From: Betaproteobacteria bacterium
GTDB lineage: Bacteria > Pseudomonadota > Gammaproteobacteria > Burkholderiales > Burkholderiaceae_A
Assembly: GCA_016868305.1 (NCBI GenBank)
Contig: VGHK01000002.1
Coordinates: forward strand, 1-64,000
Direction of reading: 5' to 3'
DNA: 64,000 nucleotides
Made by a program: the position numbers and the translations under genes. This document shows positions 1-64,000 of the stretch, piece by piece (position 1 is the stretch's first letter; each line of letters starts with the position of its first letter). The notes under the pieces are model-generated. The model was not told the DNA's origin and did no database searches. It saw nothing but the letters and a program-made list of their open reading frames with translations.

Positions 1-403
1 TGGGGTCCATGCCAGCCTCGGCGAGCACCGAGGCCACCAGGCTCGTTGTAGTGGTCTTGCCATGGGTTCCCGCAACAGCGATGCCCTGCTTCATGCGCAT
101 CAACTCCGCGAGCATCAGGGCGCGTGGTACCACCGGCGTCTTAGTGGCCCGGGCGGCGCGAACCTCCGGGTTTTCGGGCTTCACCGCGCTCGAGATGACA
201 ACCACGTCTGCCCCCGAGACATGGCTGGCATCATGACCAAGGAAGAACTTTGCACCCTTGGCCACAAGCTGCCGAATTGCCGAGTTCTCGGAAAGATCAG
301 ACCCCTGCACGCGGTAGCCCTGATTGAGGAGTACCTCGGCGATGCCGGACATGCCGGAGCCTCCCATGCCCACGAAATGGAGCGTGGTGATCTTGTGCCT
401 CAT
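1..403 (-). CDS. murC: UDP-N-acetylmuramate--L-alanine ligase MurC (N-terminal part, cut by window edge)
   Basis: MurC adds L-alanine to UDP-MurNAc in the cytoplasm, the first peptide step of peptidoglycan precursor synthesis. Only the first 134 codons are in the window; the rest lies beyond position 1. Visible are the N-terminal nucleotide-sugar-binding glycine run [14 protein letters not shown] (residues 12-25) and the ATP-binding P-loop GTHGKTT (residues 112-118), with the His that is typical of MurC and not of MurD/E/F. The ATG (401-403) overlaps the murG stop as ATGA, so translation is probably coupled. It is the last visible gene of the dcw cluster; ddl and ftsQAZ would be expected further left but cannot be seen. 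Confidence 0.97.
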
Positions 404-1533
404 GCCCTGGCCTCCTCACCCGCCGGCCGCCTGGGCAGCGCTGGCCAGACGGCAGCCAGCTGGTCCAGAAACCGGTCAAGGGCCTGCCCCGCCTGCAGGC
501 CTTGTGCGGCACCCGCCATGGTCTTGAGGCGCTGGGCCGTGCACTGCCCGAGCACGGCGATCAGGTCCTGTGCCAGCTCTGCTGACTGCGGCACCAAGAA
601 GGCAGCACTCAGTTCCACCAGCGCCCTGGCATTGGCCGTCTGGTGGTCATCAATGGCACCTGGCAGGGGCACAAAGACCGCAGGCAGGCCAAGGGCTGCC
701 AGCTCCGCCACCGTAGAGGCCCCAGCCCTGCAGACCACCAGGTCCGCCCAGGCATAGGCCGCGGCCATGTCCTCAATAAAGGCACTGACACGGGACTCGA
801 GCTTGCCCATCTCGGCCTGGGCATAGGCCTCGCGCACACTGGCCTCATCGGCCACGCCTGTCTGGTGCCATACCGAAAGGCCTTCGGGCCATGCAACATG
901 GGGCCAGACCTTTGGCATCGCCTGGTTCAGCGCCCTGGCCCCAAGGCTGCCTCCGAGAATCAGCAGTCGCAGCGGTCTGCCCTGGCCAAAGCCCCGCTCG
1001 GAGGGCGACTGGGCCGCTAGGCCTGCACGCACGGGATTGCCAACAGCAATCGCATTACGAGGGGCATAGCGTGTCCGGGCAAAGCTGGTCAATACCCGCT
1101 GCGCACACCTGGCAAGCCAACGGTTTGCGGTTCCCATGACGGCATTTTGCTCATGCACTATCAGCGGGTAGCCCTGCAGACGTGCCGCGATGCCCACCGG
1201 AAAAGAGACATAGCCACCGAAGACCAGAACCATCGCAGGCCGCACCTGAGAGACCAGCTTCCAGCTCTGTATCAGACTGCGCAAAAGCCCCATCGGAAGG
1301 GCCAGTGCCCCGGCAAGACCACGGCCGCGCACTCCGGCAAGGGAGAGTTCGGTCAGTGGAAAACCCGCCTGGTCCCGAACCACGCGGGCCTCTAGTCCGC
1401 GGTTGCTGCCCACCCAGTGAGACTCGATACCCAGTAGCGCCAAAGACTGCGCAACAGCGAGAGCCGGAAAGATATGCCCCCCGGTGCCGCCGGCGGCAAT
1501 CACCACCCGCCCCAGGCAGGTCTTACTCGTCAT
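400..1533 (-). CDS. murG: UDP-GlcNAc:undecaprenyl-PP-MurNAc-pentapeptide GlcNAc transferase MurG
   Basis: MurG is the membrane-associated GT28 glycosyltransferase that turns lipid I into lipid II on the cytoplasmic face. The 377-residue product has the glycine-rich [14 protein letters not shown] near residue 15 and the C-terminal UDP-GlcNAc-binding stretch with [11 protein letters not shown] followed by DDHQTANA. The length is close to the family norm of about 355-365. The ATG start (1531-1533) overlaps the ftsW stop in an ATGA arrangement and the stop overlaps murC in the same way, so ftsW-murG-murC is a tightly coupled block. Confidence 0.98.
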
Positions 1534-2777
1534 GACCTGCCCTGCCTGGCCATACGATGCCCCGTGCCGAGGGTCGAACGGGCATGCCTGCGGAGAATCG
1601 GTTCGACCACCGGTCGAGCCCGGGCCGCCGCGCGGTTCTCAGCGTCGATCCGCAGAACCATACCCAGGGCAATGCAGACCGCCAGCATGGCGCTTCCACC
1701 ATGACTGATAAGGGGAAGGGTAAGACCCTTGGTGGGCAAGAGGCCGGTATTCACGCCCGCATGAATAAGGGTCTGCACCCCAAGCCATACACCAATGCCC
1801 TGGGCAACGAGCCCTGCAAACATCCGCTCTTGCGACATGGCCACCCGGCCGATCTCAATGCAGCGCCGGATGAGATAGCCAAAGGCCAGAAGAACAGCGG
1901 TAACACCTATGAACCCCAGTTCTTCGCCAATCACCGCAAAGATGAAGTCGGTGTGTGGCAGCGGCAGGTAGCCGAGCTTGGCAATACCGGTTCCAAGGCC
2001 TGAGCCGAAAAGCCCGCCATGCCCGAAGGCAATCAAAGCCCCACAGAGCTGATAACCCGCCTTCTGAGCATGGCCTGGGTCACACGGGGTGAGATAGGAG
2101 AGCAGACGCTCGAGACGCCACGGCGTGGCAAATATCATGAGCGCGAAGAACAAGCCCAAGAGGATGACCAGCGGGATCACCACCCGCAGGCTCATTCCCC
2201 CCAAAAGCAGGACGCCTGCCACGGTGAGCGTAATCACGATGGTTGCGCCCAGGTCAGGCTGATAGAGCAATAGCCCGGTAACGATCACCATCAGGGCACC
2301 AATCGGCGCAAGACCCCGGACCAGGTCAAAACGCATACGGTCGTGCCTGCGCACCGCATAGCCGGCGGCAAAGAGAATCACCAAGACCTTCATCAGTTCA
2401 GAGGGCTGCAGGGTCAGCGACCCGATCGGAATCGCCCGCACTGCGCCATCGCGGACAAACTGCTCACCGCCGAAGAGCTTGATCATTGCCACCGTGAGCA
2501 ACAGAGCCACTCCCAGCACGAAAAGAGGGGCAGAGGCTTTGCGCAGCCAGTCTGATGGGATACGAAGCACCAGTATTAAGGCCGCCAGTCCTATCAGGAT
2601 GTGCATCGGATGGCCACGCATCTGCATCCAGAACACGGCCTGCGCATTGGCGCTCGGCAAGGGTAGGTTGGCAGAGTAAACCATCACAAGCCCTACGGCC
2701 AAGAGCCCGACCGTAACGGCAACGAATCGTCCATCCACAGGGGCCGGCATAAGGGTCTGACGCAGACGGTCTAGCAC
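1530..2777 (-). CDS. ftsW: Cell division protein / SEDS glycosyltransferase FtsW
   Basis: FtsW is the SEDS-family polytopic membrane protein that polymerises glycan strands at the division septum together with FtsI (PBP3). The 415-residue product is strongly hydrophobic with about ten predicted membrane segments. It carries the conserved region GSGLGTGIAKLGYLPLPHTD and the C-terminal GGSAMLAVCIALG segment. A basic C-terminal tail of about 40 residues (rich in Arg) follows the last membrane segment. The start is GTG at 2775-2777 and overlaps the murD stop codon (GTGCTAG). No ATG gives a better N-terminus. The gene sits between murD and murG, its usual dcw position. Confidence 0.97.
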   Translation of the reverse strand: MLDRLRQTLMPAPVDGRFVAVTVGLLAVGLVMVYSANLPLPSANAQAVFWMQMRGHPMHILIGLAALILVLRIPSDWLRKASAPLFVLGVALLLTVAMIKLFGGEQFVRDGAVRAIPIGSLTLQPSELMKVLVILFAAGYAVRRHDRMRFDLVRGLAPIGALMVIVTGLLLYQPDLGATIVITLTVAGVLLLGGMSLRVVIPLVILLGLFFALMIFATPWRLERLLSYLTPCDPGHAQKAGYQLCGALIAFGHGGLFGSGLGTGIAKLGYLPLPHTDFIFAVIGEELGFIGVTAVLLAFGYLIRRCIEIGRVAMSQERMFAGLVAQGIGVWLGVQTLIHAGVNTGLLPTKGLTLPLISHGGSAMLAVCIALGMVLRIDAENRAAARARPVVEPILRRHARSTLGTGHRMARQGRS

Positions 2778-4390
2778 AGTTGACCCTCCGTCTGCGCCCG
2801 GGCATGGGCGAGGCTCGCAAACTGGTCACCGCGTTCAACGTAGTTGGTAAACATGTCGAGGCTGGCACAGGCCGGCGAGAGCAGAACCATCGGCCGCCGG
2901 GTGGCGCCAGCCGGATAGGCCTGTGCCCACTGCCAGGCCTGCGCGACCGCAGCCTCCAGACTGACGCAGGTGGTGGCCTGCAGGCCGACGGCCTGGCACT
3001 GGGCTACAAGCGCCGGGCCCTGCTCGCCGATACCCACCACGCTGGCCTGGCGGGCCAATAAGGCCTGGATCAGCGCGGAGAAATCCTGCCCCTTGCCCTG
3101 ACCACCAAGAATTACCACCAGGGGGCCCTCCGTGCCTTCAAGCGCCGCAACCGTTGCGCCAACATTGGTGGCCTTGCTGTCGTTGACAAACGCCACGCCC
3201 TCCACCTCGGTAATCCACTGCATGCGGTGCGGCTCACCGGTATACCGACGCAAGGCATGCAGCATGCCTGCCAGGTCGTCGCAGACGGTAAGACACAGCC
3301 CCAGGGCAGCCATCGCATTGCGCAGGTTATGGCGGCCCTGGATCTTGAGCGCCCCCGCCGGCATAAGCCGTTGCAAGCCTGCGGTGATCTCGGCGGGCTG
3401 ATAGGCAAGCCAGTCGATTCCCTGATAGACCAGACCGAAACAGGGACCAGCCGTCTGCGGCGGTCCGAGGCCAAAGCCTATGGCCGCAGGTGGGGCCGCC
3501 AAACGGGTGCGCCGACCGGATCCAGAGGCCTTTTGGGGAGCCTCGGCGGTGGCCTGCGAGAGATGGCCCGAGACCGCCGCCGCAAGCGCTGGATCATCGC
3601 GGTCGATAACCGGCAGGGCTGCGGGCGCAGGCAGTCCGAAAACCCGAAGCTTGGCCGCCCGATAGTCATCCATGCCCAGATGCCAGTCCTGGTGGTCCTG
3701 GCTCAGGTTCAAGACCGTGGCGGCAGTGCAGGAAAAACGACTGGCTAAGGCAAGCTGAAAGCTGGAGAGTTCGAGAACCCAGACATCGGGCCACCGACCG
3801 ATGGACACCCGCTGCAGATACCCCTTTAGAAGTGCGGGCCCCTGATTGCCCGCCTCCTGTACATCAAGGCCTACCGATCGCAGCAGATGCGCCACAAGCC
3901 GTGCCGTTGTGGTCTTGCCATTGGTCCCGGTGATCGCCAGCACCCGTGGGCCCTGCAGGGCAAGGGACATGGCCTTCTGGGCGTCTTCGCCACCTCGGGC
4001 CAGATGGGATATGGCCCAGTCAAACAGGTCTAGCTCCCCGACCACGGGCAGTCCCGCCTGAGCGGCAGCCTGCAGAATAGGGCGCAAGGGACTGCCGCGC
4101 TCCGCGTGAGGCGTAAGGCCCGGAGACAAGGCAACGAGGCTGCAGCCTTGCAGGTGATCTTCAGAGAATGGCGCTGCCACTCCCAGGAGAAGCTCCGCGC
4201 CCACGGGGGCAGCCTCGGCGGCGGCATCCCGGCTATCGATAATGCGCACAGCAGCGCCCTGGTGGGCCAGCCAGTGGGCCATAGCCATGCCAGACTCGCC
4301 CGCCCCAATAACCAACGCCTTACAGTCCGACCAGCCCGAAGCAGGGCAAGGCCATGAGGTGGAGTGCACGGGGGAGACGGCGGGATGCAT
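2771..4390 (-). CDS. murD: UDP-N-acetylmuramoyl-L-alanine--D-glutamate ligase MurD
   Basis: MurD adds D-glutamate to UDP-MurNAc-L-Ala in the cytoplasm. The P-loop GTNGKTTT lies at about residues 155-162. The N-terminal Rossmann-like segment VIGAGESGMAMAHWLA binds the nucleotide substrate, and the C-terminal domain has NDSKATN and LSPACASLDMFTNYVERG. I place the start at ATG 4388-4390, giving 539 residues; a longer reading would run into mraY. The product is roughly 80-100 residues longer than the E. coli enzyme. The extra length comes from a long N-terminus and an insertion (about residues 285-330, rich in Ala, Arg, Pro and Gly) in the central domain. It starts 10 bases after the mraY stop. 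Confidence 0.96.
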   Translation of the reverse strand: MHPAVSPVHSTSWPCPASGWSDCKALVIGAGESGMAMAHWLAHQGAAVRIIDSRDAAAEAAPVGAELLLGVAAPFSEDHLQGCSLVALSPGLTPHAERGSPLRPILQAAAQAGLPVVGELDLFDWAISHLARGGEDAQKAMSLALQGPRVLAITGTNGKTTTARLVAHLLRSVGLDVQEAGNQGPALLKGYLQRVSIGRWPDVWVLELSSFQLALASRFSCTAATVLNLSQDHQDWHLGMDDYRAAKLRVFGLPAPAALPVIDRDDPALAAAVSGHLSQATAEAPQKASGSGRRTRLAAPPAAIGFGLGPPQTAGPCFGLVYQGIDWLAYQPAEITAGLQRLMPAGALKIQGRHNLRNAMAALGLCLTVCDDLAGMLHALRRYTGEPHRMQWITEVEGVAFVNDSKATNVGATVAALEGTEGPLVVILGGQGKGQDFSALIQALLARQASVVGIGEQGPALVAQCQAVGLQATTCVSLEAAVAQAWQWAQAYPAGATRRPMVLLSPACASLDMFTNYVERGDQFASLAHARAQTEGQLC

Positions 4391-4400
4391 GGCGCGCTGA

Positions 4401-5570
4401 TTAGCGAATCTTGAGAGTGGCCAGTCCTGCAAGGACCAGCATCATGGTGATGATCCAGAACCGCACCACTACCTGGGTTTCCTTCCAGCCGCTCTGCTCA
4501 AAGTGATGGTGCAGGGGAGCCATCAGAAAGATGCGGCGGCCCTGCCCAAACCGGCGCCGGGTGTACTTGAAATAGGCGACCTGAATCATGACCGAGAGCG
4601 TCTCAACGACAAATACGCCCCCCATGACAAACAGGACTATCTCCTGGCGCACCACGATCGCTACCACGCCAAGCGCACCGCCGAGCGCCAGGGCGCCCAC
4701 ATCGCCCATGAAGACCTGGGCCGGATAGGCGTTAAACCAGAGAAAGGCCAGCCCCGCCCCTACGAGGGCCGCGCAGAATACCGTGAGCTCACCTGCCCCA
4801 GGAATAAAGGGCAGCAACAGGTACTTGGAGAAGACTGCGTTGCCAGCGACATAGGCGAAGATGCCAAGGGCAGCAGCAATCAACACGGTGGGCATGATCG
4901 CCAGGCCATCCAGACCATCGGTCAGGTTGACAGCATTACTGGTTCCCACGATCACGAAATACGAGAGCACGACAAATCCCCAGAGTCCCAGCGGATAGGC
5001 CACGCTCTTAAAAAACGGCACAATCAGATCGGCCTGGGTAGGCAGGGTGAACGTGAATCCATTGCCCAGCCATTGCTCAAAGAGCGCCCAGGCTGCTGGG
5101 CCGTTTGGTGCAGACACGGCAAAGGCAAGGTAGAAGGCAGCGGCAATCGCAATCAAGGACTGCCAGAAAAACTTTGCACGTGCCGACATGCCCTTGGGGT
5201 CACGATAGACAACCTTTTTGTAGTCGTCGACCCAGCCTACGGCACCGAGCCCCAGGGTAACCAGCAGCACCACCCAGACAAAACGGTTGGTGAGGTCTGC
5301 CCAGAGCAGGGTTGTGACCCCGACGGAAAGCAGAATAAGGGCGCCTCCCATAGTGGGGGTTCCGGCTTTAATCAAATGCGTCTGTGGGCCATCATCGCGA
5401 ACCGCCTGGCCGATCTTTAAATGCGTGAGCTTGCGAATAACCGCCGGCCCCAGCACCAGGCCTATGGCGAGTGCGGTCAACGTGGCCATCACCGCCCTTA
5501 AGGTGATGTAGCCAAAAACTCCCAGGCCGCGGATGAAATCATCCAGCGACTGAAAGACCAGCAGAAGCAT
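4401..5570 (-). CDS. mraY: Phospho-MurNAc-pentapeptide translocase MraY
   Basis: MraY moves phospho-MurNAc-pentapeptide onto undecaprenyl phosphate to make lipid I in the inner membrane. The 389-residue product has the family landmarks [26 protein letters not shown] and HHHFEQSGW, and about ten hydrophobic segments. The ATG at 5568-5570 is chosen because AAGGAA lies just upstream and the protein then begins [12 protein letters not shown], as is usual; an upstream reading would add 12 unlikely residues. The first 32 bases overlap the 3' end of murEF, so the two are probably translationally coupled. Confidence 0.97.
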
Positions 5571-8500
5571 GGTGTTCCTTTCGCGAAAGCAGCGCCTGAA
5601 CGACACGTTCCAGGCGCATGAACCGGGAGCCTTTCACCCAGATGGTCTGTCGGGTCTGCGGCTGCATCTGTTGCTGCTGACCCATCCATTCGGAGAGCGC
5701 CGCCAGCAGCGATTCAATGCTGGTGAAGGACCTTCCCACAGCGGTCTGATCACTTGCTAGGGACATGGCCTGACCGAAGACCAGAACCTCGGAGATTGCC
5801 CGGGCACGCGCTGCGCTAAGCACCTCGGCATGAAAAACCGGGCCCTGATCGCCCACCTCCCCCATGTCTCCGAGCACTAAGGCATGCAGGCCATCGACAG
5901 CCGACAGACCGTCGATGGCGGCAAGAACGGAGTCCGGATTGGCGTTATAGCTGTCATCGACCAGCCACTGCATCGGACCGAGCCTGTGCAGTCTTCCGCG
6001 ACCAGCCACCGGTGTGAAGGCGGCGAGCCCTTCGGCGACCTGTTGCAAAGAGACGCCCAGTCCTAGCCCCAGGGCCGCAGCACCAGCAGCATTACGCGCT
6101 AGATGACGGCCAATACCGGCAAGCATGATGGGGGATGAGACACTGGTCGTTGGAGCCTTGGCTGCTGGCCCGAACTGCGGATCATTGCTGGCTTCGGTGG
6201 CGGCCAGGCCTGGCGACACCGTAATGGTAAAGACCAGAGGCAGAGACGACTGCAGATGCGCCGTGCATTCGGCGTGATACCGGGCCGAATCGCGTCCTTG
6301 GTGATCTTCAACAAGCCCAAACCGCAGATGCCTGAGGTCGTCACGCGACTGGGTCATTTCCGCCCATAAAGGCTCATGCTCAAGGTCGCGCGGCACAATG
6401 ACGATGCCCCGCTCTTTGACATGCCGGAACGACTGTGCATTTTCTTCGGCGCAGGCCCGCACCGAGGCCATGAACTCCTGGTGCTCACGCTGGGCATTGG
6501 TCAGTAACGCCAGATCCGGCCTGGCCAATGCTGCAAGACCAGCCACCTCATGGGGATGGTTCATTCCTATTTCGAGCACGGCCACGCGATGCCGAAACCG
6601 CAGCCCCAATATGCTCAGAGGCACCCCCAGCTGGTTATTCAGATTGCCCGGGGTGGCCCAGACTGCATGGCTGCCAAAGCCTGCGCGCAAAACGGCTGCC
6701 GACATCTCTTTGACAGTGGTCTTTCCGTTAGACCCGGTCACTACCGCGAGGCTGCCCCGCCAGGCACCACGCCAGACCCGCGCCATAACGGCCAACGCCT
6801 GCTGGGCATCGGTTACAACGAGACAGGGACCAAGCTGACCGGAGGACTCCTGCGCAGCGGTGGGCGCGCGGGTAACAATCGCGGCACAGGCACCCTTTTC
6901 AAAAGCCTGGCCAAGAAAGTCATGGCCATCAACGCGGGACCCTGGGATGGCGACAAACACCGATCCCGGCATTACCAATCGGCTGTCGATACAGACATGC
7001 GTGACCGGGGAGTCCTTTTCCCAAGTGCCCACACGGGAAAAAAGCTGGCCCGTGCAGACGCCGGCAGAGACCATCTGCGCGGCCATCTCGCCCAGGCTGG
7101 GCATGCCATACCATGCAGACAAAAGACCTGAGGCAATCGCGGCATCGTCAAAGGGAATCTTGCTGCCTGCAAGTTCCTGCGTGGTCTCGTGGCCCTTGCC
7201 TGCAAGTAACACCACATCGGCAGTCGCCGCGATCTCGAGCGCCCGGGCAATTCCTAGGCCTCTGTCTTCCTCGACGGTGACGCGTCGCGCCGCCTCTGGA
7301 CTGAGGCCTGCGAGGACTTCTTGCAGGATCTTCTGAGGCGACTCGGAACGGGGATTGTCCGAGGTAACAACCAGCCAGTCGGCGTATTGCGCCGCCACCT
7401 GGGCCATCATGGGCCGCTTCTCCGGGTCGCGATCGCCCCCGCAGCCAAACAGACAGATCAGTCGACCACCTCGTTGCTGGGCCACTGGCCGCAATGCGGC
7501 AAGCGCCTGGCCAAGCGCATCCGGCGTATGGGCGTAGTCCACATAGACCCAAGGACGATCCTCAGTAACCGGTTGCACCGGATCCATACGCCCGGCGGGC
7601 AGGGCAAATTCCGCCAGACAGAGCAGAATCTCGGAGGCAGCAAATCCCTGACGGGCGAGCAGGCCAGCCACCACGGCGGCATTCTGCAGATTGTGCTCGC
7701 CCGGAGGCTTGAACCAACAAGGCTCCTGCGGCGAATGCCAGGACTGGCCTGGCAGCTGCAGCCAGACGGGCGTACCGCGACGGTCTCGAGTACCCGCAGC
7801 CAGTAATAGTTCTTTGGCGGGGGAAACCCTGGGGGCAGCATGAAGCGCCGCCTGATCCACCACCCGTACCCAGAGAATGTCGCTGCCCGCAGTAAGAACC
7901 GCAGGCAGCGCCGACTGCCCTGCAATCGGCCGTGCACGGACCGAGCCGGTGAGCCCCGGAGCTTGAAAGACCAGGCTCTTTGCCTCGGCGTAGGCCTGCA
8001 TCGTCTTGTGAATATCCAGGTGGTCCTGGCTGAAGCTGGTCAGTGCAGCATCTTGAAACCGGCAGCCCGTAAACCGCCACTGTGCCAGCCCAATAGAGCT
8101 GGCCTCGAGAACCACATCCGTAACAGCCTCAGACTGGCAGTCCGCAAGACGGCGTTGCAGGCTTACCGCATCCAGACTCGTAAGGCTTGGCTGTGCGAGG
8201 CGGTGCATGGCAAGGCGATCGCCTTGCCGAGAAAACCGATGGATGCCCAGGGTACCAATAGCGACTACGTTTCGGCCCATCCAGGCAAGGCTTCGGGCGA
8301 GCCCCTGCGACACCGTTGTCTTTCCGTTGGTGCCCGTCACTGCCGTTACCCGTACCTTCTCCGAAGGGCAGCCGTAGAAGACAGAAGCAAGAATCCCCGC
8401 CCGCTGCGCAAGGGCTGGCAAGGCGGCGAGCGCACAGCCCTCCGATCGGCCGGCCATCCATTGTTTTGCCTCTTGTAAGTCTGTCGAGTCGACCACCACC

Positions 8501-8724
8501 CCATCTGCCTGGGCGCTGACTGCGGCCTCAAGCAGCTGCGCCAGAGACATACGGCTACCAGGACGGGCTACCAGCCAGTCCGAAGGGCCGAGTTCCTGCA
8601 CCATGGAAATGAGCTGCCCGTGGGGCGACTGCCGCCGCAGGTCCTTGGCAAGCGCCTCAGCCTGCGCGTCCTCACAGCAAAGCGGGTGCAGTCCTGACGA
8701 GTACTGATCCGTCACAGGCTCCAC
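5539..8724 (-). CDS. murEF: Fused MurE-MurF ligase (mDAP-adding and D-Ala-D-Ala-adding enzymes)
   Basis: A single reading frame of 1061 codons joins two Mur ligases that act one after the other: MurE adds meso-diaminopimelate to UDP-MurNAc-dipeptide and MurF adds D-Ala-D-Ala. The MurE half (about 1-540) has P-loop GTNGKTT at 130-136, the DNPR motif at 456-459 that marks meso-DAP specificity, and KGHE at 510-513. The MurF half (about 541-1061) has P-loop GSNGKTT at 664-670 and the DSYNANPDS motif. No stop or frameshift separates them, and the junction is short. Such fusions are known in Bordetella and relatives. The GTG start (8722-8724) directly follows the ftsI stop TAA; another GTG three codons on is an alternative. 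Confidence 0.97.
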
Positions 8725-10566
8725 TTAGGTCCCCTCCTCGACGAGCATGAGAGCAGGGACTACCCGCACCGTTGGGTCGGGCGACATCTGCATGCGCCGT
8801 AGGCTTTCGCCTGCCACCTGGGCGAATACCGGAGCGGCAACCTCACCCCCGAAATGCCTTCCCGCTGCGGGCTCATCCACAGCCACGGCAATAACATAGC
8901 GAGGCTGATCAGCAGGTACCAGGCCGACAAAGGAGGACAGGTACCTGGCCTTGGCATAGCCGCCTGCCTCGGGCTTATGGGCAGTGCCGGTCTTACCCGC
9001 CACGCGGAATCCCACGATCCGCGCCTTTGGGCCGGTGCCTTCGGGTCCCGCGGCGCGCTCAAGCATGCGGCGGACTGCCCGCGCTGTCTCTGGCGTGAAA
9101 ACCGGCTGGCCAACCACGGGCCCGGAGACCGGCGAAAGGCTCAAGCCCACACGGTCTCCATCCCGGGCAAAGACTGTGTAGGCCCCCGCGAGTTGCACCA
9201 GAGACACCGACATACCATGGCCGAAGGAGACAACGGCCTTATCCACGGCCGCCCAAGACTGCCAGGGCCGAAGCCTTCCAGCCGGCTCTGCAGGAAGTCT
9301 GATCTGACTGGGTTCGCCAAAGCCCGAGGCCCGAAGCTTCTGATAGAAGGCGTCTGAGGGAACCTTCTGGGCGACGCGAATGGTGCCTACATTGCTGGAC
9401 TTCTCGAGTATCTCTGAGACGGTGAGGGTTCCGAGAAGCTTGGTATCCCGAATGGTTCGGCCATCAATCACGAGCCGACCAGGGTCAGTGGAAAAGTTCG
9501 TTCCAGGCGATACCACCTTGGCATCCAAGGCGGCCGCAATGGTAAATGGCTTAATCGTCGAGCCCGGCTCGAAGGTGTCGGTTGCCGCCCGATTACGCAC
9601 CCGATTGGGATCCAGACGGCTGCGCTGGTTGGGGTCAAAAGACGGGGCATTTGCCATCGCCAGCACCTCCCCAGTGCGGCTGTCGACCACGACCACCGAA
9701 ACCGACTTGGCCTGATGCTGCGCCAAGGCCTGTTCTGCAGCGGAATAGGCGATCGCCTGAATACCGGCATCAAACGACAGACGAAGGTCTTGTCCCGGGC
9801 TCGCAGGGTCAAAGGTCTTCTTGTCAAAGACGCGGTTCTGTCGGTCGACCACCACGCGCTCGACGCCCGGTTTTCCCTGCAGCCGGGAGTTAAAGGCAAA
9901 CTCAAGGCCTTCCTGGCCCTGGTCTTTCAGGTCGGTGAATCCCACAAGGTTCGCAAACGCAGGGCCATGGGGGTAGTAGCGACGAAACTCCTGCTCGAGC
10001 TCGACACCAGGCAGTTTCAGGGCCCGGACCTTGTCGGCAGCGCCAAGGTCAAGGCCCGATGACATGTAGAAAAAGCCCTTGGCCGTCTGGGCCCGACGAC
10101 GGAGCTCTGTGGGAGAGACGCCCAGAATTCCCGCCAGATCGGAGACCCGTGGATGACCCGGATCGAATAGCCTGGGAACCAGCCCCACTCGGTATTCGGA
10201 AATGCTGACTGCGAGCACCTCGCCATTGCGGTCAAGCAGCCGTCCGCGGGCCGCAGACAGGTCTCGCACCCGCTCAAAACGGTTCTCAGCCCGTTTTTGC
10301 CATTGCTCAACATTGACATGCTGCAGCCAGAAGGCCTTCACCCAGACCACCCCCAGCCCCGCCGTGATCAGCATAAGCACCACTTTCGATCGGGTGGCAG
10401 TCGCCCGCCAGGTGAGGATCTCGTCATTTGGATGGGCGCCGGCGGCCCGGGGCTTGACTCCGCCAGAGGCGGTCTTTCGGTCTGAAGAGACCCGCCTGTG
10501 ACCTGGTGCCGCTGCCTTATTGGCGCTAGACCAAGATCCAAAGAAGAAATGAGGCCGAGCGATCAA
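8725..10566 (-). CDS. ftsI: Septal peptidoglycan transpeptidase FtsI (PBP3)
   Basis: FtsI is the class B penicillin-binding protein that cross-links septal peptidoglycan in the periplasm. The 613-residue product has one membrane anchor near residues 61-81 after a long basic cytoplasmic tail, a dimerisation domain starting around RGRLLDRNGE, and the three transpeptidase motifs: STIK at 336-339 (nucleophile Ser336), S-x-N at 390-392, and KTGT at 525-528. The start is a TTG (10564-10566) overlapping the ftsL stop as TTGA. No ATG occurs before residue 65, inside the membrane anchor, so a non-ATG start is needed; the exact one is uncertain. Confidence 0.96.
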   Translation of the reverse strand: MIARPHFFFGSWSSANKAAAPGHRRVSSDRKTASGGVKPRAAGAHPNDEILTWRATATRSKVVLMLITAGLGVVWVKAFWLQHVNVEQWQKRAENRFERVRDLSAARGRLLDRNGEVLAVSISEYRVGLVPRLFDPGHPRVSDLAGILGVSPTELRRRAQTAKGFFYMSSGLDLGAADKVRALKLPGVELEQEFRRYYPHGPAFANLVGFTDLKDQGQEGLEFAFNSRLQGKPGVERVVVDRQNRVFDKKTFDPASPGQDLRLSFDAGIQAIAYSAAEQALAQHQAKSVSVVVVDSRTGEVLAMANAPSFDPNQRSRLDPNRVRNRAATDTFEPGSTIKPFTIAAALDAKVVSPGTNFSTDPGRLVIDGRTIRDTKLLGTLTVSEILEKSSNVGTIRVAQKVPSDAFYQKLRASGFGEPSQIRLPAEPAGRLRPWQSWAAVDKAVVSFGHGMSVSLVQLAGAYTVFARDGDRVGLSLSPVSGPVVGQPVFTPETARAVRRMLERAAGPEGTGPKARIVGFRVAGKTGTAHKPEAGGYAKARYLSSFVGLVPADQPRYVIAVAVDEPAAGRHFGGEVAAPVFAQVAGESLRRMQMSPDPTVRVVPALMLVEEGT

Positions 10567-10838
10567 GGCTGCCGCCCCTTCGGCGCATAGACCGTCTCTG
10601 CATGGGTAATGGGCACCATGCCCAGGGTGTCCTTGGCAACCGTGGCAAGCCGCCCCGGGGTACGCAGACTGGCAATCGCCACCTGGAGGTTTTCGATCTC
10701 AGTAACGCGTTTCTCAATCTGACGCTCAAGCTGCTCGGACAAAGCAAACAGCCTGCGCTCGTGATACCGGGAGTTCACCAAGGCCAGAGCGCTTACGAGT
10801 AGGGCCGCTGCAAGGACCCAGTTGACAAACTGGGTCAT
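10563..10838 (-). CDS. ftsL: Cell division protein FtsL
   Basis: FtsL is a small bitopic membrane protein that forms the FtsQLB divisome complex. The 91-residue product has one N-terminal membrane segment (about residues 7-22) followed by a coiled-coil-like stretch (LFALSEQLERQIEKRVTEIE) and the C-terminal LGMVPI typical of proteobacterial FtsL. Identification rests on these traits and on the position between rsmH and ftsI, since FtsL sequences diverge strongly. The ATG (10836-10838) overlaps the rsmH stop as ATGA. Confidence 0.93.
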   Translation of the reverse strand: MTQFVNWVLAAALLVSALALVNSRYHERRLFALSEQLERQIEKRVTEIENLQVAIASLRTPGRLATVAKDTLGMVPITHAETVYAPKGRQP

Positions 10839-11830
10839 GGCTGCGCCCGGGTGGCGATGCGCAGAACGGCGCTGCGGGCGCGCGGATTAGAAGCCCGCTC
10901 CCGGTCCAAGGGGCGGATGCGGGTGGCTGCGGTCCAGACGGCGCGTCTGGGCTGCGCCGCCAGCGCCTGAGCCAGGATAGCCGACTGCGCCCGGCCCATT
11001 CCCGGTGGCCTCTGGAACGAGGCTGCCCGCTTGGACTGGGTGATGGCCTGCTTCACCCGACGATCTTCAAGAGAATGAAAACTGATGATGGCAAGGCGGC
11101 CACCCGGCTTGATGATTCTTGCCGACTGATCCAGAAGGCTGTCGAGTTCTTCCAGTTCGTGATTGATGAAAATTCGCAGGGCCTGAAAAGACCGTGTTGC
11201 TGGATGCTGCGACTCACGAGGTGCCCCGGCCCGCGAGAGCGTCTGGACGATGAGATCGGCAAGGTCTCGGGTGCGCGCAAGATAAGGCGCCTGCCCCTGC
11301 TGCGCGGCGGACTGCCGGGCAACGATGGCCCGGGCAATTGGCCCTGCATAGCGCTCATCGCCATAGCGACGCAAGACCTCGGCGATCTCGGAGACACTGG
11401 CGGTCTTAAGCCAGTCGGAAACCGGCTGTCCCTGACCTGGGTCCATGCGCATATCGAGAGGCCCGTCTCTCATGAAGCTAAACCCTCTGCTGGCCTGATC
11501 GAGTTGCGGCGAGGACACCCCAAGGTCTGCGAAAACGCCGTCGACCGAATCGATGGCCAGTTCAGCCAGAACTGCCGACATTTGCGAGAACGGTCGCCGC
11601 ACAAACTGGAACCGGGGATCCTGGATCGCAGCTGCCGCCGCAGCAGCCTCGGGGTCTCGGTCGAGGGCCACAAGCCTGCCCTCTGGTTCCAGCCGGGCAA
11701 GCAGCGCCTGGCTGTGTCCGCCCCGTCCGAAGGTGGCGTCAACGTACGTGCCATTGGTCTTTCCCAGAACGCCCCCGATCAGGGCTTCGAGCAGAACGGA
11801 GGTGTGAGACGGGGCGAGGGACTCGGTCAA
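10835..11830 (-). CDS. rsmH: 16S rRNA (cytosine1402-N4)-methyltransferase RsmH
   Basis: RsmH (formerly MraW) methylates N4 of C1402 in the 16S rRNA decoding centre using S-adenosylmethionine. The 331-residue protein begins with SHTSVLLEALIGG and has the SAM-binding motif DATFGRGGHSQALL, then FADLGVSSPQLDQASRGFSF, and LAIISFHSLEDRRVK near the C-terminus, all diagnostic. The start appears to be TTG at 11828-11830, directly after the mraZ stop TGA; no in-frame ATG or GTG is available ahead of the conserved region. It is the second gene of the mra operon. Confidence 0.97.
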   Translation of the reverse strand: MTESLAPSHTSVLLEALIGGVLGKTNGTYVDATFGRGGHSQALLARLEPEGRLVALDRDPEAAAAAAAIQDPRFQFVRRPFSQMSAVLAELAIDSVDGVFADLGVSSPQLDQASRGFSFMRDGPLDMRMDPGQGQPVSDWLKTASVSEIAEVLRRYGDERYAGPIARAIVARQSAAQQGQAPYLARTRDLADLIVQTLSRAGAPRESQHPATRSFQALRIFINHELEELDSLLDQSARIIKPGGRLAIISFHSLEDRRVKQAITQSKRAASFQRPPGMGRAQSAILAQALAAQPRRAVWTAATRIRPLDRERASNPRARSAVLRIATRAQP

Positions 11831-12241
11831 TCACAGGGTCCCCCGAAGTTTGCGGGCACGTACCTGTTCCTTATGATGGTCGAGCCGCGCAGGATCCCAG
11901 AGCTCGAAATATTCGCCCAGACCGAGCAGCATTACCTCGCGGCTTATGCCAGCGCCTTCGCGCAGCACCGGGTTGACCAGCACCCGGCCTGCGGTATCGA
12001 GCTCTGGAGTATCGCTTAGACCCAGCCAGAAACGCCGGCGGTCGTCGTCTGATTCGTCGGCCGACAAGGACTGCACCTTGGCAGACCAGCGTGTGGCCGG
12101 CATCAGCACCAGACAGCCGACATCGCTTTCAATGAGCGCAATCTGCCCCTGGGCCTCCCTCGCCAGAATATCCCGATACCGCGTGGGAATGGTCATGCGC
12201 CCTTTGGCATCGAGACTGAGTGCGGAAACCCCGGAGAACAT
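11831..12241 (-). CDS. mraZ: Transcriptional regulator MraZ
   Basis: MraZ is an AbrB-fold DNA-binding protein that represses its own operon, the cell-division and wall cluster, through repeated TGGG boxes upstream. The 136-residue product begins MFSGVSALSLDAKGRMTIPTRYR and contains a second similar half (LDTAGRVLVNPVLREGAGI), the two SpoVT/AbrB-like repeats expected of the family. The start is set at ATG 12239-12241 because the family begins MF-x-G; a reading from 12277 would add 12 atypical residues. A promoter with matching MraZ boxes lies about 100 bases upstream, supporting autoregulation. Confidence 0.97.
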   Translation of the reverse strand: MFSGVSALSLDAKGRMTIPTRYRDILAREAQGQIALIESDVGCLVLMPATRWSAKVQSLSADESDDDRRRFWLGLSDTPELDTAGRVLVNPVLREGAGISREVMLLGLGEYFELWDPARLDHHKEQVRARKLRGTL

Positions 12242-12311
12242 TGAAAAATCGACGGTCCTGGTTAGAAAAATCGGCACGAGGACCAGGGGCGTCCCACCAG
12301 AATGGCAAAAA

Positions 12312-12347
12312 CCCCACTATTCCCCACTTTTTGACACTATTCCCCAC
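12312..12347 (-). promoter_or_regulatory. MraZ operator: 10-bp-spaced GTGGGG boxes
   Basis: On the minus strand GTGGGG occurs at 12342-12347, 12322-12327 and 12312-12317. A degenerate copy GTGTCA lies at 12332-12337 in the same 10-bp register. MraZ is known to bind direct repeats of TGGG one helical turn apart. The first box abuts the -10 element and the others cover the transcription start and early leader, which fits repression. Confidence 0.85.
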
Positions 12348-12374
12348 TCTATGCAAAAGCGCGTGGGTGGTCAA
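12346..12374 (-). promoter_or_regulatory. Promoter of the mra/dcw operon
   Basis: Reading the minus strand, TTGACC (12369-12374) is followed after exactly 17 bases by TAGAGT (12346-12351), a good sigma-70 type match. It lies about 105 bases upstream of the mraZ start and overlaps the first MraZ box, as expected for the autoregulated Pmra promoter. The transcription start would be near 12339. Confidence 0.7.
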
Positions 12375-12527
12375 GCGAACCGGGGTTTTCTTCTTTGGAA
12401 ACAACAAGTTAGACTGACTTTTCGGAAGGTCACTTAAATAAATTAAATCATTAGAATCAATGAGATAAAAAATAAATGTTATGTTCTTTGTAAGCTAATC
12501 GGGGCTGGCGCGCCGAGCCCTAAAAAA
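12375..12527. other. AT-rich spacer between rnpB and the mra promoter
   Basis: No gene is seen here. The stretch 12415-12490 is markedly AT-rich compared with its surroundings. Next to rnpB lies a GC-rich inverted repeat around the palindrome GGCGCGCC (about 12500-12520), which could form a hairpin downstream of the rnpB 3' end but has no T-run after it in either direction. Confidence 0.5.
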
Positions 12528-12908
12528 GGGGGGAAGCGAGCCTATAGGCCGGATTCTGTTACGGAGGGAGCCCCGAGAGGCCCCTTCTATAGCGGCCATC
12601 CCTCTAGGCCCGCCATTACTGACGGGCTCAAGCCACCTACCCGCGCACTCGGACGGGACGCCCTACAAAGACCTCAAAGGCCCCACGTGCGCCTATTTGG
12701 TGTTGCTCCGGGTGGAGGTTGCCGCGTTTCACGTCCCCATGGCAGGCCATGGTTACTCGTCTCTGTGGCCCTATTCCTCGCCTTGGGCGGGCCGCGAGGC
12801 CCGCTTGCTGCGTACGGCCGTTAGCCGTCACCCTTCCCTGCGGAGTCCGGACCTTCCTCTGCCGGTAACAAGACCGGCAGCGGCCGCCCGGCCCACTTCC
12901 CACCCGCC
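12528..12908 (-). ncRNA. rnpB: RNase P RNA component (M1 RNA)
   Basis: This is the catalytic RNA that trims 5' leaders from pre-tRNAs. The minus strand has the conserved 5' core GAGGAAGGTCCGGACTCC (12842-12859), AGGGTGACGGCTAACGGCCG just after it, the P4-closing segment ACAGAATCC (12551-12559) near the 3' end, and terminal complementary segments (GGGAAG near 12900 with CTTCCC near 12530) that would form helix P1. The length of about 380 nt fits a bacterial type A molecule. A run of six T on the minus strand (12522-12527) follows directly and probably marks termination. Ends are estimated to within a few bases. Confidence 0.95.
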
Positions 12909-12909
12909 C

Positions 12910-12937
12910 ATCATACGGCCTGCACCTGCCAGGCAAT
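12910..12937 (-). promoter_or_regulatory. Probable rnpB promoter inside the pyrC 3' end
   Basis: The minus strand has TATGAT (12910-12915), a near-perfect -10, a few bases before the predicted 5' end of rnpB. The -35 is weaker: ATTGCC (12932-12937) with 16-base spacing. The element overlaps the last codons and stop of pyrC, so rnpB would have its own start signal even though it follows pyrC directly. Confidence 0.55.
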
Positions 12938-14017
12938 AGACTGGCCTGCAGCCAGCGGGACAATCGACTGGTCTTCGGTTAGTTCGGCAAAGGGAGCGCC
13001 GCCCAAGGCCGCCTCGGCAAAGGCAAACCGCTGCGGCACCAGGGATGCCCGGCGAATGAGACGCAGCCGTCGGGTGTTGGGCGCAAGGCCATAAAACGCC
13101 GGCCCATAAAGACTGGCGAAGCCCTCGAGCCGGTTTAAGGCGCCTGCCTGGTCAAAGGCCTGGGCATACAGGGCCATGGCCACAGGGGCCGAATAGCAGC
13201 CCGCACAGCCGCAGGACGACTCTTTGTCAGACTGCGGGTGGGGCGCGGAGTCGGTTCCGAGAAAAAACCGGGGGCTGCCGCTTGTGGCGGCGGCGAGAAG
13301 CGCCTGACGATGGGTCTCACGCTTGAGCACGGGCAGGCAATAGTAATGGGGCCGGATTCCTCCTTGAAAGAGGGAGTTACGGTTATAGAGCAGGTGCTGC
13401 GGGGTAATCGTTGCCGCGATGGGGCCTGCGGCCTCACGCACAAAGTCGGCGGCCTCTCGGGTCGTAATATGCTCAAGCACGATCTTTAAGGCCGGGTAAC
13501 GCGCACGCAGCGGAATGAGTACCTGATCAATAAACCGGGCCTCACGGTCGAAGATATCAACCTCAGAATGGGTCACTTCGCCGTGCAGACAGAAGACCAT
13601 GCCGCGCTGCTGCATGCGTTCGAGCACGGGTTCGCAATGGGCCAGGTCGGTCACCCCGCTGTCGGAATGGGTGGTTGCCCCGGCGGGATAGAGCTTGACT
13701 GCGGGAATCACCCCCGTGTCTACGGCGCGATCGATCTCCTGCAGTGCCGTCGCGTCGGTGAGGTAGAGCGTCATGAGGGGGGAGAAGTCCGACAGCGACT
13801 CCCCCGTACGCAGGCTGTGGGCCTGTGCGGCGGCAAGAATCCGGTCGCGGTAGGCCAGCGCCAGGGCGGTGGTGGTCACCGGTGGCTTGAGATTGGGCAT
13901 AACCAGCGCACGGCCGAAGTGGCGGGCCGAGGCCGGCAGCACCGAGGCCATGGCCGCCCCATCCCGCAGGTGTAGATGCCAGTCATCGGGCTGGATAATC
14001 TCAAGGGTGCCTGTCAT
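12911..14017 (-). CDS. pyrC: Dihydroorotase PyrC
   Basis: PyrC closes carbamoyl-aspartate to dihydroorotate in de novo pyrimidine synthesis (cytoplasm). The 368-residue protein is of the class II homodimeric type. It shows the zinc ligands H14 and H16 in WHLHLRDG, a likely carboxylated Lys at residue 108 (VKLYPAGATT), H145 (FCLHGEV), H183 (LEHITT), and a C-terminal TDSAPHPQ with the catalytic Asp. It is about 20 residues longer than the E. coli enzyme. ATG at 14015-14017 is preceded by a purine-rich AAGAAAGAAAG. It follows the glycerate kinase gene by about 60 bases on the same strand. Confidence 0.97.
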   Translation of the reverse strand: MTGTLEIIQPDDWHLHLRDGAAMASVLPASARHFGRALVMPNLKPPVTTTALALAYRDRILAAAQAHSLRTGESLSDFSPLMTLYLTDATALQEIDRAVDTGVIPAVKLYPAGATTHSDSGVTDLAHCEPVLERMQQRGMVFCLHGEVTHSEVDIFDREARFIDQVLIPLRARYPALKIVLEHITTREAADFVREAAGPIAATITPQHLLYNRNSLFQGGIRPHYYCLPVLKRETHRQALLAAATSGSPRFFLGTDSAPHPQSDKESSCGCAGCYSAPVAMALYAQAFDQAGALNRLEGFASLYGPAFYGLAPNTRRLRLIRRASLVPQRFAFAEAALGGAPFAELTEDQSIVPLAAGQSIAWQVQAV

Positions 14018-14080
14018 GTTGCTTTCTTTCTTTTGATTTCTCGGCTGGGGCCTTGGAAAGACCCCGATGGAACCTGCGGG

Positions 14081-15427
14081 TTAGACCACCAGGATCGCAC
14101 GATAGTCGTTGACATTGGTGCGCGTGGGCCCGGTTGTGACCACACGGCCGAGGGGTTCGAAGACCGCCAGCACGTCATTGGCATCGAGTGCCTTGCGCGG
14201 CGATATCCCTTTTTCGCGGGCAAGGCTAAGGGTTGCAGGACAAAGCAATGCCCCCGCATGTGGGCTTGCGCCATCAATGCCATCGGTATCGGCCGCCAGG
14301 CCAAAGACCCGGTCAGCCACCCCCATCGCTTCCACCGCGAGCCCCATGGCCAGCAGAAACTCCGCACACCGTCCGCCACGACCCTGGCCCCGCACAGTCA
14401 CCGTACATTCTCCGCCAGAGAGCAGTACCACCGGCCGCGCAAAGCTCGGGTCCTGGTCTTGGGCGAGTTCACGCACCCAGGAGGCCAGGCCGGTGGCAAC
14501 ATCGCGCGCCTCTCCCGTTACAGCGTCGCCCAGCACCACCGGGCGCACACCCGCCTGGACAAAGACCTCGGCCGCCGCCCGCAGACTCGCCCGGGCAGTG
14601 GCCAGCATATGGGTGGTGACATGCGACAGCCGCGGATCACCAGGCTTGGGCGTCTCGGAAATCTCGCCACGCAGACCCGACTGCAGATGCAACGCAATTG
14701 CTTCGGGCGGGCTGACGTCCCACCGAGAGAGCACCTCAAGCGCATCCGCATAGGTGGAAGGGTCGGCTGCGCAGGGGCCGGAGGCAATGGCTGAGGGGTC
14801 ATCGCCCACGACATCGGAGACCACCAAGGCGGTTACCGGCGCGGCACAGGCCAGGGCGAGCCGCCCCCCCTGAATCTTGGAGAGGTGCTTGCGGACAATA
14901 TTCATGTCGGTAATCGGGGCGCCGGATCGCAACAGGTCTGTGGTGAGCGACTTAAGATCGGCCATGGTCAGGCCATCGGCAGGCAGCGCCAGCAGGCTCG
15001 ACCCCCCGCCCGAGACAAGCACAATGAGTCGATCGTCGGGGGTGAGACGCGAGACCGCTGAGAGGATCTCCTGAGCGGCCTGGGCGCCGGCCGCATCGGG
15101 TACGGGATGCCCCGCCTCAACACATCGAATACGAGACAGATCTAGGCCATGGGCGTAACGCGTGATCACCACCCCCGAGAGTGGGGCATCCTGCGGCCAG
15201 TGGGCCTCCACCGCGGCAGCCATGCTCGCGGCAGCCTTGCCGGCACCCACGACCAGTGTCTGGCCACGGGGGGGCGGGGGCAAGGCCCGCGCCAGGGTAT
15301 CGCCAGGGTAGGCGGCGGCAACGGCGACATCAAAGCTGCGCCGCAATAGGGCCAGCCAGTCCTCTGGGGACCGATTTTCTGCAGGGCCAGCGAATACCGC
15401 CGAACTAAAGACTGCCGAACTAGCCAC
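14081..15427 (-). CDS. Glycerate 2-kinase, MOFRL family (TtuD/GckA-like)
   Basis: This 448-residue protein belongs to the MOFRL glycerate kinase family, which phosphorylates D-glycerate to 2-phosphoglycerate; older annotations call members hydroxypyruvate reductase TtuD. Motifs seen: VVGAGKAAASMAAA near the N-terminus, VSGGGSSLLALP, VSDVVGDDPSAIASGP, and the C-terminal MOFRL part with GGRCAEFLLAMG and DTDGIDG. The start is placed at GTG 15425-15427, overlapping the end of the upstream dehydrogenase gene by 8 bases; reading further upstream would lie wholly within that gene. Pairing with the tartrate-dehydrogenase-like gene suggests a route from tartrate or tartronate-type acids through glycerate to glycolysis (inference). 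Confidence 0.9.
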   Translation of the reverse strand: MASSAVFSSAVFAGPAENRSPEDWLALLRRSFDVAVAAAYPGDTLARALPPPPRGQTLVVGAGKAAASMAAAVEAHWPQDAPLSGVVITRYAHGLDLSRIRCVEAGHPVPDAAGAQAAQEILSAVSRLTPDDRLIVLVSGGGSSLLALPADGLTMADLKSLTTDLLRSGAPITDMNIVRKHLSKIQGGRLALACAAPVTALVVSDVVGDDPSAIASGPCAADPSTYADALEVLSRWDVSPPEAIALHLQSGLRGEISETPKPGDPRLSHVTTHMLATARASLRAAAEVFVQAGVRPVVLGDAVTGEARDVATGLASWVRELAQDQDPSFARPVVLLSGGECTVTVRGQGRGGRCAEFLLAMGLAVEAMGVADRVFGLAADTDGIDGASPHAGALLCPATLSLAREKGISPRKALDANDVLAVFEPLGRVVTTGPTRTNVNDYRAILVV

Positions 15428-16490
15428 GCGCCACCACCATCGCAATGGCCTCACCCACCGCGTTGGTGCGGGCAGTGCCCCCCAGGTCTGGTGTCTTTGG
15501 CCCGGTGCGTAAGACCTCTTCGATGGCCGCGAGCACGGCGTCGTGTGCCTCAGGGTAGCCAAGAAAATCGAGCATCAATGCGGCCGACCAGATCTGCCCA
15601 ATCGGGTTGGCAATGCCCTTACCCGCGATGTCCGGTGCAGACCCATGCACCGGCTCAAACAAGGACGGAAAACGGCGCTCCGGGTTGAGGTTGCCCGACG
15701 GCGCAATGCCGATAGTGCCTGTGCAGGCGGGACCGAGATCAGAAAGAATGTCTCCGAAGAGGTTGCTGGCCACGACCACATCAAACCAGTCGGGGTGCAG
15801 CACAAAATTGGCCGTGAGTATGTCGATGTGGTACTTGTCCACGCGCACCTGGGGATATTCTTGCCCGATAGCCTCTACCCGGGTGTCCCACCAGGGCATG
15901 GTGATGGCAATACCATTGGACTTGGTCGCCGAGGTGAGGTGCTTCTTCGGCCGACGCTGGGCCAGGTCGAAGGCAAAACGCAGCACGCGGTCGGTGCCAT
16001 GGCGGCTCATGATGGTCTCTTGCATCACGACCTCCCGGTCGGTGCCCGCAAAAGCGATACCCCCCACACTGGAATACTCGCCCTCGGTGTTTTCACGCAC
16101 AACATAGAAGTCAATGTCGCCCGGGTTTCGGCCGACCAGAGGCGACCGCACCCCCGGCATCAGCCGCGCGGGTCGGAGATTGACATACTGGTCAAACTCA
16201 CGCCGAAACTTCAAAAGCGACCCCCAGAGCGAGACATGGTCGGGCACGGTGGCCGGCCAGCCCACCGCCCCAAAAAAGATTGCATCAAATGCCGAGAGGG
16301 TCTGCTTCCAGTCGGCCGGCATCATCTCGCCATGCCGCTGAAAATAGTCACACGAGGCAAAGTCAAACGCCTGGCAGTCAAGTGCAATGCCAAACCGGGC
16401 CGCCGCGGCCTGCAGCACCCGCATACCCTCTGGGACCACCTCCTTACCAATACCATCTCCCGGCAGAACTGCAATGCGATGCGCAGCCAT
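15420..16490 (-). CDS. ttuC: Tartrate dehydrogenase/decarboxylase-like enzyme (TtuC/YeaU family)
   Basis: The 356-residue product is an isocitrate/isopropylmalate-dehydrogenase-fold NAD enzyme. Seen are AVLPGDGIGKEVVPEG at the N-terminus, the substrate-binding arginines in the NLRPARLMPGV region, RENTEGEYSS, the KSNGI segment, and the C-terminal GSAPDIAGKGIANPIGQIWSAALML. The VRENTEGEYSSVGG and FFGAVGWP features match the TtuC/YeaU group (tartrate or D-malate oxidation) better than LeuB. Substrate specificity cannot be fixed from sequence; D-malate is the main alternative. ATG at 16488-16490 has GGAG nine bases upstream. It is first in a two-gene unit with glycerate kinase and divergent from the ABC exporter. 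Confidence 0.88.
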   Translation of the reverse strand: MAAHRIAVLPGDGIGKEVVPEGMRVLQAAAARFGIALDCQAFDFASCDYFQRHGEMMPADWKQTLSAFDAIFFGAVGWPATVPDHVSLWGSLLKFRREFDQYVNLRPARLMPGVRSPLVGRNPGDIDFYVVRENTEGEYSSVGGIAFAGTDREVVMQETIMSRHGTDRVLRFAFDLAQRRPKKHLTSATKSNGIAITMPWWDTRVEAIGQEYPQVRVDKYHIDILTANFVLHPDWFDVVVASNLFGDILSDLGPACTGTIGIAPSGNLNPERRFPSLFEPVHGSAPDIAGKGIANPIGQIWSAALMLDFLGYPEAHDAVLAAIEEVLRTGPKTPDLGGTARTNAVGEAIAMVVARG

Positions 16491-16547
16491 ACGTAACTCC
16501 GTGTTTTTTAGAATGCTGAATTATGCGCTGCCCACCCGCCTGTTCTA

Positions 16548-18470
16548 ATGCTGCTTTTGGCCCCTTTCCCTGCTAAGCCCTCGATGACCCCATCCACCGC
16601 AGAAACTTCCCCATTGGCCCAAGACAGTCTGGCGGCTGTCGATGCCACGCCCCCGGTTGCCCGCCCGCCGAAGGGCGCTTGGCAGGTCATCGCAACGCTA
16701 TTGCCCTACCTCATGAAGTACAAGCTGCGCATGGGGCTGGCCCTGGCCGCGCTGGTGGCCGCAAAGCTGGCCAACGTATCGATTCCCATCTTTCTGAAAG
16801 AAATCGTAGACGGCCTCACCCCCTTGGCCACGGCCACGACACAGAGCCCGAATGCTGTGGCCGGCGCGGTTCTTGTGATTCCGCTGGCCCTAGTGGTGGG
16901 CTATGGCCTGATGCGGCTTGCCTCTACCGGGCTTACCGAAATCCGCGAACTAATTTTTGCCCGTGTCACCCAAGGGGCTGTGCGCGATATCTCATTGCGG
17001 GTCTTTCGGCATCTGCACCAGCTCTCGCTACGGTTTCATCTCGAACGACAGACTGGTGGCCTGACCCGCGATATCGAGCGGGGCACACGCGGGGTGGGCA
17101 CCCTGGTCAACTTCACGCTCTACAGCATCGTGCCCACTGCGCTTGAAGTGTTGCTGGTGACTGCCTATCTGGCCTGGCAGTACCCGCCGATCTTTGCCTG
17201 GATCACGCTGGCCGCCCTGGTGGCGTATGTGGTCTATACCTTCATGGTGACCGAATGGCGTACCCACTTTCGGCGTGAGATGAATGAACTAGATACCCGG
17301 GCCAATGCCCGCGCGATTGACTCTTTGCTCAACTACGAGACAGTGAAATACTTCAACAACGAGGAGTTTGAAGCGCAGCGCTACGATCGCAGTCTGCATC
17401 GGTGGCAGGAGGCCGCAATCAAAAGCCAGGCCTCATTGTCTCTTTTGAATGTTGGGCAGTCGGCCATCATCGCGCTGGCTGCCACGCTCATGGTCTGGCA
17501 GGCAGTGGTTGGGGTGCAGGCAGGCACCATGACCCTGGGCGACCTTGTGCTGGTCAATGCATTTCTCATTCAACTATATGTGCCTTTGAATTTTCTCGGT
17601 GTGCTCTATCGCGAGATCAAGCAGAGCATCGCCGACATGGAGCGGCTCTTTGGCCTGATGGCCCAGAACAAAGAGGTGGCAGACCCGCCTGGTGCCCTGC
17701 CCCTTGCGGTGAAAACCGGTACGGTACGGTTTGAAGAGGTGGCCTTTGCCTACGACCCTCGGCGCCCGATTTTCCGCTCGCTATCCCTCACCCTCTCGGC
17801 AGGTAAAACCACAGCCGTGGTGGGGTCTTCGGGCGCAGGCAAGAGCACCTTATCGCGGCTCTTATACCGGTTTTACGATGTCCAAAAAGGGCGCATCACG
17901 ATCGACGGACAAGACATCCGGACTGTTGTCCAAGGCTCTGTGCGCCAGGCAATTGGTATCGTGCCGCAGGACACCGTGCTTTTTAACGATACCCTGGCCT
18001 ACAACATCCGCTATGGCTGTCCCAACGCCAGCGACGACGAGGTCTGGCAGGCTGCGCAGTCGGCCCACCTCGATGCCCTGATTCGCAGCCTTCCTGAGGG
18101 CCTGCAGACCCAGGTGGGGGAGCGCGGCCTCAAGCTCTCAGGGGGCGAAAAACAGCGGGTCGCAATCGCCCGTGCGCTACTCAAACGCCCCGCGATTCTG
18201 GTCTTTGACGAGGCCACCTCGGCACTCGACTCCGAGTCCGAGCGGGCGATTCAGGCAGAGATACGCGAGGTCTCCCGTGGGCGCACCAGTCTGGTGATCG
18301 CTCACCGACTCTCGACCATTATCGATGCCGATATGATCATCGTGCTCGAAGACGGTGCGCTCATTGAACAGGGGCGCCATGCGGAGTTGCTGGCCCGCAG
18401 GGGTCGTTACGCGGAGCTCTGGGAGATGCAGGCCCGTCAGGACCACGAGGCGACGCCACCGATTCGGTAG
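16548..18470 (+). CDS. ABC exporter of the Atm1/ABCB7 type (membrane and ATPase domains fused)
   Basis: This half-transporter of 640 codons has an N-terminal membrane domain with about six helices (residues 55-350) and a C-terminal ATPase. The ATPase shows Walker A GSSGAGKSTLSRLLYRFYD, signature [14 protein letters not shown] and Walker B LVFDEATSALDSESE. The membrane part, with NYETVKYFNNEEFEAQRYD and FRHLHQLSLRFHLERQTGG, matches the Atm1/HMT1 group, which exports glutathione-linked sulphur or metal compounds. The substrate here is not known. Two starts are possible: ATG 16548, or ATG 16584 twelve codons later. It is divergent from ttuC with under 100 bases between them. Confidence 0.9.
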   Translation: MLLLAPFPAKPSMTPSTAETSPLAQDSLAAVDATPPVARPPKGAWQVIATLLPYLMKYKLRMGLALAALVAAKLANVSIPIFLKEIVDGLTPLATATTQSPNAVAGAVLVIPLALVVGYGLMRLASTGLTEIRELIFARVTQGAVRDISLRVFRHLHQLSLRFHLERQTGGLTRDIERGTRGVGTLVNFTLYSIVPTALEVLLVTAYLAWQYPPIFAWITLAALVAYVVYTFMVTEWRTHFRREMNELDTRANARAIDSLLNYETVKYFNNEEFEAQRYDRSLHRWQEAAIKSQASLSLLNVGQSAIIALAATLMVWQAVVGVQAGTMTLGDLVLVNAFLIQLYVPLNFLGVLYREIKQSIADMERLFGLMAQNKEVADPPGALPLAVKTGTVRFEEVAFAYDPRRPIFRSLSLTLSAGKTTAVVGSSGAGKSTLSRLLYRFYDVQKGRITIDGQDIRTVVQGSVRQAIGIVPQDTVLFNDTLAYNIRYGCPNASDDEVWQAAQSAHLDALIRSLPEGLQTQVGERGLKLSGGEKQRVAIARALLKRPAILVFDEATSALDSESERAIQAEIREVSRGRTSLVIAHRLSTIIDADMIIVLEDGALIEQGRHAELLARRGRYAELWEMQARQDHEATPPIR

Positions 18471-18677
18471 TTACCCTAGGCCTTCGCCCGAACGCCCTTG
18501 AATCCATCAACTTCAGGCACACTGATCGCTGTTGTTGCCTGATAGAGATTAAAGCGAGAGCGGTGTCTCTGGCGTTGTCTGTTCGTAATTCCAGAGAGCG
18601 AAGTCCAGAGCGCTACCGTCACTAGTCAGGCCCGCCAGCGTGATATGCATCCACCCCCTACTGTTCAGGAGATTTTC
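18471..18677. other. Intergenic region upstream of the amino-acid ABC operon
   Basis: These 207 bases hold no gene that I can support. There is a 7-base inverted repeat, TCTCTGG (18566-18572) with CCAGAGA (18591-18597), 18 bases apart, which could be an operator for the following transporter operon. AGGAG just before 18678 is the ribosome-binding site of the binding-protein gene. No clear terminator follows the Atm1-type gene. Confidence 0.4.
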
Positions 18678-19706
18678 ATGTTTAAAAAGTCAGTGATTGG
18701 TACCGCCGTAACGCTGGGACTTGCGATTGCGGCAAGCCCAGTACTCGCAAACAAAACCTTGGAGTCTGTAAAGTCCAAAGGGACGCTTTCCTGCGGCATT
18801 CATACCGGGCTGGGTGGCTTCGGTATTGCCGACAGTGCTGGAAAATGGACCGGTTTTGATGTCGACTTCTGCAGGGCAGTTGCCGCCGCGGCCCTCAGCG
18901 ATAACACCAAGGTGCGGTATGTCCCCCTCAACGCCGCACAGCGATTTGCCGCCTTGCAGTCTGGTGAGATCGATGTGCTTTCACGCAACACTACCTGGAC
19001 TATGAGCCGCGATACTCAGTTGGGGCTTACCTTTGGCGCAACCACCTATTACGACGGCCAAGGGTTTCTCGTGAACAAGAGCCTGAAGGTGAAGTCGGTC
19101 AAGGGTCTCAAGGGCGCTACGGTCTGCGTACAGAGCGGAACCACCACCGAGAAGAACATGGCCGACTACTTCCGGGCCAACAAGATTACCTATAAGCCCG
19201 TGGTGATCGAAGACTTCAAGGCCTCTGTGGCTGCCTACGTTGAAGGCCGCTGTCAGGCCTACACCACCGATGCTTCGGGCCTCGCCGCGATTCGGGCCAA
19301 CGATGTGAAGAACCCCAACGACCATATCATCCTGCCTGAAATTATCAGCAAAGAGCCGCTGGGGCCTGTGGTACGCCGTGGTGATGAAGACTGGGCCAAG
19401 CTCGTAAGCTGGGTGCACTTCGCCATGCTGACCGCAGAGGAACTCGGCATTACCTCAGCCAATGTCGACGAGAAGCGGTCCGATACCAACCCCGAGGTGC
19501 AGCGACTGCTCGGTCAAGGGAACAACGACTTCGGCAAGTCTATGGGGCTTGACCCTGCATGGGCCTACCGGGTGATCAAGCAGGTGGGTAACTATGGTGA
19601 AGTATTTGAGCGCAACGTGGGGCGCAACACGCCGCTGAAACTTGATCGGGGGCCAAACGCCCTCTGGACCAACGGTGGCCTGCAGTACGCACCGCCTATT
19701 CGTTAA
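18678..19706 (+). CDS. aapJ: Amino-acid ABC transporter, periplasmic binding protein (AapJ type)
   Basis: The 342-residue product is a family 3 solute-binding protein that captures amino acids in the periplasm for the permease encoded next. It has a Sec signal peptide (MFKKSVIGTAVTLGLAIAASPVLA, cut before NKTLE). Conserved SBP features follow: GTLSCGIHTGLGGFG, GKWTGFDVDFCRAVAAA, AAQRFAALQSGEIDVLSRNTTWT and GATVCVQSGTT. These match the AapJ/BztA group of general L-amino-acid binders rather than short specific ones. Start at ATG 18678, which has AGGAG upstream, not the earlier in-frame ATG at 18645. It leads the operon aapJQMP. Confidence 0.92.
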   Translation: MFKKSVIGTAVTLGLAIAASPVLANKTLESVKSKGTLSCGIHTGLGGFGIADSAGKWTGFDVDFCRAVAAAALSDNTKVRYVPLNAAQRFAALQSGEIDVLSRNTTWTMSRDTQLGLTFGATTYYDGQGFLVNKSLKVKSVKGLKGATVCVQSGTTTEKNMADYFRANKITYKPVVIEDFKASVAAYVEGRCQAYTTDASGLAAIRANDVKNPNDHIILPEIISKEPLGPVVRRGDEDWAKLVSWVHFAMLTAEELGITSANVDEKRSDTNPEVQRLLGQGNNDFGKSMGLDPAWAYRVIKQVGNYGEVFERNVGRNTPLKLDRGPNALWTNGGLQYAPPIR

Positions 19707-19714
19707 CTCTCTCG

Positions 19715-20698
19715 ATGCGCCTATCACTTCCCAGTAACCCGCGGATTCGATCGCTGCTCTGGCAGATCCTTCTGGCAGGGCTATTGGGAGTGATGGCCTG
19801 GTTCTTTGTTGGCAACCTTACAGAAAACCTAGCAAAAAGAGGTATCTCCTTCGGGTATGACTTCCTATCGGGCCCTGCTGGGTTCGATATCGGAGAACGT
19901 GCAATTGCCTATGACGCCGACAGCAGCTACTGGTTAGCATTTCTGGTGGGTATTCTCAATACCCTTCGGGTAGCAGTTCTGGGGATCGTGGCAGCAACCG
20001 CCTTAGGACTGGTCATCGCCATCGGCGCCTTGTCGCGAAACCCCCTGCTGGCCGGTCTGTGCAGAAGCTATGTCGAGGTACTGCGTAACATTCCACTGCT
20101 GGTGCAACTCTTCTTCTGGTATCTGCTTCTCGCGACCGTGCTGCCGAATTCCCAGCAGCCCTTTGAGATTCTTCCCCATCTCTTCATCAGCAAAAACGGT
20201 TTTCAGTTTCCCTGGCTCTCCCCAGAGGCGGGCGTGTTGCTGGAATACCCCGAGCTAGGCACCTTCGGGCTCACCGGCGGCGCAACCCTCTCGCCGGAAT
20301 TCCTCGCCTTGTTTATCGGCCTAGCAACATACACCAGTGCCTTTATCGCTGAGGTGATTCGGGCGGGGATTCTCGCAGTACCCAAAGGCCAGACCGAGGC
20401 TGCGGCCTCGCTCGGTCTGCGCCGCCTGCAGATTCTAAAACTAGTGGTGCTTCCGCAGGCGCTTCGGGTGATCATTCCGCCCACCACCAACCAGTATCTC
20501 AACCTCACCAAAAACAGCAGCCTGGCAGTGGCCATCGGCTACCCCGAGGTTGTCAGCGTTGCGACAACCACCCTGAACCAGTCGGGACGCGCGGTCGAGG
20601 CGATTTCAATACTAATGCTCGTCTACCTCACCTTCTCGCTGATCACCTCTTTTTTAATGCATCGATTTGAGGCCGCAACGCGGCTCAAAGAGCGATGA
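19715..20698 (+). CDS. aapQ: Amino-acid ABC transporter permease AapQ-type
   Basis: The 327-residue inner-membrane permease belongs to the HisMQ family, partner of the following gene. The long periplasmic loop after the first membrane segment and the motif EVLRNIPLLVQLFFWY are typical of AapQ/BztB. The EAA loop EAAASLGLRRLQILKLVVLPQALRVIIPP (shown in part: EAAASLGL at about residue 227) contacts the ATPase. The gene begins 8 bases after aapJ; the ribosome-binding site is weak, suggesting coupling. Its stop overlaps the next start as ATGA. Confidence 0.92.
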   Translation: MRLSLPSNPRIRSLLWQILLAGLLGVMAWFFVGNLTENLAKRGISFGYDFLSGPAGFDIGERAIAYDADSSYWLAFLVGILNTLRVAVLGIVAATALGLVIAIGALSRNPLLAGLCRSYVEVLRNIPLLVQLFFWYLLLATVLPNSQQPFEILPHLFISKNGFQFPWLSPEAGVLLEYPELGTFGLTGGATLSPEFLALFIGLATYTSAFIAEVIRAGILAVPKGQTEAAASLGLRRLQILKLVVLPQALRVIIPPTTNQYLNLTKNSSLAVAIGYPEVVSVATTTLNQSGRAVEAISILMLVYLTFSLITSFLMHRFEAATRLKER

Positions 20699-21744
20699 AC
20701 GAAACAAGCCTCTCCTGGCGACAGACCTTGTTCAACGGAAAGGTCAACACCCTGATCACGGTCAGTCTGCTGGCCTCCTTGGTCTGGTTTGCATGGAACT
20801 TTCTGCCCTGGGCCGTATTCAACGCGGTCTTTACCGCAGACCTGGAAGCCTGCCGAGCGGCCCGGGGATCGGGCGCCTGTTGGGGTCTTATTGAAGAGAA
20901 GTGGAAGCTCATTGTCTTTGGCCGCTACCCTTTTGAAGAGATCTGGAGGCCGATCGTTGCGAGCATCATGATGTTGGCAGCCTGTCTGGTGATGAGCCAG
21001 CGTCAATGGTGGACACCCTTAATACTCTTCTCAGCCGCTGGAGTCATTGCCCTGTCGGTAGCGCTGATGATCGGCGGCTTTGCCGGTTTGTCGAGTATTC
21101 CCACGGAACGACTTGGCGGGCTGGCGCTCACGCTTCTGCTCGCAATTGTGGGCAATATCCTGTCGCTGCCGCTGGCTGTCGCACTTGCCTTGGGGCGCAC
21201 CTCAAACCTTCCCTTCATTCGGGTGGTCTGCTCGGGCTTCATCGAACTGGTACGTGGCGTGCCGCTCATTACCGTGCTGTTCATGGCAAGCTTCATGTTC
21301 CCGCTTTTTCTTCCCAGCGGCATGAACCCCGATGTCCTTTTGCGGGTCACCGGGGGCCTGATTCTTTTTAGCGCTGCCTATCAGGCTGAGGTGATTCGTG
21401 GCGGAATCAATAGCGTGCCGCGTGGCCAGATCGAAGCCGCTCAGGCACTGGGCATGAGCTACTGGCTGATTCAGACCAAGATCGTTCTGCCCCAGGCCTT
21501 CCGGGTGGTAGTGCCCCCCCTGGTAAACAGCTTTATCGCCATATTCAAAGACACCTCGCTGGTCACCATCGTGAGCATGTTCGAGCTCTTTGGCAGCCTG
21601 CGGCTTGCCCTTGCAGACCCCCAATGGCGGCCTTTCTTTATCGAGGGGTTCATCTTTGTGGCTCTCATCTACTGGGTCTTCTGTAGCGCGATGAGTCGCT
21701 ATTCGCGCGGACTAGAACGTGACTTTGCCGTAGCCCGTCGATAG
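20695..21744 (+). CDS. aapM: Amino-acid ABC transporter permease AapM-type
   Basis: The 349-residue second permease of the importer is also of the HisMQ family. It has about eight hydrophobic segments, the motif [24 protein letters not shown] typical of AapM/BztC, and an EAA loop beginning [11 protein letters not shown] that docks on the ATPase. The ATG overlaps the aapQ stop by four bases, so the two permeases are probably made in equal amounts as a heterodimer. Confidence 0.92.
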
Positions 21745-21794
21745 TCAGATCACCCTCTTGCACCCCCCAATGCCTTACTGCCGGAGTCTTTTTC

Positions 21795-22529
21795 ATGCCC
21801 ATGATTGAATTTGAAAATGTTAGCAAGTGGTTCGGCAGCTTTCAGGTGCTCACCGATGTCAGTCTCTCGGTAGCCCAGGGAGAAAAGATTGTCGTCTGTG
21901 GTCCCTCGGGCAGCGGCAAGTCGACCCTGATCAGGTGCGTCAACGCCCTTGAGCCCTATCAAAAAGGCCGAATCACGGTAAATGGCGTACATCTCACCGA
22001 AGACCTCAAAACGATTCACCAGGTACGCGCACAGGTAGGCATGGTCTTTCAGAGCTTTAATCTGTTTCCACACCTCACCATTTTAGACAACCTCACACTG
22101 GCCCCCATGCATGTGCGAAAGGTCGCTAAGGCCGATGCCGAAGAAAGGGCCATGACGCAGTTGCATCGGGTACGGATTGCGGAGCAGGCCCAGAAGTATC
22201 CCGGTCAGCTCTCTGGCGGTCAGCAGCAGCGGGTAGCGATTGCCAGGGCGCTCTGCATGGAGCCTCAGGTACTGCTCTTTGATGAGCCCACGAGCGCCCT
22301 GGACCCGGAAATGGTCAAAGAGGTGCTAGACGTTATGGTGAGCCTGGCCCAACAAGGAACCACCATGATCTGCGTCACCCACGAGATGGGCTTTGCCCGC
22401 GAAGTGGCCGACCGCGTGGTCTTTATGGATGCTGGACAGATCGTGGAACAGAACACGCCTCAGGAGTTTTTTGAAAGACCGCAGCACCCGCGGGCAGTGG
22501 ACTTTTTAAGCAAAATTCTGAGCCACTAG
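21795..22529 (+). CDS. aapP: Amino-acid ABC transporter ATP-binding protein AapP-type
   Basis: The 244-residue cytoplasmic ATPase powers the importer. Walker A is [15 protein letters not shown], the signature is [14 protein letters not shown], Walker B is [14 protein letters not shown], and the switch His lies in CVTHEMGFA. It matches the GlnQ/AapP group over its whole length. GGAG precedes the ATG by about ten bases. It ends the operon; a long perfect inverted repeat begins nine bases after its stop. Confidence 0.95.
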
Positions 22530-22537
22530 GCTATACC

Positions 22538-22576
22538 AATGTGGGGACACTTTAATACTTAAAGTGTCCCCACATT
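22538..22576. repeat. Perfect 18-bp inverted repeat between convergent genes
   Basis: AATGTGGGGACACTTTAA (22538-22555), a three-base loop TAC, then its exact complement (22559-22576). A further C-G pair and the outer CTAGGC/GCCTAG (22526-22531, 22577-22582) extend the symmetry. It lies between the convergent aapP and the small membrane-protein gene. It could stop transcription from both sides, though no T-run follows. The GTGGGGACACTTT core resembles short palindromes found near RAYT-type transposase genes (from memory, unchecked). Confidence 0.85.
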
Positions 22577-22578
22577 GC

Positions 22579-23082
22579 CTAGACATAGGCCAGCCAGCGG
22601 CCCAGGCCGATCACCGCGAGCCAGCCCAGCATCGACACAAGCACCTGAATTCGGCTGACTGCCCCCAGTGCCGGCGCATACCCTTGGCGACGATGCATCG
22701 GCTCGCGCAGATGCAGTACCAAGGCATTGGTGAGCAGCAGCATGATCAGTCCGAGCTTATAGACAAAAAGCGGTGAGGCGAGAAACTCATGGGCATGGGC
22801 AATAAACATCAGACTGCCCGTAGCCACCACGAGCCCCAGCGCTACAAGGGCAATGGGTACCACCAGTCGCATGAGCGCAGACACGCCCAGGGAGGCTCCG
22901 AAGCCCAGAAGGCGAAGGTCTAAAAGCAGGATTGTGCCAAACAGCCCCGCAATGCCCGCAATATGAAAGGACTCCACGGTGGGATACAGCCATAGCGACT
23001 CCCGCATCGCCACCGCCAGAGGAAGGCGCTCTATTCCCGCGATAACGGGGATCACCGCAAGGCCGGCTGCAGTCTCAGACAC
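22579..23082 (-). CDS. Small membrane protein of unknown function (possibly DUF6644 family)
   Basis: The 167-residue product has about four hydrophobic segments and the stretch LYPTVESFHIAGIAGLFGTILLLDLRLLG. His residues in SFHIAG and in FIAHAHEFL could bind metal or haem, as in small CopD- or cytochrome-b-like proteins, but this is inference. From memory it resembles DUF6644, often seen next to DUF6152 proteins like the one encoded just upstream. The start is GTG 23080-23082 with GAGGGG nine bases ahead. It is last in the long minus-strand run. Confidence 0.65.
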   Translation of the reverse strand: MSETAAGLAVIPVIAGIERLPLAVAMRESLWLYPTVESFHIAGIAGLFGTILLLDLRLLGFGASLGVSALMRLVVPIALVALGLVVATGSLMFIAHAHEFLASPLFVYKLGLIMLLLTNALVLHLREPMHRRQGYAPALGAVSRIQVLVSMLGWLAVIGLGRWLAYV

Positions 23083-23132
23083 GGCAACCGACCCCTCGAA
23101 CCAGGATCAAGAGGGCAGATGAAGCCGATAGG

Positions 23133-23552
23133 CTAGCGCAGTTCAATAGTCTTACCGCCGGCGGTGATTCTTTCGGCACGAATCTCAGACGGGTCGGACC
23201 GCAGGGCATAGCCTTGGATCGTCACCTCCCGACCCGGTCCAATCGCATCGCGCGCTAGGCCACGGTTTTCCATCCGAAAGGGCGGGGCAAGAACCACCGT
23301 AAGGGTTTTGCCACCGGCTTCGATCACGACAAAGCCATGCGGGTGCTCATAGCCGCTACGCTGGACCGCGCCAGTAAGGGTGATAGTCTGGGTCTGGTCG
23401 TAGCTGCTCCAGCCATGATGCGCCTGGGCGGGCGACACAAAAGACCCCTTGGAAAAAAACAGCGACAGGCCGATCAGCATGGCCGCAGTCCCGATACCGC
23501 GTCTCACCAGGGACGTGCAGGAGCGCGCTTGAAAAGGAAGACGGACGATCAT
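23133..23552 (-). CDS. Exported protein of the DUF6152 type
   Basis: The 139-residue product has an N-terminal signal peptide (basic MIVRLPFQARSCTSLVRR, then a hydrophobic stretch ending near PAQAHHGWSSYD). The mature part starts with two His residues and has a small beta-rich OB-like domain (TITLTGAVQRSGYEHPHGFVVIE, shown in part). That layout, AHHGWSS followed by a YEHPHG motif, is characteristic of DUF6152, whose function is unknown. The start ATG 23550-23552 is chosen for the excellent AGGAGGTG six bases upstream. It lies 16 bases downstream of pdeM and 50 upstream of the small membrane-protein gene. Confidence 0.72.
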   Translation of the reverse strand: MIVRLPFQARSCTSLVRRGIGTAAMLIGLSLFFSKGSFVSPAQAHHGWSSYDQTQTITLTGAVQRSGYEHPHGFVVIEAGGKTLTVVLAPPFRMENRGLARDAIGPGREVTIQGYALRSDPSEIRAERITAGGKTIELR

Positions 23553-23568
23553 CAGCACCTCCTGAAGA

Positions 23569-24336
23569 TTATTGATCGGTCGTGGCACCCTGGGCATGCG
23601 GCTTTAAGCAGAATACGCGTCCATCTGCCACGGGATACACCGCATCATAATCCTTTGGCTGCAAACGAAAACTGCCCGTAAATGCCCCAAAGGCCGGAAG
23701 CAGCCACTGGCCTGCCCGATAGGCAAAGCATCGCAGGCGCAGCCGCTGCCGAGCGCCACCCGCAACCAGCACAGAAGGATGCAGATGGCCCGCAATCAAC
23801 CAGACCCTCTGGGGCAGGTCAGTGCCTCCGCGAGCATCGGTAAGGTCTTGCGGGCTGTGCACCCCCAGGAAGCCAGGGACTTCCTGCCAATGGTCTTGAA
23901 AAACCGTGAGCCTAAGCAGTGGTGCCCAGTGCGCTCGGAGCGCCTCAGAGGCCTTTCGGTCGTGGTTGCCCATCACCAGATGCCAGGGCATATCGGAATG
24001 CTGACTGCGCAGGGCGGCTAGCTGTTCTTGCAGCCGCGGCGTAAGCGACTGGACATCGTGCACCAGGTCGCCCAGAACCACCAGACACCGGGGGCGGTAC
24101 TGGCCTAAGACCGCAGACAGATGCATCAGCGTCTCCTGGTCGCTGCCCTCGGGAACCCCCAGCCCCGCGCGGCGAAAGCTGGTGGACTTTCCCAGATGAA
24201 GATCAGAGACAAAGGCGGTCTGGCTCACCGCATCAATAAGGGCGCCTTGGGGAGTCAGCCAGAGGCGTTTCTGGTGCACGGCGCCTTCCACACAGTATGC
24301 GCCACCGAGATGGGGCCTGCTGAAAGGCCCCTTCAT
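23569..24336 (-). CDS. pdeM: Ligase-associated DNA damage response phosphoesterase PdeM
   Basis: A calcineurin-type metallophosphoesterase of 255 residues that belongs to the ligase-associated repair cluster (ligase, exonuclease, Lhr helicase, phosphoesterase). Metal-binding motifs are seen in order: SDLHLGK (D-x-H), LGDLVHD (GD), GNHDR (GNHD) and AGHLHPS (GHxH). The family is thought to process DNA or nucleotide ends, but its precise substrate is not settled. Its ATG overlaps the helicase stop as ATGA, so the two are made together. Confidence 0.92.
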   Translation of the reverse strand: MKGPFSRPHLGGAYCVEGAVHQKRLWLTPQGALIDAVSQTAFVSDLHLGKSTSFRRAGLGVPEGSDQETLMHLSAVLGQYRPRCLVVLGDLVHDVQSLTPRLQEQLAALRSQHSDMPWHLVMGNHDRKASEALRAHWAPLLRLTVFQDHWQEVPGFLGVHSPQDLTDARGGTDLPQRVWLIAGHLHPSVLVAGGARQRLRLRCFAYRAGQWLLPAFGAFTGSFRLQPKDYDAVYPVADGRVFCLKPHAQGATTDQ

Positions 24337-26900
24337 GAAGACAGGCCCGAGGATAGCCCCTTATGGGCATCCTCCAGCATCCTCGCGACGCGGTCGGCAA
24401 GCTTCTCACTAGAGAGCTGCTCGCGAAGACGCTCCACCATAAGTGGAAAGGCAAAGGGGCTCGGGCGAGACAGATCAACCCACAGCCATCGGGCCCGGCT
24501 GCAACGCTCCAGCGTCTCGCTGAGGTCTTGCAGATTCAGTTCATCGCGCTGCACCTCACGCCAGGACTGCTGCAAGAGGGCATTGTCCGGATCGTATTTC
24601 TGAAAGACCTCATAGAAAAGGTTGGAAGAGGCCGCAAACTGACGGCTCGTCTTCTCGGCCCCAGGCATACCCGAGAAGACAAGCCCTGCCACCCGGGCAA
24701 TCTCGCGAAACCGCCGCTGGGCAAGCCCACCGGCGCGCAAGGCCGATAACAGGTCTTGGGCCAGACAGTCGTTTCCTGCCAGAATGACCGACCGCAGAGA
24801 AGACTCGGTAAGCAGCCCGGCCTGGTCCCGCGGCACCAGCAGTTCGAGCCCATAGTCATTTACCGCGTAAGAAAGGCTGACTGGCGCCTGCTGGGCCAGT
24901 CGGTATGCCAGGAGCGTGGCAAGGCCCAGGTGCACCGTGCGGCCCGCAAACGGGTAGACAAAGACATGGGCACCCTCGCGCGAGTCCAGCCTTTCCAGCA
25001 GAAAAGAATCGGCCGGGGGCAGGCACGATCGCATCGCCTGTGTAGTAAGCAGTGGCCAAAGCGCGGCGACCTCAGGCGCCTGTCTGGCCGGCAAGGCGGG
25101 CGCTGTTTCCCCCGACGCAAAAACGAACGACAGCTGCGACAAGACCTCGCGCAGCGTGGCCGAGAGCATTCCCGAAAGGGGCATACTGCCGCCATTCCAA
25201 CGAGGTACCGCGCCAGCCTTTTTCTTGGCCAGTCGTACATAGGCGGTAAGGTCTTTTACGCGCACGAGTTCAAGCGCCCGGCCTGAGAACAGAAAAGTAT
25301 CCCCAGGCTTGAGTCGGCCAATAAACGATTCCTCGATCTGACCAAGACTGCCGCCCGACACCCAGGCAAGACGAATGCTCGCATCCGACAGAATCGTGCC
25401 GATCGACAGGCGATGCCTGCGGGCCATACGGGCATCGGCCATCTGCCAGCGCCCTACGGCATCAGTCTGCAGACGATGAAACTCAGGATAGGCGGCAAGG
25501 CTTGTACCGCCTTGGGAGAGGAACTGCAGCGCCCAGGCAAAGGCCTCGGGGGTGAGGCTGCGATAGCTGTAGGCGGTGCGCACCTCTTGATAGAGGTGCG
25601 CACCCGTCATAGGCCTACCCAGTACCCGGGTGGCAAGGTGCTGCACGAGCACATCCATGGGTGCCTGAGGCGGTGGCCGTGACTCAACCCGGCCCGCGGC
25701 AAGGGCGCGCTGGGCGGCATAAGACTCCAGGATCTCCAGGGCATGGGTAGGAACCAGCACCAGCCGCGCGGTCTTGCCTGGCTGATGGCCCGAGCGGCCC
25801 GCCCGCTGCAGCAGGCGCGCCAGACCCTTGGGGCTGCCGATCTGCAGCACCTGTTCCACTGGTGCAAAGTCCACCCCCAGGTCGAGGCTCGAGGTTGCCA
25901 CCACTGCCTTCAGTAGCCCCTGGGCAATGGCCTTCTCCACCCAGGCCCGGGTCTGATGATCGAGCGACCCGTGGTGCAAGGCCATGCAGCCGGCCCAGTC
26001 CGGCCGTGCCTCTAAAAGCGCCTGATACCAGAGTTCGGCCTGTGACCGGGTGTTGGTGAAGACAAGACTGGTCGATGCCCTATCGATTGCCTCGACCACC
26101 TGGGCACGCATTGCCAGCCCCAGATGCCCTGCCCAGGGAAATCGCCCCGCCTGCGCGGGCAGGAGTGTCTCGATCACGATAGGCTTGGCAATATCGCAGG
26201 CAATCTGACAGACGGACAGCCCCTGTTCAGACAAAACGCTCGCGCACAGGCTCTCAGCCGCCTCATCAAGATTTCCCAGAGTCGCCGATAGACCCCAGGC
26301 AATGAATGCCGGCCTCTGGAGAGCATCTGCGGGCATGCCCATGTCTGTCTGCGCTGATGCCAGCGCGGCTAAGGCAAGTTGCAGCTGTACCCCGCGCTTA
26401 CTGCCTAAGAGCTCATGCCATTCGTCAGCCACTACCGCATGGACGGACTGCAGCAGCACCAGGCCTTGGGGCTTGGAGAGCAACAGGCATAGGCTCTCTG
26501 GGGTCGTCACCAGAGCATGCGGGGGCAGGCGGTCCTGGCGCGCCCGTTCGGCAGTCGAGGTGTCCCCGGTGCGCAGGCCCACCCGCAGCCCGCTGCCTGC
26601 CGCATCAGCAAGCCTTTGCAAAGACTGCGCGGTATCAGCGGCCAGGGCGCGCATGGGCGTGACCCACAAGACCTGAAGACCTGAAGGGGCCGCAGAGGCC
26701 CGCGATGGTCGGCCGAACTGCCCTGCTGCATTGCTGAGGATTCGGTTCAAAAGGCCTCCCCAGATCGCGTAGGTCTTTCCCGTGCCCGTGCCGGCCTGCA
26801 ACAGCCCCGACCGCCCGCTGGCGATGGCCTGCCAGGCCTGTCTTTGGAACCCAAAGGGCTGATAGCCCAGCGCCGCAAAGGCCCGTTCGGCCGGCGTCAT
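24333..26900 (-). CDS. Ligase-associated DEXH-box helicase (Lhr family)
   Basis: This 855-residue superfamily 2 helicase matches the bacterial Lhr-type group found beside ATP-dependent ligases in a DNA damage response cluster. Seen in order: Q-motif region ALGYQPFGFQRQAW, Walker A QAGTGTGKTYAIWGG (about residue 37), DEWH box (VVADEWHELLGSKRG), SAT-like motif (GLSATLGN), TNTRSQAELW (motif IV), LDLGVDFAPV (motif V) and QRAGRSGHQPG (motif VI), followed by the Lhr winged-helix core. It is shorter than full-length Lhr (about 1500 residues) and lacks the long C-terminal extension, as usual for this subgroup. It follows the DUF429 gene by 3 bases. Confidence 0.93.
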   Translation of the reverse strand: MTPAERAFAALGYQPFGFQRQAWQAIASGRSGLLQAGTGTGKTYAIWGGLLNRILSNAAGQFGRPSRASAAPSGLQVLWVTPMRALAADTAQSLQRLADAAGSGLRVGLRTGDTSTAERARQDRLPPHALVTTPESLCLLLSKPQGLVLLQSVHAVVADEWHELLGSKRGVQLQLALAALASAQTDMGMPADALQRPAFIAWGLSATLGNLDEAAESLCASVLSEQGLSVCQIACDIAKPIVIETLLPAQAGRFPWAGHLGLAMRAQVVEAIDRASTSLVFTNTRSQAELWYQALLEARPDWAGCMALHHGSLDHQTRAWVEKAIAQGLLKAVVATSSLDLGVDFAPVEQVLQIGSPKGLARLLQRAGRSGHQPGKTARLVLVPTHALEILESYAAQRALAAGRVESRPPPQAPMDVLVQHLATRVLGRPMTGAHLYQEVRTAYSYRSLTPEAFAWALQFLSQGGTSLAAYPEFHRLQTDAVGRWQMADARMARRHRLSIGTILSDASIRLAWVSGGSLGQIEESFIGRLKPGDTFLFSGRALELVRVKDLTAYVRLAKKKAGAVPRWNGGSMPLSGMLSATLREVLSQLSFVFASGETAPALPARQAPEVAALWPLLTTQAMRSCLPPADSFLLERLDSREGAHVFVYPFAGRTVHLGLATLLAYRLAQQAPVSLSYAVNDYGLELLVPRDQAGLLTESSLRSVILAGNDCLAQDLLSALRAGGLAQRRFREIARVAGLVFSGMPGAEKTSRQFAASSNLFYEVFQKYDPDNALLQQSWREVQRDELNLQDLSETLERCSRARWLWVDLSRPSPFAFPLMVERLREQLSSEKLADRVARMLEDAHKGLSSGLSS

Positions 26901-26903
26901 GGC

Positions 26904-27812
26904 CTAATGGGGTACTGTCGCAATCCAGCCCTCAAGCGGATCGAGACAGGCAGGCAGCCCAAAACATGGCTCGGTGGCCGCATGCGCAGCCTGTAGGGCG
27001 CAGATCACCGCATCCAGCAGATCGCCACTGCCATCGATGGTCAGTTGTCGTATCCACCCCGCCGTGGCCACCAGCCGGGGGCGCAGGCCTGCCTCACCAC
27101 GCAGCAGGGCCCGGAGAATCTGTTGCCGGTGGTAGGCGCGGTCGGAGTCTTGTTTGGCGCGGGTATCGCTTTTGTACGACTGCCGCGTCACCTGGCGGGC
27201 GGTGAACCCCGGATAGGCCTCAAGGGCGATGCGCGCGGGCAGACAAATCCGGCTCGCAGCAGCGCTTGCACCAGGCGTATCCGGATCAGCCAAGAAAAAG
27301 GCTGTGTTCTCGAGAAGGTCTGGGCACCGGTCACCATGCGCGGGAAAACACAGCCCGGCCTCGACCATCCTGCCGATGCCGGCCTGCATCATCCAGGCCA
27401 CGGGCGGGTTCGTCCATCGCATGGCGGGGCTTGACCCCGCGGGCCTGTCGGTGGCCCGCCATGCAAACTTGTCGCCGACCGGCCGAGAGTCGCACCAGGC
27501 CTTAAACCGGGCGCGAATGGCCTCGCGGTCTGCGGCACAGAAAAACCGTACAAAGTCACGCCACTGCTCGGGCCAGCCCTCATGGGCAATCAGCACCCGA
27601 GGCTGACCAAAGGGCAGGTCGAATCCGCCTAGCCAGGGGCCAGGGGTAGCCAGGAACGTCTCAAAGGCCGACAGACTCGTCAGGCCCGATACATGACTGA
27701 GGCGATAGACCCCATGGCGAAGATCAAGGCTACCGACCGCTACCGTAATCGGTTTTTTGGGTGTGGGGGCGGAACTGAAGTCGATGCCATAGACCCTCGC
27801 TAAGCCATTCAT
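26904..27812 (-). CDS. DUF429 protein, predicted RNase-H-fold nuclease, inside the ligase operon
   Basis: The 302-residue product looks like a DUF429 protein, a family predicted to have an RNase H-like fold. Acidic residues in the expected places are D11 (YGIDFSSA), D65 (GGFDLPFGQPR), E198 (ALEAYPGF) and D264/D267 (GDLLDAVICAL). No biochemical role is established for the family, so nuclease activity is inference. The ATG overlaps the ligase stop as ATGA and the stop is 3 bases from the helicase start. The gene is therefore fully embedded in the repair operon, unlike the standard four-gene set as I know it. Confidence 0.8.
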   Translation of the reverse strand: MNGLARVYGIDFSSAPTPKKPITVAVGSLDLRHGVYRLSHVSGLTSLSAFETFLATPGPWLGGFDLPFGQPRVLIAHEGWPEQWRDFVRFFCAADREAIRARFKAWCDSRPVGDKFAWRATDRPAGSSPAMRWTNPPVAWMMQAGIGRMVEAGLCFPAHGDRCPDLLENTAFFLADPDTPGASAAASRICLPARIALEAYPGFTARQVTRQSYKSDTRAKQDSDRAYHRQQILRALLRGEAGLRPRLVATAGWIRQLTIDGSGDLLDAVICALQAAHAATEPCFGLPACLDPLEGWIATVPH

Positions 27813-29656
27813 TCGGAGGGCTCCGGCGGCACCTGCAGAAATGCCGCAAGCGCGGAAAGGCAGTCGGCCTGGGCGACCGTCTTGTCAGGACGCAGCCGCA
27901 GAATGCGCGGAAACCGCACGGCATAGCCACTCTTGTGGCGGCCCGAGGCCATGACACCCTCAAAGCCCAGTTCCATCACCAGGCTGGGGGCCACCTGTCG
28001 AACCGGCCCGAATTTTTCAAGAATCGATTTGCGAATCACCTGGTCGACCTGACGAATCTCTGCATCGGTAAGCCCCGAATAGGCCTTAGCAAAAGGCACG
28101 AGCACTGCAGGAGAGACCCGGTCATCCCACAGGGCAAAGCCATAGTCGGTGTACAGGCCCGCACGCCTGCCGTGGCCCCGCTGGGCATAGACCAGCACGG
28201 CATCCACCGAAAACGGGCTGCGCTTCCATTTCCAGCACTCGCCCTGTGGCGTCTTCTTCTGCCGTCCCTGGCCATAGCCCGCCTGCTGGCGCTTAAGCAT
28301 AACGCCTTCCACAAAATGCGCCTGAGCCTGCCTCCGCAGTCGCCAGGCCTCTTGCCACGAGGACAGGGCCAGCAAGGGCGAGAGCCGCAGCTGCTGCATC
28401 ACCGCCGGGTAGTGCAGACCCGCCTCCCGAACCGCTGCCTCCAGGCGTGTTCGTCTCTGCGAAAAGGCCAGGGGCCGAAGGTCTTCTGCAGACCATCGCA
28501 ACAGGTCATAGGCCATGAAGACCGCCGGGGTGCTTTGAAGCAGTCGGGCCGATGGTCGTTTGCGGCCAAGCCTGGTCTGTAGGGCCGCAAAAGGCTGGGG
28601 CCTGTGACTCTGTGCATCCCAGACCAGAATCTCCCCATCCAAGAGCAGGTCAGCATCCACCGCCTGCGACATGAGGCGCATGGCTGCAGCCAGCTCCGGA
28701 AACATCTCGGTGACCAGCTCCTCGCCCCGCGACCAGATAGCCACCGTCGCGCCACGCACGATTACCTGGGCTCGAATGCCATCCCATTTCCACTCGGCAG
28801 ACCAGTCTTCTACCGGGCCAAGGCGCTGCCCCAGGGCCGTCGCTGCAGACTCCGGGTCGGCGAGCACCTCTTCGGCAAGGGTGAGGCTCTGCGCAAGAAA
28901 AAAAGGCACCGGCCCAAGCAAAGCCTCGGTCGCCTCGGCGGGAGCGAGCAGCCGGGTAAAGGCATCGGCAGAGGGCAGATCTGCGGTAAACGCAATCAGC
29001 CGGGTGGCCATGGTCTCGCGAGACACTCCAGAAAGCGCAGACAAGGCTGCCGCCACCATCTGGCGCGACACACCCACCCGCAAGCCCCCGGTAATCAGCT
29101 TATTGAGGCAGAAGACCTCTCGTGGCGCGAGCTGCGCCCAGCTCTCTTGGATCACTGCCTGGGCCGCAGCCTGGTCTGCGTTACGCAGCGGCAGCAGACG
29201 ATGTCTGATCCAGTCAGAAAGCCCCAGACTCGCCATGGCGGAGCCGCCGCTGGCCTTGGCTGCATCTACCTGCCCCACCAGCAAGGCTATCGTCTCGGCA
29301 AGGTCGCCAACCGTCTGGTAGCACTCCTCAAAGGCCCAATCGGGCAGGTCAGTGGCGACCATCGCAGCCTGCTTCAAGACCGCCAATGGAACCAGACGTT
29401 TCAGGCGTTCGCCTGAGAGCAGCCAGGCAGCCCATGCAGCGTCGGAAGGAACAGCCTCGCCAAAATACACCTGCAGAACCTGCTGCCTGGCATGGGTTCC
29501 ATCGGCCTGTTCGAGTTCGATAAGCAGCTGGCTGAATCGGGCCAGGCCAAGGCCGGAAATGACCGCCTGCGGTGACCCCTGCGACGGCCCCTGTAGTGGC
29601 CCCTGCGGCAGGCTGGCGCTTACGGGTAAAAGCGATGGTGCCTGGGCTTCAGACAT
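27809..29656 (-). CDS. Ligase-associated ATP-dependent DNA ligase
   Basis: ATP-dependent DNA ligase of 615 residues, of the type found with the Lhr helicase and MBL exonuclease in bacterial repair clusters. An N-terminal all-alpha DNA-binding domain (about residues 35-245) leads to the adenylation domain with K290 in EWKWDGIRAQ as the nucleotidyl-transfer lysine. Downstream are LLDGEILVW (motif III), FMAYDLLRW (motif IIIa), EGVMLKRQQAGYGQGR (motif IV-like) and WKWKRSPFSVDAVLVYAQ (motif V). The first 30 residues are a low-complexity Pro/Gln/Gly stretch with repeated PQGP-like units. It overlaps the exonuclease gene by 8 bases and the DUF429 gene by 4. Confidence 0.94.
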   Translation of the reverse strand: MSEAQAPSLLPVSASLPQGPLQGPSQGSPQAVISGLGLARFSQLLIELEQADGTHARQQVLQVYFGEAVPSDAAWAAWLLSGERLKRLVPLAVLKQAAMVATDLPDWAFEECYQTVGDLAETIALLVGQVDAAKASGGSAMASLGLSDWIRHRLLPLRNADQAAAQAVIQESWAQLAPREVFCLNKLITGGLRVGVSRQMVAAALSALSGVSRETMATRLIAFTADLPSADAFTRLLAPAEATEALLGPVPFFLAQSLTLAEEVLADPESAATALGQRLGPVEDWSAEWKWDGIRAQVIVRGATVAIWSRGEELVTEMFPELAAAMRLMSQAVDADLLLDGEILVWDAQSHRPQPFAALQTRLGRKRPSARLLQSTPAVFMAYDLLRWSAEDLRPLAFSQRRTRLEAAVREAGLHYPAVMQQLRLSPLLALSSWQEAWRLRRQAQAHFVEGVMLKRQQAGYGQGRQKKTPQGECWKWKRSPFSVDAVLVYAQRGHGRRAGLYTDYGFALWDDRVSPAVLVPFAKAYSGLTDAEIRQVDQVIRKSILEKFGPVRQVAPSLVMELGFEGVMASGRHKSGYAVRFPRILRLRPDKTVAQADCLSALAAFLQVPPEPSE

Positions 29657-30656
29657 CGGCGGCCTGGGCGTCGAATTCGGTCTGAAAGGTATCGGCCTGC
29701 AAGCCCCGGGCCGAAAGCCAGCGGGCCATGAAGGCAGTCTGCCCGTGGGTCAGGATCACGCGCGATGCCTGGCTATGATCAATAGCCCAGAGCAGCCCCG
29801 GCCAGTCGGCATGATCCGACAGCACAAAGCCCCGCACCCCGGGCTGGCGGCGCCGTGCCCCCCGAACCGTCATCCATCCCGAGACATTGGCCTGGGAGAC
29901 GGGCACCTGCTGCCGGCCCAGCCAGTGCGAACCCTGAACCGACTGCGGCGCGAGCACCAGGTCTCCTGCTGCCAGTCGCGTTGGGGGCGTCTGATCCGCC
30001 GGAACCCCGACACCGGCAGCCCGGTAGGCGGCGTTGATCCTTGCAACCGCCGCATGCACATAGACAGGGCCAGGGCCGGACCGGATCCCCGCACGATCAT
30101 CGATCGCCATGATCAGTCGCTGGGCCTTGCCCAGGGCATAGGTATAGATCAGACAGGCATGGCCGCGCTGCGCCTCTTGCTGCCACCAGAGCAGGATCTC
30201 ATCAACCACCCGCTGCTGCGCCTGCCAGCGATAGATCGGCAGACCAAAGGTAGTCTCTGTAATAAAGACATCGGCAGCCACAGGCACAAAGGCATCACAA
30301 CTCGGGTCGGCAGCCACCCGATAGTCCCCCGACACCACCCAGACCCGGCCGTCCTTTTCTATCCGAATCTGACTGGCGCCCAGGACATGCCCTGCCGGAT
30401 GCAGCGACAGCCAGACATCGCCCACTCGCAGAGGCGCCCCAAAGCGCAAGGCCTGAAAGGAGGTCTGGCTGCCGAGCCGCGCCTGAAACACGGGCAGCCC
30501 GCGGGCGGAACACAGCACATGGCTATGGCCAGAACGGGCATGGTCTGCATGGGCATGGGTGAGCACTGCACGGTCGACGGCACGCCAGGGGTCAATAAAA
30601 AAACCGCCGGCTGGGCAGAAGAGCCCCTCGGGGCGCAAGACCACCAGGTCATCCAT
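29649..30656 (-). CDS. Ligase-associated DNA exonuclease (metallo-beta-lactamase fold)
   Basis: The 335-residue product is a metallo-beta-lactamase-fold nuclease with a beta-CASP-like domain, the third standard member of the ligase-associated set. The zinc-binding motif HAHADH is at residues 34-39. Further ligands lie in HPAGHVLGASQI, SGDY and the C-terminal VILTHGQ. The start ATG 30654-30656 is chosen because the conserved N-terminus begins MDDLVVLRPEGLF; the frame is open 49 codons further upstream but that part would overlap nudB. Ribosome-binding site weak, so coupling to nudB 23 bases upstream is likely. Confidence 0.93.
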   Translation of the reverse strand: MDDLVVLRPEGLFCPAGGFFIDPWRAVDRAVLTHAHADHARSGHSHVLCSARGLPVFQARLGSQTSFQALRFGAPLRVGDVWLSLHPAGHVLGASQIRIEKDGRVWVVSGDYRVAADPSCDAFVPVAADVFITETTFGLPIYRWQAQQRVVDEILLWWQQEAQRGHACLIYTYALGKAQRLIMAIDDRAGIRSGPGPVYVHAAVARINAAYRAAGVGVPADQTPPTRLAAGDLVLAPQSVQGSHWLGRQQVPVSQANVSGWMTVRGARRRQPGVRGFVLSDHADWPGLLWAIDHSQASRVILTHGQTAFMARWLSARGLQADTFQTEFDAQAADV

Positions 30657-30679
30657 GGGCAGCGCCAGAAAGAAAGAGG

Positions 30680-31168
30680 CTAAGACAGGGTATCGGGCGG
30701 CGATCCGTCTGCAGAAAACGGCCGGCGCTGCGCCAGCATTCGGATAGCCTTGGCATTGCTCCAGGAGAAGCAGACCTCGGCGGCCGCCTGCCAGGCAAGC
30801 CACTGAGACTGCAGGTGCTCACGCGGAGCCAGGCGTATCGGCGCATCGGATGGCACGCAGACAGAAAAGACATGTTCCGTATTCTGCGTCACGCCCGGGG
30901 CATAGCGATAACGCCAGTGGGGAAAAATCTCGTAGACCTGCGAAAATTCCCAGTCGGACCATGCCTCGAGGCCGGCGACCAGCCCAGTCTCTTCGGCGAG
31001 TTCCCGTTGGGCCGCCTGCAGCAAAGGCTCATCCATGGCATCCAGGCTTCCGGTCACCGACTGCCAGAATCCCGGCTTGTCGGCGCGTTCCAAAAGCAGT
31101 ACTTGCCCTTCTGGGTTATGAATGACCACCAGCACCGACCGCGGAATCTTGTAGGGCTTGGTGACCAC
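30680..31168 (-). CDS. nudB: Dihydroneopterin triphosphate diphosphatase NudB
   Basis: NudB removes pyrophosphate from dihydroneopterin triphosphate in folate synthesis. The 162-residue Nudix protein has FWQSVTGSLDAMDEP leading into the Nudix helix RELAEETGL, with one extra residue in the loop compared with the standard Nudix spacing, and the NudB-specific HWRYRYAPGVTQNTEHVF. The start is GTG 31166-31168. It lies 20 bases downstream of a membrane-protein gene and 23 upstream of the repair operon; in many betaproteobacteria nudB is found close to aspS, as here. Confidence 0.93.
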   Translation of the reverse strand: MVTKPYKIPRSVLVVIHNPEGQVLLLERADKPGFWQSVTGSLDAMDEPLLQAAQRELAEETGLVAGLEAWSDWEFSQVYEIFPHWRYRYAPGVTQNTEHVFSVCVPSDAPIRLAPREHLQSQWLAWQAAAEVCFSWSNAKAIRMLAQRRPFSADGSPPDTLS

Positions 31169-31188
31169 AGGCGCTGTTCTTTCGCGCG

Positions 31189-31842
31189 TCAGCGCAGGGG
31201 CAGTAGGGCCGCAAGCATCAGACCCACCAGCATGATCAGTACGTAAATGAAGATCGCAGAGGTCATGAGCTGACGGCTTGCACCAGTCTCGGCAGTATCA
31301 GCCATGGCAATGCGGCGGGCGTGCCAGGCGGGTACCGCTGCGACACTGGCCCAGATGGCCGCTGCAGGCAGCCAGTTGTAGAGACCCGCAAACGGAAGGG
31401 CCAGGCACGCAATATAGATGCTCACCGCTGCATGGCGGGCAGAGGCCTCAGAGTCGGGGCGTTGCGAAAACCAGTAGGCAAGCATGGCAAGGCCCAGCGT
31501 GAGACCAACCACAAAGGCCATGGGCAGCCACTGCCCGGACAGGTTTCCTGCCACAAGCACGACAACAAAAAAGTTCACAAAGACAATACTGAATGCCCGC
31601 ACCCAGACTGGCCAGATCGATGGGTCATCCAGGACATTCGGCGCAAATCGACGAAACAAGATCTGGCCCAGAAGCGCCAGGCCCGCATAGACCGCGGAGA
31701 GGGTAAGCCGCGTCTCGTCGAGACTTGGGTCACCAATCCAGGCAACAGCAAGGCCATAGAACACCGCCATCGGCCCATAGACCAGGGCACGCCAGTGGCC
31801 GCGGTGCGTCAACCGGGCAGGCGACGCGAGGGGCGCGGTCAT
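31189..31842 (-). CDS. Membrane protein of unknown function between aspS and nudB
   Basis: I do not recognise a named family. The 217-residue product has about seven hydrophobic segments, few charges, and a short basic N-terminus (RLTHRGHW). No catalytic or metal-binding motif stands out. The ATG overlaps the aspS stop as ATGA, so it is co-translated with aspS, and nudB follows after 20 bases. A transport or structural role in the inner membrane is possible; nothing more can be said. Confidence 0.8.
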
Positions 31843-33635
31843 GCCAGGATCTTGGGCGCCTCTCGCAGGCGAATATGCAGTTCGCGCAGCTGGCGGTCAT
31901 CGACCAAGGAGGGAGCCTGGGTCAGCAGACACTGCGCCCTCTGGGTCTTGGGAAAGGCAATCACGTCACGAATCGAGTCTGCACCTGTCATGAGTGTCAC
32001 CAAGCGGTCCAGACCGAAGGCAAGCCCGCCGTGCGGGGGCGCCCCGTATCGCAGGGCATCGAGCAGAAAGCCAAACTTTACTTGCGCCTCTTCTTCGCCA
32101 ATGTTCAAGGCGCGAAAGACCTTGCTCTGCACCGCTTCGGTATGAATTCGCACAGAGCCGCCGCCGAGTTCCCAGCCATTGAGCACCATATCGTAGGCCT
32201 TGGCCAGACAGGCGCCAGGATTGGTCTCCATAAGGTCTTCGTGACCGTCCTTGGGGGCAGTAAACGGATGGTGCACGGCCGTCCATCGGCCAGCCTCTTC
32301 GTCGCGCTCAAACATGGGGAAGTCCACCACCCACAGAGGCTTCCAGCCCTGGGTGAACAGACCATGGCTGCGGCCAAATTCACTGTGGCCAATTTTGACC
32401 CGCAGGGCCCCGAGGGCATCATTCACGATCTTGTCTTTATCAGCACCGAAAAACAAAATGTCTCCATCTTGTGCCCCGGAGCGCTGCAGAATTGATTGCA
32501 ATGCCTGGTCATGAATGTTCTTTACGATCGGCGACTGCAGCCCGTCCCGACCCTGGGCGATGGCATTCACTTTAATCCAGGCCAACCCCTTGGCACCGTA
32601 AATCTTCACAAACTCGGTATAGCCATCAATCTCGCTGCGCGAAAGCGCGCCTCCGCCGGGTACCCGCAGGGCCACCACCCGGCCATTCGGAAGACGCGCG
32701 GGCTCGGAGAAGACCTTGAAGTCAACATCAGCCACCAGGTCGGTAATCTCGGTGAATTCAAGCGATACCCGCAGATCGGGCTTATCGGATCCGTAGCGGC
32801 CCATGGCATCGGCATAGGTCATGACCGGAAACGGGTCAGGAAGCGCAACCTGCATGGTGTCAGCAAACACCCCGCGAATCATGGTCTCAAACAAGGCGCG
32901 AATCTGCTGTTCGGTGAGAAAAGACGTCTCGCAGTCTATCTGTGTGAACTCGGGCTGGCGGTCTGCGCGCAGGTCTTCGTCACGGAAACACTTGGTGATC
33001 TGGTAGTAGCGGTCAAAACCCGCCACCATGAGCAGCTGCTTAAAAAGCTGTGGCGACTGCGGAAGGGCAAAAAACGCGCCCTCATGGACACGCGATGGCA
33101 CAAGGTAGTCGCGGGCACCCTCCGGGGTGGACTTGGTGAGCATGGGGGTCTCAATATCGATAAACCCCTGGCCATCGAGGTAGCAACGCACGGCCATAGC
33201 TACTTTGTAGCGCAGCATCAGGTTTTTTTGCATCGCAGGGCGTCTCAGGTCGAGCACTCGATGGGTGAGCCGGGTGGTCTCCGAGAGATGGTCGTCATCT
33301 AACTGAAAAGGTGGGGTCACCGAAGCATTGAGGATCTGCAGGTCGTGACAGAGCAGCTCGATCTCGCCGCTCTTCATCGCGGGGTTGGTGGTTCCCTCCG
33401 GCCGACGCCGCACCTTACCCGTGATGCGCAGGCAGAATTCATTGCGTACCGACTCGGCGGTGGCAAACATGCTCGGCCGATCAGGGTCGCAGACCACCTG
33501 GGCAAGACCCTCGCGGTCGCGCAGGTCGATAAAAATCACACCCCCATGGTCACGACGACGGTGCACCCAGCCGCAGAGTGAGACCACCTCGTCGAGCTGA
33601 TCGGCCGATAACTGGCCGCAATAATGACTACGCAT
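31839..33635 (-). CDS. aspS: Aspartyl-tRNA synthetase
   Basis: AspS charges tRNA-Asp (and tRNA-Asn in non-discriminating forms) in the cytoplasm. The 598-residue class II synthetase has the N-terminal OB-fold anticodon domain ([23 protein letters not shown], shown in part as [12 protein letters not shown]), motif 2 ([18 protein letters not shown], within 130-240), the bacterial GAD insertion domain, and motif 3 [10 protein letters not shown]. The length is typical of bacterial AspS. It is third in the run fmdB-DUF502-aspS, an order common in betaproteobacteria; the DUF502 stop lies 11 bases upstream. Confidence 0.98.
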
Positions 33636-33646
33636 ACAAACGCCTT

Positions 33647-34279
33647 TTAAGAGGGAGAGGACTGCTGTGGAGAAACGGGGGAGCGACCGGGGGCTGCGGC
33701 TACAGGCGGAACCGTACCCATAGAGACCACATACTTCAATGCGGCATCCACGCCGATCGACAGGGGCAGGACATCGGTCTTGGGCACCATCAGAAAAAAT
33801 CCAGAGGTGGGATTGGGCGTGGTAGGCACATAAATGCTGACCGACGGTGCACTGAGCAGTGCGGCGATCTCCTGGCTTGGGCTACCGGTAACAAAGGCAA
33901 TCGTCCAGGCGCCGGAGCGCGGATACTGCACCAGCACGGCCTGGCGAAAGGCCTGGCCATTGGGTGCCAGGATGGTATCACTGACCTGCTTGACCGACGA
34001 ATAGATGGAACGAACCAACGGAATGCGCGCAAGCAGGGCCTCCCAGGCATCTACCAGACGCCTTCCAAGCAAATTCGCGGCAAAGAATCCCGTGATTAGC
34101 ACCACCAGCAGCACCACCAGCACCCCGAAGCCCGGTATCTCACGCCCGAAAAGCGCCTGCGGCTGAAAATGCGGGGGCAGGATCTGGTCGAGGGTGCTCA
34201 CCACCGTAGTGATCACCCAATAAGTAACAGATAGGGGCACCCAGATCAGTAATCCCGCAACAAAGAATCGCTTGAGCAT
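33647..34279 (-). CDS. DUF502 membrane protein
   Basis: The 210-residue product is a DUF502-family inner-membrane protein with two membrane segments (residues 5-27 and 50-72) and a soluble domain with [17 protein letters not shown] and [16 protein letters not shown], both hallmarks of the family. Its function is unknown in bacteria. The C-terminal 25 residues are a Pro/Ser-rich tail. It lies between fmdB and aspS, a conserved neighbourhood in betaproteobacteria. Confidence 0.92.
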
Positions 34280-34339
34280 GATGAGGGCCCCTTGTAGTTA
34301 CCTGAAGCTTGCCGGACGCTTGGCTGAGGCTCGCCGCGA

Positions 34340-34741
34340 TCAGGCAGCCTTGGCCGAGGCAGTGCCCGAACCGGCAGCAGGAGTTACCGGCGCTGCTGCA
34401 GGGCTTGGCGTTGCAGTGGGCGCGGACGGTGAAGCGGCACTACCAGTGTCGCCGGTGGTGCCAGTAGCGGCCCCTGAGGCGGGGGCGTCAGCCGCAGGCT
34501 TGGACTCCGAAGCGCTTGTTTCTGCCGCACCTGCCCCAGCATCGGATGGTTTTTTCTGGCCCTCGCGAAAATCGGTGACATACCAGCCAGACCCCTTTAG
34601 GACAAATCCCGGGGCGGTGAGCTGCTTGGAAAATTGCGGCTGCCCGCAGCTTGGGCAGTCGGTAAGCGGGGCATCGGAGAGCTTTTGCAGCACGTCTTTC
34701 TTAAACCCACAGGCCCCGCAGGCGTAGGCATAAATTGGCAT
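34340..34741 (-). CDS. FmdB-family zinc ribbon protein
   Basis: The first 60 residues form the FmdB/CxxC_CxxC regulatory-type zinc ribbon: MPIYAYACGACGFKKD, then CPSCGQPQF, giving the two CxxC pairs (C8-C11 and a second pair near residue 29). The remaining 70 residues are low-complexity Ala, Pro, Ser and Thr with no recognisable domain. FmdB proteins are of unclear function, perhaps regulatory or RNA/protein binding. It is the first gene in the long minus-strand run through aspS to the repair genes. The preceding ssb terminator separates it from ssb. Confidence 0.9.
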   Translation of the reverse strand: MPIYAYACGACGFKKDVLQKLSDAPLTDCPSCGQPQFSKQLTAPGFVLKGSGWYVTDFREGQKKPSDAGAGAAETSASESKPAADAPASGAATGTTGDTGSAASPSAPTATPSPAAAPVTPAAGSGTASAKAA

Positions 34742-34802
34742 GGTGACCTCGTTAGAAGAGTGAATGTAGGCAAACTCACCATTCTAGGCCTTTCGCAGGC
34801 AC

Positions 34803-34834
34803 AAAAAAAGCCCGGGGATGCGCATTCCCCGGGC
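34803..34834 (-). terminator. Intrinsic terminator of ssb
   Basis: On the minus strand GCCCGGGGAATGCGCATCCCCGGGC forms a stable stem (34810-34834) followed by seven T (34803-34809). It sits about 85 bases past the ssb stop and just before fmdB, insulating the two transcription units. Confidence 0.9.
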
Positions 34835-34919
34835 CCTTGGCCCATGAACCATTGCGCCTGGCGGCGCAGTGGTGGTACGCCGAGCGCCCGTTGCCGTTCT
34901 GCCGCCGGGCAGCTACTGG

Positions 34920-35393
34920 CTAGAACGGGATATCGTCATCAAGATCATCGAACCCCCCTGCCTTGGCGGGCGACCGGGCGGCTGAGCCTGCGGCTGGGGG
35001 TGCACTGGCAGCCGAGCCTCCGGCAGCCTCCTCAGGTGGGCCTCCCGCTGCGGACCCCTCCCTTCCGCCCAGAAGCTGCATCTGGTCGGCAACGATCTCG
35101 GTGGTGTAACGCTCCTGACCGGACTGATCCTGCCACTTACGGGTGCGCAGACGCCCTTCCACATACACTGGACGGCCCTTTTTCAGGTACTCGCTGGCGA
35201 TTTCAGCCAGACGACCAAAGAACACTACCCGATGCCATTCGGTGTCCTCCTTCATGTCGCCAGAGGCCTTGTCTTTATAGCGCGAGGTTGTCGCGATTGA
35301 GACATTGGCGATTGCCGCGCCGTCGGCCGCGTACCGCACCTCTGGGTCACGCCCGAGGTTACCCAGCAAAATGACCTTATTTACCGATGCCAT
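34920..35393 (-). CDS. ssb: Single-stranded DNA-binding protein SSB
   Basis: SSB coats single-stranded DNA in replication and repair. The 157-residue protein has the OB fold from [21 protein letters not shown] through [14 protein letters not shown]-like region (written [12 protein letters not shown] here), then a flexible Gly/Ala/Pro-rich linker, and ends with the acidic tip DDLDDDIPF that recruits partner proteins. ATG 35391-35393 is preceded by a strong AAAGGAGAGAG. It lies 56 bases downstream of the MFS gene; the pair is divergent from uvrA, a conserved layout. Confidence 0.98.
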
Positions 35394-35449
35394 GAAACTC
35401 TCTCCTTTAGGTTTGGGGCGCTCAGGCTATCTCCACCCTGGGCAGCAGA

Positions 35450-36694
35450 CTACCGGTCGATTGGCGGAGCACCCGTCGCGGTTATCGGACCGACAGATGC
35501 CGGGGGGCTCCGAAGGCCGATTTCACGAAGTCCAGTTGCCATCATGCCCCAAAACAGCAACACTGCAAGACAGGCAACAAAGATGCCGTCTACGCCGTAA
35601 GAACGGACCGCCAGACCACCGACCAGCCCGCCAAGAAAGAGGCCCAGCGACTGGCTGGTGTTGTAGATGCCGAGCGCAAGGCCCCGCTGGGCGGCGGGCG
35701 CGACCCGAGACACCCAGGAAGGCAAAAGGGCCTCTAACAGATTAAACCCGGTGAAGAAGGCCCAGATACCCAAAAGCCAGAGCCAAAAGACTGCCCCGGC
35801 CGACAGAAAGATTCCCATGGTGACCAGCAAAAAGGCGATTGCCCCAAGGAACACCGGCCGAAACCGGCCCTGCCTTTCCGCCCAGAAAATCGCAGGAACA
35901 ATCGACAGAAACGCCAGTGCCAGCAGCGGCAGGTAGACGATCCAATGGTCTGCCAAGGCCATGCCCAGGCCATCGAGCGCAAAAGGAATCGCCACAAACA
36001 TGGCAGTCTGAATGGCCATAAGACAGAAGATCCCCAGGTTGAGCCTAGCGAGTTGCGAATCCCGCAGCAGAGACTGCCAGTTGCGAAGGGCGGGGGTCTC
36101 AACAGCACTGGCGCTAGATACGGGCGGGTCGGGCATTCTCCAGACTGCGAAGGCGGCAAGAAAAGCCAATATGCCCGTCAGAGAAAAAAGCCCCGCCAGG
36201 CCTGCAAGGCCAAAAATGGGCGGGGCAATCACCAGCGAGACCGCAAACGACAGGCCTATGGAGGCACCAACAAGGGCCATCGCCCGGGCGCGCACCTCTT
36301 CACGGGTAAGGTCGGCGAGAAAGGCACTGACTGCCGCGGATACTGCCCCCGCACCCTGCAAGGCCCGGGCAAAGATAAGCCAGTACAGGTCTTCTGCCAC
36401 GGCCGCCAGCAGACTTCCCCCCGCAAAGACCAGCAGTCCAAAGACGATCACGGGCTTGCGGCCCCAGCGATCAGAGGCCAGACCGAAGGGGATCTGTAAA
36501 AACGCCTGGGTCAGCCCATAGATGCCCATGGCCAGGCCAATGAGTGCGGCGTCCTCGCCACCAGGAAGGTCACGGGCACCGAGTGCAAGCACCGGCAGAA
36601 CCAGGAACAGCCCCAGCATACGCAGGCCATAGACGCTGGCTAGCGAGAGGCTAACGCGACGTTCCTGGGGGGTGAAGGCCACTCGATCTGACAT
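35450..36694 (-). CDS. MFS transporter (YajR-like drug/metabolite efflux)
   Basis: The 414-residue product is a major facilitator superfamily protein with 12 predicted membrane helices. Motif A between helices 2 and 3 is [13 protein letters not shown], and [30 protein letters not shown] marks helix 4-5 (antiporter type). Unlike YajR it has no C-terminal soluble domain. The substrate cannot be told. MFS genes stand between ssb and uvrA in many betaproteobacteria. The start is ATG 36692-36694, only 44 bases from the divergent uvrA start. Confidence 0.85.
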
Positions 36695-36738
36695 CGCTCG
36701 CTATAGTAGTAGATTGGCCTGAACCCACGAGACGGACT

Positions 36739-39612
36739 ATGTCGGAACATGGATGGATTCGGGTGCGCGGCGCGCGCACCCACAACCTGAAGAGCATCAG
36801 CCTCGATATCCCGCGCAACAGCCTTGTTGTGGTTACCGGCCTGTCAGGTTCCGGAAAGTCTTCGCTCGCCTTCGATACCCTATATGCCGAGGGCCAACGG
36901 CGTTATGTCGAGTCGCTGTCTGCCTATGCCAGGCAGTTTCTCTCGCTCATGGCCAAGCCCGATGTCGACCTCATAGAGGGGCTTTCCCCGGCAATTGCGA
37001 TTGAGCAGAAATCCGGTAGCCATAACCCGCGGTCCACAGTGGGCACCGTTACCGAGATCTCCGACTATCTGCGGCTTTTATTCGCGCGTGCGGGGGTTCC
37101 CCATTGCCCGAACCATCCCCAGCATCGACTGGAATCGCAGAGCCTGGCGCAAATGGTCGATAGCCTGCTCGCCTTGCCAGAGGGCACCAGGCTTACGGTC
37201 ATGGCGCCCGTGATCAGCAGACGCAAGGGCGAGCACCGGGAGATGATTGACGGCCTGCGTGCCCAAGGCTTTGTGCGCGGCCGCCTGCAGACAGAGTCGC
37301 AGCCGCCCCAGGATCTGGAGATCGATCAGATTGCCGGGCTGGACCCCCATCAGCACCATAGCCTGGATGTCATCGTGGACCGCATCAAGGTACGTCCGGA
37401 CGCTACGCAACGGCTTGCCGAATCCCTGGAGGCGGCCCTGCGGCTTGGGCAAGACCAGGCGATTGTCTCGATCGCGCAGGCCAATGCGCCTGCAGTGGAC
37501 CGCGGGCTATCGATGCGCTACGCCTGCCCCGACTGCGGGTTTTCGCTGCGCAGCCTCGAGCCCAATATGTTCTCCTTTAACTCACCGGCCGGCGCCTGCC
37601 CCGAATGCGATGGGCTGGGAACCCAATCGTTCTTTGATCCTGGGCTGGTGGTGCAGTTTCCGCACCTGTCTCTGGCTGCAGGCGCCATCGCTGGCTGGGA
37701 CCCGCGCAACAGTTTTGCCTGGGCCATGATCGAGAGCCTGGCTACCTGCCTGGATTTCGACCCGGCAGCCGCCTTTGACTCGCTGCCGACCGCCACGCAG
37801 CAGACCTTGCTGTATGGATCGGGAGAACAGGTCTTGAGCCTGCGCATGCCCACAGACCGGGGCAAGACCATCGTGCGGCGGCAGCCCTTTGAGGGAATCC
37901 TGCCGAACCTGGAGAGACGGTGGCGCGAGACAGATTCCCCCGCAGTCCGCGAGGAGCTCTCACGGTTCCGACGACAACGAGAATGCCCCGCATGTCAGGG
38001 GTCGCGACTACGACCGGAGGCCAGGGCCGTGCGGCTCGGCGCCCCAGGGCATTCGGTAAGCCTGCCGGAGTTGTCCCGGCTTAGCCTAGGCAGCCTGCAC
38101 GACCGGCTCGATACGCTTGAGCTCACCGGTTTTCGCCACGCGGTGGGTGAGCGTCTGCTCTCCGAGGTCCGGTCACGGCTGGGTTTTCTGATCAATGTCG
38201 GGCTTCGCTACTTAAGCCTTGAGCGGGCAGCCATGAGCCTGTCTGGCGGCGAGGCGCAACGAATTCGTCTTGCAAGCCAGATCGGCGCGGGGCTCACCGG
38301 GGTGCTCTATGTTCTGGACGAACCCTCTATTGGTCTGCATCCCCGAGACAATAACCGCCTGCTCGATACCCTGCGCCATCTGCGCGATCTGGGCAATTCG
38401 GTGGTCATGGTGGAGCACGACGAAGAGGCGATTCGATCGGCCGATCATGTGATCGACCTCGGCCCTGGGGCAGGCGTGCATGGGGGAGAAGTCGTCGGAC
38501 AGGGCAGGCCAGAGGCGCTGCTGCGCCAGACAGGATCGCTGACCGCAGACTACCTTTCGGGCAGACGAAGGATCTCTGCCCCATCCGGTCGCAAGCCTGC
38601 CACAGACCGATGGCTTCGGGTGCTTGGTGCAAGCGGGCACAACCTGAAAGACGTTGACCTCGCCCTGCCCTGTGGCCTGATCACCTGTGTCACGGGAGTT
38701 TCTGGCAGCGGTAAATCCACCCTCATTAACGACACCCTGGTGGCCGCCGCCAGCCAACTCCTGCATCGGTCTCAGGCCGAGCCAGCAGCCCATAAGGCCA
38801 TCGAGGGGCTTGGGTATTTCGACCGCATCATCAATGTGGACCAGAGCCCGATTGGCCGAACGCCACGCAGTAACCCGGCCACCTATACCGGGCTCTTTGC
38901 CCCGATCCGCGAGCTCTTCGCAGGCGCAACCATGGCCCGCGAGCGTGGCTACGACGCAGGGCGGTTTTCCTTCAATACCCGGGGAGGACGCTGCGAGTCT
39001 TGTCAGGGGGATGGCCTGGTGAAGGTGGAGATGCACTTTCTGCCTGACCTGTATGTGCCCTGCGATGTCTGCCAGGGGCTACGCTATAACCGCGAGACGC
39101 TTGACGTACGTTATCGTGGAAAGACCATCGCCGATGTCCTTGGCCTCACGATTGAAGAGGCCCACGATTTTTTTGCAGCGGTGCCCGCCGTGGCCCGCAG
39201 GCTGCAGACTCTATTGGATGTGGGGCTGGGCTATGTAAAACTCGGTCAGAGCGCAACCACGCTCTCAGGCGGTGAGGCCCAGCGGGTAAAACTCGCCTGC
39301 GAGCTCGCCAAACGCGACACCGGAAAGACTCTATACGTGTTGGATGAACCGACCACTGGGCTACATTTTCATGATGTTGACCTGCTGCTGCAGGTGCTCT
39401 TTCGGCTGCGCGATGCCGGCAATACGATTGTGATTATTGAGCACAATCTGGATGTCATTCAGACCGCCGACTGGATTGTGGATCTTGGGCCCGAAGGCGG
39501 CCAAGAGGGTGGCGAGATTCTAGTAGCTGGCCCCCCAGAAACCGTTGCAGAGTGCGCCGCAAGCCATACGGGCCGCTATTTAAAGTCGCTGCTCACCCGG
39601 CCGAGCACCTGA
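36739..39612 (+). CDS. uvrA: Excinuclease ABC subunit UvrA
   Basis: UvrA is the damage-recognition ATPase of nucleotide excision repair. The 957-residue protein has two ABC ATPase modules: Walker [21 protein letters not shown] near residue 34 and [15 protein letters not shown] near residue 655, signatures LSGGEAQRI and [10 protein letters not shown], and Walker [11 protein letters not shown] and [10 protein letters not shown]. Zinc modules are visible as CPDCGF...CPECDG (about 257-290) and CESCQGDG...CDVCQG. The length is normal. The 44-base divergent region with the MFS gene shows no obvious LexA box (CTGT-N8-ACAG), so SOS control is not evident here. Confidence 0.98.
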
Positions 39613-40307
39613 AGCCTTCCGGCCGCATCCGGGCGGGTGAGCAGGAGCTCTCCCATAGACAGGGTTTGCCCGGTAAGCGCCGAAACCACTACCTGGTGGC
39701 TCACCCAGACCTCAAATCCCGTTGCCCGTTGGGCCCCGTCCCGCGGGGGCGGCTGCGCAAAGCCAGACCCTTGGTCCTTCAGAAATGATTGGATCTGCGC
39801 CTGCTGGGCCTGGGAATCACCACGGCCCTGAAAGGTGGAATTCAAGGCCGGCCAAGGTGTGATTGGCACTGCCTTGGCAAAGGCCTCTTTGGCGGTATCG
39901 AGGCATCGGCACCACAGGCTTGACCGCACGGCGGCAGGCACTAGGCCACGGGTGATAAACCATGACCCCATGCGCCGCGACTGCGCCCGCCCCTCGGCGG
40001 AGAGGTTGCGCTGGGTCGCGCAGTCTTCAAGTCGAAAGCCCGGCGGGTCGCCGATACCCGAGACCGTCTCGGCATGCCGTACGAGAATAACCAGGCCGTG
40101 GGCATTCTCAGACCGAAGAAGAGCCTCGAGATTTTGCAGGCTTAGTCGGTCTTGGGCGTAGGCTGCACCGAAGCCCCCATGACCGCCGAGACTGGCCGAT
40201 GTGCCAATACCAGCAAGACCAATAAGACCAAAAAGAAATACAAGACCAACAAGGCCAAAAACGCCCTCGCGCGCAACAAGAGCGACTCTCAGAAGCGCGG
40301 CGGTCAT
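39576..40307 (-). CDS. Exported histidine phosphatase-superfamily protein
   Basis: The 243-residue product has an N-terminal hydrophobic stretch (about residues 15-38, repeated Gly-Leu-Ile/Val units) ending near AAYAQDRLS, so it is probably secreted or membrane-anchored. The catalytic domain has [17 protein letters not shown] with the phospho-accepting His, [12 protein letters not shown]-like arginine segment, and the second catalytic His in [13 protein letters not shown]. This is a short histidine-phosphatase (SixA/PGAM-like) type; the substrate is unknown. It follows gltD by 11 bases on the same strand and its 3' end overlaps uvrA tail-to-tail by 37 bases. Confidence 0.82.
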
Positions 40308-40318
40308 GCTACGCGTAA

Positions 40319-41785
40319 CTACCGGGGTAGCTGAGAGGCACCCATGAGAAATGCATCAACCGACCTTGCGGCCTGACGGCCCTCACGAATTGCCCATACC
40401 ACCAAAGACTGCCCGCGCCGCATATCGCCTGCGGCAAAGACCTTGGGCACATTGGTGTAGTACGACTTCTCGCCTTCGGTGGCGGACTTGGCATTGCCGC
40501 GATTGTCTTTGTCTACACCGAAGGCCTCAATCACCGAGCCGACCGGAGAGACAAAGCCCATGGCTAGAAGCACCAGGTCTGCTGGCAGAATCTTCTCGGT
40601 GCCGGGCACCTCTTGCATCTTGCCGTCCCTCCATTCCACATGGACAGACTTCAGGCCCGTAAGTCGCCCCTTATCCCCCAGAAACTCTTTAGTGGCAATC
40701 GCAAACTCGCGGGTGCAGCCCTCTTCGTGGCTTGAGGAGGTACGCAGCTTGGTGGGCCAATAGGGCCAGACCATGGGCTTATCCTCATGCTCAGGCGGCA
40801 TGGGCAGAAGCTCAAACTGGGTGACGCTCTTGGCCCCATGACGATTGCTCGTGCCCACGCAGTCTGAGCCCGTGTCGCCACCGCCAATGACGATGACATG
40901 CTTGCCATCGGCGCGAATCTGCTGCGGCAGCGCATCGCCCGCATTGACCTTATTCTGCTGCGGCAGAAACTCCATTGCGAAGTGCACACCTTGCAGGTCG
41001 CGGCCTGGCACCGGCAGATCGCGTGGCTGCTCGGAGCCCCCAGCCAAGAGCACGGCATCGAAGTCTTTCTTGAGTCGCTCGGGCGAGACTGTTTCTTTGG
41101 CCCAGTTGGTGACCTTGGTGTCGGAAGGGAGGCTTGCCACGAGCACACTGGTGCGGAAGGTGACCCCTTCAGCCTGCATCTGGGCCACACGACGGTCAAT
41201 ATGGGTTTTTTCCATTTTGAAGTCGGGAATGCCATAGCGCAGCAGGCCCCCAATACGGTCGTTCTTTTCAAAAACCGTGACCTCATGGCCCGCCCTCGCG
41301 AGTTGCTGGGCAGCTGCTAGGCCCGCGGGGCCCGAGCCCACGACAGCCACCTTCTTACCGGTCTTATGCGCGGGCAACTGCGGCCCTACCCAGCCCTCTT
41401 TCCAGCCCCGGTCGATGATGGCGTGCTCAATCGACTTGATGCCCACGGCATCGTCATTGAAGTTTAGTGTGCAGGCCGCCTCACAGGGGGCCGGGCAGAT
41501 CCGGCCCGTGAACTCTGGAAAGTTGTTGGTAGAGTGCAGGGTATCGAGCGCTGCCTTCCATTGGTTCTTGTAGACCAGGTCATTGAAGTCGGGAATGATG
41601 TTGTTCACCGGGCAGCCGTTGTTACAAAACGGAATGCCACAGTCCATGCAGCGCGCCGCCTGCTTGTTGGCCTGGTCTTCGGCGAGTCCAATGACAAACT
41701 CTTTGTAGTGTTTCACACGACTCTGCGCGGGCTCGTAGCCCTCTTCGATGCGCTCGAGCTCTAAAAATCCAGTGGCCTTTCCCAT
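40319..41785 (-). CDS. gltD: Glutamate synthase (NADPH) small subunit GltD
   Basis: GltD is the flavoprotein that passes electrons from NADPH to GltB for glutamate synthesis. The 488-residue product has an N-terminal Cys-rich [4Fe-4S] region ([29 protein letters not shown]), an FAD site [26 protein letters not shown] (seen as [10 protein letters not shown]), and the NADPH site [13 protein letters not shown]. The start ATG 41783-41785 has GAAGGAAAG ahead; a longer frame to 41950 would run into the gltB 3' end. It follows gltB by 26 bases. Confidence 0.97.
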
Positions 41786-41811
41786 ACTCTTTCCTTCTCT
41801 ATAAATAGTGT

Positions 41812-46593
<4,782 letters not shown>

Positions 46594-46780
46594 GGCCGGG
46601 CTCCGAGACAGAAAGGCATAAAGGGGCCTTATTATGCGGAACCCTGCCTTTTTACAGAAGTCAAAGTAGGCGTTTTTGCCCCAAAAATACTAGCTAATAA
46701 ATAGGGTCAGATTAGATTATTTTCGCCTCAATGCGAGGCATTTCTAAAAATAGGGACGCAGAACATACGTCTTCCCGTGC
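46594..46780. other. Spacer with short direct and inverted repeats between gltB and the RAYT gene
   Basis: AAATAGGGTCAG (46699-46710) and AAATAGGGACGC (46748-46759) are near-identical direct repeats 49 bases apart. Between them lies a 5-bp hairpin GCCTC/GAGGC (46725-46729, 46735-46739). Such short palindromes and AAATAGGG-type motifs beside a RAYT gene fit REP-like elements. The rest of the spacer is the gltB leader. No gene is seen. Confidence 0.5.
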
Positions 46781-47485
46781 TCAGCCCATCTCTGCCTTTC
46801 GGGGGCGTCCGCGCGGTCGCCGATTCCAGGCCTGACGCTCATCATCGGTCAGGCCAGACCAGGTTGCAGCAGACAAGACCGGGCGCCCCTGCGAGAGCCC
46901 CAGGTACATCGCCTCCAAAAGATCAGGGCCTATAGGGCGCTCAGCCAGTTCTGCATAGGCCGCCTCGCGCTCAAAGGGAGTGTTGCCCAAGAGCCAATAG
47001 CTCTCAAGAGCCCGGTAGGCTCCGGGGCTCGGCGCCGGTCGCAAGCCCCGGAGTACCCCAGCACTTGACCAGAGCCAGTCTGCGGGCTTGGCACAAAGGC
47101 CTTGCCGGATCGGAAGAGATTCCACCCACTGGGCCACAGAGATGCCGTAGGCCCCACTGTCGAGCCAGTAGCTACGATAGCGGCCTTCCCAGGGAGAACC
47201 CGAGCGTCGCCAGCGCTGGTTAAAGCTGCGGGCATAGCGACGGCCCACCTGCTGCATGACACTGGAGAGTGCGTCGGGCCGCTGCGGGGTAACCAGCCAG
47301 TGGGCCTCACGGTCCACCACCGACCAGGCATGGACCCAGAGGCCCCGGCCAAGCGCGGCCTGCATAAAGGCCACGATGTAGTCGTTACGGTCTTGTGCAT
47401 CAAGACAGAAGGGGCTGCCCGACTGACCGCGTTGGCAGAGGTGGTAACAGCGACCGGCCTGAGCCGAACGAGCACGACGGGGCAT
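46781..47485 (-). CDS. REP-associated tyrosine transposase-like protein (RAYT) with degraded HUH motif
   Basis: The 234-residue product aligns by eye with the RAYT/IS200-like Y1 transposase family: MPRRAR..AGRCYHLCQRG at the N-terminus, VGRRYARSFNQRW, GSPWEGRY, and VESLPIRQGL in place of the usual IELNPVRAGL. The metal-binding HUH motif, normally NHVH, reads R59-E60-A61-H62, so the first His is gone. A Tyr at 113 fits the catalytic Tyr position, while the nearby Tyr of YIELNP is Trp120. The C-terminus ends in an AT-hook-like RRPRGRPRK. It may be an inactive or domesticated copy. It lies 33 bases downstream of aroB on the same strand. Confidence 0.78.
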   Translation of the reverse strand: MPRRARSAQAGRCYHLCQRGQSGSPFCLDAQDRNDYIVAFMQAALGRGLWVHAWSVVDREAHWLVTPQRPDALSSVMQQVGRRYARSFNQRWRRSGSPWEGRYRSYWLDSGAYGISVAQWVESLPIRQGLCAKPADWLWSSAGVLRGLRPAPSPGAYRALESYWLLGNTPFEREAAYAELAERPIGPDLLEAMYLGLSQGRPVLSAATWSGLTDDERQAWNRRPRGRPRKAEMG

Positions 47486-47518
47486 AGAAGACCTAGGAAG
47501 TCCTGGCGGGCCGAATCA

Positions 47519-48640
47519 CTAGTGCGCCGCTGCCCCGGTGAGGGCCCGAATCGTCTCGCCCACCGTATCGGGGCCCACGGGCTTGAGCTCCGATCGGCCA
47601 AGGCCCTGCAGCAGCACATACCGGATCTCACCGGACTGGGCCTTCTTGTCATGGGCCATGGCAGCAAGATACTTCTGAGCAGGCCAACCCGGCGGCCGCG
47701 TAGGCAGCCCTGCCCGGCCAACCAGATCCACAAGCCGCGCACGGTCTTGCACCGAGAGCTGTCCCAGCCGAACCGAGAGGTCTGCAGCCAAGACCATTCC
47801 ACACCCCACCGCCTCACCATGCAGCCAGGTGCCAAACCCCAGGCCGGCCTCAATCGCATGCCCAAAGGTATGCCCGAAGTTCAGCATGGCACGCAGGCCC
47901 GCCTCACGCTCGTCAGCGGCCACCACCTCGGCCTTAATCTGGCAGGAACGCTCTATAGCATAGGCCAGGGCCTCGGTCTCGCGCGCCATGAGTCGGTCTA
48001 TTGAAGACTCCAGCCAGTCGAAAAAAGCGCGGTCGAGCGCGGCGCCATACTTGATGACCTCAGCCAGACCCGCGGAAAACTCTCGGTTGGGAAGGCTGGC
48101 CAGAACATCGAGATCGATGAGCACGGCCTGGGGCTGGTAAAACGCTCCAATCATGTTTTTACCAAGGGGATGGTTAATCGCTGTCTTTCCCCCGACTGAG
48201 GAGTCCACCTGGGACAGGAGCGTGGTTGGCACCTGCAAAAAGGGCACGCCGCGCTGATAGCAGGCCGCGGCAAAGCCAACCATATCGCCCACAACACCCC
48301 CGCCCAGGGCAATCAACAACGACTTGCGTTCGATGTGGTGGGCAATCAAGCTATCCATGATCTGCATGAAGCTATCGACGTTCTTAAACGCCTCCCCATC
48401 AGGCAGCACAATCTCAAGGGGCAGGACCCCAAGCTCACCAAGTACCGCACGCACAGTGGCCAGGTACAACGGTCCCACCCGGTCATTGGTGACCACGGCC
48501 ACCTGCCCCGGGGATACAAACGGCTGCCATGCCGCGACGCTGCCGATAAGACCCGTACCAATCAAAATCGGATAGCTACGATCTTCTAGAGAGACCTCTA
48601 GGCGATGCAGAATCCGCGCGGGTGTATGCGGCTTATTCAT
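47519..48640 (-). CDS. aroB: 3-dehydroquinate synthase AroB
   Basis: AroB converts DAHP to 3-dehydroquinate, the second step of the shikimate pathway. The 373-residue protein has the NAD-binding GGGVVGDMVGFAAACYQRG, then QVDSSVGGKTAINHPLGKNMIGAFYQP with metal and substrate contacts, and NFGHTFGHAIE with zinc-binding His residues. ATG 48638-48640 is chosen; it overlaps the end of aroK by 8 bases. A GTG/TTG reading from 48688 would add 16 residues inside aroK and is unlikely. It is coupled to aroK. Confidence 0.97.
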   Translation of the reverse strand: MNKPHTPARILHRLEVSLEDRSYPILIGTGLIGSVAAWQPFVSPGQVAVVTNDRVGPLYLATVRAVLGELGVLPLEIVLPDGEAFKNVDSFMQIMDSLIAHHIERKSLLIALGGGVVGDMVGFAAACYQRGVPFLQVPTTLLSQVDSSVGGKTAINHPLGKNMIGAFYQPQAVLIDLDVLASLPNREFSAGLAEVIKYGAALDRAFFDWLESSIDRLMARETEALAYAIERSCQIKAEVVAADEREAGLRAMLNFGHTFGHAIEAGLGFGTWLHGEAVGCGMVLAADLSVRLGQLSVQDRARLVDLVGRAGLPTRPPGWPAQKYLAAMAHDKKAQSGEIRYVLLQGLGRSELKPVGPDTVGETIRALTGAAAH

Positions 48641-49271
48641 GAGGGCTGCTAAGGCTGCTGCAGGCAGGAGTGTCAACAGCCACACCAACTGGCTTGTCTA
48701 CGGGGCATGCCTGACCCGGCGAGCGCCTAGTGGGATAGGCCGGAAGATGGGCAATGCCCCTTTCAGCCAAGGCCTTTTCGATCTGTGACAGAACCTGTCC
48801 GAGTGAGCCTCGGGTACTGCAGACCACGAGATCCGCTAGGCGGCGATAAATAGGGTCTCTCTCGCGGTGAAGACGATCGATTGTCGCCCTGGGGTTGGAA
48901 GACTGGGTAAGCAACGGGCGGGAATGATCCGACTTAAGCCGCTGCCAGAGCTGCCGTGGATCGGCATCGAGATAGATCACAAACCCGCGTCTGAGGGCCT
49001 CTTGATTGGCCTCTGACAAGGGCGCACCCCCACCGGTGGTAACCACCTGCCCGGGCACGGCCATCACCTCTTCGATAAGCTTGGCCTCTCGCCGCCGGAA
49101 GCCGGCCTCTCCCTCAAGCTCGAAGATCACCGGCACGGAGGCGCCGCATCGACGCTCGATCTCGTGATCTGTGTCGATTACCGGCCAGCCCAACCTTTGG
49201 GACAGGCGCCGGCCAATGGTCGTTTTACCAGCGCCCATTAGCCCAATAATGACAATAGAGGTCGACGTCAC
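48633..49271 (-). CDS. aroK: Shikimate kinase AroK
   Basis: AroK phosphorylates shikimate with ATP in aromatic amino-acid synthesis. The 212-residue P-loop kinase shows Walker A GLMGAGKTTIGRRL (residues 10-23), the shikimate-binding DTDHEIERR, ELEGEAGFRRREAKLIEE, and TGGGAPL. The start is GTG 49269-49271 with AGGA upstream. The C-terminal 35 residues beyond the kinase fold have no recognised motif. It is divergent from ponA with 44 bases between, where many relatives carry pilMNOPQ instead. Confidence 0.96.
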   Translation of the reverse strand: MTSTSIVIIGLMGAGKTTIGRRLSQRLGWPVIDTDHEIERRCGASVPVIFELEGEAGFRRREAKLIEEVMAVPGQVVTTGGGAPLSEANQEALRRGFVIYLDADPRQLWQRLKSDHSRPLLTQSSNPRATIDRLHRERDPIYRRLADLVVCSTRGSLGQVLSQIEKALAERGIAHLPAYPTRRSPGQACPVDKPVGVAVDTPACSSLSSPHE

Positions 49272-49315
49272 GGCATTCCTGTTTTTTGGCCCAACGAGCG
49301 ATAATACCCTCGGTC

Positions 49316-51616
49316 ATGCGTGCCGTTCTTTCCATTCTCGCCATTCCCCTCTTGGGACTCCTCGGGCTCATTGCCCTCGTGGTCATGGCGATGGCCCTTG
49401 CTACGACCCGCCTTCCTGAGGTAAAGGCCCTTGCCGACTATCGGCCCAAAGTGCCTCTGCGGGTCATGACAGCCGATGGCGTGCTGATTGGCGAGTTCGG
49501 CGAAGAGCGTCGCAGCGTGGTACGGGCCGATCAAGTGCCCAGGGTGCTTATCGATGCCATCTTGGCCGCTGAAGACGAGCGGTTCTTCGACCATATCGGC
49601 ATCGACCTTCTTGGCATTGTGCGGTCGGCAAGCACCAATATCATCACCGCCAGCAAGGCCCAGGGCGCAAGCACCATCACCATGCAGGTCGCCCGTAACT
49701 TCTATCTCTCGGCGGAAAAAACCTTCACCCGAAAAATTTTTGAGGTCCTGCTTGCGCTGGAAATCGAACGCAAACTCTCAAAGAACCAGATCCTGGAGCT
49801 CTACCTGAACCAGATCTTTCTTGGTCGTCGGGCCTACGGGTTTGCCGCAGCCTCGCAGATTTATTTTGGAAAACCCATCACAAAGCTCACCCTGGCCGAG
49901 TCTGCCATGCTCGCCGGGCTGCCCAAGGCACCCTCTGCCTTTAACCCCGTCACTAATCCGCGCCGGGCAAAGCTACGCCAGGAATATGTTCTGGGCCGAA
50001 TGCTTAAGCTCGGAATGATCACGGAGCCGCAGTATCGCCGGGCGGTCTTGGAGAAAATGCGGGTGGTCGGCCGAAGCGACGACTACGGCGTGAATGCCGC
50101 CTACCTCGCCGAAATGGTCCGCATCCAGATCGTGAATCAGTTTCGGGAAGAGGCCTACAGCCGAGGCATCACCGTGTTTACCACCGTGCGTGCCGACGAA
50201 CAGAAGGCCGCCTATCAGGCGCTACGTACTGGGCTCATTGAATACGACCGCCGGATAGGGTGGCGCGGACCCGAGGGTCAGATTGAACTTCCTGAGGGTG
50301 CCGAGGCCCAGCAAGATGCCATTGACGACGCCCTAAACGAGCGGGCTGATAGCGACGGGCTTTTTACTGCGGTAGTGACCCAGGTAGAAAAAGAACGTGT
50401 TCTTGTCATGCGGGGCCAAGGCCGACAGTTCTCGATTACCGGCGAGGGCCTGCAATTTGCCCAACGGGGGCTTGCCGCAAATTCGCCGTCTGGTCTGCGG
50501 ATACGACGGGGCTCGGTGGTGCGCATCGGGATGATGTCCAAGGGCGAATGGGAGATCACCCAGTTGCCAGAGGTTGAGGGTGCCTTTGTGGCCATGCACC
50601 CCGAAACCGGAGCAATCCGCGCCCTAGTCGGGGGCTTCGACTTTGCCCGTAGCAAGTTCAACCATGTAACCCAGGCCTACCGGCAGCCGGGCTCCACCTT
50701 AAAAGCCTTTGTCTTTGGAGCGGCCCTGGAGAAGAGCTTCTCACCGACCACGCTGGTGAATGACGCCCAGGTACGATTTGACCCAGGCGAAACCGGCGGA
50801 CTGCTCTGGGATCCCAAGAACTACGACGGCACCTACGAAGGCCCCATCACCCTGCGACAGGCGCTGGCAAGGTCTAAGAACATGGTCTCGATTCGATTGG
50901 TGCATGCTATCGGGCCGCGCTTTGGTCAAAACTACCTCAGCCGGTTTGGGTTTGAGGCTGACAGGAACCCCCCCTATCTCACGCTGGCCCTCGGTGCAGG
51001 AGGCGTCACGCCGCTGCAGATGGCAGCCGGCTACGCGGCAATTGCCAACGGTGGATTCCGGGTCACCCCCTATTTTATTGATCGGGTGATCGACGATAAC
51101 GGAGAGCTGCTCAGCAGGGCAGAGCCAGCCCGGGCCGGGGCAGAGGCACCGGCCATACTCGACCCCCGACATGTCTATATTCTGAACAGCATGCTGCAAG
51201 AGGTGATTCGCAGCGGTACCGGCCGTAAGGCGCTCTCTCTAGGCCGGCCCGACATTGCCGGAAAGACGGGCACCACCAATGAGGCACAGGACGCCTGGTT
51301 TGCCGGATACCACCCACAGCTGGCCGCAGTGGCCTGGGTGGGCTACGACCAGCCAAGGTCGCTAGGAGAGCGTGAAACAGGGGGGGGTCTTGCCCTGCCC
51401 ATCTGGATCTCATTTATGTCTGATATATCCAAGAAGCTACCAGTCACGCAGATGGCCGTACCCCCAGGAATTATTCGAATCGGAAATGAGATCTACACGG
51501 CCGAGAGCATGCCCGGAGCGGGCGTTCGCACCCTTGGGCTTGAGGATCCGATTCCCATGTCCGGCGAGGCTGGCGCCCCGAGTTCAACGGGCCAAAGCCT
51601 CGAGACCCGACAGTAA
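49316..51616 (+). CDS. ponA: Bifunctional penicillin-binding protein 1A
   Basis: PBP1A polymerises and cross-links peptidoglycan in the periplasm. The 766-residue class A PBP has an N-terminal membrane anchor (residues 2-26), the GT51 glycosyltransferase motifs EDERFFDHIGID, GASTITMQVARN, and KILELYLNQIFLG-like (seen as ILELYLNQIFLGRRAYG), an OB-like insert, and transpeptidase motifs STLK (in RQPGSTLKAF), SKN (ARSKNMVSI) and KTGT (GKTGTTNEAQD). ATG 49316 is preferred over the TTG ten codons earlier; no clear ribosome-binding site is seen for either. The 3' end overlaps cyaY tail-to-tail by 33 bases. Confidence 0.97.
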   Translation: MRAVLSILAIPLLGLLGLIALVVMAMALATTRLPEVKALADYRPKVPLRVMTADGVLIGEFGEERRSVVRADQVPRVLIDAILAAEDERFFDHIGIDLLGIVRSASTNIITASKAQGASTITMQVARNFYLSAEKTFTRKIFEVLLALEIERKLSKNQILELYLNQIFLGRRAYGFAAASQIYFGKPITKLTLAESAMLAGLPKAPSAFNPVTNPRRAKLRQEYVLGRMLKLGMITEPQYRRAVLEKMRVVGRSDDYGVNAAYLAEMVRIQIVNQFREEAYSRGITVFTTVRADEQKAAYQALRTGLIEYDRRIGWRGPEGQIELPEGAEAQQDAIDDALNERADSDGLFTAVVTQVEKERVLVMRGQGRQFSITGEGLQFAQRGLAANSPSGLRIRRGSVVRIGMMSKGEWEITQLPEVEGAFVAMHPETGAIRALVGGFDFARSKFNHVTQAYRQPGSTLKAFVFGAALEKSFSPTTLVNDAQVRFDPGETGGLLWDPKNYDGTYEGPITLRQALARSKNMVSIRLVHAIGPRFGQNYLSRFGFEADRNPPYLTLALGAGGVTPLQMAAGYAAIANGGFRVTPYFIDRVIDDNGELLSRAEPARAGAEAPAILDPRHVYILNSMLQEVIRSGTGRKALSLGRPDIAGKTGTTNEAQDAWFAGYHPQLAAVAWVGYDQPRSLGERETGGGLALPIWISFMSDISKKLPVTQMAVPPGIIRIGNEIYTAESMPGAGVRTLGLEDPIPMSGEAGAPSSTGQSLETRQ

Positions 51617-51910
51617 CCGCGAATGACGCAGAAAGACCTCTTGAAATTCTCCGTGCCCTCGGGTATCGGTCCAGTGACTGTCTTGCCAGACAAAGTGATG
51701 TGCCCCTTCAGTAGACGCCAGCCAGAGCTGCTGGGTGGGGGCCTGAGCGTTCACAATAATCTTCTGGCCCGCCTCAAACTCAACCTCAACCACAGGCCCA
51801 TGTCGGCCGGTTTCTAGAACAAGGTCATGCCTGCCATTCCAGGTATCTATCTGCGACTCAATCCAGACAAAAGCCGCTTCAATTTTTTCCAGATATTCCG
51901 TTTCGGTCAT
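51584..51910 (-). CDS. cyaY: Iron-sulphur cluster assembly regulator CyaY (bacterial frataxin)
   Basis: CyaY binds iron and modulates the IscS cysteine desulphurase. The 108-residue protein shows MTETEYLEKIEAAFVWIESQID, the acidic iron-binding helix region, DLVLETGRHGPVVEVEFEAGQKIIVNAQAPTQQLWLAS (in part) and DSHWTDTRGHGEFQEVF, with the family Trp residues. The ATG 51908-51910 is chosen because the family begins at this point; the frame is open 12 codons further. It is divergent from lptM-lysA, the usual neighbours in beta- and gammaproteobacteria. Confidence 0.94.
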   Translation of the reverse strand: MTETEYLEKIEAAFVWIESQIDTWNGRHDLVLETGRHGPVVEVEFEAGQKIIVNAQAPTQQLWLASTEGAHHFVWQDSHWTDTRGHGEFQEVFLRHSRLLSGLEALAR

Positions 51911-51951
51911 ACTCCTGCCTTCGGTTTTAGTCTCTATCCCTCTCATTGTCT

Positions 51952-52143
51952 ATGAAGGACGCCAAGGTTTCCGAAAATCCCTCGTCAGTGCCGACGATCT
52001 CGACCCCAACAAAAGGCCTGCGCCTCTTGGCCTGCGGCCTAGGGCTTGTCGTGGCGGTTGGCTGTGGCCAGAAAGGTCCGCTGACACTGCCCGAGCCACC
52101 GGAACAACCGCCCAGTCCTGCCCGCCCCGCGGGGGCACCGTGA
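51952..52143 (+). CDS. lptM: LptM-type small lipoprotein (LPS translocon chaperone, formerly YifL)
   Basis: A 63-residue lipoprotein with a long N-region, a hydrophobic stretch (LLACGLGLVVAVG) and lipobox Cys in AVGCGQKGPLTLPE. The short Cys-Gly-Gln-Lys-Gly-Pro-Leu-x-Leu-Pro motif is that of LptM, which helps LptD mature at the outer membrane. ATG 51952 is used; TTG 51946 would add two residues. The stop overlaps the lysA GTG start. Position beside lysA and cyaY is conserved. Confidence 0.9.
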   Translation: MKDAKVSENPSSVPTISTPTKGLRLLACGLGLVVAVGCGQKGPLTLPEPPEQPPSPARPAGAP

Positions 52144-53471
52144 GCGCTGAAGCAACAGAGGGTTCCTATCCCATGCTGCCGAGCGCCTTCCACTGGAGGG
52201 ACCAGGCGCTGCACTGCGAAGGCGTCTCGCTGGCCTCAATCGCCCAGACCTATGGAACTCCGGTCTATGTCTATTCCGAAACTGCCATCGCCCAAGCCTA
52301 TGCAGGCTTTGCGTCGGTGGATTCCAGCATTCCCCTTCAGGTCTGCTATGCGGTAAAGGCCAACCCCAGCCTAGGCATCATCCGGCTGCTGGCAGGCCTC
52401 GGCGCTGGCTTTGATATCGTCTCTCAGGGCGAGCTTCAACGGGTGCTTACTGCCGGGGGAAATCCCGCGCGGGTGGTCTTCTCGGGGGTGGGCAAGACCG
52501 AAGAGGAGCTGCGGTTCGCGCTAGAGCAGTCGGTTGGCTGCATCAATGTCGAGAGCCTGCATGAACTGCAGCAGCTCGGTGACCTGGCTCTGGCCATGGG
52601 CCTGACCGCACCCGTATCGGTTCGAATCAATCCGGATATCGATGCCCAGACGCATCCCTATATCTCCACAGGACTAAAGGAAAATAAATTTGGTCTGGCG
52701 CTACCCCAGGCACTAGAGGCTTACCGACTGGCGCATTCACACCCGGGCCTTCGCATTACCGGAGTGGACTGCCATATCGGCTCCCAGATCACGAGCCTCG
52801 CACCCTTTCTTGCCGCGACCGACAGGGTCTTGGCCTTTGTGGACTGCCTCGCCGAAGAAGGCATCGTGCTCTCCCACATCGACCTCGGTGGCGGCCTGGG
52901 CATCTGTTACCACGATGAAAATCCACCCACTCCAAGCGCCCTGATGCAGGCGTTAACCAACCAGGTGCGGCAATGGGCAGGCACCCGGGCTAGGCCACTG
53001 CCCAAACTCGTCTTTGAGTTTGGCAGGGCAATAGTGGGGAATGCCGGCCTGCTGGTCACCGCCGTAACGCTCTTAAAGCCCGGTGCACAGGCTTCCGATC
53101 ACAATTTTGCGGTGATGGATGCCGCCATGAATGACCTGATGCGCCCCAGTCTGTATGGTGCCTGGCACGCAGTAATCCCCCTGTCCACGAGGCCCAGCGC
53201 CGGCGCATGCCAGGCCGCATGGGATCTGGTTGGGCCTATTTGTGAGTCAGGTGACTGGCTTGCCAAGGACCGCCCCATGGCCCTAGCCCCAGGAGACCTT
53301 GTGGCATTTGCCTCGGCGGGTGCCTATGGCAGCGCTATGGGGTCTCAGTACAACAGCCGGCCACGACCGCCTGAGGTTCTGGTGCGTGCAAACGGCCAGG
53401 TGTTGCTGCTGCGCCGCCGGGAACGGTTTGAGGACCTTATTCTGACCGAACAGATTCCCGCAGGGCTTTAG
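52140..53471 (+). CDS. lysA: Diaminopimelate decarboxylase LysA
   Basis: LysA decarboxylates meso-diaminopimelate to lysine using PLP. The 443-codon frame has the PLP lysine in VCYAVKANPSLGI, the phosphate-binding SQGELQRVLTAGG, CHIGSQI, HIDLGGGLGI, and EFGRAIVGNAG. The GTG at 52140 overlaps the lptM stop; ATG 52173 (MLPSAFHW) is an alternative that would drop 11 residues and starts at the family's usual point. DAP is also the MurE substrate, so this gene competes with wall synthesis for the same pool. It is convergent with msrQ (4-base overlap). Confidence 0.97.
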   Translation: MSAEATEGSYPMLPSAFHWRDQALHCEGVSLASIAQTYGTPVYVYSETAIAQAYAGFASVDSSIPLQVCYAVKANPSLGIIRLLAGLGAGFDIVSQGELQRVLTAGGNPARVVFSGVGKTEEELRFALEQSVGCINVESLHELQQLGDLALAMGLTAPVSVRINPDIDAQTHPYISTGLKENKFGLALPQALEAYRLAHSHPGLRITGVDCHIGSQITSLAPFLAATDRVLAFVDCLAEEGIVLSHIDLGGGLGICYHDENPPTPSALMQALTNQVRQWAGTRARPLPKLVFEFGRAIVGNAGLLVTAVTLLKPGAQASDHNFAVMDAAMNDLMRPSLYGAWHAVIPLSTRPSAGACQAAWDLVGPICESGDWLAKDRPMALAPGDLVAFASAGAYGSAMGSQYNSRPRPPEVLVRANGQVLLLRRRERFEDLILTEQIPAGL

Positions 53472-54124
53472 CTGTCGGGGGTATGCGGAAACCGGGCGGA
53501 TGCAGAGCCTGCGGAAGATGGGGCTCGCGGCGATTTCGCAGGCGTCGGCAAGGCCTTGAGCAGGGCAATGCCTAGAAAGAGCCCCGCATAAACCACCACC
53601 TCCCCGAAGTCGTTCTTGCCCATCTTGTGCAGAAAGAAGTGGGCCAGGCTAAGGATAACGATCAGGTGGATTGCCCGGTGCAACCGCTTCCAGCGCACCC
53701 CCAGACGCCGCATGGCAATTCTGTTGGAGGTAACCGCCAGCGCAGCCAGCAGAAAAAGACCAATAAGGCCCACAGACACAAACGGGCGCTGTCCGATATC
53801 GTTCCAGACTGCAGCCAATACCAGATCGTGTTCAAACTGCAGAAAGGCAACAAAATGCACAACGGCATAGGCAAAGGTCCATAGCCCCATGGCCCTCCGC
53901 GCTGTCAAAACCTGGCCACCCGCCCATCGCGCCCAGAGCGGCATGGCATAGACCCAGAGCAGCAAGACCAGGCTCACCTGACCGAGACCCCGGATGATCG
54001 CCTCCTGCGGGTTCGGTCCTAGGCCACCCCCCCCAAAAACCTGAACCACCAGAGCCCACCCCGGAAGACTCGCCCAGAGAAACAATGCCCACCACAGACC
54101 ATTCGGAGCGCTGTCGCGGTGCAC
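53468..54124 (-). CDS. msrQ: Haem-binding membrane subunit MsrQ (YedZ)
   Basis: MsrQ is the inner-membrane b-type haem and flavin subunit that feeds electrons to MsrP for periplasmic methionine sulphoxide repair. The 218-residue product has about six membrane segments and conserved His residues in AYAVVHFVAFLQFEHD and in RLHRAIHLIVILSLAHFFLH-type segments (seen as WKRLHRAIHLIV and LAHFFLHKMGKND). A GTG start at 54122-54124. It lies 12 bases downstream of msrP in the canonical msrPQ pair. Confidence 0.92.
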   Translation of the reverse strand: MHRDSAPNGLWWALFLWASLPGWALVVQVFGGGGLGPNPQEAIIRGLGQVSLVLLLWVYAMPLWARWAGGQVLTARRAMGLWTFAYAVVHFVAFLQFEHDLVLAAVWNDIGQRPFVSVGLIGLFLLAALAVTSNRIAMRRLGVRWKRLHRAIHLIVILSLAHFFLHKMGKNDFGEVVVYAGLFLGIALLKALPTPAKSPRAPSSAGSASARFPHTPDS

Positions 54125-54136
54125 CCTGGGGGCACC

Positions 54137-55138
54137 CTAATAAAACCGACGTAGGTCCATACCCGCGTACAAGCCCTCCACGGCCTCGGCATAGCCGTTA
54201 AACATCAAGGTAGGACGCCGAGGCGCGAACAGGCTGTCGTCCCCGATGCGACGTTCGGTTGCCTGAGACCATCGGCGGTGCGGAACCCCAGGGTTCACAT
54301 TGGAATAAAACCCATACTCCTGCGGCGCAGACATATTCCAGCTGCTCTCGGGCTGATTCTCAACAAAAGTGATTCGCACCAGAGATTTGGCGCTCTTAAA
54401 CCCGTACTTCCAAGGCACCACAATGCGTACCGGCCCACCATTTTGCGCCAGCAGGGTCTGGCCGTAGGCGCCCAGGCAGAGCAGTGTCAGGTCGTGGCTC
54501 GCCTCATCAAGGCGCAGACCCTCGCGAAAAGGCCATTCGAGCACATCGGACCGCAGCCCAGGCATCTGCTTAGGATCGGCCAGGCTGGAGAAGGAGACAT
54601 ATTTGGCAGAGCCCAAGGGCTCCACTCTGCGCATCAGGGCCGAGAGCGAGTAGCCTATCCAGGGAATCACCATCGACCAGCCCTCCACGCACCGCAGCCG
54701 ATAGACCCGCTCTTCCAGCGGCGCCATCCGTAACAGGTCTTCCAGGCCCAGGGTCTGCGGCTTGGCCACAAGGCCATCCACGACGAGCGTCCAGGGGTCC
54801 ATGCGCAGTCGCGATGGCGCGAACTTAGCCGGGTCAGACTTCTGAGTACCGAACTCGTAGAAGTTGTTGTAGGTCGTTGCATCCTCAAGCCGGGTCTGCT
54901 TCTCAACATTCGGCCAGCGACCGGGCCTGGCAGAAAGCGGCTTTGGCGGTGTAAGGGGCTTAGCCGATGCGTAGGCCCTGCCACCCCCCCCAAGGCCCGT
55001 AATCCCCGTCAGGCCAGTAAGCCCTGCGATGCCCAGGCGGCCGGCAAAGGCACGGCGAGAGGCCCAAAGGGCTTGGGGGGTTATCTCGCCCACCAGGGGG
55101 AGGCCCAAGAGCCGACGCCGATCGAACCTGTCTGTCAT
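54137..55138 (-). CDS. msrP: Periplasmic methionine sulphoxide reductase catalytic subunit MsrP (YedY)
   Basis: MsrP is a molybdopterin enzyme exported by the Tat system that reduces oxidised methionines in periplasmic proteins. The N-terminus carries an SRRAFAGRLG Tat motif followed by a Gly/Leu-rich hydrophobic stretch; an earlier FDRRRLLG is also Arg-rich. The Mo-ligating Cys is in RLRCVEGWSMVIPW, followed by PFREGLRLDEA and GGPVRIVVPWKYGFKSAKSLV. At 333 residues it is the usual length. It lies upstream of msrQ, 53 bases after ccsA. Confidence 0.94.
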   Translation of the reverse strand: MTDRFDRRRLLGLPLVGEITPQALWASRRAFAGRLGIAGLTGLTGITGLGGGGRAYASAKPLTPPKPLSARPGRWPNVEKQTRLEDATTYNNFYEFGTQKSDPAKFAPSRLRMDPWTLVVDGLVAKPQTLGLEDLLRMAPLEERVYRLRCVEGWSMVIPWIGYSLSALMRRVEPLGSAKYVSFSSLADPKQMPGLRSDVLEWPFREGLRLDEASHDLTLLCLGAYGQTLLAQNGGPVRIVVPWKYGFKSAKSLVRITFVENQPESSWNMSAPQEYGFYSNVNPGVPHRRWSQATERRIGDDSLFAPRRPTLMFNGYAEAVEGLYAGMDLRRFY

Positions 55139-55191
55139 CGAGGGGCTCTGGTTTTCGTGGGCGCGAGGCCTAGCCTAGGACGCATATAAAC

Positions 55192-56514
55192 CTAGAGCTG
55201 GCCGTAGGAGTGCAGGCCGGAGAGGAACATGTTCACCCCCAGGAATGCAAAACCGGTGATCAGCAGACCAATCAGCGACCAGTAGGCGGCAAAATGGCCG
55301 CGAAGACCCTTGACCATGCGCAGGTGCAGCCAGGCGGCATAGTTAAGCCAGACAATTAGGGCCCAGGTTTCCTTGGGGTCCCACTGCCAGTAGGTGCCCC
55401 AGGCCTCTGCCGCCCAGAGGGCGCCAAGAATGGTAGCCACGGTAAAGAAGGCAAAGCCAATGGCAATGGCCCGATACATGACGTCATCAAGCACCTCTAG
55501 GCTTGGCAGTACCTCGGCGATCCGACGTCGCATGGCAATGATGCCGCCCACAAAGACCGCAGAAATGCCAAAGTAGAAGGCCCAGTAGTCAGGCAGCCCC
55601 GAGCGACGAAAGACCAGTGGCTCGGCACAGAGCAAGACCCCCAGAATAAACAAAGGCGCCAGAGACCAGATCGACTGCGCATCGGCCTTCACCTTAATAA
55701 GGTAGGCAAAGCCCACCATGGCTGCAATGGAGAAAGTGCCATAGCCAATGAAATTGGCAGGCACATGGATCTTCATCCACCAGGACTGCAAGGCTGGCAC
55801 CAGCGGCTGGATTTCGTGGGCAGACCGGGTGGCCGAATACCAAAGCAGAAACCCCACCGCTGCAACAATGATGATCGAGACAAAGCCGCCCAGGGTACGG
55901 GTCTGGTAGCGCCGCTCGTAGAAAAGGTAAAAAAGTGCGGTAACCAGGGTGAATAGAATGAAGACCTCGTAGAGGTTGCTCACTGGAATGTAGCCGATGT
56001 CCGGGGAGATCAGGTATGACTCGTACCAGCGCACCAGCAGGCCCGTGAGCCCCATGACCGAGGCCGACCAGGTAAGCACGCTGCCCATCCACAGGGCCGT
56101 TGCCCCCCGCGCAAAAAGCCCTACCCAGTAGGCTGCGCTGGCAATCGCAAAGAAGGCGCACATCCATAAGATCGCCGACTGCGAGGACAGGAAATACTTT
56201 AAGAGAAAGGCCTCCTCGGCCCGGGCAAGGCTACCCTGGTAGGCCGAGATACCAAGCAGCGCAAGCGCCGCCACCCCAATCAGGTAGACCCGCAAGGCTG
56301 GCCAGAGCCAGCCCAGAAAGACGATGCTCGGTACGCAGCACCAGAGAATGGTGAGTTCATAGACATCCATAAACGCGGAGAACCGGGCTGTTGCGTAACC
56401 GGCACCCAGGGCAAGCAAAACCGCAAAGGCCAGATCAACCCAGGAAAGCCTGCCCGCCCCAACGGCATACGACCGTGAATGCGCCAGGTTCTCTGAAATC
56501 GTGGTGGTATTCAT
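55192..56514 (-). CDS. ccsA: Cytochrome c biogenesis protein CcsA/CcsB (ResC, System II haem export)
   Basis: Together with ResB this polytopic protein forms the System II cytochrome c synthase that carries haem across the membrane and ligates it to apocytochrome. The 440-residue product has about ten membrane helices, the Trp-rich WWD haem-handling stretch WGTYWQWDPKETWALIVWLNY, and conserved His residues in LVPALQSWWMKIHVPANF and WLHLRMVKG-type segments. GAGAGG precedes the ATG. It is downstream of resB by 44 bases. Annotated names vary (ccsA, ccsB, resC). Confidence 0.93.
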   Translation of the reverse strand: MNTTTISENLAHSRSYAVGAGRLSWVDLAFAVLLALGAGYATARFSAFMDVYELTILWCCVPSIVFLGWLWPALRVYLIGVAALALLGISAYQGSLARAEEAFLLKYFLSSQSAILWMCAFFAIASAAYWVGLFARGATALWMGSVLTWSASVMGLTGLLVRWYESYLISPDIGYIPVSNLYEVFILFTLVTALFYLFYERRYQTRTLGGFVSIIIVAAVGFLLWYSATRSAHEIQPLVPALQSWWMKIHVPANFIGYGTFSIAAMVGFAYLIKVKADAQSIWSLAPLFILGVLLCAEPLVFRRSGLPDYWAFYFGISAVFVGGIIAMRRRIAEVLPSLEVLDDVMYRAIAIGFAFFTVATILGALWAAEAWGTYWQWDPKETWALIVWLNYAAWLHLRMVKGLRGHFAAYWSLIGLLITGFAFLGVNMFLSGLHSYGQL

Positions 56515-56558
56515 TTTCCTCTCCTGCGCATCGGGCTCTCAAAAAACTGCCACTGGTC

Positions 56559-58709
56559 TTATCGGCCTGCCGCGATTTTCAGGTCTTCAAACTCACGGTC
56601 AAAATCCAGCGACGGCCGCGGGGTGGAAGCCGAGACCCGCACCGCCCGAGGACTGCCTTGGTCGTCATGGCTGATCCAGACCCAGACCCGTCTTTCCGGA
56701 ATATAGAGCATCGCAAATATCCCGAGCACCAGCAAGAGACACCCCAGATAGACAGTGGTCTTACCTGGCGAACGGGTTACCTGAAATACCGATGCCTGAA
56801 TATGCTTATAGTCATTAAGCGACACAAAAATGGGCGCGTCGTACACAAGGCTGTCGCTAAAGGCATTCAGGGCGCGTTGAGTAAATTCGAGGTTCTCATC
56901 AGTGCGCTCTAGGCGCGGAAGGCGGTCTGCCTGACGGGCCAGCTGCCAGGCCTCCCAGAAGGCCCCCGTGAGCAGCCGAACGATCACATCGGCGGCCTTG
57001 TCCCGTTCTGCAAGGGGTACCGTCTGCTCAAGTATGTCGGCCAGGTTCTGAAGGCCGCCTTCGGCAATCGCATCGAGCGCCTTCTGGGCGCTCTGGGCAA
57101 GCGCAGGCACCATGGCAGCAGGGGCCGAAGCCCGGGCAAAGGCCTCGGCTGCCTGGGCCCGCAGCTCAGGCTGGGCAAGCGCCGCCCGTATACGGAGAAA
57201 CTCCTCTATGCCGTCGTTCTGATCTGCGGGAATACGCAGATAGCGAAATGACTCGTCTGGAGAAGATCGCACGCCGGACAGGTAGACCCGAGCACCTTCG
57301 AGTTCCACTGGCAGCATGTAGTTGTGGAACTCCTTGGCCTGGCCTGCGGCATCGCGAATCTTGTAGTTAAAGCTTGGCCCGACGTTTTGCAGCTGCTTTT
57401 CTTTGACAGTATTGGCAGCCGGCGAGACTACCGATGCCACATGCCGCTGAAACCCCTCAGTGGCATCAGCGCCCTCTCCGAGGCTTTCTACATTAATGGG
57501 CTTGAACCCAGAGACCTCCAGGGTGATCGTCTGCTCACCGCTTCGAAGCGGTATCGACTGGCCCACGGCAAGGTCGAGCGGAAGTACTTTTGTGAGAGGC
57601 CCCTGGAAGGGATGGGCCGACAGGTGCAGCTTGGAGCCGCCGTCGTCAAAACTCGACTGGTAGATGGCGATGCCACGATGGATCAGCGGCTTGTTCACCT
57701 CGATTGTCTCTTCCCGCACCTGACCGGTGCCCTTATCGGTAAGCACCACATCGCTTGCAAAAAGCCTTGGCATGCCTGTGTTGTAGTACTCCACGCGAAA
57801 GGCCTTAAGGGCCAGCTCAAAGGGCAGGTCTAGAAGAAAAGAACCATCGGGGTGACTCAGAACCGCAATGTCTGCGGAGAGACCTTCGGGCACTAAGAGA
57901 TTGGCCCGATAACTCGGCGTGGCCTGGGGGAGTCTGGCGGTTTCGGGCACCAAGTCGGACTCGTCCAGCGAGGTCAGTTGTACTGGCGTCTTCTCCCACC
58001 ACCAGGCTGAGGCCCGCATCGGCAGCTCACTATCGATGAGCCCGCCAAGCGATATCACCACAATCGAAAGGTGGGCTGCGATATACCCAAGACGATTGGT
58101 GCTTCCTTTTTTTGCCACCAGCGCCGGCCGGTCTGGCTCTGCGGGTGGCACCTTTACCGAAAAACCTTTGTCCCGTAATGCTGAAGCAACCTGTTCGAGC
58201 CTTGCCTGCGCCTCCGCAGGAGAAGACACCGCAAACTCTGCCCTGTGTCGAAATGCCTGATAGGCCTGCTCCCGCACTGCCATACGCCAGGACCGGGCAT
58301 CGCGCAGCATCTTGGGCGTATTGCGAATCAGACACAGGCTGGTGGAGACTAGCATCAGGGCCATAAAGGCCATGAACCAGCCCGCGTTGTAGACCCGAAA
58401 GATGTCGAAAGCAGAGAATGCCTCTGCCCAGAAGGCACCAAACTGATTGACGTAGTTAATCGGCGGTGCGTTCTGGGGAACGATGGTGCCGATGGCGCTG
58501 GCGATACACAGAACCGAGAGCGCAGAGATGGCAAACCGCATCGAGCTCATGAGCTCCACCACCTCTTTGACCCATCCGGCTCCCTGACGAAGCTCAATAC
58601 CCGTGGTGCGAATGTCTGCCGCGCGGCCTCCCGTGGAGGCAACCAGGTCTTCCTCCAAGAAGTCGGAGGGTTTTACAGGGGACTGGCCTGGGGTCAGCCC
58701 AACGGACAT
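56559..58709 (-). CDS. resB: Cytochrome c biogenesis protein ResB
   Basis: ResB is the other half of the System II cytochrome c maturation complex. The 716-residue protein has three N-terminal membrane segments (ALSVLCIASAIGTIVPQN, MAFMALMLVSTSLCLIRNTP, LGYIAAHLSIVVISLGGLID), a large periplasmic domain, and a C-terminal membrane segment (TTVYLGCLLLVLGIFAMLYIPERRVWVWI, in part) with the family motif PERRVWVWI. ATG 58707-58709 directly follows the cytochrome c4 stop codon TAA, so translation is coupled. Confidence 0.95.
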   Translation of the reverse strand: MSVGLTPGQSPVKPSDFLEEDLVASTGGRAADIRTTGIELRQGAGWVKEVVELMSSMRFAISALSVLCIASAIGTIVPQNAPPINYVNQFGAFWAEAFSAFDIFRVYNAGWFMAFMALMLVSTSLCLIRNTPKMLRDARSWRMAVREQAYQAFRHRAEFAVSSPAEAQARLEQVASALRDKGFSVKVPPAEPDRPALVAKKGSTNRLGYIAAHLSIVVISLGGLIDSELPMRASAWWWEKTPVQLTSLDESDLVPETARLPQATPSYRANLLVPEGLSADIAVLSHPDGSFLLDLPFELALKAFRVEYYNTGMPRLFASDVVLTDKGTGQVREETIEVNKPLIHRGIAIYQSSFDDGGSKLHLSAHPFQGPLTKVLPLDLAVGQSIPLRSGEQTITLEVSGFKPINVESLGEGADATEGFQRHVASVVSPAANTVKEKQLQNVGPSFNYKIRDAAGQAKEFHNYMLPVELEGARVYLSGVRSSPDESFRYLRIPADQNDGIEEFLRIRAALAQPELRAQAAEAFARASAPAAMVPALAQSAQKALDAIAEGGLQNLADILEQTVPLAERDKAADVIVRLLTGAFWEAWQLARQADRLPRLERTDENLEFTQRALNAFSDSLVYDAPIFVSLNDYKHIQASVFQVTRSPGKTTVYLGCLLLVLGIFAMLYIPERRVWVWISHDDQGSPRAVRVSASTPRPSLDFDREFEDLKIAAGR

Positions 58710-59417
58710 TTACCGCAGCCCGGCCACGTACTGAGACACCGCCCGGATATCCCCATCAGACATGCCTGCGGCAATGGCCATCATCTGGCCACTGTTGGCC
58801 CGTTCCTGGGAACGGAAGGCCGTGAGAGTTGCTGCCGTGTAGTCGGCGTGCTGGCCGGACAGACGGGGATACTGGGCTGGAATTCCAGCGCCATTGGGGC
58901 TGTGGCAGCCTACACAGGCAGGAACCCCTTTGGCGGGAATCCCTGCCCGATAGATCTGCTGGCCACGCCCCACCAGAGACTTGTCAGAGGGCAGGGCAGG
59001 GTCAATACGCTGTGACGCGTAGAAGGCGGCGATATTGCGAATATCCTGGTCGGAGAGCATGGTGGCAAAACCCGCCATAACGGCATTGGCCCGCTCAGCC
59101 TGCGTGGCCCCGGGCTTGACCTTAAAGTTATGCAACTGCTTACTCAGATAGTCGGCATGCTGGCCCGCCAAAATAGGATTAGCCGAAATAGCACTATTAC
59201 CGTCTGCGGCATGGCAGGCCGCGCAGACCTGGCCTGCCAGAGCCTGGCCTTTGGCGATATCAGCCTTGGTAATCGGCTTGGCAGGGTCTGCCGCGCTGGC
59301 AGCGCCAAGCCCCAGAACAGTCAGCCCCAGGGCAAGGAAAAAAGCGGATGCTGCGGACCGGGCCGATTCGACCAGACGCATCACAACCGTTAAATGTGTG
59401 TCAGACTTTCTATTCAT
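58710..59417 (-). CDS. Dihaem cytochrome c4
   Basis: A periplasmic electron carrier of 235 residues with an N-terminal hydrophobic signal (AASAFFLALGLTVLGLGAASA, cut before ADPAK) and two haem-binding CxxCH motifs, CAACH and CVGCH, each followed by a Met-containing segment (VMAGFATMLSDQDIRNIAAFYAS and MAIAAGMSDGDIRAVSQYVAG in part). That gives two similar halves as in cytochrome c4, which donates electrons to terminal oxidases. ATG 59415-59417 has GGAG ahead. It is divergent from engB, as in many beta- and gammaproteobacteria. Confidence 0.95.
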   Translation of the reverse strand: MNRKSDTHLTVVMRLVESARSAASAFFLALGLTVLGLGAASAADPAKPITKADIAKGQALAGQVCAACHAADGNSAISANPILAGQHADYLSKQLHNFKVKPGATQAERANAVMAGFATMLSDQDIRNIAAFYASQRIDPALPSDKSLVGRGQQIYRAGIPAKGVPACVGCHSPNGAGIPAQYPRLSGQHADYTAATLTAFRSQERANSGQMMAIAAGMSDGDIRAVSQYVAGLR

Positions 59418-59518
59418 AGATTCTCCGTAAGGCCCTGGACATGCGGCGCACAGTTTGTTTCCCGCCGATATTGAACATTTGGCCATAGTTTAGTGCAAAC
59501 CCGCAGCCTTCTTGCCCA

Positions 59519-60295
59519 TTGTCCAGTCCCCTACCTGACAAAACCCCTACAAGGCTCGTTGCCAAGGTCGCTGCCCAGGTCTCTTTCTTGCAAAGCGCGG
59601 CAAAGGTCGCCCAACTGCCCCGGCCCAATGTGCCGGAAATCGCGATTGCCGGCCGGTCTAATGCCGGAAAGTCCACGGCCCTGAATGTCATCTGCGAACG
59701 CCGACGCATGGCCTTTGCCAGCAAAACCCCGGGGCGTACCCGGCTGATCAACCTGTTTAGCCTCAACTGGCAGAACCGAGAGCTCGGCAGGCTTGTCGAC
59801 CTTCCCGGCTACGGCTATGCGGCGGTCGATGCAGGCACCCTGCGTGCCTGGCAGCACGAACTCAGTCGCTACCTCGCGGCTCGACAGAACCTGTCGGGGC
59901 TCATTCTGGTGACTGACATTCGGCATGCCTTAGGTCCGCTTGATCGGCAGATGCTGGCCTGGTTTGGCCAACGCCAGAGGCCGGTGCATCTGCTCCTGAC
60001 CAAAGCAGACAAGCTCAACCGGGCAGACCAACAGCGGGCGCTGGCCAAGGCTGAAGCTGCCATGGCGGCCGCCGCCCCCGGCTGGGGGCAGCCGGTGACG
60101 GTCTCGCTTTTCTCGGGCTTAAAGAGAATGGGGCGGGACGAGATTCTTGACCGCATCAGCCTCTGGCTTGGCCTAGAGGCATCGGACCCCGAAGAAGAAC
60201 AAAAAAAAGCCGGCAGCAACGCTGCCGGCGATAATGCCTTTGTGAAGGCGCCCGCTCAGGGAGGAGAAGCGGGGGACATGACGCCTGTTGTCTAG
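59519..60295 (+). CDS. engB: Ribosome biogenesis GTPase EngB (YsxC/YihA)
   Basis: EngB is a TrmE-Era-type GTPase needed for 50S assembly and division. The 258-codon frame has G1 GRSNAGKS, G2 TPGRTRLIN, G3 DLPGYGYA and G4 TKADK. It is about 45 residues longer than the E. coli protein: a slightly longer N-terminus and a C-terminal tail of about 35 residues after LWLGLEASD that lacks family features and is read across a strong hairpin. The start is uncertain: TTG 59519 is the first possible codon, with no good ribosome-binding site. It is divergent from cytochrome c4 and followed by hemB. Confidence 0.93.
   Translation: MSSPLPDKTPTRLVAKVAAQVSFLQSAAKVAQLPRPNVPEIAIAGRSNAGKSTALNVICERRRMAFASKTPGRTRLINLFSLNWQNRELGRLVDLPGYGYAAVDAGTLRAWQHELSRYLAARQNLSGLILVTDIRHALGPLDRQMLAWFGQRQRPVHLLLTKADKLNRADQQRALAKAEAAMAAAAPGWGQPVTVSLFSGLKRMGRDEILDRISLWLGLEASDPEEEQKKAGSNAAGDNAFVKAPAQGGEAGDMTPVV
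60201..60229 (-). terminator. Terminator-like hairpin inside the engB 3' end
   Basis: A perfect 9-bp stem GCCGGCAGC/GCTGCCGGC with a 3-base loop (60209-60229) follows eight A on the plus strand (60201-60208). Read on the minus strand it is a classical intrinsic terminator, stem then eight T. On the plus strand no T-run follows. It lies within the engB coding tail. Confidence 0.6.
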
Positions 60296-60332
60296 GACAG
60301 AACATCACAACTCGAATGTTACAGCGTTTTCA

Positions 60333-60362
60333 AAAAAAAGCATCTTTTTTTCATAATTTTTT
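60333..60362 (+). terminator. Weak AT-rich hairpin and T-run after engB
   Basis: AAAAAAAG (60333-60340) pairs with CTTTTTTT (60344-60351) and is followed by six T (60357-60362). The stem has one G-C pair only, so termination of engB transcription here is possible but weak. The tract could instead be an upstream AT element for hemB. Confidence 0.3.
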
Positions 60363-60380
60363 CTAGTGCATCCCCGCGTC

Positions 60381-60406
60381 AGACCATCCCAGACCATCCC
60401 AGACCA
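60381..60406 (+). repeat. Tandem decamer AGACCATCCC upstream of hemB
   Basis: AGACCATCCC occurs at 60381-60390 and 60391-60400, and a partial copy AGACCA follows at 60401-60406, all in the hemB leader region. It may be a protein-binding array or simple slippage. No regulator is known to me for this motif. Confidence 0.6.
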
Positions 60407-60435
60407 ATGGCCGTAAAAACCCAAAAAAATAATAA

Positions 60436-61479
<1,044 letters not shown>

Positions 61480-61482
61480 GCC

Positions 61483-62694
61483 ATGGCTGTTCGTCTGCCC
61501 CTTCCCCAGCGCGAGGCGCTTGCTGCCGTACCCGGTGTCAGTCTATCGGTAGCCGAAGCAGGTATCCGTAAGGCAAACCGCAAAGACCTGTTGCTGGTAT
61601 CACTCGTCCCCAATACGGTGGTTGCCGGTGTGTTTACCCAGAATGCCTTCTGCGCTGCGCCGGTGCAGGTCTGTCGACGCAACCTAACCCCAGATGCGGC
61701 GATTCGCGCCTGGCTGGTCAACACCGGCTGCGCCAACGCGGGAACGGGCAGTCTTGGGATGGAGAACGCCCTGCGCAGCTGCCAGGCTGTAGCAGGCCTT
61801 ATGCAGCTGCAGCCCGAGCAGGTGCTGCCCTTTTCCACGGGAGTGATACTTGAGCACCTTCCAATCGACCGGATCGAACAGGGGCTCACCCGGCTGCGCT
61901 CTGCCGATTGGTTGGACGCGGCCGAGGCCATCATGACCACCGACACCCAGCCCAAGGCCTATTCCCGAACCATTACTATCGGCGACCGGCCCGTGGTGAT
62001 CACGGGCATCTCAAAAGGGGCCGGCATGATTAGGCCGAATATGGCCACCATGCTGGGCTTTCTGGCGACCGATGCCGGGCTTGCCTGGCAAGACCTGAAA
62101 GATCTTCTCACCAGCGCAGCAGACCAGTCATTTAATGCCATCACCATCGATGGCGACACATCCACCAACGATGCCCTGGTTGCGGCGGCCACAGGCGCCT
62201 CCGGGCTGCGGCTCTCGCCCGATCATCCCCAATGGCAGAGCTTTGCTTCAGCCTTTGTCGGTCTGTGCCAAGACCTCGCCCATGCCATCGTGCGCGACGG
62301 CGAAGGGGCAACCAAGTTCATCACAATTTGCGTCACCGAGGCAAAGAGCAGCTTTGAGGCGCGCCAGGTGGCCTACGCCATCGCCCATTCGCCGCTGGTG
62401 AAGACCGCCTTTTTTGCCAGCGACCCCAACCTCGGACGGATTCTGGCTGCCATTGGGTACAGCGGTCTGGCAGGACTTGATGTCGACAAGATTGCCGTGC
62501 AGCTCAACGACATCCTGGTCGCCGAACACGGCGGCCGCGCGCAGAGCTATACCGAGGCGGCGGGGCAGACGGTGATGCAGTCCGATGAGGTGACCATCTC
62601 GGTTGCGCTTCGCCGCGGAATGGCCTCGACTACGGTCTGGACCTGCGACCTCTCTCACGACTATGTCTCTATTAATGCCGACTATCGATCCTAG
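61483..62694 (+). CDS. argJ: Bifunctional glutamate N-acetyltransferase / ornithine acetyltransferase ArgJ
   Basis: ArgJ recycles the acetyl group in arginine synthesis from N-acetylornithine to glutamate. The 403-residue precursor self-cleaves between Ala188 and Thr189 ([15 protein letters not shown]), with the new N-terminal Thr as nucleophile. Other family parts are [36 protein letters not shown], and [14 protein letters not shown]. It starts 3 bases after the hemB stop, so the two are probably co-transcribed. Confidence 0.97.
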
Positions 62695-62698
62695 CCCC

Positions 62699-63589
62699 AT
62701 GACTGCCCCCTCGCCCACGCCGACACCCGGTTCACCCCTCGAAGACCTTGTGCGCAAGCTCAATGCCCTGCTACCCGACCCGCCTGCACCGGTGAACTTT
62801 GCGCGCGATACCGCCTTCCGGTGGGTGCGTCGTAACACGCTGCTCGGTGAGGTGTCGTTTCTCAAACCCGTTCCGCTGTTTGCCAAGATCAGGCTCGCCG
62901 ACCTTCTGCATGTCGGCAGCCAGGTCGCCCAGGTTGCCCAGAATACCCGCCGCTTTGTCGAAGGCCTTCCTGCCAATAACGTGTTGCTTACCGGCGCCCG
63001 TGGCACAGGCAAGTCTTCGCTGGTACGGGCCTGTCTGACCGAGTTTGCCGACAAAGGACTTCGACTCATCGAGGTCGACAAAGATGACCTGATCGACATG
63101 CCACGCATTGCAGAACTCGTAGAGGCCCAGCCGCAGCGGTTCATCGTGTTCTGTGACGACCTCTCTTTTGCGTCTGGCGAAGGCGGCTATAAGGCGCTCA
63201 AGACGGTGCTTGACGGTGGCCTTGCAGCCCAGGCTTCCAACCTGTTGGTCTATGCCACCTCGAACCGGCGCCACCTGATGCCTGAGTCGATGCAGGAGAA
63301 CCTGGGCACAGCCTATGACGCGCAAGGGGAAATTCATCCCGCAGAGGCGGTAGAGGAAAAGATCTCGCTTTCAGAGCGCTTCGGACTCTGGGTGTCTTTT
63401 CACAGCTTTAACCAGAACGACTATCTGGATATTGTCGATCACTGGCTCTGTGCGTATGGCCTAGAGGCCGGGCAGCGCGAGGCAGCCAAGCGCCCGGCCC
63501 TGCAGTGGGCGCTGTCCCGCGGGTCGCGATCCGGCCGCGTTGCCCTGGCCTTTGCCAAAGACTGGGTGGCCGGGCAGCAGCCCGGCTAG
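62699..63589 (+). CDS. DUF815 AAA+ ATPase
   Basis: The 296-residue cytoplasmic ATPase belongs to DUF815, a family of unknown role often next to argJ in betaproteobacteria. Walker A is GARGTGKSSLVRACL, the Walker B-like segment is RFIVFCDDLSFASGE, and sensor-type residues occur in NLLVYATSNRRHLMPE. The first 15 residues are Pro/Thr-rich. ATG 62699 begins 4 bases after the argJ stop; a longer frame would run back into argJ. It precedes the Nudix gene by 10 bases. Confidence 0.92.
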   Translation: MTAPSPTPTPGSPLEDLVRKLNALLPDPPAPVNFARDTAFRWVRRNTLLGEVSFLKPVPLFAKIRLADLLHVGSQVAQVAQNTRRFVEGLPANNVLLTGARGTGKSSLVRACLTEFADKGLRLIEVDKDDLIDMPRIAELVEAQPQRFIVFCDDLSFASGEGGYKALKTVLDGGLAAQASNLLVYATSNRRHLMPESMQENLGTAYDAQGEIHPAEAVEEKISLSERFGLWVSFHSFNQNDYLDIVDHWLCAYGLEAGQREAAKRPALQWALSRGSRSGRVALAFAKDWVAGQQPG

Positions 63590-63599
63590 CAGCCAGGTC

Positions 63600-64000
63600 A
63601 TGGCCTCGCCCAGTCTGGTACAGGTTGCGGTAGGCATGATTCACCGCCCCAAAGACGGGGCAGTGCTTCTGGCCTCACGTCCCCCAGGCAAGGTCTATGC
63701 AGGATGGTGGGAATTCTCTGGCGGAAAGCTTGAACCCCAAGAAACCATAGGGGAGGCACTGCGCCGCGAACTACAGGAGGAGCTCGGCATAAGGGTGCAA
63801 GAGGCAAGCCCCGCATGGGAGACCGAGCATCGCTACGACCATGCCCATGTGCGTCTGCACTTTTGGTGGGTTAGGCATTGGCTGGGAGTGCCTGCGCCGC
63901 AAGAGGGGCAGCAGCTCTGCTGGGTCAGGCCCTCAGGGCCATTTCCTTACCCGCTGCTACCTGCCACCATTCCTGCTTTGGCGCAGCTGGCCCTTAGAAA
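63600..64000 (+). CDS. Nudix hydrolase, MutT-type (cut by right window edge)
   Basis: 133 codons are seen with no stop before the edge. The Nudix box is complete: GKLEPQETIGEALRRELQEELGI, with G-x5-E-x7-REUxEExGU spacing exact. The N-terminus VQVAVGMIHRPKDGAVLLASRPPGKVYAGWWEF and the later WWVRHWLG match MutT, the 8-oxo-dGTP diphosphatase, though some relatives in this order carry a thiamine phosphate synthase domain after the Nudix part, which would lie outside the window. ATG 63600 is 10 bases after the DUF815 stop; no ribosome-binding site other than a weak AGCC-AGG. Confidence 0.9.
   Translation, partial: MASPSLVQVAVGMIHRPKDGAVLLASRPPGKVYAGWWEFSGGKLEPQETIGEALRRELQEELGIRVQEASPAWETEHRYDHAHVRLHFWWVRHWLGVPAPQEGQQLCWVRPSGPFPYPLLPATIPALAQLALR

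Follow-up and report, generated by a model that had tools for sequence, protein, structure and literature searches.

In the 64,000-nucleotide stretch of DNA analysed (hereafter the window), which comes from an uncultured Burkholderiales bacterium, the gene located between the ligase and the helicase of a ligase-associated DNA repair cluster is, on balance, best explained as encoding a divergent, RuvC-fold, DUF429-like probable nuclease. This protein would have a function independent of the ligase, would reside in a modular gene block and would possibly act as an accessory to repair; we hold this reading with reasonable rather than high confidence. Close relatives retain the gene although their repair genes have been lost or moved, so it is more plausibly an old neighbour, and at times a partner, of the repair genes than an essential fifth part of the cluster. 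Its recurrent placement in two kinds of DNA-repair operon, the predicted RuvC-like fold and five invariant acidic residues together suggest a concrete role for the subfamily, which is of value since no activity was reported for any DUF429 protein in the literature searched.

All the genes of the locus lie on the minus strand, in the transcription order aspS, membrane protein, nudB, exonuclease, ligase, DUF429-like gene, helicase and pdeM. AspS (aspartyl-tRNA synthetase, 31839-33635, named from its sequence) is an anchor of the syntenic block, and its relatives in the same position were 60-89% identical (tblastn). It is followed by a predicted membrane protein of 217 aa (31189-31842), which overlaps the aspS stop and has homologues at the same position in relatives, and by the block's anchor gene nudB (30680-31168), encoding dihydroneopterin triphosphate diphosphatase (NF006961, 211 bits for a cut-off of 103). 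The preliminary description, made from the sequence alone, had given the known ligase cluster as one of four genes. All four were found, co-directional and above the curated NCBIfam cut-offs: the ligase-associated MBL-fold exonuclease (29649-30803; TIGR04122, 396 bits for a cut-off of 325, residues 53-378), the cisplatin-damage-type ATP-dependent DNA ligase (27809-29656; TIGR04120, 545 bits for 400), the DEXH (Lhr-Core-like) helicase (24333-26900; TIGR04121, 982 bits for 850) and the phosphoesterase PdeM (23569-24336; TIGR04123, 174 bits for 150). In this the window is like the known TIGR04120-TIGR04123 cluster; unlike most ligase-associated clusters examined, it carries an extra gene between ligase and helicase, the DUF429-like gene (26904-27812, 302 aa), identified as an open reading frame and by profile match and structural model.

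The junctions of this gene were as first described. Its start codon (ATG, 27812-27810) and the ligase stop codon (TGA, 27811-27809) share bases in an ATGA (27809-27812), and its TAG (26906-26904) is separated by a 3-base gap (26901-26903) from the helicase ATG at 26900. Exonuclease and ligase overlap by 8 bases, helicase and pdeM by 4 bases, and the co-directional run reaches upstream of the repair genes to nudB and aspS. Because most gene junctions overlap or nearly overlap, the repair genes and the DUF429-like gene are likely co-translated, and the ATGA suggests translational coupling with the ligase, in line with the initial proposal. Co-expression is also probable, here and wherever the ligase set is present. 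A promoter and terminator scan gave no sigma-70-like site on the minus strand and several weak terminator-like stems, a result that was uninformative. The listed GTG start of the exonuclease probably lies about 50 codons upstream of the real one, since homology begins at residue 53; a later start would turn the overlap with nudB into a short gap.

The only Pfam match of the window protein was DUF429 (PF04250; 19.7 bits, E 7.7e-4, residues 196-283), below the Pfam gathering score of 23. The profile was matched by 39 of 48 relatives (E up to 0.01, best 1.8e-7), and the group was therefore called DUF429-like although the window protein itself is sub-threshold. DUF429 comprises COG2410, COG4328 and COG4923, mostly single-domain proteins whose gene context is conserved in close taxa; it was described as having a predicted RNase H fold in which strands 1 and 4 bear acids, and placed in clade D of the RNase H-like superfamily together with RuvC and YqgF (PMC3985635). 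The RNase H fold announced in the preliminary description was supported by an AlphaFold model built from 48 sequences (mean pLDDT 88.4, pTM 0.89). The modelled core is beta-beta-beta-alpha-beta plus a C-terminal helix (strands 5-11, 22-30, 35-44, 60-64 and 194-198; helix 47-54; C-terminal helix 264-279), and the predicted fold agrees with the published clade D placement (PMC3985635). Like DUF429, the window protein combines the weak profile match with D11 ending strand 1 and D65 after strand 4; motifs peculiar to its subfamily (NPPVA, YKxD and EGWI) set it apart from DUF429 at large, and this subfamily turned up here in Burkholderiales and in a group of Planctomycetes.

The best solved fold was Thermus RuvC (Z 9.2, 144 aligned residues, 3.3 A). 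Other close folds were Deinococcus RuvC, yeast Ydc2, the fowlpox resolvase and MOC1, followed by phage terminase nucleases. The closest matches being RuvC-type resolvases, the RNase H or flap nuclease activity that the preliminary description had proposed to assay is not favoured. A Foldseek search with the model gave no significant match (best E 0.084), so the RuvC-type match is taken as moderate evidence, a Z of 8-9 possibly reflecting a common arrangement only. In the model, acids of the window protein follow strands 1 and 4 and stand at the C-terminal helix (D-x-x-D), a layout that may correspond to that of the Holliday-junction resolvases RuvC, Ydc2 and MOC1 (Z 8-9). The protein differs from them by the extra E198 after strand 5 and by the lack of a sequence match: searches of PDB sequences (phmmer and profile) returned no RuvC and no direct relatives. 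It is also about twice as long as RuvC, with long conserved segments (e.g. 110-135) that are not expected there. The second acid is usually Glu in RuvC; the window protein has D65 at this place.

The presumed active site was located with the model and an alignment of 28 ligase-linked and 117 unlinked DUF429 copies. D11 (codon 27780-27782, minus strand as for the following) ends beta-strand 1, D65 (27618-27620) lies just after beta-strand 4 and E198 (27219-27221) ends beta-strand 5. D267 (27012-27014) is in the C-terminal helix, at i+3 from D264 (27021-27023), which starts this helix. D264, absent from the first list of four acids, is presumed to belong to the active site with them. All five are present in the window protein and invariant in the approximately 145 sequences, alignment gaps in a few aside, which bears out the early statement that the acids are intact. 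None varied among cluster-linked copies, so the variation named in the preliminary description as a refutation was not seen; they were equally invariant in unlinked copies and are thus uninformative on the ligase pathway, and the idea that conserved acids distinguish copies linked to the ligase was rejected. K214 and R229 are likewise invariant, and about 50 positions are so in all, many outside the acidic site (K20, R119, D122, N135, K214, D216, R229, E294, W296). So many invariant positions exceed the needs of a generic nuclease and could indicate a specific small-molecule or RNA substrate. The DUF429-like gene is under purifying selection (median dN/dS 0.16 for copies linked to the ligase and 0.10-0.21 for those not linked). 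A strain-specific insertion or chance reading frame was rejected on the same ground (dN/dS about 0.1-0.2) and by its presence in all but one of the 26 family genomes; an anti-phage or phage gene was rejected since PADLOC and PHROGs gave no match.

Co-occurrence with the ligase was counted in 300 Burkholderiales genomes. The DUF429 subfamily was present in 59 and the ligase in 57, both being found in 31 genomes for 11.2 expected (odds ratio about 9), an excess over chance, the point that the preliminary description had proposed to test. In tests that ignore finer phylogeny, the excess held by genus (both in 16 for 5.9 expected, Fisher p 1.3e-6) and by family (51 families; 9 common of 15 and 14, p 0.0016). 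By a count from the coordinates, 17 of the 31 double carriers (in families f1, f3, f4, f10 and f13) place DUF429 no more than about 400 bases behind the ligase, and three more place it within 10 kb. The gene is thus not specific to one strain: it directly follows the ligase in five families, all belonging to Burkholderiales. Class and phylum samples contained the subfamily almost exclusively in this order; the ligase is common in the rest of the phylum, and DUF429 was found in 7 of 79 ligase-bearing genomes of the phylum sample. No DUF429 was seen within the stretches read around 20 ligase clusters of Alphaproteobacteria and non-Burkholderiales Gammaproteobacteria, nor around 20 further clusters of Burkholderiales. 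The latter 20 loci also showed no aspS, nudB, clsB or folE within the stretches read; the ligase at the aspS-nudB anchor and DUF429 therefore go together.

The family of the window (f1) is a natural experiment separating operon membership from functional dependence. Of its 26 genomes, 25 carry DUF429 when partial matches at broken contigs are counted, 10 carry the ligase and 5 the helicase. Not all of the genomes are complete, but near-complete ones, G001 and G011 (99%) among them, keep DUF429 and have neither ligase nor helicase. In ligase-free relatives, DUF429 lies directly after nudB or clsB. In the congener G007, the ligase (C12:42047-43792) adjoins the helicase (C12:39583-41991), leaving no space in which DUF429 could lie; DUF429 has stayed next to nudB on another contig, C9 (cf. 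L047). Since relatives keep the gene without the ligase, the DUF429-like protein has a function independent of the ligase pathway. The proposal of a fifth member was therefore retained in part: linkage to the ligase recurs across Burkholderiales families, but core membership is not supported, given the f1 counts, G007 and the 40 ligase loci that showed no DUF429 in the stretches read. Between nudB and DUF429, EEP-clsB and EXO-LIG look mutually exclusive in f1 (window 29649-31168; L042-L049, L051-L061); both are carried together in other families.

Across families, the pieces fit a single order, aspS-nudB-[EEP-clsB]-[EXO-LIG]-[folE-BLUF]-DUF429-[HEL-PdeM]. EEP-clsB occurs with repair genes in f4 and several f10 loci, EEP-clsB-folE-BLUF-DUF429 is found in many Comamonadaceae, and EXO-LIG-folE-BLUF-DUF429 in L063, L152 and L156. 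An ancestral block that lost cassettes is the simplest history, repeated insertion being the alternative. The order LIG-DUF429-HEL was also found in f13 and f3 without the aspS anchor in view, and a shared neighbourhood alone is thus no explanation for the linkage. In three genomes of f38 (L075, L079, L091), DUF429 lies immediately upstream of the gene for a probable DNA repair protein that resembles TIGR03623 (295.8 bits for a cut-off of 299.6) and carries a PD-(D/E)XK domain; the same run also includes an AddA/RecB-like UvrD helicase. This arrangement is a second repair-operon context for DUF429. Many other copies stand among unrelated genes.

Copies from Planctomycetaceae and Pirellulales were 54-63% identical to the window protein. 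In the DUF429 tree, the planctomycete copies (L103-L116, L118, L119, L122, L126, L129) nest within the betaproteobacterial family of the window, which suggests that DUF429 moved between phyla by transfer and left the ligase cluster behind. Planctomycete ligase clusters have no DUF429 inside and show the usual EXO-LIG-HEL(-PdeM) order in those loci that were read with sufficient flank. A co-transfer of ligase and DUF429 was considered and not seen: most planctomycete ligases group together, and none with those of the window's family. The ligase was present in 15 of 16 DUF429-bearing planctomycete genomes, versus 36 of 146 overall. A functional link would be consistent with this, but a single clade may be responsible: the planctomycete DUF429 copies form one branch and do not represent 15 independent events.

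Taken as a divergent, ligase-independent probable nuclease, the protein would probably be a metal-dependent DNA endonuclease using D11, D65, E198 and D264/D267; its most likely substrate would be DNA that is branched or distorted in some other way. In Betaproteobacteria its gene often lives in the aspS-nudB modular block, where cassettes are present or absent, and where the ligase set is present, and probably co-expressed, the nuclease may assist that repair in an accessory role. Four other readings were weighed. In pure hitch-hiking, DUF429 and the ligase cassette would merely share the aspS-nudB-clsB neighbourhood, their functions being unrelated. Many ligase-free genomes hold DUF429 in the same slot, behind nudB, clsB or folE-BLUF, and the 20 Burkholderiales ligase loci show neither DUF429 nor the anchor genes in the stretches read, which gives this reading some weight; the f13 and f3 order kept away from the anchor, the different repair operon of f38 and a predicted fold suited to DNA processing make it rather unlikely all the same. 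We consider it unlikely that DUF429 is a dedicated, lineage-specific fifth component, cutting an intermediate for subsequent processing and sealing by exonuclease, ligase and helicase. Such a component would account for DUF429 coming straight after the ligase in five families, often between ligase and helicase, for the persistence of this linkage in f13 and f3 with the aspS anchor out of view, and for the odds ratio. It would also fit genus g3, which keeps EXO-LIG-DUF429 with no helicase found in the genome, and the planctomycete genomes, in which DUF429 is unlinked and the ligase nevertheless frequent. However, 28 of the 59 DUF429-bearing Burkholderiales genomes have no such ligase, and the f1 counts, G007, the 40 loci and the single planctomycete branch also argue against it.

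A broader role is slightly more doubtful again: a previously undescribed RuvC-like structure-specific nuclease, accessory to ligase-associated repair in Burkholderiales and also serving the TIGR03623-AddA-type operon of f38. If true, one DUF429 subfamily would supply the cutting step to several repair systems. It is improbable that the substrate is a nucleotide or small phosphorylated molecule rather than DNA, tying the protein to NudB and FolE (folate and nucleotide pools). DUF429 does adjoin nudB or folE-BLUF in many Betaproteobacteria, NUDIX fusions are known for some DUF429 domains (PMC3985635) and many invariant residues are non-acidic. Against this stand the RuvC-like predicted fold, in which five invariant acids lie at the ends of strands and helices where they would be expected, the links of f13, f3 and f38 to DNA-repair genes with nudB and folE out of view, and the planctomycete copies, which have neither nudB nor folE as neighbours. 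In the Comamonadaceae with a conserved nudB-EEP-clsB-folE-BLUF-DUF429 run (L141, L148, L161, L166, L176 and similar loci), a blue-light sensor and GTP cyclohydrolase I are found beside the nuclease-like gene.
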